This document shows positions 1-35,593 of a stretch of 35,593 bases of DNA, piece after piece. Numbering within the stretch: position 1 is the stretch's first letter; the number at the start of each line of letters is the position of its first letter. The stretch covers positions 1 through 35,593 of the forward strand of contig JAIESQ010000087.1 of assembly GCA_019745975.1 (NCBI GenBank), in the 5' to 3' direction. The stretch comes from Pirellulales bacterium. Lineage in GTDB: Bacteria; Planctomycetota; Planctomycetia; Pirellulales; JAEUIK01. Both the position numbers and the translations under genes were made by a program. Under the pieces are notes generated by a model that saw nothing but the letters and a program-made list of their open reading frames with translations, was not told where the DNA came from and did not search any database.

Positions 1-77
1 ACCAGCGCCAGGGCGTGGTACATCTGGTAGCGGACGCCGACTTCGAAACTTTGTAGCTTCTTCTCGCCGGCGGAGAG
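1..77 (-). pseudogene. Partial duplicate of the DUF423 gene at the window edge
   Basis: Bases 1-77 are identical to 535-611, an internal part of the DUF423 gene (about residues 42-67 of that protein). Identity stops abruptly at base 78, where sequence leading into a REP-like inverted repeat begins. The left end cannot be judged because the window starts inside the copy. It may be a genuine partial duplication, a rearrangement next to a repeat, or an assembly artefact at a contig end. No intact reading frame is expected. Confidence 0.75.
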
Positions 78-87
78 GAAGCAGAAA

Positions 88-150
88 AGGTGTCAGGAAC
101 CAATTAGCCGCTTCGAGCAAGAAATGGTTGCTGACACGTTCCTGACGCCT
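88..150. repeat. REP-like inverted repeat (GGTGTCAGGAAC type)
   Basis: The arm at 88-100 (AGGTGTCAGGAAC) is the reverse complement of 138-150 (GTTCCTGACGCCT) with one mismatch, around a loop of 37 bases. It separates the partial DUF423 duplicate from a pyrimidine-rich tract. From general knowledge, motifs of this type are common dispersed palindromes in planctomycetes. No transposase gene lies nearby. Confidence 0.6.
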
Positions 151-224
151 CTTCTTCCCCACCTCTTCTTCCCCACCTCTTCTTCCCTCTGACACCTCTT
201 CTTCCCTCTTTTCATCCCTCTTTT
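148..224. repeat. Pyrimidine-rich short tandem repeat
   Basis: A 14-base unit, CCTCTTCTTCCCCA, occurs at 148-161 and again at 162-175. Two degenerate copies follow and the tract ends in CCCTCTTTT stretches near 224. It is strongly strand-asymmetric (C and T on the plus strand). It lies downstream of the DUF423 gene and has no coding potential I can support. Confidence 0.7.
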
Positions 225-311
225 GGAACCTGCCAACGTGCGAAGCCTGCCGAATGAATGGCGTGGGCAACACGTAAATGACGAAGCCGCGAGGCACGCC
301 GCGCGATCGCG

Positions 312-734
312 TTACCGTTCACCGCGCCAGGCGGCCAGGGCCAAGAGCACCCAGCCGACCATGAACGACACGCCGCCGATCGGCACCAGCATCACCAGCG
401 CCTTCGACTCGGTGAAGACCCAGGCGTAGAGCATGCCCGAGAAGAGGACGATCCCCAACAGAAACGCGCAGCCGGCCGCTTGAGCGAGTGCGCCAGGGTT
501 GCCGCCCGCGCGCGCCGCGTACAGCCCCAAGAGCACCAGCGCCAGGGCGTGGTACATCTGGTAGCGGACGCCGACTTCGAAACTTTGTAGCTTCTTCTCG
601 CCGGCGGAGAGTTCTTCGACCGACATGCCAGGCTGCTTGAACCGACTTTCAAGACCATGCGCGCCGAGTGCTCCCAGGGCCACGGCCAGGCCGGCCAAGA
701 TGCTGCCGCAAACGAACCAACCGCGCGGTGTCAC
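312..734 (-). CDS. DUF423 family membrane protein
   Basis: A 140-residue protein of the DUF423 (YgdD-like) family, a small inner-membrane family without an established biochemical role. The N-terminus shows the typical family start, a hydrophobic segment followed by ALGALGAHGLE. Three further hydrophobic stretches follow, including YHALALVLLGLY and a FSGMLYAW segment, consistent with four membrane helices and normal family length. The start codon is GTG at 734, with a GGAG-type ribosome site about 9 bases upstream. It is the first of a minus-strand series but is separated from the secretin gene by a repeat-filled gap, so co-transcription is doubtful. Part of its coding sequence is duplicated at 1-77. 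Confidence 0.9.
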   Translation of the reverse strand: MTPRGWFVCGSILAGLAVALGALGAHGLESRFKQPGMSVEELSAGEKKLQSFEVGVRYQMYHALALVLLGLYAARAGGNPGALAQAAGCAFLLGIVLFSGMLYAWVFTESKALVMLVPIGGVSFMVGWVLLALAAWRGER

Positions 735-1074
735 GAGAGCGCTCCGAGCCGAGGGATTTGCAAGACGCTATTGTGGCTCGGTTGGGCGAGGCAGTCGAGT
801 GCGTGCGGTGGAACAGGAACGCAGGGATGATGTCGCTGCTGCGCGGCTGCCGATTGCACGCGAACCGGTCCCGTGGGCTATCCGCCAACGGCTAAGCTCT
901 GTCGCCGCTTGCGCGGCGAAGACAGACAATCGCCGGACGAGCTGCGCATGGAGCACGGTTCGCGAGCAACAGGAAACACCGCGTCGTGTCGTTGTGTCGT
1001 CGTGGACAAGGCAAATCGCGCACTGGCGGAGCCCATTGGTATCTACACAAATCCGCTAGCAGGCTGCGATTCAC

Positions 1075-1129
1075 CGTGGCACGGGCTTCCAGCCCGTGAA
1101 GGAACCACGGCCAGGATGGCCGTGCCACG
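1075..1129. repeat. Twin-hairpin (REPIN-like) element, GTGGCACGG family
   Basis: Two hairpins lie side by side: CACGGGCT/AGCCCGTG (1080-1087 and 1091-1098, loop TCC) and CACGGCC/GGCCGTG (1106-1112 and 1118-1124, loop AGGAT). The outer arms CGTGGCACGG (1075-1084) and CCGTGCCACG (1120-1129) are perfect reverse complements. The sequence differs from the 124-bp family in this window but the architecture is the same. No gene overlaps it. Confidence 0.85.
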
Positions 1130-1232
1130 TCGGCTTGTACGGCGTTTTTCCTTGCTAGCAAGGATGTGTCGAGACCAATGGGCAGAGCCAGTGGCACACG
1201 GTGGAAGCAAAACCACCAAGGCGAAACAGAAC

Positions 1233-1261
1233 CACTGCTGGGCAAGCCAGCAGTGGCACCC
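1233..1261. repeat. Right-half remnant of the 124-bp twin-hairpin element
   Basis: The hairpin CACTGCTGG-GCAAG-CCAGCAGTG followed by GCACCC matches exactly the second hairpin and right arm of the elements at 6495, 17701, 19559 and 22947. The first hairpin is missing, although sequence near 1180-1200 (AGCCAGTGGCACAC) might be a decayed relative. It is likely a solo or truncated copy. Confidence 0.8.
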
Positions 1262-1268
1262 GACATCC

Positions 1269-1402
1269 ACCGAAAAACGGGACGTTCTCCGGGCGCGGCG
1301 CCGTAGCAGCTACGGAGGGGGACAGGTACCTGTTTTCGGCCGGCGCGGGTTGGTTGGGACAACGTCGCGCACCGAAAAAGGGACCAGTCCCCGGGCGCGA
1401 TG
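1269..1402. repeat. Imperfect direct repeat pair flanking a palindrome
   Basis: Two 32-base copies beginning ACCGAAAAA and ending CCGGGCGCG plus two or three bases lie at 1269-1300 and 1371-1402 and are about three quarters identical. Between them is the perfect palindrome ACAGGTACCTGT at 1322-1333. The second copy directly abuts the stop codon of the secretin gene (1403-1405) and contains a GGGAC/GTCCC stem, so it could form the 3' end of that transcript. Confidence 0.55.
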
Positions 1403-4400
1403 CTACGGCGCGATCGGCGGCACGCCCAGCAACTGCTCTTCTTCTTCCTGAATGATGATCCGCGGCGTGACCATCATCATCAGGCTTTGCGTTTCGCGGC
1501 CGATGCCGACGTTGGAGAACAAGCGCTGCACATAGGGAATCTTGTTCAACAACGGCACGCCGAACTCGTTGCGGCCTTCGCGCAACCGCTTGATGCCGCC
1601 CAACAGCACGGTGCCGCCGTCGGGCACGCTCACCGTGGTGGTCACGGTCACGAACGAGAAGGTCGGCAACTGCACCGTGGTGCCGGAGCGCGTCACGGTT
1701 CGATCGGCTTCGCGCGACGTCGTCGAGCTTTCGGGGCCATCGGAGCTCGATTGCTCGCGCGTGGTCGTCGAGCCCTCGAACTGGAAAGTGTTGACGTCGC
1801 CGATCGTGCTGAAGAACGGCACGACCGTCAACCGCACGAAGCGGCGATCGTTCGAGACCGTGGCCTGCACCGTCATGAAGATGCCTTCGTTGAGCACCAC
1901 GATCACCGGCTGCTGGGCGGCGGCAAAGTCGCCGACCACCGGGATCACGCTGATCACAAACGGGCTCTGCGAAGTATCAGAGACGGTCGCCGACTGGCCA
2001 TTGAAGAGCGTCACCTTGGGGGCCTGGAGCACATTGCTACGGCGATCGGCCTGCGCCGCCTGCAAGAGGAAGAAGGCCTCGATATCGCTGAGGATGGCGA
2101 AGCCGAAGTTGGCCGCGCTGTTGGCGTCGAACGGTCCGAACGGCGGAGTGGCGGCGCTGAAGCTGCCCTGCGTGAAGGGCAGGTCCAAGTCGGCCGTGAA
2201 CGGCGCCACGCCCGAAGTGCCCGGCGAGCCCGCGATGCCGGCGATGGCCGTGCTGGCGGCGCGCGTCGACGGCTGCGTGAAGTTGCGCGTCGGGCCAGGC
2301 GAGAAACCACCGCCGATCGGCGGGCCCGAGAGGGTTGCCTGGAAGCCGGGGTCGGGCTGACCGAACGGCTGATTCGGGCTGTTGTTATTGCGATTGATAA
2401 AGAAGTCGAAGTCGACGCCGATCCGCTCGAAGAAGTTGTCGTTGAGCGTGATGAACCGCACTTCGATCGTCACCTGCAGATCCTGGAGCTTGCGCAACTG
2501 CTCGAGCAGATCGCGAATCTGATCGTGTACGTCCTCGGTCTGGCTGATCACCAGGCTGAGGTTGTTGCGATACGATTCGATGGCGCCTTGTCCACCGACT
2601 TCTTCCCAAGTGGTCGGGGCGATCGTCGAGGTGATCAAGTCGATCAAGCTGTCGAAGTCGGCCACGACGCCACCGCCGGCGCCGCCCGGGGCGCTGTGCA
2701 GCATCGGATTGGCGCTGGAATTCAAGGGACTGGCCATCGTGGCCGGCCCGCCCATGTTCGCCAGCACGCCGCCATCGACAGCCCCGGACTGCGGCGAGCC
2801 GTTCTGGCTCATCATCGTGGTGGTTAATGGTCCGCTGGCCATGCCCAGCCCCGGTCCGCCGCCATAGCCCAGGCTGCCGTAGGCATCGTGCAGGCTGCTG
2901 GCCAGGCCGAGGCGCGGCCCGGGCACGAAGTTCGGAATCGGAATCACCAGATCGGCGACATAGTACGTGGCCGGCACGATCTCGCCGTCGCGCACCTGCT
3001 CGCTGGTGATCTTCAGCACTTCGTCCTTGATCACATAGCTCAAGTGCAGGGGCTCGAGAATGATGTTCAAAGCACTCTTGAGCATGACCGGCTTGGAAAG
3101 CTCGACGTCGATCTTCGAGCCGCTATCGACCCCTTCGGCCGCCATGCCCTGCGGATCGAGGTAAATGTTGATGTCGCAGAGCTTCGCCAGATGGTTGAGC
3201 ACCTCGCTCAGCGCGGCTCCCTGGAATTCGAGCGAGACAGGCGTTTTCAGCTTCTGCTCGATCTGCAGTTCCGCTTCGCTTCGTGGCGCGCGTTCCGACG
3301 AGAGCGGCTTGCGGCGCTTGGTGAGCGCGTCCCACTCGGGCTTGTCGGCGAACTGCAGCGGATCGTTGTCGTTGAACGGCACGCTCGATCGCTCGACCTC
3401 GTAGAGGGCTTCGACGAAGCCGCGTTCCTTAAGGTCGTTGATCTCATCCTGCTTGCGCATGCGGATGATGAAGTTGGCGTTCCACTTGAGCTGCTTGGCG
3501 ATGGCATGGTCGGGCGCCAACTCGAATGCCTGCTTGGCGACGACGTTGGCTTCCTCGTAACGGTGTTCATCCATGAGCTGGTTGAACTGGTCGATCAGGG
3601 CCGCGAGCTTCTCTTCGATCTCGCGCTTATGGGCCCGCTCGCGCTCGACTTGCTCCGTCGTGGCCGCGTTGCTCTCGGCCAGCTCGATCTGGCCGCGGTG
3701 GGCTTCGTAGTAGGCTTCGATCTCCTTGCGGGTGCGCTCGAGGCGCGCCAGGAGCTGCGATTGCGACTGGGTATCGACGCCCGACTGCTGTACAGCGCGC
3801 GCCGCCTGGTCGAGCACGACCAGCGCTTGTTTGGGATCGCGCTCCATCATCCCCTTGGCTTGGAGCTGCTGGCGGGCGATTTCGGTGGTCAGCCGCTGCA
3901 AGCTCATGCGCTGGCTGGCCGCGGCCTCGCCCAGCAAACTGCCGGGGGGCAGCGGGAGCGTTTGCGGTGGAGTCGTTGCTGGCTGCTGGCCGGGGGAGGT
4001 GGCATCCGCTTCTTCGGGCTTGGGTGCCGACGGGTCGGCGGGTGGGCCGAGCGGTGGCGTTGGCGCGGGCGAAGCCGGAATCGCCGTCGGAATCGAAGCT
4101 TCGAGCGGGCTATCGGCTCCGTCGCCTGGAGCTTGTCCGGGAGCGATTAGCCCAGCCTGACCGGCCTGAAATTGGGCTGGGACCGCGCCTGGCGGCGCCG
4201 CGCCGACTGTCGGCTCGAGCGTCGCCAGATGTTGCTGCAAGCGCGCCTGCACCGCCGGAGCCAAGGCAGCCGCGTGCTGTGCGGCTCGGCGGAAGAACGC
4301 CAAGGCGGTCTGCGGATCGTTGTGTTGTAGCGCGTTTTCGCCCAGGGCATAGAACCGAGCGCCTTCGGACGATGGTTCGTTCGCGGTCGGCGATGTTGGT

Positions 4401-6196
4401 TCATCGGAATTGGCAGATGTGGTGCTCGCACCGCGGCGGCTCGACGCGTTTGGGTCGGCTGCGGTGTTGGCGGCCGATGGAGTTGCTTCAAATGGCGAGT
4501 CGCTGTTGTCATCGGGGAAGGCGAATTCGTCACCCGCGGGAGCTTCGCCGCTCGGCGCCGGTTCGGCGGGCCACTCGGGCCCGCTCTCGGCTTCCGGCGA
4601 TTCGTAGGGCGCCGGTTCGCTGCCCGACGGTGCGCCGGCGGCCGGAGCGTTGGCCGTCGTATCGCGACGCGGATCGTAGAACGCATGCGCGACATTGGGA
4701 TCAGGTGATTCCGTCGGCGGAGCCGGGAGCGGCTCGGTGCCGCTGGCCAGCCGCACGCCATCACTCGCGCGCGCTTGACGCAAGTCTCGCAGCACCAACT
4801 CGGGGCGATCGTCCTTCGGGCCGAACTCACTGGCCGGTGGCGTGATCTTCATCGCTTGCTGCAGGAGCATCTCGGCCGTGGCGAAATCTCGCGACGAGAT
4901 CGCGGCCCGAGCGCGCGCCATCAGCGATAGCACTTGTGCTTTCGCCGGCGAGGGGATAGCGCCGCCAGGCAAGTCGCTCGCCACCATGGCAGCCGTTTCG
5001 TTACCAGGAACGTCGAGTCGGCGCGGTTCGGCGGGCCGACCGGAGCGCAACTGGGCAATTTGCTTGAGAATCACCGCTGGCTGCGTGGCGCCGGCCGGGA
5101 ATGAAACGCCCAGCCCATTGGCATCGCCGACGATGCGTTCGGCGTCGTCCAGCTCACCATAGGGCACAAGACCTTGTGCCATCTCAACGAGGTGCAACGC
5201 CAGGTCGCGACGGATTTGTTCTGAATCGCCTTGGGTGGCCTTGGCCGAGCGCAAGGCCTCGTGCCGTTTGAGTAGCGCCTCGACCCGCTCCACCGAGTCG
5301 CCCCCCGGCAAGTTCTGCGGGGGCTGACGCTTGAGGGCCGCGAGCATGGCGGCCGTGCGCTTGTGATCGCCCATCGCCAGGGCTTTGCGGGCGGCCAACA
5401 AGGTTGGCTGGTCACTGACGGCAGTCGCGGGCGCGGATGGCGGCGCCCCGGTGGGTGTCGTCGTGGCGGGTTTCGCGGTGCGACGCGCGCGGAGCGCCAG
5501 GCGGCTGCCGGTTTGATCGTCGGCCGGCGGCGGGCCGGCGCCAGGCGAGCCTGCCGGCGCCTGCTGGCGCGCCGTGCGTGGCGCGCCTTTGGGGCGCGGC
5601 AACGATTCGTTCGGAGCGGGAGCGGCGGCCTCGGGGGTTAGCGCCGCGCGGGAGTTGGAACGCTTCTTGCTCGAAGCCACGCTCTGGCGGCTGATGCGGC
5701 CGGCTTGATCGTCGAGCTCGTCTGGCGGCGGCGCCGTGGCTTCGGCTTGAGCCGTGCCGTTGGCGAAGGGATCTTCGGCGGCGGCGCCTTCGACCCCGGC
5801 CGGGACGAATGGTCGAAAAGGCTTCGCCTTGCGGCTGGGGGGAGTGGGGCCAGTCGCGGCGGCGCGCAGCCGGTCGAAATCGCGGCGCACCTTCTTGGGA
5901 GTGTCGCCCAGGTAGAAGACGTTGAACGGGACGTTCATCCCTTCGGCTTCGACGAGCGTTTTTTCGGCGGCGGCCCAATCGCCTTTTTCGAGCGCGGAGC
6001 GCGACGCCTTGAGCAGGCGGGAGACGTGTTCGCGGCGCATTTCCGCCCCCCCCGAGATCGACTCCGTCTGTCCGGCCTGCGTCCAAAGCAGGCCGACTAG
6101 CGCGCTCGATCGAGCGCTCTCGGCAGCGGGGGCACTTGATTGCCAACCTAGCCCAACTCCGGCAACCGCCAGGAGGAACAGCAGGGTGGTTTTCAA
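1403..6196 (-). CDS. Large secretin (GspD/PilQ superfamily) with extended N-terminal repeat region
   Basis: An outer-membrane secretin-type protein of 1597 residues, far longer than a usual GspD or PilQ (about 600-800). A hydrophobic signal peptide follows the TTG start. Three or four related helical, TPR-like units (for example LLKASRSALEKGDWAAAEKTL) alternate with Pro/Ala-rich linkers up to about residue 740. A coiled-coil region lies at about 765-865, a secretin N (STN-like) domain at about 980-1060, and the secretin beta domain at about 1225-1590. The secretin signature VPDGGTVLLGG is at about 1523, and the C-terminus has LMMMVTPRIII. An upstream ATG at 6277 is in frame, but the TTG at 6196 has a strong AAAGGAG site and is directly followed by the signal peptide. 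No other secretion-pathway gene is in the window, so the machine it serves (type II or type IV pilus-like) is unknown. Confidence 0.9.
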   Translation of the reverse strand: MKTTLLFLLAVAGVGLGWQSSAPAAESARSSALVGLLWTQAGQTESISGGAEMRREHVSRLLKASRSALEKGDWAAAEKTLVEAEGMNVPFNVFYLGDTPKKVRRDFDRLRAAATGPTPPSRKAKPFRPFVPAGVEGAAAEDPFANGTAQAEATAPPPDELDDQAGRISRQSVASSKKRSNSRAALTPEAAAPAPNESLPRPKGAPRTARQQAPAGSPGAGPPPADDQTGSRLALRARRTAKPATTTPTGAPPSAPATAVSDQPTLLAARKALAMGDHKRTAAMLAALKRQPPQNLPGGDSVERVEALLKRHEALRSAKATQGDSEQIRRDLALHLVEMAQGLVPYGELDDAERIVGDANGLGVSFPAGATQPAVILKQIAQLRSGRPAEPRRLDVPGNETAAMVASDLPGGAIPSPAKAQVLSLMARARAAISSRDFATAEMLLQQAMKITPPASEFGPKDDRPELVLRDLRQARASDGVRLASGTEPLPAPPTESPDPNVAHAFYDPRRDTTANAPAAGAPSGSEPAPYESPEAESGPEWPAEPAPSGEAPAGDEFAFPDDNSDSPFEATPSAANTAADPNASSRRGASTTSANSDEPTSPTANEPSSEGARFYALGENALQHNDPQTALAFFRRAAQHAAALAPAVQARLQQHLATLEPTVGAAPPGAVPAQFQAGQAGLIAPGQAPGDGADSPLEASIPTAIPASPAPTPPLGPPADPSAPKPEEADATSPGQQPATTPPQTLPLPPGSLLGEAAASQRMSLQRLTTEIARQQLQAKGMMERDPKQALVVLDQAARAVQQSGVDTQSQSQLLARLERTRKEIEAYYEAHRGQIELAESNAATTEQVERERAHKREIEEKLAALIDQFNQLMDEHRYEEANVVAKQAFELAPDHAIAKQLKWNANFIIRMRKQDEINDLKERGFVEALYEVERSSVPFNDNDPLQFADKPEWDALTKRRKPLSSERAPRSEAELQIEQKLKTPVSLEFQGAALSEVLNHLAKLCDINIYLDPQGMAAEGVDSGSKIDVELSKPVMLKSALNIILEPLHLSYVIKDEVLKITSEQVRDGEIVPATYYVADLVIPIPNFVPGPRLGLASSLHDAYGSLGYGGGPGLGMASGPLTTTMMSQNGSPQSGAVDGGVLANMGGPATMASPLNSSANPMLHSAPGGAGGGVVADFDSLIDLITSTIAPTTWEEVGGQGAIESYRNNLSLVISQTEDVHDQIRDLLEQLRKLQDLQVTIEVRFITLNDNFFERIGVDFDFFINRNNNSPNQPFGQPDPGFQATLSGPPIGGGFSPGPTRNFTQPSTRAASTAIAGIAGSPGTSGVAPFTADLDLPFTQGSFSAATPPFGPFDANSAANFGFAILSDIEAFFLLQAAQADRRSNVLQAPKVTLFNGQSATVSDTSQSPFVISVIPVVGDFAAAQQPVIVVLNEGIFMTVQATVSNDRRFVRLTVVPFFSTIGDVNTFQFEGSTTTREQSSSDGPESSTTSREADRTVTRSGTTVQLPTFSFVTVTTTVSVPDGGTVLLGGIKRLREGRNEFGVPLLNKIPYVQRLFSNVGIGRETQSLMMMVTPRIIIQEEEEQLLGVPPIAP

Positions 6197-6210
6197 CGCG
6201 AACTCCTTTC
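6197..6210 (-). promoter_or_regulatory. Ribosome binding site selecting the TTG start of the secretin
   Basis: On the minus strand GAAAGGAG (6203-6210) lies six bases upstream of TTG at 6194-6196. The codons after this TTG encode a short basic segment and a hydrophobic core typical of a signal peptide, while the longer frame from 6277 would bury that signal behind 27 charged residues. This supports the TTG start. Confidence 0.75.
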
Positions 6211-6664
6211 GCGGATCACGATGGCACTGCGCCGCTCGAACGTCATGTTCCGTTGTCTTGAACCCGCGACGGGCCATAACCCGCCGATCTCGCGCAGCGC
6301 CGGCCTCGCTGGGCTGCCCCGTCGTCGATCAAACGATCGAAAACGCCGGGCAGGCGTTGCACGTTTTGGATGGGGATTCCTCGTTCTTGCTCGAAGAGCG
6401 TGAGAAGAGAGCGGGATAGATACCGATGGCCCCCCTGCGCGGTCAAGGGCACTTGGGGCTATGAGGTGAGAGATCGACGTGTTGCCGGCAAGAAGCGGTT
6501 GCAAAACCCGCATTGAACCAACGTCGGGTGCCACTGCTAGCTCGTCTAGCAGTGCTGTGCCGAACGATTCACTGCTGGGCAAGCCAGTAGTGGCACCCAA
6601 AGTGACGTTTCGGGACTGCTACTAGCAGCCTGCGGCAAAAGGTTCAGGCCTCACGCCAAGCGTC
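6211..6664. other. Intergenic region between secretin and ABC permease
   Basis: No supported gene lies here. The secretin promoter should be in this region, but I see no convincing -35/-10 pair. The part nearest the permease gene holds a 124-bp-family repeat at 6495-6619. Confidence 0.5.
6495..6619. repeat. 124-bp-family twin-hairpin element, intergenic copy
   Basis: The left end GCGGTTGCAAAACC aligns base for base with the left end of the copy at 17701. The core contains the hairpins CACTGCTAG-CTCGT-CTAGCAGTG and CACTGCTGG-GCAAG-CCAGTAGTG, the second with one mismatch. The outer arms begin GGGTGCCACT and end in GGCACCC. The right terminal repeat is degenerate and the copy is about one base longer than the others. 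This is the only full copy outside a reading frame. Confidence 0.85.
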
Positions 6665-8995
6665 CTAGCTCATCAGACTCTGCGCGGCGTGATGGTCGAT
6701 GGCTTCCTGCAGAGATTCTTCGGGGCTCATGCGGTATGGCTGGCGGTGGAGCCAATAGAGGAGCGACACGGTGGCCCAAGCCGCGAGCGCGGCCGCCGTC
6801 CAGTGATAGCTCAGCCCGCGCTCGCCGGCCAGATTCGCTATCCACCGCAAAGGGGCGATTCGTTCATAGTCGGCGGCAGTCACCCGGCTGGCCAATAGCG
6901 CCAACGAATTGTGCGTGACGTGAAAGACCATGCCGGGCCACAAGCTGCCGGTCTGCACCGCCAGGTAGCCGATCAGCACGCCCAGGAGCGAGGTGATCAG
7001 AGATTGCTGAAACACGGCATGCGTGAGACCAAAAAACACGCTCGACAGCACGATCGCCCGCCACTTGTGCCCCAAGTGGCGAAAGCCCGAGAGGATGAAT
7101 CCACGGAACGCCAGTTCTTCGCAGATGGCGGGCAACACCGCGACGAACAGCAGCATGAGCCACAAATTCGCCGGCCCGGAAAAGAGCGACTCCAACTGCA
7201 GCGCCACTTCGTCCTTGATGGGGTAGAGCTTAAGCACGCCACGCTGCAACACGTTCGCCAACGGATGCACACAAAGGGCCAACAATGCCGCCGCCGGCAA
7301 GGTCCAGCGCCGCGCCCGCACCAGGAGCAGCGTCTTGCGCGGGTTGCTGGTGAGCAGGAACGTCATCACCAGCGCCGGCGCGAGGACAACGAGCAGTTGC
7401 GATAGCACGACCGACTGCGCCAATCCCGCGAAGTTCGTGGGGATGGCCACCGCGAAGCTGAGGAAAAACTTGATCACCAGGATCAGGACACCGCAAAGCA
7501 CGGCCTCGGCCACGCTGGGGGTCGGCTCGCGGTCGCGCAAGAGCCGCCACAGCCAGACGCGCAGATCGACGCGCTCGCTTTCGCGGAACAGCACCGACTC
7601 GGAATTGAATTGATCGACGGCCCAGCGAATCGATAGCAAGCAGCAACCGACCGTGACAGCGACGACTGGCGGCACAAACGGCAACGCGTTCGCGTAGTCG
7701 CCTTCGACGACGCTGCGCAGCAAGAGCACGATACCGGTGACCGGAATCAGGCTATTGCCCAGCGTCAATTCGACGCCGGGCGCCATCGGCACGATCACCA
7801 GCGGCATTGTCACCAGCACCAGCGGCATCAGGTAGTATTGCCCTTCCTTGGTGCTGCGGGCGAAGGCCGCCAAGGCCAGGCACAACGCGCTGAACAGCGC
7901 CGATACCGGTACTAGCGCCAGCAGCAGCCACAAGAGCGACGACCACGGGGGAGGACCGAACTGCGGGAGTTGCCCCGCTACAAACAAGCCGGTGATGCCC
8001 AAGCTGACGAGGTTGAGCACCACGGTTGCCATGCTGAAGAGCATCACGGTGAGCAGCTTGCCCCAGACGATCTCGGTGCGGGCGGCTGGGCTGCTGAGCA
8101 AGGTTTCGAGCGTGCCGCGCTCCTTCTCGCCGGCGCATAAGTCGATCGCCGGATAGAACGCGCCGGTCAGGGCCCAGATCAACAACAGGAATGGAAACAC
8201 TTTCGACCACATCGCGGCCTCACGTCGTCCCGCTTCGGCGACGTCGTGGCTCACGACGCGAAAGCACGAGGCGGCACTGGCCGGCAGGTTGCCCGCCACC
8301 AGATTCTGCTCGCCGATCTTCGTGCGCCATTGCCCGAGCACTTCGCTGACGCGCGCCCGCGCCAGTTGCGACTTCTCTTGTGCGGCATTGAAGTAGAGCT
8401 GCGGCGCGGGGATCACCGGCGCGGCTTGTTCGTCGAGCGGCGCGCCGGCGCTGAGCGATCGGCGATAGGCTTCCAATTGCGGGGCAAATTCAGGAGGAAA
8501 GTAGACCACGACCTGATAAAGACCCGCGCGGACCAGCTTTTCGGCCGCGGCGGCGATCGCAGCGGCGGTCGGTTCGGCTGGCGGCGTGCTCGTTGCCTTG
8601 GCCGCCAGGTCGGGCGCTTGCTTTGCCGGCGCAGCGCCGTTGCGTTTGCCGGCTGCCGCACCTTGCGGATGCGTGATTTGTTCGGCTTCGTTGAGCAATT
8701 GCAATGCGCTGCCTCGATGGGCGATCAACAGCCGCGCATCGGCCCGCTCGGTGAACAGCTCGTCGGCGAAGCGGCTCCCCACGACCAGGGCCGGCTCGGG
8801 CGCTTCGGGCAACCCGCCAACGACGAACACACTTGTCGGGTGCTCGTGTACGAACTGCGCGATCTGCAGAAACACCATGCCCAACAGTGGGTACAACAAG
8901 ATCGGCAGCACGAAGATCATGAACAGCGTGCGGCGATCGCGCAGTTGATCGCGCACCTCGCGTTCGAGAATCAGCCGTACATTGGTCCAGTTCAT
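6665..8995 (-). CDS. ABC transporter permease fused to CPBP intramembrane protease
   Basis: A 776-residue membrane protein made of two modules. The N-terminal part (about 1-440) is an ABC-2/NatB-type permease: one helix at about residues 22-43 ([18 protein letters not shown]), a large extracytoplasmic loop with Pro/Ala/Lys segments, then a group of helices. It carries a [14 protein letters not shown] motif typical of these permeases. The C-terminal part is a CPBP (CAAX protease/bacteriocin-processing) domain with EELAFRGF at about 626-633, then FGLTHA and a final HVTHN, which supply the expected Glu and His metal ligands. The ATG start at 8995 overlaps the stop of the ATPase gene by four bases (ATGA), so translational coupling is likely. 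The longer open frame reaching back to 9889 only runs antiparallel to the ATPase frame and is not used. The substrate is unknown; sodium, peptides or lipids are possible. Confidence 0.92.
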
Positions 8996-9777
8996 CCGCG
9001 ATACTCCTCCAGCAGGGGCGAGTGGCGCGGATCGGGTAGTTTCGAGTCGGCCGAGATCAACTGGTAGAACAGCTCTTCGAGATCGTGCTGCTCGTGCTGC
9101 TCGCGCAGCTCGGCGAGCGTGCCGCACGCCCGGATGCGGCCGCGATGCACGATGGCCACGCGATCGCAGAGCTTCTCCGCTTCGCGCATGATGTGCGTCG
9201 AAAACACGATGCACTTGCCGTGCTCGCGCAGCTCCGCCACGGTGCGCAGCAGCGATCGCGACACGAGCACATCGAGCCCTGTCGTTGGCTCGTCGAAGAT
9301 CAGCACCGGCGGATCGTGAACGATCGCGCGGGCGATCGACACTTTTTGCCGCATGCCCGTCGACATCTTGGCGCCCAGCACGCCGCGAATATCGTTCATC
9401 TTCAGGCGGCTGAAGATGGCGTCGATGCGGGCTTCGAGCTTGTCTTCGGGCAGTCCGTACAACCGGCCGAAATAGGCCACCATTTCCCAGGCGGTCATCC
9501 GGTCGTAGACGCCGGTATTGGCCGAGAGGAAACCGATCTGATGCCGCACTTCGGCGGCTTGCGTCACCACGTCGTAGCCATTGACCGAGGCCGTGCCCGA
9601 CGTCGGCCGCAGCATGGTGCTCAAAATCCGCAGGGCGGTTGTCTTGCCAGCGCCGTTGGGGCCTAGCAGGCCGAAGATTTGCCCCGGCAGAGCGTAGAAG
9701 CTGATCCGGTCCAGCGCGACGAACTTGCCGCGTTCCAGATCGGTGTAGGCCTTGGTGAGCTCGCGGACGTGAATCAT
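8992..9777 (-). CDS. ABC transporter ATP-binding protein (NatA-like)
   Basis: A 261-residue cytoplasmic ATPase that would power the fused permease encoded directly downstream. It has the Walker A motif GPNGAGKTT at about residues 40-48, a Q-loop region near [12 protein letters not shown], a degenerate ABC signature MSTGMRQKV, Walker B with [11 protein letters not shown], and the switch His in FSTHIM. The overall pattern fits the NatA/CcmA-type exporter ATPases. The ATG at 9777 begins [11 protein letters not shown], a normal family N-terminus. Its stop codon overlaps the permease start, so the two genes form an operon. The pair resembles NatAB sodium exporters by architecture, but the transported substrate cannot be read from sequence. 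Confidence 0.95.
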
Positions 9778-10186
9778 CGCCTCGTGCCGTCCGGATCGCG
9801 ACCGAGCGCGGCCGCCTGTACCGAGAGTTCGGGTGGTAACGGCCCGCAGTCTCCCCCACGATGGCGAACCACCTGGGTCTAACTCCCAAACCTACCTCAC
9901 CTGCGGCTCCACGGCGAGACGCCGCATCGCGCGGCAGTCCGCGTCGCTGCCACGTGCATCGATAAATCGTGCTGGGCCAGCGGGGATTTAGCGATTCGGG
10001 GGGATGGCCTGCTGGCCGTTTCCGCCGACTGGACGGCGCGCTGGGCGGCGACCGTGTGGAGCCCGCTACCGCGCGGTTGTGAATACCGGGGTCGCAGACC
10101 CCGGCTACAGATTAATTCAACGGGCTGCTAGAATCCGGCGCAGCATCGGCCGCATCGCCTCAAACTCTTCGACAAAGGGCTCACGG
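9778..10186. other. Divergent intergenic region
   Basis: This 409-base region separates the minus-strand ABC operon from the plus-strand CbiE/CbiT gene and should hold both promoters. I could not identify confident promoter boxes. The only distinct feature is a single REP hairpin at 10086-10108. An in-frame extension of the downstream gene to 10004 has no family resemblance. Confidence 0.5.
10086..10108. repeat. Single REP hairpin (CCGGGGTC family)
   Basis: The stem CCGGGGTC/GACCCCGG (10086-10093 and 10097-10104) with loop GCA is followed by CTAC. Read on the minus strand this is GTAG followed by a hairpin, the usual REP form. The same stem occurs at 29773-29795. There is no inverted partner nearby. 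Confidence 0.75.
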
Positions 10187-10189
10187 TTG
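10174..10189 (+). promoter_or_regulatory. Ribosome binding site and TTG start of the CbiE/CbiT gene
   Basis: AAAGGG at 10174-10179 is seven bases upstream of TTG at 10187-10189. The protein from this TTG begins MSKPQKVHIVGIGDDG, placing the conserved methyltransferase glycine-rich start near the N-terminus as expected. The longer frame adds 61 unrelated residues and runs through the REP hairpin at 10086. Confidence 0.65.
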
Positions 10190-11434
10190 AGCAAACCGCA
10201 GAAGGTGCACATCGTTGGCATCGGCGACGACGGGCTGGCCGCCCTGACCGACAGCACAAGGCAATTGCTGGCCGACGCCGAAATCCTGATCGGCGGCGAG
10301 GCCACCTTGCGGCTGGTCCCCGCCGGCAAGGCCGAACGTTTGATCGTCCACGACAACTTCGACCCGGCCGTCGACAAGATCGCCGCGTCGCCGCAGAAGC
10401 GGATCGTTGTGCTGGCCACTGGCGATCCCTTGTTCTACGGCGTCGCCCGGCACCTTTGCTCGCGGCTGGGAAAGGAACGTTTCGAAGTCGCGCCGCACGT
10501 CAGCAGCATGCAACTGGCGTTCGCCCGCGTGAAAGAGAGCTGGGAGGAAGCCTTCCTCACCGATCTCGCGAGCCGCTCGTTCGCGTCGCTGTTGGACAAA
10601 GTGCGCGTGGCCGAGAAAGTCGGACTGTTCACCAGCGATCAATGGCCTCCCTCGCGCGTGGCGGCCACGCTGCTGGAGCATCGGCTCGACTATTTCTCGG
10701 CATACGTTTGCGAGAACCTCGGATCGCCCGACGAGCGCGTCACGCAAGCCGAGCTGTCTGAACTGTTGCGCGAAGAGTTCGCCCCGCTCAACGTGATGAT
10801 CCTGGTACGCAAGCCGAACGTCCCCGACCGCCCGCTCGAGGCCCGCGGCCAGCGGCTGTTCGGCAACCCCGATGAGATGTTCACCCAGTCGAAGCCGAAG
10901 CACGGGCTGCTCACGCCGAGCGAATTGCGATCGATCGCCCTGGCCGAGCTCGACGTCGGTCCGCGCAGCGTCGTCTGGGACATTGGCGCCGGTAGCGGCT
11001 CGGTGGCGATCGAAGCGGCGCAAATCGCGCACGATGGTCGAGTGTTCGCCATCGAAATGGACCCCGAGGATCACGCATTGATTCTCACCAACGCCGAGCG
11101 GTTTCGCGTCACTAACCTCACGCCGGTGCTGGGGCGCGCGCCGGAGGCCTGGCAGGACCTGCCCGAGCCCGACGCGATCTTCGTCGGCGGCAGCGGGCGC
11201 GAGATCAATCGCCTCGTCGAGTTGGCGGCCGATCGTCTGCGCGTCGGGGGGCGACTGGTGGCCAGCGTCGGCAGCATCGAAAGCGTGAGCGCCGTCTACG
11301 GCGTCTTGCGACGCCGCGGCAGCGACGTGAAAGTGTGGATGCTCAACATCGCCCGCGGCACAGAGCAGTTCGAACGGCTGCGATTCGAAGCGCTCAACCC
11401 CACGTTCTTGCTGGCCGCCATCAAACCGAAATAG
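10187..11434 (+). CDS. cobL: Bifunctional precorrin-6Y C5,15-methyltransferase (decarboxylating) CbiE/CbiT
   Basis: A 415-residue fusion of two cobalamin-pathway enzymes. It methylates precorrin-6Y at C5 and C15 and decarboxylates the C12 acetate side chain, using S-adenosylmethionine, in the cytoplasm. The N-terminal CbiE half shows VGIGDDGLAAL and a GDPLFYG motif near residue 84, typical of tetrapyrrole methylases. The C-terminal CbiT half, from about residue 210, shows the SAM-binding motif WDIGAGSGSVAIE. Length matches the CobL fusion. No other cobalamin gene is in this window, so the rest of the pathway must lie elsewhere. A long inverted repeat follows the gene. Confidence 0.92.
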   Translation: MSKPQKVHIVGIGDDGLAALTDSTRQLLADAEILIGGEATLRLVPAGKAERLIVHDNFDPAVDKIAASPQKRIVVLATGDPLFYGVARHLCSRLGKERFEVAPHVSSMQLAFARVKESWEEAFLTDLASRSFASLLDKVRVAEKVGLFTSDQWPPSRVAATLLEHRLDYFSAYVCENLGSPDERVTQAELSELLREEFAPLNVMILVRKPNVPDRPLEARGQRLFGNPDEMFTQSKPKHGLLTPSELRSIALAELDVGPRSVVWDIGAGSGSVAIEAAQIAHDGRVFAIEMDPEDHALILTNAERFRVTNLTPVLGRAPEAWQDLPEPDAIFVGGSGREINRLVELAADRLRVGGRLVASVGSIESVSAVYGVLRRRGSDVKVWMLNIARGTEQFERLRFEALNPTFLLAAIKPK

Positions 11435-11445
11435 GACCGCGCGAT

Positions 11446-11517
11446 GGGGACTGGAGTCGTCTGCGCGGTAGGGCAGCACTAGGCCGAATGCACCCATCGC
11501 AGTCGACTCCTGTCCCC
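11446..11517. repeat. Long inverted repeat between cobL and the deacetylase gene
   Basis: The 20-base arm at 11446-11465 pairs with 11498-11517 with two mismatches around a 32-base loop. The arms include GGGGAC, GGAGTCG and CTGCG, with complements in reverse order. No T-tract follows directly, so it is not a classic terminator, but it would fold strongly in RNA between the two genes and may be another dispersed palindrome. Confidence 0.75.
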
Positions 11518-11540
11518 CTTGCCAATCGGAGCGCACTTTA

Positions 11541-12305
11541 GTGGACGAAGTCGATCGCCTTGACGTAATCGCCGTGGGGGCCCATCCCGATGACGTCGAG
11601 ATCGCCTGCGGCGGCACGCTGGCAAAACTCGCCAAACAAGGCTACCGCGTCGGCATCATCGACCTGACCGACGGCGAACCAACTCCTGGCTCGCCCGGGC
11701 CCGAAGTGCGCCTCGAAGAAGCCCGTCGGGCCGCCGAAACGCTCGGCGCGGCCGTGCGCGTCACGCTCGATCTGCCCAACCGCCGGCTCTTCGACACCTT
11801 CGAGGCGCGCGTGCTATTGGCCAAGCAGTTTCGCATCTACCGACCCAGGCTCGTGCTGGGCTTTGGCGAGAAAACGCCGCTGGCCTCGCCCGATCATTGG
11901 CAGGCGATGCAGATCACCGACGCCGCGGTCTTCTATTCGCGACTTACCAAGTGGGAGTCGTATTTCGACGGCCTGCCGACGCACACGATCTCGTCCCACT
12001 TGTACTTCACGCTGGCGTTTGGCCGGCTCGACTTGCCCGATGCCGCCAGCCACCTGGTGGTCGACATTGGCGACACGCTCGACGCCAAGATCGCGGCGGT
12101 CCGCTGTTACGAAACGCAGTTTCCCCCCGAGAAGGCGCACGTGCTCGATCGCGTGCGCAGCTACGCGGTGCAGCAGGGAACGGCGGCCGGCTTCAGGGCC
12201 GGAGAACTGCTGGCCAGCCCGCGCATGCTCGGCACCCGCGACCTGATGCACTTCTTGTTCGGTCTGCGTCCGGGCGATGCCCCCCGCAAGCCGGATGAAC
12301 GATGA
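11541..12305 (+). CDS. bshB1: PIG-L family deacetylase, BshB1-like
   Basis: A 254-residue protein of the PIG-L/LmbE deacetylase family. The nearest named role is BshB1, which removes the acetyl group from GlcNAc-malate in bacillithiol synthesis. The zinc-binding AHPDD motif is at residues 14-18, and SPDHWQAMQ supplies a further His. The segment [15 protein letters not shown] closely follows the BshB1 pattern. The start is GTG at 11541, giving [18 protein letters not shown]. No other bacillithiol gene is nearby, so a related sugar deacetylase role remains possible. The family assignment is firm and the exact substrate is less so. Confidence 0.85.
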
Positions 12306-12399
12306 GAACTGTCCTCACTCGCAATGGCCTGGCTCACTCAGTCGTCGTTGGCCTCTTTTTCGATATGTTGATGCAATCTTGAAAGGCGGCACCAGTCCT

Positions 12400-12918
12400 A
12401 TGCTTTTTCGGGCACTCGTATTCATTCTTGTTTGCAGCGCGATTGCGCTACAATCCTCGGCCGAGGAATTGAAAGTAGAACCCGACGAGGAAAACGTCGT
12501 CGCGAGCAAGTTACTCGGCATCTGGAAGCAGCAAGACGCGTTGACGAAGAGGCTAAGGGGAGTCCGAAGCGACGCGCGAAAGTCGCAGTCGTTCATCTCC
12601 GAACCGGGAATCACCGCCAAAATCCCAGAAAAATATGTGCGAGTTTTCCTCGTTCAGAAAATCAAGATCTATGTCGCTGGCTACATGGAATTGCACAACG
12701 ATCGTCACCCGTTTGTGTTGATCCAATTGAGGGGCAACCCGACTATTCTGTATTGGCGTGAACGCGACGGTGACGCCTTTGGCGACACCGAGTCATTTAC
12801 GGTGATGGTAGCGGCCGCGACGGACAAAAAGGACGATTTACTTTTCATCGGCGGGGACTTCAATAATCAGGCTTTTACGGCGTACGAGCGGCAGGAGACT
12901 TCAGCGCCGCGGCCATGA
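12400..12918 (+). CDS. Small secreted protein of unknown function
   Basis: A 172-residue protein that I do not recognise. The first 22 residues form a clear signal peptide (MLFRALVFILVCSAIALQSSA, probable cleavage before EEL), so the mature part is probably periplasmic or exported. The mature chain begins with a charged KLLGIWKQQDALTKR segment that faintly recalls lipocalin-like planctomycete proteins. It later has alternating hydrophobic strands such as VRVFLVQKIKIYVAGYMEL and DLLFIGGDF, suggesting a small beta-sheet fold. The ATG at 12400 is chosen because the signal peptide starts there; an in-frame ATG at 12295 would hide it. The local sequence is visibly richer in A and T than its neighbours, which may point to recent acquisition. 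Upstream GAAAGG lies a little far from the start. Confidence 0.7.
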   Translation: MLFRALVFILVCSAIALQSSAEELKVEPDEENVVASKLLGIWKQQDALTKRLRGVRSDARKSQSFISEPGITAKIPEKYVRVFLVQKIKIYVAGYMELHNDRHPFVLIQLRGNPTILYWRERDGDAFGDTESFTVMVAAATDKKDDLLFIGGDFNNQAFTAYERQETSAPRP

Positions 12919-13256
12919 CTTGAACCTCGCCCGTTTGCCACTTAAGGGACGCTCGGAATCTTCAGTTTCCGGCGATAAGTCGGTTACGCTTGTCGCCCCT
13001 GGAATGACGGTCGCTCTGCTAGGGCACTTTCTGTCAAGTGCGCTCACTTGACCCTTGCGTAGCAAGCACTTAGACTTCGCTAGGGCCGCGAGGGCATGCC
13101 GAGCGCTCGGGCGAGCCCGCGTAGCGGCGCCATGGCGGTCCAGGTGACGTTTCTCCGCGCGGCTGCTTCGCGGTCGGCCGCCTGAATTTTCCCACCCAAA
13201 CCTTGCAAAACCATCGCGTCGACGACGCTCATGCGCCCGACGCCAGGACCGTTGTT
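12919..13256. other. Intergenic region, one hairpin
   Basis: This 338-base gap follows the small secreted gene and precedes the metallophosphoesterase. No supported gene was found. It contains a perfect hairpin at 13033-13052 and sequence with no other feature I can support. Confidence 0.5.
13033..13052. repeat. Perfect 8-bp hairpin
   Basis: GTCAAGTG and CACTTGAC pair perfectly around the loop CGCT. There is no T-run, so a Rho-independent terminator is unlikely. It could be an operator or another small palindrome. Confidence 0.5.
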
Positions 13257-14015
13257 GTGAAGCGCGCACTGGTCAGCGACATCCACTCAAACCTCGAAGC
13301 GCTCGAGGCCGTGCTGGCCGACATCCAGCAGCAGGGGATCACCGAGATCTACTGCCTGGGCGACATCATCGGCTACGGGCCCAACCCGCGCGAGTGCATC
13401 GACCTGGTGATGAAGTTCAACGTCTGCATCCTGGGCAACCACGACCAGGGGGCAATGTTCGATCCCGAAGGCTTCAATGCCGGCGCCGAGCGGGCAATCC
13501 TCTGGACCCGCGCTCAACTTGAAAAGCCGATCGGCGATCCCGAGCAAAACGCCCGCCGCTGGGATTTTCTCGGCGAGCTGCCACGCAATCGCCGCGAGAA
13601 CGGTTTTCTGTTCGTACACGGCTCGGCGCGCAATCCGATCAACGAATACGTCTTCCCCGAAGACATCTACAACCAGCGCAAGATGGAAAAAATCTTCGCG
13701 CTCATCGAACGGCATTGCTTTCAGGGGCACACGCACGTGCCAGGCGTGTTCACGCACAGCCTGAATTTCTTGAGCCTCGAAGACCTGGCCCCCAGCAATT
13801 ACTCGTATCGCCTCACCGACGACAAAACGATGACCAACGTCGGCTCAGTCGGGCAGCCGCGCGACGGCGACCCGCGGGCCTGCTACGCGATCCTCGATGG
13901 AGACACGCTCACGTTCCGCCGCGTCGACTACGACGTCAACAAGACCGCCCAGAAGATCTACGACAACCCCGATCTGGACGACTTTCTCGGGGACCGCATC
14001 AAGGACGGGCGGTAA
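13257..14015 (+). CDS. Metallophosphoesterase family protein
   Basis: A 252-residue calcineurin-like phosphoesterase, probably cytoplasmic. The metal-binding motifs appear in order: SDIHSN near the N-terminus, [15 protein letters not shown], and the C-terminal GHTHVPG, together supplying the expected Asp, Asn and His ligands. Size and motif spacing fit the YfcE/MJ0936-type family, which acts on phosphodiesters or phosphoproteins, but the substrate is not predictable. I choose the GTG at 13257 because AGGA (13245-13248) lies eight bases upstream and the chain begins [12 protein letters not shown], typical for the family. A longer frame from ATG 13203 adds 18 residues without resemblance. Confidence 0.88.
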
Positions 14016-14341
14016 TTCCCCCGAACCGCGATACGGCGTGCGACTCCGTCCGCATCAAGAGAGCGTGTTAGCCGCGGAGTTTGCTCCGCGCGCCGTTACC
14101 TTGAGGGCTCGTTCGGCAAAAACGCGAGTTAACTCCCCCCCGACCGGCGGCCATTTGGGCTGGGTGCCGGCCCCCGGCGCGGTAAGATTATTGACAGTCG
14201 CGCGGCGTGAGAAGCCGGCCGATCGCCGGGTGTCAAGCTTGCCCCCCGATAGACACTTGCCCGCCGGTGACTCCGAATTGATCGCGCCAGGCGCCCCTGC
14301 GTCCCTCTCAGGACGCACATCGCCGGGCCTTAGGAACTGAA
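14016..14341. other. Intergenic region upstream of yidC
   Basis: A 326-base gap without a supported gene. A hairpin (CGCGGAG/CTCCGCG, loop TTTG) lies at 14073-14090. TTGACA occurs near 14193, but I see no acceptable -10 box at the right distance, so no promoter is called. Confidence 0.5.
14073..14090. repeat. GC-rich hairpin after the metallophosphoesterase gene
   Basis: CGCGGAG (14073-14079) pairs with CTCCGCG (14084-14090) around TTTG. It lies about 57 bases past the stop codon of the upstream gene and lacks a T-tract. It is either a REP-like palindrome or a weak transcript-end structure. Confidence 0.5.
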
Positions 14342-16816
14342 ATGGAAAAGCGTTTTTTCGCCTGGTTGGTCCTCTCGCTGCTGCTGTTCTTCGGCTACAT
14401 GCAGCTTATGCGCTGGTGGAACCCGCCGCCACCGCGCGCGCCGCTCGCGCAAGCCGAGGCCGCGACGAACGACGGCGCGAAGAACGAGCCCGCCGCGGCG
14501 CCCGACGGCGCCGCCGACGCAGCTCAACCGGCCAACCCCGAGACTCCTGCAAGTGGCGCCGCCGAGCAACCTGCTCCGCCCGACGCGCCTCCGGCTGAGC
14601 CAGCAGCGGAAGCTCCCGCCGCCGCGCCGGTGCCCCTAGCGCGTGGCACGCTGGGCTCGCTCGATCCGGCTAGCGGCGCGCGCCTGCTGGTCACCTGGGT
14701 AAATCGCGGCGCCGCGATCGAGCGCATCGAGCTGAATGTTTCGCAATATCTCGATCAAGAAGACCGCGGCGGCTATCTCGGCCACTTGGACGCCGTCGAC
14801 AACACGGCCGGCGGCGGAGCGCTGGTGCAGGTTGTTGGGCCCGGCACGCCCGCGGCTCTGGCCGGTCTCAAGGCCGGCGATGTGATCGTCGGCGTGGACA
14901 ACAAGCGCATCGAAATCGCCGACGATCTCGAAGTCGCGATTCACGCGACGAAGCCGCAGCAAGAGATCGCGCTCAAGGTCATGCGCGGCGAGGCGCAACA
15001 GACTCTCACGACGAAGCTGATTCGCCGCCCGCTGGAGGTGATTCGACCTGCCAACCTTGCTGAGGTCGAAGCGCTCTGGGAGCGCGTCAGCCCCGACGTG
15101 GTCGAAGCCCGTGGCAATACTCCCTCGCTGCTGCTGACGCTCGAACAGCTCGACGATAAGCGCCTTGAGGGGGAAGTCGAGGAGCTGACAGGCGTGGCGC
15201 TACGGGGCGCGAACTGGGAAGTTGTGGATGCCAACGACCGCGAGGTCGCGTTCCGCAAGCGCGTCGATCCGGCCGGCATTGAGATCATCAAGCGGTTCCG
15301 ACTAGCCCGACCGGCCGGGGAGCAAAAAGGAGCCGCGGCCCGCGACTATCACCTGGAATTCGAAATCGAAATCCACAACCGTAGCGCCGCGCCGCATCCG
15401 GTAGCCTACCGCCTGTTCGGCCCCAACGGGCTGCCGACCGAAGGCTGGTGGTACGCCAGCAAGATCAGCCGCAACTGGGGTGGCGCTGGCCCGCGCGACG
15501 TGGTCTTTGGAAATCAATTCGAAGGCAAGGTCACCGACGGCCTGGTTACCTGCGCGAGCCTGGCGGGCGGCAAGCCTGCCGAGATCCATCGCGGCATTCC
15601 CTTGGCGTATGCCGGCGTGGATACGCAATACTTCGCCGCGGTGCTGCTACCACAAAAGGACGAAGCGCTCGACGACTGGTTCTACGAATGGCAGCCGCTG
15701 GTCGTCCCGCCGGCGCCGCAACAAAAAGACAAACTGCGGCTGGCAAACACCTCGCTTCGCCTGACAAGCCAGAAGAGGACGCTAGCCCCCGGCGACAGCC
15801 TGATTCACCGCTATGTGCTGTTTGCCGGTCCCAAGAAGCCGGCGATTCTCGACCAGTATGCGCTGGGCGAACTGAACTATTACGGCTGGTTTGGCTGGGT
15901 CGCCAGGCCGCTGGCCAGTGTGTTGCACTTCTTCGCGCGGCTGCCCGGCGTGAACTTCGGGCTGGCGATCATCCTGCTCACCGTGCTGGTGCGCGGTTCA
16001 ATGTTCCCGCTCGGTCGCAAGCAGGCTGCCGCCGCGGCGAAGATGCAGCTCCTGCAGCCGGAGATGAAGCGGCTCAACGAAAAGTACAAGACCGACATGG
16101 AAGCCCGCGCCAAGGCGCAGCGCGAGCTGTTCGCCAAGCACGGCTACAACCCGTTGAGCGGCTGCCTCCCCTTGGTGATTCAGATGCCGATCTTCATCGG
16201 GCTGTATCGCTCGCTGTCGGTCGACCTGGAGCTGCGCGGCGCGGCGCTGTTGTGGGATGGCGCCTGGGCGTCGAACCTGGCTGCCCCCGACAAGATGTTC
16301 CACTGGCTGGCGTTCATGCCGCAGTTCGTGCTCGGCTGGCTGGGGCCGTACTTCAACCTGCTGCCGTTGATCACCATCGCGCTGTTCATTGTGCAACAGA
16401 AGATGTTCATGCCGCCGCCGACCGACGAGCAGGCCGCCATGCAACAGAAGATGATGCAGTACATGATGATCTTCATGGGGGTGATGTTCTTCAAAGTTCC
16501 CAGCGGCTTGTGCGTCTATTTCATCGCGTCGAGCTTGTGGGGCCTGGCCGAACGCAAGCTGGTCCCCAAACCGGGCACGACGCCACCGGCCGCCCCGCCG
16601 CCGGGCGAGAACCGGCTCAAGTCGGCGCTGGCCAGCGTGGTCGCGGCTGCCAGCAACGGCCAGAACGGCAGTGGCTCGGCAAGCTCGAGCAAGAAGAAGC
16701 CGCGCGGCAAGCGCTTTGCTCCGCTCGTCGATCGTGTGAAGAGTTCGGCCTGGTGGCGGCGAGTCGTGCAGCTCGTCGCGGCAGCCGAGCGTCGCGAGTC
16801 CCGGCGACCCGATTAG
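14342..16816 (+). CDS. yidC: Membrane protein insertase YidC with embedded PDZ domain
   Basis: An 824-residue YidC/Oxa1 insertase, which helps membrane proteins fold and insert in the cytoplasmic membrane. The N-terminal helix is at about 7-25, followed by a Pro/Ala-rich stretch to about 100. The periplasmic P1 region is split by a PDZ-like domain at about 157-226 (GGALVQVVGPGTPAALAGLKAGDVI), which ordinary YidC proteins lack. The conserved insertase core is at about 510-740: PGVNFGLAIILLTVLVRGSMFPL carries the essential Arg, followed by the coiled cytoplasmic hairpin MQLLQPEMKRLNEKYK and the final helices with PSGLCVYF. The tail is long and basic (SKKKPRGKR), as in YidC proteins that touch the ribosome. 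mnmE follows after 13 bases, the classic yidC-mnmE order, although rpmH and rnpA are not upstream. Confidence 0.95.
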   Translation: MEKRFFAWLVLSLLLFFGYMQLMRWWNPPPPRAPLAQAEAATNDGAKNEPAAAPDGAADAAQPANPETPASGAAEQPAPPDAPPAEPAAEAPAAAPVPLARGTLGSLDPASGARLLVTWVNRGAAIERIELNVSQYLDQEDRGGYLGHLDAVDNTAGGGALVQVVGPGTPAALAGLKAGDVIVGVDNKRIEIADDLEVAIHATKPQQEIALKVMRGEAQQTLTTKLIRRPLEVIRPANLAEVEALWERVSPDVVEARGNTPSLLLTLEQLDDKRLEGEVEELTGVALRGANWEVVDANDREVAFRKRVDPAGIEIIKRFRLARPAGEQKGAAARDYHLEFEIEIHNRSAAPHPVAYRLFGPNGLPTEGWWYASKISRNWGGAGPRDVVFGNQFEGKVTDGLVTCASLAGGKPAEIHRGIPLAYAGVDTQYFAAVLLPQKDEALDDWFYEWQPLVVPPAPQQKDKLRLANTSLRLTSQKRTLAPGDSLIHRYVLFAGPKKPAILDQYALGELNYYGWFGWVARPLASVLHFFARLPGVNFGLAIILLTVLVRGSMFPLGRKQAAAAAKMQLLQPEMKRLNEKYKTDMEARAKAQRELFAKHGYNPLSGCLPLVIQMPIFIGLYRSLSVDLELRGAALLWDGAWASNLAAPDKMFHWLAFMPQFVLGWLGPYFNLLPLITIALFIVQQKMFMPPPTDEQAAMQQKMMQYMMIFMGVMFFKVPSGLCVYFIASSLWGLAERKLVPKPGTTPPAAPPPGENRLKSALASVVAAASNGQNGSGSASSSKKKPRGKRFAPLVDRVKSSAWWRRVVQLVAAAERRESRRPD

Positions 16817-16829
16817 ATTCTTCGCGCTC

Positions 16830-18404
16830 GTGCCCTACCAGCTCGCAGATACGATCGTCGCCATCGCCTCGGCGGCGGGGGGCGCCGCGCGTGGCATCGT
16901 GCGCGCCAGTGGATCGCAGGCGGTTCGCGACGTGGCGTCGCTCTGCGATCCGAACCTGCGGCAGCAACTGATGGCCTGCCGCGCCGCCGCGGTGTTCAGC
17001 GGCGAACTACGGCTGCCGGCACTGAACTCGGCGCTGCCGGTCGACGTCTATCTCTGGCCGACACGGCGCAGTTACACACGCGAGCCATTGGTCGAGCTGC
17101 ACACAATCGGCTCCCCCCCGTTGTTGGTCGCGCTGGTCGATGCGCTCGTCGCCGCCGGCGCGCGCCTGGCGGAGCCGGGCGAATTCACGCTCCGCGCCTT
17201 CCTTGCCGGCCGCCTCGATCTCACGCAGGCCGAAGCGGTCGCCGCCGTCGTCGACGCCCCCGGGCAAGAGGCCCTGCGCGCGGCCCTCGAACAGTTAGCC
17301 GGAGGTCTGGCGGCGCCGCTGGCCGACCTACGTGGCGATCTGTTGGACCTGTTGGCCGATCTCGAAGCCAGGCTCGACTTCGTCGACGAAGCGATCGAGT
17401 TTGTCGACTCGGGCGAAGTCTGCCAGCGCTTGCGCGAGGCCGCCGCGAAAGTCACTTCGCTTGTCGGGCAGCTCGAAGATCGCCAAACCAGCGGCGATCG
17501 GCCGGCGATCGTGCTCGTCGGCGCGCCCAATGCCGGCAAGAGCAGCCTGTTCAACGCGCTGGCGGGGCGAACCGCGGCCCTCGTTTCGCCAACCCCCGGC
17601 ACGACGCGCGACTGGGTCCGTGCCACGATCGAGATTGGCGGCCGAACGTGTGACCTGGTCGACACCGCCGGCGTCGCGCGGCAGACCTCGCCCGCGACCG
17701 GCAGTTTCAAAACCAGCATCGAACCGACGTCGGGTGCCACTGCTAGCTCGTCTAGCAGTGCTGTGTCGAGCAGTTCACTGCTGGGCAAGCCAGCAGTGGC
17801 ACCCCACCCAGGTTTTGAAACTGCTGCTCAAAGCGCTCCGGCGTGCAACAGCCTGCGCGCCATCGAAGCGCGCGCCGCACAGCAGGCCGACGAGCAGTTC
17901 CAGCGTGCAGACCTTGTGATTGTCTGCTGCGACGGCAGTCGCCCGCTGGCGGCCGAAGAAATCACACGACTCGATGAGCTACGCTCGTCGCCGGATGGGG
18001 CGCCCGCCGGTCGCCACTGGCTGTTGGCCATTACCAAATCGGATCTGCCGCGGCGGCTGGCGTTGCCCGGCACGATCGCGCCAGAGCGGGTCGTTCGCAC
18101 CAGCAGCGTGTCGGAGGGCGGGGTCGACCAACTAACGGCGCGTCTGCACTTCCTGGTCGAGGCGCACGTCGCCCAGCGTGCGCGACCAATCGTCGAGACA
18201 ACCGCATTGCGCAGCCACGCCAGCCTGCAAACGGCCGCCGAGTCGCTCGACCGCGCGCTATCGCTGGCGGAGCGATCCGGCGGCGACGAACTGATCGCAG
18301 CGGAGATACGCCTGGCGCTCGCGGAGTTGGGCGCCATTGCCGGCGCGGTTTACACCGAAGACTTGCTCGACCGCATCTTCAGCCGCTTTTGCATCGGCAA
18401 GTAA
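16830..18404 (+). CDS. mnmE: tRNA modification GTPase MnmE with an in-frame repeat insertion
   Basis: A 524-residue MnmE, which works with MnmG to modify uridine 34 of certain tRNAs in the cytoplasm. The N-terminal tetrahydrofolate-binding domain starts at the GTG 16830 (MPYQLADTIVAIASAAGG). The G domain has G1 GAPNAGKSS at about 231, G2 GTTRD, G3 DTAG at about 278-281 and G4 TKSD at about 402. The protein ends in the family motif CIGK, with the Cys needed for modification. Typical MnmE is about 450-470 residues. The excess is largely explained by a 124-bp repeat at 17701-17824, translated as about residues 291-332, a Ser/Ala-rich stretch in the switch II region just after DTAG. The reading frame stays intact across it. 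Whether the GTPase tolerates the insertion is unknown, but all other motifs are preserved, so I call a functional gene. Confidence 0.93.
   Translation: MPYQLADTIVAIASAAGGAARGIVRASGSQAVRDVASLCDPNLRQQLMACRAAAVFSGELRLPALNSALPVDVYLWPTRRSYTREPLVELHTIGSPPLLVALVDALVAAGARLAEPGEFTLRAFLAGRLDLTQAEAVAAVVDAPGQEALRAALEQLAGGLAAPLADLRGDLLDLLADLEARLDFVDEAIEFVDSGEVCQRLREAAAKVTSLVGQLEDRQTSGDRPAIVLVGAPNAGKSSLFNALAGRTAALVSPTPGTTRDWVRATIEIGGRTCDLVDTAGVARQTSPATGSFKTSIEPTSGATASSSSSAVSSSSLLGKPAVAPHPGFETAAQSAPACNSLRAIEARAAQQADEQFQRADLVIVCCDGSRPLAAEEITRLDELRSSPDGAPAGRHWLLAITKSDLPRRLALPGTIAPERVVRTSSVSEGGVDQLTARLHFLVEAHVAQRARPIVETTALRSHASLQTAAESLDRALSLAERSGGDELIAAEIRLALAELGAIAGAVYTEDLLDRIFSRFCIGK
17701..17824. repeat. 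124-bp twin-hairpin element inside mnmE
   Basis: Terminal inverted repeats GCAGTTTCAAAACC (17701-17714) and GGTTTTGAAACTGC (17811-17824) are perfect complements. Inside are the hairpins CACTGCTAG-CTCGT-CTAGCAGTG (17738-17760) and CACTGCTGG-GCAAG-CCAGCAGTG (17776-17798). The outer core arms GGGTGCCACTGCT (17732-17744) and AGCAGTGGCACCC (17792-17804) also pair. It is read through by mnmE as a Ser/Ala-rich peptide. No target-site duplication is obvious. This is the best-preserved copy in the window. Confidence 0.93.
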
Positions 18405-18482
18405 GGGGCCACGCACGACGATGCGGATCGTCGACGCAGGCCGCGCATTGCACCTCCGGCGCCGCATGAGGATCATGTGGCA

Positions 18483-19442
18483 ATGACTGCTCCGAAGATT
18501 GTTGTACTGGGTTCGGTGAATATCGACCTGGTGATGCACGTCCCCCGGCTGCCGTCGCCGGGAGAGACTGTGCTCGGTGGCCGCTTCTTTGCGGTGCATG
18601 GCGGCAAAGGAGCTAATCAGGCGGTCGCCGCGGCTCGAGCCGCGCGCAGTCCGGTGGCCTTCGTCGCCGCGTTGGGAGCCGATCGTTATGGGCAGGAAGC
18701 GCTGGCGAGCCTCGAGCTCGAGGGCCTGCTCTGCGGGCATGTTCGCGTTGCGCCGGACGAAGCAACCGGCGTGGCCCTGATTCTCGTCGATGCCGAGGCC
18801 GAGAACCTGATCGCCGTCGCCTCGGGCGCCAACGAGTTGTTGTCGACCGCCGACGTCGATCGCCTGCCTGAAGCCTGGTTCGCGCCGAAACACGTGTTCT
18901 TGACGTGCCTCGAATCGCCGCTGACGACGGTGCATCACGCGCTGGTTCGCGCGCGGCTCTTTGGCCTGACGACGGTTCTGAACCCTGCGCCGGCAAGCGA
19001 AATGCTCCCCTCCGACGTGCTCGAACTTGTCGACGTGTTGACACCCAACGAACACGAGATCGCGGCGCTGGCCGGCATGCACGTCTTTGATCATCCATCG
19101 GCGGTCGCGGCCGCGCGTCGGTTGCAAGACCGTGGCTGCCGGCAGGTGATCGTCACGCGCGGCGCGGCAGGCTGCACCGTCGTTGGCGATGGAGCCGCGG
19201 AGACAAGTCGCGCGGTCGAATTGCCTGCGCGCGCCGTGCAAGCGGTCGACACCACGGCCGCGGGCGACGCCTTCAACGGCGCGCTGGCGGTCCGCCTGGC
19301 CGAAGGGGCTTCGCTCGTCGAGGCGGCACGTTGGGCCAACGTGGCCGCTTCGATCTCGGTGACCCGCAGCGGCGCACAGCCTTCGCTCGCCCATCGCGAC
19401 GAAATCGACGCCGCTTGCGGGGATGATTCGCTCCGCAGGTGA
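18483..19442 (+). CDS. rbsK: Ribokinase (PfkB family)
   Basis: A 319-residue sugar kinase that most likely phosphorylates D-ribose to ribose 5-phosphate with ATP in the cytoplasm. The N-terminus GSVNIDLVMHVPRLPSPGET and the following GGKGANQAVAAAR are typical ribokinase substrate-site sequences. The PfkB signature DTTAAGDAFNGAL near the C-terminus carries the catalytic Asp and anion hole. ATP-site features include NPAPA and TPNEHE. Two starts are possible, GTG at 18477 and ATG at 18483, with GAGGA at 18468-18472. The ATG has better spacing and gives the usual MTAPKIVVLGS start. The gene is 78 bases downstream of mnmE and may be read from the same transcript. Another PfkB sugar specificity cannot be excluded. 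Confidence 0.9.
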   Translation: MTAPKIVVLGSVNIDLVMHVPRLPSPGETVLGGRFFAVHGGKGANQAVAAARAARSPVAFVAALGADRYGQEALASLELEGLLCGHVRVAPDEATGVALILVDAEAENLIAVASGANELLSTADVDRLPEAWFAPKHVFLTCLESPLTTVHHALVRARLFGLTTVLNPAPASEMLPSDVLELVDVLTPNEHEIAALAGMHVFDHPSAVAAARRLQDRGCRQVIVTRGAAGCTVVGDGAAETSRAVELPARAVQAVDTTAAGDAFNGALAVRLAEGASLVEAARWANVAASISVTRSGAQPSLAHRDEIDAACGDDSLRR

Positions 19443-19546
19443 CGTAGATTTGACTTGCTCACGCCGGGCAGACAAACTCCAACGAAACCATCCGGGGCGG
19501 CCGAGAATCCGGCCGCATCGCGCTTGTCAATCGATCGGGTTTCGCC

Positions 19547-22500
19547 ATGCCAATCGCAGCCGTTTCAGAACCAGCATTGAACCGACATCAGGTGTCACTG
19601 CTAGCTCGTCTGGCAGTGCCCTGTCGAGCTTTTCACTGCTGGGCAAGCCAGCAGTGGCGCCCAGACCAGGTTCTGAATCGGCTTGTCCTGGCCTGGGTCG
19701 CTCTCGGCGCGGCGGCCGCGAGCGCCGCCACCCCGCCCACGACCGTTCCGCCACAAGGCCTGCGCGACAACGGACCGGAGCTGCACGCCCTGGTCGGCGC
19801 GCGGATTGTCGTGGCGCCGGGCGAAGTCATCGAGCGCGGCACGATCGTCGTTCGCGACGGTGTCATCGAAGCGGTTGGCGCCGACGTGCAGCCGCCGGCT
19901 GGCGCTCGCGTCTGGGATATGGCGGGCCGCTGGATCTATCCCGGGCTATTCGATGCGTTCTCTGAGTTGCCTGCCAATTCGGCGCCGGCCGCGGGCCCCG
20001 GCTACTGGAGCGACCAGATCACGCCGCAGGTGCGCGCCGAATCGCTCTACCGCGCCGACGGGGCACTGTGCGCCAAGCTGCGCAGCCAGGGGATCGCCGT
20101 GCGGCTCGTCGCTCCGTCGAGCGGCATCATCCGCGGCACGAGCGCCATCGTCACCACGGTCGACGACGCCGGCAGCCGCGGCATTTTGCGCGAACAGGCG
20201 GCGCTGCACCTCGAGCCGACATTGCGCCGCGCCAACCGCGACGAGTATCCGAATTCGCCGATGGGCGCCTACACGCTGGTGCGCCAAGCCCTGCTCGACG
20301 CGCAGTGGTACGTCAAGGCCGCCGACGCCTATCGCACCCGCGCCGGCATGCCACGCCCCGAACGCAATGTCGCGCTCGAAGCGCTCGCGCACTTCGTCGG
20401 CGATTCGCTGCCGGTGGTGATCGATGCCGACGACGAGTTGTACTTCTTGCGAGCCGATCGGCTGGCACAAGAGTTCGGCCTGAAGGCCATCATTCGTGGA
20501 TCGGGGATCGAATACCGGCGACTCGATGCCGTGCGGGCGTCGGGTCGCGCGGTCATTCTGCCGGTCGATTTTCCCAAGCCCCCCGACGTAACGACCGCCG
20601 AGCGGGCACGCGCCGCTTCGCTCGAAGAATTGCTCGACTGGGATGTCGCCCCGGAGAACCCCGCGCGGCTCGCTGGGGCCGGCGTGCGGATCGCGCTGTG
20701 CACGCACGGGCTGAAAGACCCCGGCACGTTCCTGGCGCAGGTGCGCAAAGCGGTCGCGCGCGGCTTGTCGCCCGAGGCGGCGCTGCGCGCCCTCACGGTC
20801 ACGCCTGCGGAGCTGTTCGGAGTCGAAGAACGAATTGGCACCCTAACCGCGGGCAAGGCCGCACTGTTGGTCGTGGCCGATGGCGACCTGTTCACCGACA
20901 AGACCAAGGTCCTCGAAACCTGGATCGACGGCGAGCGTCACGAGATCGCGGCGACCCCCAGCGACGACGTGCGCGGCACCTGGGAAATCTCCTACGCCGG
21001 CCCCGACGGCCAGCCGCAAGTTCTGAAACTCGAACTCGGCGGCGAGCTGACACAGTTGCGCGGAAAGATTCTCCGCGGCGATCAACAGGCCCCGCTCAAG
21101 AGACCTGAATTGGCTGAATCGCGTCTCACCGCGCTTGTCGAGGGTAAGCCGTTTGACTGGACCGGCATCGTGCAGTTGAGCGCGACGATCGAGCGCGCAA
21201 GGCCAGCCGACGCCGACGCGACGGGTGACGCGAGCGCCGCCGCGGCGAGCCCCCCGCTCACGCTCTCCGGCGTGCTCCGCTGGTCCGACGGCACGCAGTC
21301 GGCCATCGCCGGCAAACGCATCGCGCCGTTCGATCCGAAGCTCGATCGCTCGGGCGACACGGCGCCGAGCGCCCCTGAGAAGAAGCCGGATGAGAAGCCC
21401 GCCGACGCGGCCGCCAGCGCCACGGCAGCCACCACGGCCGAAGCCAAACCTGCCGAAGCGCCAGCCGCCACCAACGGCGTCGCGCCCGCCGCCGAGCCGG
21501 CAAAGCCAGCCGCGAAAGCCCTTTTCGAAGTCAACTATCCACTCGGCGCGCACGGCGTCGACGCGGCACCCGAGCGTCCATCCGTTGTCCTCTTCAAGAA
21601 CGGCACCATCTGGACGAGCGGTCCTGAGGGGACGATCGAAAACGGCGCGGTCCTCGTCGTCGATGGCTTGATCAAAGCGGTCGGCCACAACATCAGCGCC
21701 CCAGCGGATGCCATTGTCGTCGACCTTGCCGGGCGGCACGTCAGCCCTGGCATCATCGACTGCCACTCGCACATAGCCACCGACGGCGGCGTGAACGAGT
21801 CGGGCCAGGCAGTCACCGCCGAAGTGCGGATCGGCGACTTCATCGACGCGACCGACGTGAACATCTACCGGCAACTCGGCGGCGGCGTCACCAGCTCGAA
21901 CATCTTGCACGGCTCGGCCAATCCCATTGGCGGCCAGAACCAGATCATCAAGCTCCGCTGGGGCGCCTTGCCCGAGGAGATGAAATTCGCCGAGGCCCCG
22001 CCGGGCATCAAGTTCGCGCTCGGTGAGAATGTCAAGCAGAGCAACTGGGGCGAGCGCTACACCACGCGCTATCCGCAAACGCGGATGGGTGTCGAGCAGA
22101 TCATTCGCGACGAGTTCAACGCGGCCCGCGAATATCGCCGCCGCGCCGAGGCCTACGGCCGCCAGCCGGCGGGCTTGCCGCCGCGCGTCGACCTTGAACT
22201 GGAAGCGGTCGCCGAAATTCTCGAGGGGCGCCGGCTGATTCACTGCCATTCGTACCGGCAGGACGAGATTCTCGCCCTGCTGCGCACCTGCGAGGAGTTC
22301 GGCGTGAAGATCGGCACGCTGCAGCACATTCTCGAAGGCTACAAGGTGGCCGACGCCATCGCCCGGCACGGCGCCGGCGGTTCGAGCTTTTCCGATTGGT
22401 GGGCCTACAAGTTCGAAGTGCTCGACGCGATTCCGTACAACGGCGCGCTGATGCACAACGCGGGCGTGATCGTCTCGTTCAACTCCGATGACGCCGAGCT

Positions 22501-22915
22501 CGCGCGCCGGCTGAACCTCGAAGCGGCCAAGGCCGTGAAGTATGGCCGCGTTCCGCCGGCCGAGGCCCTGAAGTTCGTCACGCTCAATCCCGCGAAGCAA
22601 TTGCGCATCGACGAGTGGGTCGGTTCGCTCGAGCCGGGCAAGCACGCCGACCTGGCCGTCTGGAGCGGCTCGCCGCTGTCGGTCTATTCGCGCTGCGAGC
22701 AAACCTGGATCGACGGACGCAAGTATTTTGACCGCGAGGCCGATGCCGCCGCCCACAAGCGCGCCGACGAGCGCCGCGCCGCGCTGGTGCAAAAGATCCT
22801 CGCCAGTGGCGAAGACCCCGCCGGCCCGGGCGAAAGCCGCGCCAGTCGCCGCGTCGACTGGCCGCGCGAAGACTTGTTCTGCGGGCACCACGATCACGAA
22901 GAACATGGACACTAG
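19547..22915 (+). CDS. Exported tandem amidohydrolase, first domain degenerate
   Basis: A 1122-residue protein with two amidohydrolase-superfamily domains. The N-terminus (MPIAAVSEPALNR) runs through a translated 124-bp repeat before the hydrophobic core LVLAWVALGAAAASA, so export relies on a signal peptide with an unusually long n-region. Domain 1 (about 70-480) has the family beta-sandwich start and YPGLFDAF where an HxH metal pair is expected, so it probably lacks that metal site. A middle beta-rich region and a Pro/Ala/Lys linker follow. Domain 2 (about 670-1090) is intact, with DCHSHIA at about 738, HCHS at about 897, QHILEG near 926 and the terminal Asp in SFNSDDAE. It resembles imidazolonepropionase-like amidohydrolases. 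The tail GHHDHEEHGH is His-rich. The gene precedes a second amidohydrolase and an asparaginase-like gene, suggesting degradation of amide or peptide substrates outside the cytoplasm. Confidence 0.87.
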   Translation: MPIAAVSEPALNRHQVSLLARLAVPCRAFHCWASQQWRPDQVLNRLVLAWVALGAAAASAATPPTTVPPQGLRDNGPELHALVGARIVVAPGEVIERGTIVVRDGVIEAVGADVQPPAGARVWDMAGRWIYPGLFDAFSELPANSAPAAGPGYWSDQITPQVRAESLYRADGALCAKLRSQGIAVRLVAPSSGIIRGTSAIVTTVDDAGSRGILREQAALHLEPTLRRANRDEYPNSPMGAYTLVRQALLDAQWYVKAADAYRTRAGMPRPERNVALEALAHFVGDSLPVVIDADDELYFLRADRLAQEFGLKAIIRGSGIEYRRLDAVRASGRAVILPVDFPKPPDVTTAERARAASLEELLDWDVAPENPARLAGAGVRIALCTHGLKDPGTFLAQVRKAVARGLSPEAALRALTVTPAELFGVEERIGTLTAGKAALLVVADGDLFTDKTKVLETWIDGERHEIAATPSDDVRGTWEISYAGPDGQPQVLKLELGGELTQLRGKILRGDQQAPLKRPELAESRLTALVEGKPFDWTGIVQLSATIERARPADADATGDASAAAASPPLTLSGVLRWSDGTQSAIAGKRIAPFDPKLDRSGDTAPSAPEKKPDEKPADAAASATAATTAEAKPAEAPAATNGVAPAAEPAKPAAKALFEVNYPLGAHGVDAAPERPSVVLFKNGTIWTSGPEGTIENGAVLVVDGLIKAVGHNISAPADAIVVDLAGRHVSPGIIDCHSHIATDGGVNESGQAVTAEVRIGDFIDATDVNIYRQLGGGVTSSNILHGSANPIGGQNQIIKLRWGALPEEMKFAEAPPGIKFALGENVKQSNWGERYTTRYPQTRMGVEQIIRDEFNAAREYRRRAEAYGRQPAGLPPRVDLELEAVAEILEGRRLIHCHSYRQDEILALLRTCEEFGVKIGTLQHILEGYKVADAIARHGAGGSSFSDWWAYKFEVLDAIPYNGALMHNAGVIVSFNSDDAELARRLNLEAAKAVKYGRVPPAEALKFVTLNPAKQLRIDEWVGSLEPGKHADLAVWSGSPLSVYSRCEQTWIDGRKYFDREADAAAHKRADERRAALVQKILASGEDPAGPGESRASRRVDWPREDLFCGHHDHEEHGH
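19559..19682. repeat. 124-bp twin-hairpin element in the first amidohydrolase signal region
   Basis: The ends GCCGTTTCAGAACC (19559-19572) and GGTTCTGAATCGGC (19669-19682) are complementary with one mismatch. The core hairpins match the mnmE copy apart from a few substitutions, and the length is exactly 124. The element starts 12 bases after the ATG of the host gene and ends just before its hydrophobic signal core. The host reads it in a different frame from mnmE, giving SLLARLAVP and HCWASQQW segments. Confidence 0.9.
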
Positions 22916-22931
22916 TAGGGTGAGCCTTGCG

Positions 22932-24371
22932 ATGCGATATTTGTCAGCGGTTTCCGCTCTCCATTCATTGCGACGTCGGGTGCCACTGCTAGCTCGTCTA
23001 GCAGTGCCGGATCGAACGTTGCACTGCTGGGCAAGCCAGCAGTGGCACCCATGCCATGTCGCGGCCGTGCTCGTGGCGGCGTTGCTGATCTCCGGCATTG
23101 AGAGTGCCCTCGCTTCGCCCGAGGTCCCCGGCGCCGCGCAAACCAAGCCCATCGCGCTGGTCGGCGCCACGATCCACCCAGTTTCTGGTCCCGATCTCGA
23201 AAAGGGGACGGTGCTCTTCATCGACGGCAAAATCGCCGCCATCGGCGCCGACGTGAAACTCCCTGATGGAGCCGAAAAAATCGACGTCGCCGGCAAGCAC
23301 ATCTATCCCGGCCTGATCGACGCCTACACCGACTTGGGGTTGATCGAAATCCCTTCGGTCCGCGCGACGAACGACCGAGCCGAAACCGGCACCGTCAACC
23401 CGAACGTGCGCGCGCAAGTCGCCGTCAATCCCGATAGCGAGCTGATCCCCGTCGTCCGCTCGAACGGCGTGCTGGCCGTGCTCACCGCGCCGACGGGTGG
23501 TTTGATCGCCGGTCAATCGGCGGTCATCGCGCTCGACGGCTGGACTTTCGAGGATATGACGATTCGCGCGCCGGTCGGCATGCACGTCACCTGGCCACGA
23601 CTGCGACCTCTGCGCGGCTTCCGCACTCAGGACGACACGCCGGCGGCGGCCAAGCGCGACGAAGCGCTGAAGCTCCTCGACGAGATCTTCGCCCAGGCCC
23701 GCGCCTACCAGGCCAGCAAGGCTGCCGCGACGTCCGAACGGCCGGTCGCGCTCGACGTGCGCGGCGAGGCGATGCTTGGCGTCCTCGACGGCACGATTTC
23801 GCTGGTGGTCCGCGCCGACGAGCTCGAACAGATTCAAGGGGCGGTCGCCTTCGCCGAGCGGCAGCACGTGAAGCTGATCATTCTGGGCGGATACGACGCC
23901 GCGGCCTGCGCCGACCTGCTCAAGCAGCACGAAGTGCCGGTGATTATCGGCGGCGTGCAGCGATTGCCCGAGCGCGCCAGCGACGCCTACGACGAGCCGT
24001 TCACGCTCCCGGCCCGGCTCCACGCGGCGGGCATTCGCTTCTGCATTAGCGGCGCGGAGCAGGCGTCGAATGTGCGCAATCTGCCGTATCACGCCGGCAT
24101 GGCCGCCGCCTATGGACTGCCGCGCGAAGAAGCGCTCAAGGCCGTGACGCTCTATCCCGCGCAAATCCTCGGCGTCGGCGACCGGCTCGGCGCGCTCGAA
24201 ACCGGCAAAGACGCCACGCTGATCGTCACCGACGGCGATCCGCTGGAAACGCCGACTGAAGTCATTTCGGCCTACATCGCCGGGCGCAAGGTTGACTTGA
24301 TGGATCGCCACAAACGGCTCTGGCGGAAGTATCAAGAGAAGTATCGCCGCTTGGAGAACGCGCGTGATTAA
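22932..24371 (+). CDS. Exported amidohydrolase-like protein lacking the HxH motif
   Basis: A 479-residue protein homologous to the first domain of the upstream gene. After MRYLSAVSALHS comes a translated 124-bp repeat (VPLLARLAVP and HCWASQQWHP), then the hydrophobic core AAVLVAALLISG and a probable cleavage near ALAS. The mature protein begins with the usual amidohydrolase sandwich (VGATIHPVSGPDLEKGTVLFIDGKI). It has YPGLIDAYTDLGL where catalytic members carry an HxH pair, so that metal site seems absent. The later pattern (ALKAVTLYPAQILGVGDRLGALETGKDATLIV) is well preserved. The start ATG 22932 has GGTGAG eight or nine bases upstream, while an in-frame ATG at 22905 overlaps the previous gene. 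It overlaps the next gene by eight bases, consistent with an operon. It may be a non-catalytic partner, or it may use other ligands. Confidence 0.85.
   Translation: MRYLSAVSALHSLRRRVPLLARLAVPDRTLHCWASQQWHPCHVAAVLVAALLISGIESALASPEVPGAAQTKPIALVGATIHPVSGPDLEKGTVLFIDGKIAAIGADVKLPDGAEKIDVAGKHIYPGLIDAYTDLGLIEIPSVRATNDRAETGTVNPNVRAQVAVNPDSELIPVVRSNGVLAVLTAPTGGLIAGQSAVIALDGWTFEDMTIRAPVGMHVTWPRLRPLRGFRTQDDTPAAAKRDEALKLLDEIFAQARAYQASKAAATSERPVALDVRGEAMLGVLDGTISLVVRADELEQIQGAVAFAERQHVKLIILGGYDAAACADLLKQHEVPVIIGGVQRLPERASDAYDEPFTLPARLHAAGIRFCISGAEQASNVRNLPYHAGMAAAYGLPREEALKAVTLYPAQILGVGDRLGALETGKDATLIVTDGDPLETPTEVISAYIAGRKVDLMDRHKRLWRKYQEKYRRLENARD
22947..23070. repeat. 124-bp twin-hairpin element in the second amidohydrolase signal region
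   Basis: The core from 22978 to 23050 is nearly identical to the other copies, with both hairpins perfect (CACTGCTAG/CTAGCAGTG and CACTGCTGG/CCAGCAGTG). Aligning on the core gives again 124 bases between GCGGTTTC and the final GC, but these terminal repeats are poorly conserved, so the exact ends are less sure. It begins 15 bases after the host ATG and is read in the same frame as the 19559 copy. Confidence 0.85.
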
Positions 24372-25470
24372 AACGGAACATTCAGCGTCGTCACGTCGTT
24401 TGTTCCTGGTCAGCGCCGCGGGTGGCGTGACCGGCCTCTCGGCGCTGGCCGCGTCGACACTTTCCGGTGTTGCCCCGGCGTCGGCCGCCGAACCTCGTTC
24501 GCTTCCGCAGCCTGGCAGGTTCCCGCTCAAAGCCATTTCGTCCGACAACGGGCTGGAAGCCACGCGCAAGGCGTACGAACTGCTCGCGGCAGGCGCCGAC
24601 ACGCTCGATGCGGCGATCGCCGGCGTCACGCTCGTCGAAGACGACCCCAACGACAACACGGTCGGCCTGGGTGGGCTACCCAATGAGAATGGCGTCGTCC
24701 AGCTCGATGCCGCCGTGATGCACGGTCCCACGCACAAGGCGGGCGCGGTCGCCGCGCTCGAGCGCATTCGCAACCCAGCCCAGGTCGCGCGGCTGGTAAT
24801 GCGCCAGACCGATCACGTGCTGTTGGTCGGCGCCGGCGCGCTCGAGTTCGCTTGCGCCAACGGATTTCAGGAACAAGACCTGCTGACCGAGCGGGCTCGC
24901 AAGATCTGGCTTTACTGGAAGCAAACGCACGGCGCCACCGACGACTGGCTCCCGCCGGCCGACGAAGAAATCGACCCCGAGGTGCGCCAGTACTTTAAGC
25001 GCCACACCGGCACGATCCATCTGGCCGCCATGAACGCCATCGGCGACTTGTCGTGCGTCACTTCGACCAGCGGCCTGGCCTTCAAGCTCCCCGGCCGCGT
25101 GGGCGATTCGCCGATTCTGGGCGCGGGGCTGTTCGTCGATAATCAGGTCGGTTCGTGCGGCAGCACGGGGCGCGGCGAAGCCAACCTGCTCAATTTGTCG
25201 AGCTATGCGGGCGTCGAACAGATGCGACAAGGGAAGCCTCCGCGCGAGGCGGGCCTGGCCGTGCTGCGCGACGTCGTGCGCCGCAGCGAGCCGCGCTTGT
25301 TGGACGATCAAGGCCGCGCGAAATTCGATCTCAAGCTCTATCTGATCGCCAAGGATGGCACGCACGCCGGCGTCTCGCTCTGGGGCCCGGAGAAGTTCGC
25401 CGTCACCGACGCCGCCGGCACGCGCCACGAAGCGTGCGAATCGCTCTACCAGCGCGAAGCGAAGGCGTAG
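24364..25470 (+). CDS. Tat-exported N4-(beta-N-acetylglucosaminyl)-L-asparaginase / isoaspartyl peptidase family
   Basis: A 368-residue Ntn-hydrolase of the glycosylasparaginase/type 2 asparaginase family, which cleaves the amide link of GlcNAc-asparagine or isoaspartyl peptides after autocatalytic self-cleavage. The N-terminus carries a twin-arginine signal (SRRLFLVSAAGG) and an Ala-rich core ending near ASAAEP, so it is exported folded. The N-terminal half has VEDDPNDNTVGLGGLPNENG and MHGPTHKAGAVAAL, both typical of glycosylasparaginases. The likely nucleophile is Thr217 in HTGTIHLAAMNA. Downstream, FVDNQVGSCGSTGRGEAN matches the substrate pocket. The start is GTG at 24364, overlapping the upstream stop by eight bases, which suggests translational coupling with the amidohydrolases. 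Confidence 0.92.
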   Translation: MIKTEHSASSRRLFLVSAAGGVTGLSALAASTLSGVAPASAAEPRSLPQPGRFPLKAISSDNGLEATRKAYELLAAGADTLDAAIAGVTLVEDDPNDNTVGLGGLPNENGVVQLDAAVMHGPTHKAGAVAALERIRNPAQVARLVMRQTDHVLLVGAGALEFACANGFQEQDLLTERARKIWLYWKQTHGATDDWLPPADEEIDPEVRQYFKRHTGTIHLAAMNAIGDLSCVTSTSGLAFKLPGRVGDSPILGAGLFVDNQVGSCGSTGRGEANLLNLSSYAGVEQMRQGKPPREAGLAVLRDVVRRSEPRLLDDQGRAKFDLKLYLIAKDGTHAGVSLWGPEKFAVTDAAGTRHEACESLYQREAKA

Positions 25471-25764
25471 GTCGCGCACTTCTGCGCGTGGCAACCGACG
25501 TTTGCGTGGCTTGGTCCCTGTTCGTACTGCCATCCCGCCAATTTGACGCGCGCGGCGGGCCGGTTCTAAAATCCCGGCGCGGCAACTAGGCGTGTTTTAT
25601 GCAGCTAAAGCGGGTGCCATGTCCCACGCTTGCGTGGGCATGCATGGCGCGTCGATGAGCATGGCCACTTCGGAGTACCTCAGTGGCCATGGCACCCCCA
25701 ATAGCAGTCGAGCTAACTGACAAGCGCTCTAAGTGCTACGGAGCATTTACCCGGGGAGAAACCC
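25471..25764. other. Intergenic region before the DUF1501 gene
   Basis: A 294-base gap with no supported gene. It is dominated by the twin-hairpin repeat at 25612-25697. GGGGAGAAA close to 25752 is the likely ribosome site of the DUF1501 gene. Confidence 0.5.
25612..25697. repeat. Twin-hairpin (REPIN-like) element, GGGTGCCATG family
   Basis: The outer arms GGGTGCCATG (25612-25621) and CATGGCACCC (25688-25697) are perfect complements. Inside, CCCACGC and GCGTGGG (25623-25629 and 25632-25638) form one hairpin. CATGGCCACT and AGTGGCCATG (25660-25669 and 25682-25691) form a second with a 12-base loop. The architecture is the same as the 124-bp family but the sequence differs. Confidence 0.88.
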
Positions 25765-27123
25765 ATGCTCACTCTCACCTGTCCGGGGCCTCGGGCCTCG
25801 AGCTCCCCTTCCGGCCGGCCGATCGATCGCCGCGCCTTCTTGCAGGTTGGCACGCTGGCACTTGGCGGCCTGACACTCGGCGACCTGCTGCGCGGCCGCG
25901 CCGCTGCCGCGCCTGCTGCAGTGACTGGGCAGCCGCGGCAGAAATCGGCCATCCTCATCCATCTCAGTGGCGGGCCGTCGCACCTCGACATGTACGACAT
26001 GAAGCCCTTGGCGCCAATCGAGTACCGCGGCGAGTTCGCGGCGATCGCCACCAACGTGCCTGGGATCGAAGTCTGCGAATTGATGCCGCGGCAGGCCACA
26101 ATCGCCGACAAGTTCGCCATCCTTCGCGGCGCCCAAATCGCCAATCTGCACACCGGCAACATGTTCTATAGCGGCTATCCCTGGCAGGAGTCGCCGCGCG
26201 CTTCGGTGCCCGGCGAGGCCCGCCGGCCGGCTGTCGGTTCCGTCGTTAGCCGCCTGCGACCCAGCCTACGGATGCCGACTTACGTGAGCATCGAGAACCA
26301 CTTCGACTGGGAGCGGGCCTACTACGCCGGCCTGGAGCACGAGCCGCTGCGCGTCGGCCAGGCGAATCCCGGCGAGGTGATCGAGAACCTTGGCCGCAAT
26401 CGCCAGATCACCGTCGACCGGCTGGCCGATCGCCGCTCCCTGCTGGCGGCGCTCGACGACGTGCGGCGGCGCACCGCGCAGTTGGCCACGCTCGACGCCG
26501 ATCGCTTCCGCGCCAGGGCGTTCGAGATCATCGGCTCGACCGCCGTGCGCGACGCTTTCGACCTCAAGCAAGAAACGCCCGAGGCGCGGGCCCGCTACGG
26601 TGAAGGCAGCTATCGTCATGGCCCGCATCCGGGGCCGTCGCTGTTGTTGGCGCGGCGGTTGATCGAGGCCGGCGCCGGCGTGGTCACGGTCGGCGTGCAC
26701 GGTTGGGACACGCACGCGCACAACTTTCCGGCGCTGCGCGAAATGCTCCCGCCGTTGGACCAGGCCCTGCACGCGCTGGTCACCGATCTCGACGAGCGCG
26801 GATTGCTCGACGACGTGGTGATCGTGATGGGGGGCGAGTTCGGCCGCACGCCGCGGATTGGCGATCAAACGCCCGACGGTCGCGGGCACTGGCCCGAAGC
26901 CGGCTTCATCTGGATGGCCGGCGGCGGCTTGCACACTGGGCAGGTGATTGGGGCCACCGATGGCCGCGGCGAGCAGATCATCGGCAACCCCATCGGCATG
27001 CAGAGCGTGCTGGCCACGGTCTATCACCAACTGGGGATTCACCCCTCGACGACCATCGACGATTACAACGGCCGCCCGCAGGTGCTCTTGGACGAGACAT
27101 CGCCCATCGCAGGGCTGGTTTAA
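25765..27123 (+). CDS. DUF1501 domain-containing protein, Tat-exported
   Basis: A 452-residue DUF1501 protein, a family abundant in planctomycetes and related to the sulfatase/alkaline phosphatase fold. Its reaction is not established. The N-terminus has a twin-arginine signal (DRRAFLQVGTLALGG) followed by a short Ala-rich region. Family features include ILIHLSGGPSHLDMYDMKP near residue 62, FAILRGAQIANLHTGN, the GWDTHAHNF segment and VIVMGGEFGRTPRI. It ends in QVLLDETSPIAGLV, a normal C-terminus. These proteins are often encoded next to a DUF1549/DUF1553 cytochrome-type partner, but none is present here. The ATG at 25765 is preceded by GGGGAG with good spacing. Confidence 0.95.
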   Translation: MLTLTCPGPRASSSPSGRPIDRRAFLQVGTLALGGLTLGDLLRGRAAAAPAAVTGQPRQKSAILIHLSGGPSHLDMYDMKPLAPIEYRGEFAAIATNVPGIEVCELMPRQATIADKFAILRGAQIANLHTGNMFYSGYPWQESPRASVPGEARRPAVGSVVSRLRPSLRMPTYVSIENHFDWERAYYAGLEHEPLRVGQANPGEVIENLGRNRQITVDRLADRRSLLAALDDVRRRTAQLATLDADRFRARAFEIIGSTAVRDAFDLKQETPEARARYGEGSYRHGPHPGPSLLLARRLIEAGAGVVTVGVHGWDTHAHNFPALREMLPPLDQALHALVTDLDERGLLDDVVIVMGGEFGRTPRIGDQTPDGRGHWPEAGFIWMAGGGLHTGQVIGATDGRGEQIIGNPIGMQSVLATVYHQLGIHPSTTIDDYNGRPQVLLDETSPIAGLV

Positions 27124-27124
27124 C

Positions 27125-27230
27125 AGCCGTAGGGTGCGTGAAACGCACCATCTCGCAGTCAAGAGCATCGCGCCGCTGCGTCATTGGATGGCACAAATGG
27201 CAGAGCTTGGTGTGCTTCGCACACCTTACG
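27125..27230. repeat. 106-bp GTAG-type REPIN, copy 1 of a tandem pair
   Basis: The unit begins AGCCGTAGGGTGCGT, and GGTGCGT-GAA-ACGCACC makes the first hairpin. The second hairpin, GGTGTGC-TTC-GCACACC, lies near the end and is followed by TTACG. GTAG just before the hairpin is the classical REP head. The copy lies directly after the DUF1501 stop codon. Confidence 0.9.
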
Positions 27231-27336
27231 AGCCGTAGGGTGCGTGAAACGCACCTTCGCGCCGCCAAGATCATCACGCCGCTGCGTCCATGGATGGCGC
27301 GAATGGCAAAGCTTGGTGTGCTTCGCGCACCCTACG
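27231..27336. repeat. 106-bp GTAG-type REPIN, copy 2 of a tandem pair
   Basis: It is directly adjacent to copy 1, in the same orientation and of the same length, with the same first hairpin. Its second hairpin has lost one pair (GGTGTGC against GCGCACC), but it ends CGCACCCTACG, perfectly complementary to its CGTAGGGTGCG start. Together the two copies fill most of the space between two convergent genes. Confidence 0.9.
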
Positions 27337-27414
27337 TGTACTCCCCTTGCCGACTTCGGCGAGCTCAGTCGAGCCGGAGAGGGTGCTTGCCGCGACTTGT
27401 CGTGACGCGCCGCG

Positions 27415-28323
27415 TCACTTCATATCGAGCGAATCGGCCTGCCCCCACGGCATCGGCATCGTCGGCCGCGCGGCGTGGTTCTCCTTGCGTCTGGGAGCGG
27501 GCACGGCGTGCCATTCGGTGATGAACTCGCCAAGCCGGCTGACTGCTTCTTCAAACGCGCGGCGCCCCTTCTCAGCCGTGGCCAGAGCCGCCGCGCCCAT
27601 CACGCCCGTGTCGGTATAGCTGGCGGTCCAACTCGTCACGTCGACCGGTCCGCTCCCGAACAGATCGACGTAACGGAACTTCGACTTCTCGGCGTGGAAC
27701 GAATACTGCCCCGAGCGGATGCGCTCTTTCCGCACGTCGTCAGGGGCCAGGTGCAAGTAGACGCTCGTTTCCAATTCGCAGGCGTGCGCGATCCCGCCTG
27801 GAAACTCGCTCTCGCGCCAGTTCGGCAAGAACTGCGGATCGACCGTCAAAAACCGCCACCAGCCGGTGAAGCCGCACTCGGCGTCGGTCTCGAGGTTCAC
27901 GCGCCGGGCGACGAGGTCGAGGTTCGGCATGTTCGAGCCGTGCCCGTTCAACAACAGCATCTTCTTGAAGCCGTGATAGGCCAGGCTTTTGCAGACGTCG
28001 AGCGTGTGCTCGATGAAGTGCGTGTAGTGGATGTTGATCGTGCCGGGGAAATCCATCACGTGCCCGGTGTATCCGTACGACAACGGCGGCAGCACCAGCG
28101 CCTTGTCGGCCACGCGCGCGCCGGCCGCCAGGGCCACGCTCGTCGACAGCAACATGTCGACATCCAGCGGCAAGTGCGGCCCGTGTTGTTCGATCGCTCC
28201 GACTGGGATGATGGGGATCTTGCCGGCCTTGATCGCCAGATTGATCTCCGGCCAGGTGAGTTTTTCGTAGCGATGCTCGCGCAGGCTCTCGGGCGAGGGA
28301 TCGGGGACGGCATCGGGCGCCAT
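27415..28323 (-). CDS. Creatininase family protein
   Basis: A 302-residue metal-dependent amidohydrolase of the creatininase family, whose members cleave cyclic amides such as creatinine or act on formamide-type pathway intermediates. The metal-binding motifs are present: GAIEQHGPHLPLDVDM (Glu, His and Asp) at about residues 42-57, LNGHGSN (His), and the Glu in ELETS. TGHVMDFPGTI and FHAEKSKF are further typical segments. The ATG at 28323 gives MAPDAVPDPSPES with a charged start; an in-frame ATG at 28500 would add 59 residues with no likeness and would overlap the divergent gene. It is convergent with the DUF1501 gene and divergent from the FAD monooxygenase. The exact substrate is unknown. 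Confidence 0.9.
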   Translation of the reverse strand: MAPDAVPDPSPESLREHRYEKLTWPEINLAIKAGKIPIIPVGAIEQHGPHLPLDVDMLLSTSVALAAGARVADKALVLPPLSYGYTGHVMDFPGTINIHYTHFIEHTLDVCKSLAYHGFKKMLLLNGHGSNMPNLDLVARRVNLETDAECGFTGWWRFLTVDPQFLPNWRESEFPGGIAHACELETSVYLHLAPDDVRKERIRSGQYSFHAEKSKFRYVDLFGSGPVDVTSWTASYTDTGVMGAAALATAEKGRRAFEEAVSRLGEFITEWHAVPAPRRKENHAARPTMPMPWGQADSLDMK

Positions 28324-28464
28324 GGTGGTTGCGACTCCGCGGTAATGCTGGGTGGTGATCTCGTGCGGCGGACAACGGATGAGCAAGCTCTGGCCTGCCG
28401 CAACCGCGATTAGATACTTGGCGTCGTCAGAAGCAAGCTGCTGAGCGTAGAATGCCGGCCAGCT

Positions 28465-28481
28465 TAGGAGGCGGGACCATG
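28465..28481 (+). promoter_or_regulatory. Strong ribosome binding site for the FAD monooxygenase
   Basis: TAGGAGG at 28465-28471 is seven bases before the ATG at 28479-28481. It favours this start over the in-frame ATG at 28452, whose product would have nine extra residues encoded across the ribosome site itself. Confidence 0.75.
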
Positions 28482-29753
28482 ACCACGGATGGCAATTCAC
28501 CCACGTCCGCTCATCAAACGCCCGGCGACCTGCCGGCGTCGGCGTGCTGCGCGATCGCCGGCGGCGGCCCGGCCGGCATGATGCTCGGCGTGCTGCTGGC
28601 GCGGGCCGGCGTCGACGTGCTCGTGCTGGAAAAGCACGCCGACTTCTTGCGCGATTTCCGCGGCGACACGATTCACCCGTCGACGCTTGAATTGATGTAC
28701 GAGCTCGGCTGGCTCGACGAACTGCTCACGCTGCCGCACCAAAAAGTGACGCAAGTTCGCGGCCAGATCGGCGACGAGACGCTCACGGTCGGCGACTTCA
28801 CGCACTTGCCCACGCACGCCAAGTTCATTGCCTTCATGCCGCAGTGGGATTTTCTGAACTTCCTCGCGCGGAAAGGGGCGCACTACCCGACGTTCCATCT
28901 GCGATTGCGCGCGGAAGTGACCGGGCTCGTCGAACGGGATGGCCGCGTTGCCGGTCTGCACGTCAACACGCCGACCGGCCCGCGCGAAGTGCAGGCGGAA
29001 CTGATCGTGGGGGCCGACGGGCGCGGCTCGATCGTTCGCCAAAGCGCCGGGTTGGAGATCGAAGATCTCGGCGCGCCGATGGACGTGCTCTGGCTGCGAT
29101 TGCCGCGCCGCCACGATGATCCGTACACGCCGCTGGGGCGCTTCGACCGCGGTCGTGTCTTCGTGCTCCTCAATCGCGATGACTACTGGCAGTGCGGCTA
29201 CGTGATCGCCAAGGGGACCGCCGCCACGCTGCGCGCCGCGGGCCTCGCAGCCTTTCGCGCCTCGATCGCCCAGCTCGTGCCGTGGATGGCCGACCGCGTC
29301 GACACGCTCACGAGTTGGGACGATGTCCATTTGCTGACCGTGCGCGTCGATCGCTTGAAGACGTGGCACCGGCCGGGTCTGTTGTGTATCGGCGACTCGG
29401 CGCACGCGATGTCGCCCGTCGGCGGGGTGGGCATTAACCTGGCGATTCAGGATGCCGTGGCCGCGGCCAACCTGCTCTACGAACCGTTGCTGGCAGGCCG
29501 CGTCACAGACGAGGACTTGCAGCGCGTGCAACAGCGCCGCGAGTGGCCCACCCGCGTCACGCAGCGCGTGCAGTTGTTCATTCAAGATCGCGCGATCTCC
29601 GGGGCGCTGTCGAGCGCCGGACCGCTCACGCCGCCGTGGCCGGTGCGGCTGCTCGGGCGGTTTCCGTATCTGCGCCGCTTCCCCGCCCGGCTGATGGGCA
29701 TGGGCGCTCGGCCCGAGCACATTCACACGCCGGATGCGTTTGCGGGGACGTAG
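28479..29753 (+). CDS. FAD-dependent monooxygenase (PHBH/UbiH-like)
   Basis: A 424-residue flavoprotein monooxygenase of the p-hydroxybenzoate hydroxylase class, which uses FAD and NAD(P)H to oxidise an aromatic or similar substrate. The Rossmann FAD motif is AGGGPAGMMLGVLLARAG at about residues 27-44, followed by VLEKHADFLRDFRGDTIHP. The second motif, VGADGRGSIVR, is near residue 180. The ribityl-binding motif GDSAHAMSPVGGVGINLAIQDA is near residue 305. Length and motif order fit the family. A short N-terminal extension (MTTDGNSPTSAHQ) has no visible function. The specific substrate is not predictable. It is convergent with the lactone oxidase gene across a REPIN. Confidence 0.9.
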   Translation: MTTDGNSPTSAHQTPGDLPASACCAIAGGGPAGMMLGVLLARAGVDVLVLEKHADFLRDFRGDTIHPSTLELMYELGWLDELLTLPHQKVTQVRGQIGDETLTVGDFTHLPTHAKFIAFMPQWDFLNFLARKGAHYPTFHLRLRAEVTGLVERDGRVAGLHVNTPTGPREVQAELIVGADGRGSIVRQSAGLEIEDLGAPMDVLWLRLPRRHDDPYTPLGRFDRGRVFVLLNRDDYWQCGYVIAKGTAATLRAAGLAAFRASIAQLVPWMADRVDTLTSWDDVHLLTVRVDRLKTWHRPGLLCIGDSAHAMSPVGGVGINLAIQDAVAAANLLYEPLLAGRVTDEDLQRVQQRREWPTRVTQRVQLFIQDRAISGALSSAGPLTPPWPVRLLGRFPYLRRFPARLMGMGARPEHIHTPDAFAGT

Positions 29754-29772
29754 TAGCCGTAGTCCGCATTCT

Positions 29773-29854
29773 GTAGCCGGGGTCTGTGACCCCGGACGTT
29801 CGCCCGGTAGCCGGGGTCAGTCATCCCGCACCGGCCTCGCAGAGGCCGGCTACA
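29773..29854. repeat. GTAG-type REP array in a convergent intergenic region
   Basis: GTAG followed by CCGGGGTC-TGT-GACCCCGG lies at 29773-29795. A second GTAGCCGGGGTC (29807-29818) has a broken hairpin. Then an inverted unit, CCGGCCTC-GCA-GAGGCCGG followed by CTAC, lies at 29831-29853. The outer GTAGCCGG and CCGGCTAC can pair, giving a REPIN layout. It fills the gap between the monooxygenase and lactone oxidase stop codons. Confidence 0.85.
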
Positions 29855-29865
29855 GGTGCCGCTGG

Positions 29866-31062
29866 CTACGCTTCGCCGACAACCCGCCGCAAGTGCTCGT
29901 TCAAGAAGCGCCCCGCCGGATCGATCCGCCGGCGCACTGCCATCGCGTCGTCCCAGCGTGGATAAAGTTCGCCGAGCTCGGCTGCCGAGAGCGTGTGAAT
30001 CTTGCCCCAGTGCGGCCGGCCATCGTAGCGACGAAAGATCGCTTCGACCGCCGCAAAGAACTTGGCGAACGGTCGGTCCGCGGCATCGTGCACCGAGATT
30101 GTCACCGTCTCGCGGCCATATGCCGGGCTCAACCAGATGTCGTCGGCCGCCAAGGTGCGATATTCAACCGGCCAAGTGACATCGGCGAACCGGTCACGCA
30201 TCAGACGCCGCACGTCGGCAAAACACTCCGGACCAGCCGCCGCGGGCAGCGCGTACTCAATCTCGTTGAAGCGGCGCTCGCGGACCGTCGGAAAAATCCG
30301 CCCGCTGTAGTCGACGCGCTCCCCCTCGCGCCCGGCCACGGCGGCCGGCTCTTCGTCGGTCGGGTCGAGCGCTTTCATGTGCGCCAGGTCGGTCGTCGGA
30401 TACCAGAAGAACTCGAAGTGCCGATGCGCGGCGATGTGCGTGGGCAGCTCGGCCAGGCAATCATCGATCGGCACTTGCCACAACCGCTCGTGCAGTCGGT
30501 AGGCCGGCAGCACGCGCAGCGTCACGGCCGTGATCACCCCTAGTATGCCGAATGACACCTGCGCTGCGCGAAACGCGCTGGCATCTGCCGCCGGCGAGCA
30601 ATCGACGAGCCGGCCATCGGCCGTCGCGATCCGCAGCGCCGCTACTTGGGTCGACAAACTGCCGAGCCGCGGACCGGTGCCATGCGTGCCGGTCGACACG
30701 GCGCCGGCCAGCGATTGCACGTCGACATCCCCTTGATTCTCCAGCGACCAGCCCGCTGCAAGCAACAGTTCCGTCGCCCGTGCGATCTTGGTGCCGGCCC
30801 AGAGCGTGGCGGTCGAAGCGACCGGATCGATTGCGATCAATCCCTGCAAATCGTCGAGCGAGAGGAGCACGTCGTCGGTCGCGCACAACGGCGTGAACGA
30901 GTGCCCCGTGCCGGTGACGCGAACCGTGCGATCGTTCGCGGAGGCCGCGCCGATCAACTCGAGCACGGCAGCTTCGCTTGCCGGCCGCGCGAGCTCGCGC
31001 GGTTGGCAGACGACCGAGCCCGACCAGTTTGTCCAACGAGCAGTCAACGTTGTCGCTTCCAC
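29866..31062 (-). CDS. D-arabinono-1,4-lactone oxidase family FAD protein
   Basis: A 398-residue flavoprotein of the sugar-lactone (aldono-lactone) oxidase family within the VAO/PCMH fold. Relatives oxidise L-gulono-, L-galactono- or D-arabinono-lactone, or act as alditol oxidases. The N-terminal FAD-binding domain shows VRVTGTGHSFTPL at about residues 47-59, with the His that is often the covalent flavin site, and later GAVSTGTHGTGPRLGSL. The C-terminal ALO domain has FEFFWYP and ends with the family motif PHWGKIH and a PAGRFLNEHLR segment. No signal peptide or membrane segment is seen, so it is probably cytoplasmic. The start is GTG at 31062. The substrate is uncertain. Confidence 0.9.
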   Translation of the reverse strand: MEATTLTARWTNWSGSVVCQPRELARPASEAAVLELIGAASANDRTVRVTGTGHSFTPLCATDDVLLSLDDLQGLIAIDPVASTATLWAGTKIARATELLLAAGWSLENQGDVDVQSLAGAVSTGTHGTGPRLGSLSTQVAALRIATADGRLVDCSPAADASAFRAAQVSFGILGVITAVTLRVLPAYRLHERLWQVPIDDCLAELPTHIAAHRHFEFFWYPTTDLAHMKALDPTDEEPAAVAGREGERVDYSGRIFPTVRERRFNEIEYALPAAAGPECFADVRRLMRDRFADVTWPVEYRTLAADDIWLSPAYGRETVTISVHDAADRPFAKFFAAVEAIFRRYDGRPHWGKIHTLSAAELGELYPRWDDAMAVRRRIDPAGRFLNEHLRRVVGEA

Positions 31063-31124
31063 GGCTCTCTGGCGGCGCGCGTGCGCCTTAGTCGATGGCG
31101 CTAGCCCGTCCGATACGCGAACGA

Positions 31125-32024
31125 TTATAGCCGCGCGGCGACTTCGCTCGCGTTCGGGCGATCAGTAGTCGGACAAAGCGTGCGTGCAAAGCCAAGCAGG
31201 TGATGCAGATTGTCACCGTAGGCCGAAAAGGTGAGGTCGCGGCGCACGTCTTCGCCAAGCGCCCGACCGCCGATCACCAACGCCGTGCCGCAACGCGTGG
31301 CGGCCGCGGCGATCAGCGCGACGGCCGCCGTCAGGTTCTGACGCGATTCGAATGCGGAGACGCTCAGCCAGACAAGCCGGGGCCTGGTCGTCTCGATCGC
31401 TGCCACGAGCGTCTCGGCCGGCAAGCCCGCCCCATACGACTGGGCCTGCCAGCCAGCGTCGCGCAGCACAAGCTCGACCATCGCCGTCGCGAGTTGGTAG
31501 GGATCTCCGGCCAGCGTACCGCCCATCGCGCTGGGAGCGTCGCGCTGCGGCCGCGGCAACAGCGCTGCCAATTCGAACAACAGACGCTGACAGATTTCGA
31601 CGGCGCGCCGCTCCTGATAAACGGCCAAAGTGCCGTTTTCCCAGCCGTGGCCGATCTTGGCAAACGCCGGAGCCAGCCAGCGATCGCAGACCTCGGCCAG
31701 CGACACCCCACCCAGGTAGGATTCCAGCACCACGCGTCGCAGTGCCAGGTCGTCGCCAGCGGTCAGGCTGGCGAGCACCGCCGCCGCTTGTTTGTCGAGT
31801 GTCGCCTTTCGTCCGCCACCCGCGACGAGCCCAATCAATTCGGGTCGAAGTAGCTGCTGACCCGTACTGCGAACGAACTTCACGACTGCGTCGATGGTGA
31901 GTCGTCGATGACCGCCTGCGGTCTTCTCGGTCTCAAGCAACCCCTTGTCGCACCAGCGTTTCAGCGACGACTCGCTGACGCCGATGGCCTGCGCGACCTG
32001 TTTGGGGGTGAACTGACGGGCCAT
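31125..32024 (-). CDS. MerR-type regulator with B12-binding-like domain (CarH/LitR family)
   Basis: A 299-residue transcription factor. The N-terminal MerR-type helix-turn-helix is at about 5-52 (FTPKQVAQAIGVSESSLKRWCDKGLL, then the wing with GGHRRL). A helical-bundle domain at about 75-155 and a Rossmann B12-binding-like domain at about 170-285 follow, the layout of the light-sensing CarH and LitR proteins. In those, adenosylcobalamin holds a tetramer on DNA until light breaks it. Here Trp128 and Glu138 of the bundle motif are present, but Arg139 replaces the His of the usual EH pair. Tyr176 in GDPYQLA takes the place of the lower-ligand His. Cobalamin binding is therefore doubtful, as for apo-acting relatives. 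It is transcribed away from a sigma factor and photolyase, the usual targets of such regulators. The ATG 32024 is chosen over the upstream in-frame ATG at 32096, which adds 24 unlike residues. Confidence 0.85.
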   Translation of the reverse strand: MARQFTPKQVAQAIGVSESSLKRWCDKGLLETEKTAGGHRRLTIDAVVKFVRSTGQQLLRPELIGLVAGGGRKATLDKQAAAVLASLTAGDDLALRRVVLESYLGGVSLAEVCDRWLAPAFAKIGHGWENGTLAVYQERRAVEICQRLLFELAALLPRPQRDAPSAMGGTLAGDPYQLATAMVELVLRDAGWQAQSYGAGLPAETLVAAIETTRPRLVWLSVSAFESRQNLTAAVALIAAAATRCGTALVIGGRALGEDVRRDLTFSAYGDNLHHLLGFARTLCPTTDRPNASEVAARL

Positions 32025-32060
32025 CCGATTTTGACTCAGTAAGTGAACGATATGATCGGA

Positions 32061-32089
32061 TTGTAGTCTACAACGCCCAAGTCGACTAC
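32061..32089. promoter_or_regulatory. Candidate operator palindromes in the divergent region
   Basis: TTGTAG-T-CTACAA (32061-32073) is a perfect palindrome with a single central base. GTAGTC (32063-32068) also pairs with GACTAC (32084-32089), and AGTCGACT nearby is self-complementary. The cluster lies 37 bases upstream of the regulator start and about 65 bases upstream of the sigma-gene -35 box. That is a fitting place for autoregulation by a MerR-type repressor, but the assignment is inference from position and symmetry. Confidence 0.5.
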
Positions 32090-32154
32090 TCCCCATGAAT
32101 CACGCTAGTGTGGGATTTTTCTCGATTCTTATCCAATTATTCCCAGGCGATCGC

Positions 32155-32182
32155 TTGACGCCAGCGACAAGACCGCTACTAT
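32155..32182 (+). promoter_or_regulatory. Sigma-70-type promoter for the sigma factor gene
   Basis: TTGACG (32155-32160) and TACTAT (32177-32182) match the -35 and -10 consensus at five of six and four of six positions, with a 16-base spacer. The implied transcript starts near 32190 and gives a leader of about 35 bases before the ATG at 32225. It lies in the intergenic region shared with the CarH-like regulator gene. Confidence 0.65.
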
Positions 32183-32224
32183 CTGAATGAACGATTTGAA
32201 CGTTTCACTTCAAGTTGGATCGGA

Positions 32225-33223
32225 ATGCTTCGCATGATTTCCACCTGCTCGGATGCCCCCGGTGCTCAGCTTCGCGATCAGGCTCCAGCGCGGGCTGCTC
32301 GTTCCCAGGGACGCAAATCACGCCACGACCACGAACTCCAATGTCGCCGTGCGGCCCGACTTCGCGACCTGAAAATCGAGTTCGTCGCCGGTCCATTCGA
32401 TCGGCCCGGCGACGCCGAGCGGATCGAGAGCCTGCTCCCGCCAAACGGGACCAACCAATCTGCCTCGTGCGGCGCGACGACTCCACGACCCGCCGGCACG
32501 CGCGGTTACTTCGCCAGCCTGTACGAAACACCACTCCTCGCGCCCGACGAAGAGCGCTCGCTTTTTCGCCGGCTGAACTTCGTGAAGTCGCGGGCGGCCG
32601 ATCTGTGCGCCACCCTCGATCCGGACAAGCCCGACGTCCCTTTGATGGACGACATTGAACTCCTATTGGCTGAGGCCGACCGCGTCCGCAATCACATCTG
32701 GCGTGCGAATCTGCGGCTCGTGGTCTCGATCGCCAAGCGCTATGTCAACGCCGAAAACAGTCTGCCGGACCTCATCAGCGATGGCAACATGTCGCTCTTG
32801 CGGGCGATCGAGTGCTTCGATGTCTCGCGAGGGTATCGCTTCAGCACCTACGCGACCTGGGCGATTCGTAAGAACTTCCATCGCGCGATCACGCGGCTGC
32901 ATCGCGACCGAGCGCGCTTCCTCTCGGTAGATGAGTCGCTGCTGGCGACGAACCCCGACCGTGTGACGCCGATTGTGTCCACGCAGCACGCCGACGCCGT
33001 CCGGCAGTCGTTGGCCCAGCTTCTTGAACAATTGCCTGATCGCGAGCGACTCGTTGTCTCGGCGCGATTCGGTTTTGACGCCGGCGAACACCCCCAGACC
33101 TTGCAGCAGATCGCCGAGCGGCTGGGTGTCTGCAAGGAGCGGAGCCGTCAACTGCTGCTGCGAGCGCTGGCACGCTTGAAGACATTGGCAGTCGAAACCG
33201 GTCTGGAATCGCTCGAAACATGA
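32225..33223 (+). CDS. Sigma-70 family RNA polymerase sigma factor
   Basis: A 332-residue sigma-70 protein of the primary-like (group 2 or 3) type, not a short ECF factor. A poorly conserved basic N-terminus of about 90 residues precedes a region 1.2-like segment (YFASLYETPLLAPDEERSLF). Region 2 is complete: NLRLVVSIAKRYV, LPDLISDGNMSLLRAIECFD, and the -10-binding RGYRFSTYATWAIRK. Region 3 is short (around FLSVDESLL). Region 4 has LPDRERLVVSARFG and the helix-turn-helix TLQQIAERLGVCKERSRQL. It starts at ATG 32225, with GGATCGGA just upstream. It is divergent from the CarH-like regulator and 48 bases upstream of the photolyase. In actinomycetes a LitR-type regulator controls an adjacent sigma factor for light-induced genes; here a similar role is inferred. 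Confidence 0.93.
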   Translation: MLRMISTCSDAPGAQLRDQAPARAARSQGRKSRHDHELQCRRAARLRDLKIEFVAGPFDRPGDAERIESLLPPNGTNQSASCGATTPRPAGTRGYFASLYETPLLAPDEERSLFRRLNFVKSRAADLCATLDPDKPDVPLMDDIELLLAEADRVRNHIWRANLRLVVSIAKRYVNAENSLPDLISDGNMSLLRAIECFDVSRGYRFSTYATWAIRKNFHRAITRLHRDRARFLSVDESLLATNPDRVTPIVSTQHADAVRQSLAQLLEQLPDRERLVVSARFGFDAGEHPQTLQQIAERLGVCKERSRQLLLRALARLKTLAVETGLESLET

Positions 33224-33271
33224 TCGTGGACATGTTCAACCCGGAACCTGCCTCGAGGTAGCCGGACTGCC

Positions 33272-34801
33272 ATGAGCGCTACGCCGGCGATCGTCTGGTT
33301 TCAGCAGGATCTTCGCGTCGAAGATCATCCGGCGCTTGAGGCCGCCGTGGCACGCGGCGGCTTCGTGATTCCCGTCTACATCCAGGCGCCTGGCGAAGCG
33401 GGTCGCTGGCCTCCTGGGGGAGCCGCGCGCTGGTGGTTGCACCAGTCGCTCGCGCGCCTGAGCGAATTGCTAGCAGCGCGCGGTTCGCGATTGATTCTGC
33501 GACAGGGCGAGTCGCTCGCTGAATTGCGCGAGATCGTCGCGGCAACGGGCGCCGACGCGATCCTTTGGAACCGTCGGATCGAGCCAGCGGCCGCGTCGCG
33601 CGATCAAGCGATCGCCGCTGCGCTGCGGTGCGATGGTCTGCGCGTCGGTGTCACCAACGGCAACTTGCTTTGGGACCCCGACAGTGTGCGCACGAGTTCG
33701 GGTCAGCCGTTTCGCGTCTTCACGCCGTTCTATCGGGCTTGCCTGGCGCACGAGCAGCCGCCCACACCAAGACCGGCGCCGGCGCGATTGGCGTCCCCCG
33801 CGAATTGGCCCGATTCGCTGCCGCTGGCGGCGTTGGAACTCGAACCAGCGATCGACTGGGCCGCGGGAATGCGAGCCGAGTGGAGTCCCGGAGAAGCCGG
33901 CGCTCAGGCACTTCTCGATCGCTTCGTAACGACCGCCATCGCCCAGTATCCCGAGCAGCGTGACATTCCGGCCGCAGCGGGCACGTCGTGGCTCTCGCCG
34001 TACTTGCACTTCGGAGAGATCAGCCCGCGACAACTCTGGCATGCGATCGCGCGTGCCGAGGTCGACGCAACCTCACGTCGCGGGCGCACTGCGACAACGC
34101 CATCCAATGGGAAAAACGCTTCGAACGCGTCGACCGTGGCCTTTCTCCGGCAACTCGTGTGGCGCGAATTCGCGCAGCACCTGCTGCATCATTTTCCCGA
34201 AACCGCCCAGCAGCCGCTGCGACCCGAGTTCGCCGGCTTCCCCGCCGAGGACGACCCCAAGGCGCTGCGCGCCTGGCAGCAGGGCCGCACCGGCTATCCC
34301 CTGGTCGACGCCGGCATGCGGCAACTCTGGTCGATCGGCTGGATGCACAACCGCGTGCGCATGGTCGTGGCCTCCTTTCTCGTCAAGCACTTGCTGATTC
34401 CCTGGCAGCGCGGCGCCGAGTGGTTCTGGGACACCCTGGTCGACGCCGACCTGGCGAACAACACGCTCGGCTGGCAGTGGGTCGCCGGCTGCGGCGCCGA
34501 CGCCGCGCCTTACTTCCGCATCTTCAATCCGGTAACGCAGTCCCAGCGATTCGACCCGGCGGGCGAATACATCCGCCGCTGGGTGCCCGAGCTGGCCGAG
34601 TTGTCCGACACGCAGATTCACGCGCCCTGGCAAGTGCCGCCGGAAGCGTTGCGGGCCGCCGGAGTGGTACTCGGCAAGACCTATCCGCGACCGATCGTGG
34701 AGCACACCGAAGCGCGCAGCCGCGCGCTGGCGGCACTGGCCGCGATGAAACACTTGCGACGAAAGACTAGCTCGCGGTCGCGCGGCAAGTTACCCTTGTG
34801 A
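33272..34801 (+). CDS. phrB: Deoxyribodipyrimidine photolyase
   Basis: A 509-residue photolyase of the cryptochrome/photolyase family, which repairs UV-induced cyclobutane pyrimidine dimers using FAD and blue light. The N-terminal antenna domain begins IVWFQQDLRVEDHPAL and includes ILWNRRIEP. The C-terminal FAD domain starts near SWLSPYLHFGEISPRQLWH and includes LVWREFAQHLL. The most conserved block follows: GRTGYPLVDAGMRQLW, then WMHNRVRMVVASFLVKHLL, and later NNTLGWQWVAGCGADAAPYFRIFNP. These support the class I CPD photolyase type. The ATG at 33272 gives MSATPAIVWFQQDL, a normal start. It is closely linked to the sigma gene and is probably co-transcribed with it, so its expression is likely controlled by the light-type regulator. 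Confidence 0.95.
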   Translation: MSATPAIVWFQQDLRVEDHPALEAAVARGGFVIPVYIQAPGEAGRWPPGGAARWWLHQSLARLSELLAARGSRLILRQGESLAELREIVAATGADAILWNRRIEPAAASRDQAIAAALRCDGLRVGVTNGNLLWDPDSVRTSSGQPFRVFTPFYRACLAHEQPPTPRPAPARLASPANWPDSLPLAALELEPAIDWAAGMRAEWSPGEAGAQALLDRFVTTAIAQYPEQRDIPAAAGTSWLSPYLHFGEISPRQLWHAIARAEVDATSRRGRTATTPSNGKNASNASTVAFLRQLVWREFAQHLLHHFPETAQQPLRPEFAGFPAEDDPKALRAWQQGRTGYPLVDAGMRQLWSIGWMHNRVRMVVASFLVKHLLIPWQRGAEWFWDTLVDADLANNTLGWQWVAGCGADAAPYFRIFNPVTQSQRFDPAGEYIRRWVPELAELSDTQIHAPWQVPPEALRAAGVVLGKTYPRPIVEHTEARSRALAALAAMKHLRRKTSSRSRGKLPL

Positions 34802-34830
34802 CCGCTGAACTTGGTCACGAGGTGAATCGC

Positions 34831-35586
34831 ATGAAGATTGCCCGCACTGATTTGCTGTTCGTAGTTGCCCTGCTTACCCCTTGCAGCTCGATCGTCGCGG
34901 CCGAGCCGGCTAGCAAGCAGCCTGGCCCGCCGCGCGCGACCATCGACGGCGCCGCTCCCGGCTTTCGCGATCTGAGCGAAGCCGACTTCACCAACGTCAA
35001 TTGCGCCGCCGATACCTGGACCTGGAAGGACGGCACGCTGCACTGCACAGGGCAACCCGTCGGCGTGCTCCGCTCCAAGGAGCCGATCACCAACTTCGAG
35101 CTGGTCGCCGAGTGGCGGCATCTCAAGCCGGCGGGCAACTCAGGCATCTTCGTCTGGACGATCAAGGAATCGCTCGATGCCCTCAAGGGCCCCGGCCTGC
35201 CCCACGGCATCGAAGTGCAAGTGCTCGACCTCGCCTATACCGCAGAGTACGAGAAGTCGGGCAAGAAGGCCGATTGGTTCACCGCGCACGGCGACGTCTT
35301 CCCCGTCGGAAAATCGACGATGAAACCTTTCCCGCCGGTTGCTCCCGATGGCCGCCGCAGCTTTCCGACCAAGCACTTGAGCAAGGGGGTCGGCCAATGG
35401 AACCACTACTACGTTCGCGCCATCAACGGCGAAGTGCGGTTGTGGGTCAACGGCGAGGAAGTCTCGGGCGGCACCAACTGCGAGCCGCGCACTGGTTATC
35501 TTTGCCTGGAGTCGGAAGCTGCACTTTCTGAGAACCGTTGCTGTATCAAGCAGCCAGAGCTAAGAGGCTTTCGGTCAGTTGGATGA
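34831..35586 (+). CDS. DUF1080 (3-keto-disaccharide hydrolase-like) protein, altered C-terminus
   Basis: A 251-residue exported protein of the DUF1080 family, a concanavalin-like fold common in planctomycetes; some members hydrolyse 3-keto-glycosides. The signal peptide is MKIARTDLLFVVALLTPCSSIVA with cleavage near AEP. Family features include WTWKDGTLHCTGQPVGVLRSKE, NFELVAEWRHLKPAGNSGIFVW, GIEVQVLD and QWNHYYVRAINGEVRLWVNGEEVSG. After GYLCLESEA the expected ending (a FRN-type strand and a KELP-like end) is missing. Instead the frame reads ALSENRCCIKQPELRGFRSVG and stops at 35586, in sequence visibly richer in A and T. This suggests a junction near 35520, perhaps a mobile-element end or a rearrangement. 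The ATG 34831 has GAGGTG seven bases upstream; the GTG at 34798 overlaps the photolyase stop and is less likely. Confidence 0.88.
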   Translation: MKIARTDLLFVVALLTPCSSIVAAEPASKQPGPPRATIDGAAPGFRDLSEADFTNVNCAADTWTWKDGTLHCTGQPVGVLRSKEPITNFELVAEWRHLKPAGNSGIFVWTIKESLDALKGPGLPHGIEVQVLDLAYTAEYEKSGKKADWFTAHGDVFPVGKSTMKPFPPVAPDGRRSFPTKHLSKGVGQWNHYYVRAINGEVRLWVNGEEVSGGTNCEPRTGYLCLESEAALSENRCCIKQPELRGFRSVG

Positions 35587-35593
35587 TTTTTCG

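Follow-up and report, generated by a model that had tools for sequence, protein, structure and literature searches.

A conserved planctomycete clade of CarH-like regulators carries tyrosine in place of the lower cobalt-ligand histidine

The DNA analysed here, hereafter the window, is a stretch of 35,593 nucleotides from a Pirellulales bacterium (contig JAIESQ010000087.1), and its relevant features are collected in Table 1. It includes an open reading frame of 299 amino acids in which the Pfam families MerR, B12-binding_2 and B12-binding each score above cut-off; its start codon was favoured over an upstream ATG at 32096 because conservation within the family begins at about residue 5. The AF2 model of the protein (pLDDT 91.5) matched structure 8JBS (Z 26.1), the photocobilins (Z about 24), the SCHIC domain of AppA (Z 19.8) and TtCarH, the CarH protein of Thermus thermophilus (Z 19.3), and Pfam, the model and the structure alignment agree on the CarH architecture, i.e., a MerR-type DNA-binding domain followed by a cobalamin-binding fold. 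The score against the NCBIfam CarH equivalog is 40.2 bits versus a cut-off of 400 bits, and that of the DNA-binding domain against the BldC model is 33 versus 77, with similarity to BldC structures of the PDB being evident.

Table 1. Features of the window in and around the CarH-like regulator gene
Feature	Position	Strand	Evidence or remark
CDS, 299 aa: BldC/MerR-type HTH, four-helix bundle and Rossmann cobalamin-binding-type domain	31125..32024	-	ATG at 32024
Winged-HTH DNA-binding domain, residues 5-54, invariant KRWCDxG...T-GGHRR	31863..32012	-	Pfam MerR/HTH_17; NCBIfam BldC 3.8e-8; PDB BldC 6ama/6amk
Four-helix bundle (B12-binding_2), residues 74-155, W128-x9-E138-R139	31560..31805	-	Pfam, AF2 model, structure match
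Rossmann domain, residues 163-286 (D-x-Y, SxS, GG, GxxxP)	31167..31538	-	Pfam, AF2 model, structure match, conservation
Glu138-Arg139 codons, E-R where CarH has E141-H142	31608..31613	-	Alignment, conservation
Asp174-Pro175-Tyr176, Tyr replacing lower axial ligand His177	31497..31505	-	Alignment, conservation
Trp219, aromatic residue specific to the clade, 2 residues ahead of SxS (tail pocket), paired with Gly168	31368..31370	-	Conservation; predicted geometry
Candidate distal operator ACGTTCAAATCGTTCA (direct repeats of 9 bp in tandem)	32188..32203	-	No other perfect match in the genome (7 Mb)
Proximal operator candidate CCGATCATATCGTTCA, 2 mismatches	32044..32059	-	20 bp upstream of start codon
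Sigma-70-type promoter-like TTGACG-16-TACTAT for divergent gene	32155..32182	+	Distal operator candidate begins 5 bp after -10 box
Sigma-70 family factor (regions 2 and 4), divergent, probable target	32225..33223	+	Pairing also seen in many relatives
DNA photolyase, probably downstream in same regulon	33272..34801	+	Photolyase near regulator in 13/83 non-identical loci

The best solved relative by both sequence and structure is CtMerR from Chloracidobacterium thermophilum (8JBS/8JBT, PMC11796333), a cobalamin-binding domain protein with a KRW-type MerR domain and the same cobalamin-binding fold (HMMER E-value 3.6e-26, and 3.2e-43 with the family profile); TtCarH is more distant in sequence searches (0.011 and 3.3e-5, respectively). 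The preliminary description of this gene had pointed to Trp128, Glu138, Arg139 and Tyr176 as the residues at the cobalamin-pocket positions, and all four are read directly from the translation where it had placed them. Alignment with CtMerR and TtCarH, which at the sequence level is unambiguous, equates them with W131, E141, H142 and H177 of TtCarH, respectively. Where CarH proteins display the Wx9EH motif, the window protein reads Wx9E-R, with Trp128 and Glu138 present and the His changed to Arg139; where they display the D/ExH lower-ligand motif, it reads D174-P-Y176, with Tyr instead of His. The classic signature D/ExHx2Gx41SxT/Vx22-27GG is found here as D-P-Y-x2-A-x41-S-V-S-x28-GG, with the x41 spacing to S221-V-S223 and the G252-G253 pair retained. 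H177 of TtCarH ligates cobalt from the lower side, and H142, within Wx9EH, contacts the upper adenosyl group (PMC9304148). Consequently, the earlier claim that both cobalamin ligands are replaced holds for Tyr176, which occupies the cobalt-ligand position, but not for Arg139, which occupies that of the adenosyl contact; judged by the alignment, one cobalt ligand and one adenosyl-contact residue have been exchanged. CtMerR, in contrast, has E-H, coordinates cobalt through H204 and is an AdoCbl-binding protein responsive to green light, whereas the window protein has E-R, Tyr176 and the Trp219/Gly168 pair.

The second, light-state ligand of TtCarH, H132, aligns with Glu129 of the window protein. 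This change says little, because the position already varies in working photoreceptors: CtMerR has Arg there and is still functional (PMC11796333). A substitute His ligand was also sought near the pocket in the family alignment, and no conserved His was found; H126 and position 130 vary, which ruled them out as replacements.

A scan of the window protein against one genome per species (84,980 genomes) returned 27 relatives by the search method used, and wherever their titles name a group, it is the planctomycetes. When 392 Planctomycetota genomes were searched with a profile, 105 matched at E <= 1e-15, with weaker matches corresponding to other cobalamin-domain proteins. Two Planctomycetota subgroups were recognized: A, which includes the window protein and displays E-R plus Tyr, and B, displaying E-H plus Tyr. 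Within subgroup A, R139 and Y176 occur in 57/60 and 55/60 sequences, more than expected by chance, along with E138 (58/60) and W128 (55/60); in subgroup B, H139 is found in all 33 sequences and Y176 in 26 of them. Hence the His to Tyr exchange is common to both subgroups, and the His to Arg exchange is restricted to A. A maximum-likelihood tree, built without columns 139 and 176, included as outgroups CtMerR, TtCarH, sequences from Rhizobium, Azoarcus, Nonomuraea and Skermanella, and two canonical planctomycete sequences, all of which have EH and His. The clade was split from the outgroups with a support of 99, and subgroup B received 98, in what is a quick tree with many open forks and long branches; CtMerR was the nearest outgroup. 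Taken together, the tree and the outgroup residues imply a His to Tyr exchange at the base of the clade and a His to Arg exchange within subgroup A. A plasmid collection searched for relatives contained canonical outgroups only and none close to the family, and a literature search returned no description of this planctomycete family.

On this sequence evidence, the family is a conserved clade and not a product of decay. That a CarH copy degenerated and its ligand residues drifted by chance is hardly credible: individual members do vary at position 176, but R139, Y176 and the pocket are conserved throughout the clade, and this, together with a conserved operator motif (see below), excludes neutral drift for the family, so that the explanation was rejected. 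At position 176, four divergent members (L027, L076, L095 and L098) have His, and others Ser, Asp or Leu. The four are scattered and keep Trp219 along with the His, and they are possible reversions. Given His in a few members, position 176 may still serve as a metal-ligand site. Degraded pockets were observed in a few members (L026, the second copy of L061, and L102). Two loci carry two family genes: in L083:4042-6043 (G158) they are in tandem, and the second copy, from which the W, E, D and Y of the pocket are gone (I, D, R, S, D), is a naturally pocket-less paralogue of its complete neighbour; in L071:3947-5817 (G050), two subgroup B members are adjacent and in opposite directions.

Among the 213 domain columns, the 25 with the highest conservation in subgroup A include G198 and P202 (GxxxP), G252-G253, E138, R139, D174, G125 (GxxW), S221 and Y176. 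The remaining pocket elements (GxxW, E, D174, GxxxP, SxS and GG) are highly conserved as well, which argues that a ligand still binds, and by this measure the pocket is still under selection. Further, Trp219 is present in 59/60 sequences of A and 32/34 of B, and Gly168 in 59/60 and 34/34, respectively, while position 219 is small or aliphatic in every canonical sequence aligned. Since Trp219 stands two residues before the SxS motif, which faces the nucleotide tail in B12 proteins, it probably narrows the nucleotide-tail pocket.

These observations bear on the possibility of a cofactor-free repressor under the control of a partner protein, in which the old B12 pocket would persist only as a structural or oligomerisation core. 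Such CarH relatives exist, namely class II LitR with a short LOV protein in Pseudomonas and CarA with CarS in Myxococcus (PMC9758184, PMC8156234), which control light genes without needing B12; the loss of both His residues and the few members with degraded pockets would suit this explanation. Nevertheless, E138, R139, D174, G198, P202, G252, G253, S221 and W128 are among the most conserved columns, unlike class II LitR, in which only the four-helix bundle is recognisable and the similarity to the B12 Rossmann domain is lost, whereas the Rossmann domain of the window protein scores above the Pfam cut-off. CarA of Myxococcus xanthus keeps DxH and EH and has lost the Trp (PMC9304148), and the window protein displays the reverse pattern. 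Furthermore, no LOV, BLUF or CarS-like gene was recurrent among the identified neighbour clusters, which also speaks against a partner of this kind. We thus regard cofactor-free control as unlikely, though as a serious contender. Of the interpretation offered in the preliminary description, a non-standard use of cobalamin is strengthened by the clade-wide exchange, the lack of a conserved substitute His and the Trp219/Gly168 pair by the SxS motif; its suggestion of a cofactor-free protein like CarA fits less well, given the reversed pattern and the conserved pocket.

Regarding cofactor supply, B12-binding_2 occurs in the host genome only in MetH and the window protein, and a second canonical CarH was accordingly not found there. 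The host has MetH, and its adenosyltransferase is of the PduO type, BtuR being absent; the PduO-type enzyme is also present in 37 of the 38 relatives tested. AdoCbl is therefore generally available, its absence cannot explain the residue changes, and a lack of AdoCbl in the host was rejected as proof of B12-independence. Only one of 39 genomes (G003) lacks both adenosyltransferase families (PF01923 and PF02572). This genome (loci L030/L125; same family, 99% complete) has a normal subgroup A gene and MetH-size B12 proteins.

A true cobalamin photoreceptor with altered coordination, in which cobalamin is bound base-on or has Tyr176 or a water molecule at its lower face and is still photolysed by green light, would be in line with the available adenosyltransferase, the retained GxxW, E, GxxxP, SxS and GG elements, and the His found at position 176 in four divergent members; the light-state ligand of TtCarH is not conserved in other photoreceptors (PMC11796333). 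However, H177, E141 and H142 are reported as the key residues for AdoCbl in CarH, and HaAI-2E, whose cobalamin-binding domain has Arg at the H177 position, bound OHCbl but neither AdoCbl nor MeCbl (PMC11796333), a precedent for AdoCbl binding being lost while some cobalamin binding is retained. The probable narrowing of the tail pocket by Trp219 and the almost complete G003 genome, with the gene and neither of the two adenosyltransferase families, further weigh against it, and we consider this coordination rather improbable.

Heme sites often contain Tyr and Arg, and Arg139 together with Tyr176 would suit a carboxylate-bearing tetrapyrrole, so that a heme, porphyrin or bilin sensor responding to redox state, singlet oxygen or light can be envisaged. 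The AppA SCHIC domain (4HEH), among the closest solved folds, has a link to light regulation and binds heme in the same fold without cobalamin (PMC9144470), and the neighbours of the planctomycete genes are photo-oxidative stress genes. On the other hand, the likeness to SCHIC is here an overall fold match only: AppA is fused to BLUF, its heme-ligating His is elsewhere, shifted by two residues, and other loops differ too, with an 8-residue loop blocking cobalamin. Moreover, Trp128 and Glu138 are kept in the window protein as in B12 proteins. Taking both sides into account, a tetrapyrrole sensor seems to us quite improbable.

The upstream regions of the family genes have in common a strong motif, AAATTCGTTCAAATCGTTCA, composed of tandem 9-bp direct repeats, with frequent positions around -215, -158 and -28 relative to the start codon. 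Sequences within 1 mismatch of WCGTTCAWWWCGTTCA were found in 29/55 upstream regions of subgroup A and 13/33 of subgroup B, whereas shuffled sequences gave 0.1 and 0, respectively, and control stretches elsewhere in the loci 0/70; a clear copy is absent from about half of the upstream regions. It is also present in loci without an adjacent sigma gene (14/36 in A and 12/31 in B), and this, along with its tandem repeat structure, makes it unlikely to be a -35 box of the adjacent sigma factor. Across loci, 33 of 66 distal copies follow a -10-like box (18.8 expected), with gaps clustered at 4-6 bp, a position just after the box that suits a repressor; proximal copies showed no excess of -10 boxes (9 vs 11.4 expected). 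A genome-wide regulon search by motif was mostly uninformative (46 sites with 2 mismatches or fewer, vs 22 in the control), and only the window site was perfect. BldC, whose winged HTH resembles that of the window protein, binds head-to-tail direct repeats of 9 bp that follow the pattern AATTXXXX(C) (PMC5859096), although it consists of a DNA-binding domain alone, without a sensor domain. The CarH operator, in turn, has 11-bp repeats, nnnnTnnACAn (PMC9304148), and the period of the conserved motif is 9 bp (TCGTTCAAA). The AAATTCGTTCAAATCGTTCA repeats are the probable operator of window-type regulators, and their co-location with the genes suggests that the window protein binds the candidate copies. 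TtCarH (5C8D) shares with the window protein the domain order, the W and E of Wx9EH, GxxxP, GG and a photolyase neighbour, and differs in His142 and His177, both replaced here, and in its 11-bp repeats, as opposed to the BldC-like DNA-binding domain and probable 9-bp operator of the window protein.

In 83 non-identical loci, the commonest neighbours encode sigma-70 factors (19), photolyases (13), FAD amine oxidases (13) and CFA synthases (12), followed by fasciclin (10), DUF1731 epimerase (10) and DUF1365 proteins (7). A photolyase gene also adjoins that of TtCarH on pTT27, and an Azoarcus MerR-CBD gene is adjoined by an FAD oxidoreductase/DUF1365/CFA trio. The recurrent neighbours and these parallels support a light or photo-oxidative-stress regulon.

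Building on the fold, the residue exchanges, the clade, the motif and the gene neighbourhood, all of which are read from the sequences, we propose that the window protein is an autorepressor of photoprotection genes that follows a CarH-like logic without base-off/His-on AdoCbl chemistry, its pocket most likely holding another ligand or a differently held corrinoid; we assign this reading a probability of roughly 0.55. Its BldC-like winged HTH would bind the tandem 9-bp direct repeats and block transcription from the promoters of the regulator gene itself and of a divergent photoprotection operon (here the sigma-70 factor and the photolyase; in relatives genes for fasciclin, FAD amine oxidase, CFA synthase, DUF1365 protein or epimerase). 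Release of the repressor would be triggered by light or photo-oxidative stress, through a route other than AdoCbl photolysis of the CarH type. We infer repression, the light response, loss of His-on AdoCbl binding and retention of a ligand, with the cobalt-ligating His presumably changed to Tyr in the clade ancestor, the adenosyl-side His changed to Arg in subgroup A, and Trp219/Gly168 arising beside the tail pocket; the ligand might be a corrinoid held in a different manner, a tetrapyrrole or some other chromophore. The window protein thus appears CarH-like in architecture and gene context, and probably in logic, yet departs from CarH in two defining motifs and apparently in its operator. That such proteins act phylum-wide as light or photo-oxidative regulators in which the CarH fold carries another ligand in place of B12 photochemistry (e.g., a Tyr-coordinated corrinoid, porphyrin, heme or bilin), with Trp219 filling the tail pocket and a BldC-type 9-bp-repeat operator, is a more tentative proposal, possible but doubtful in its entirety.

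CarH serves as the paradigm of light sensing through B12: it binds AdoCbl, and its oligomeric state and DNA binding change in the light. Light control by window-type regulators probably proceeds in a way not described before. Here, a large natural clade keeps the pocket while its cobalt His is exchanged for Tyr, with both steps, E-H plus Tyr and then E-R plus Tyr, represented in living species; the clade therefore offers a ready test of which residues light sensing needs and of whether the fold can carry another chromophore, as well as a specific operator and regulon predicted to serve light responses in Planctomycetota.

On the other side of the regulator gene, the window encodes an FAD enzyme of the D-arabinono-1,4-lactone oxidase type (29866-31062, minus strand), an FAD-binding monooxygenase (28452-29753, plus strand) and a creatininase-family protein (27415-28500, minus strand), and no connection of these three to the regulator was found. 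Elsewhere, plasmid pTH2c of Rhizobium sp. TH2 carries a MerR plus cobalamin-domain gene (L126:3980-4765), for which no gene is listed in the plasmid annotation; it has canonical EEH and GERH and lies beside fasciclin, a frequent neighbour of the planctomycete family as well.
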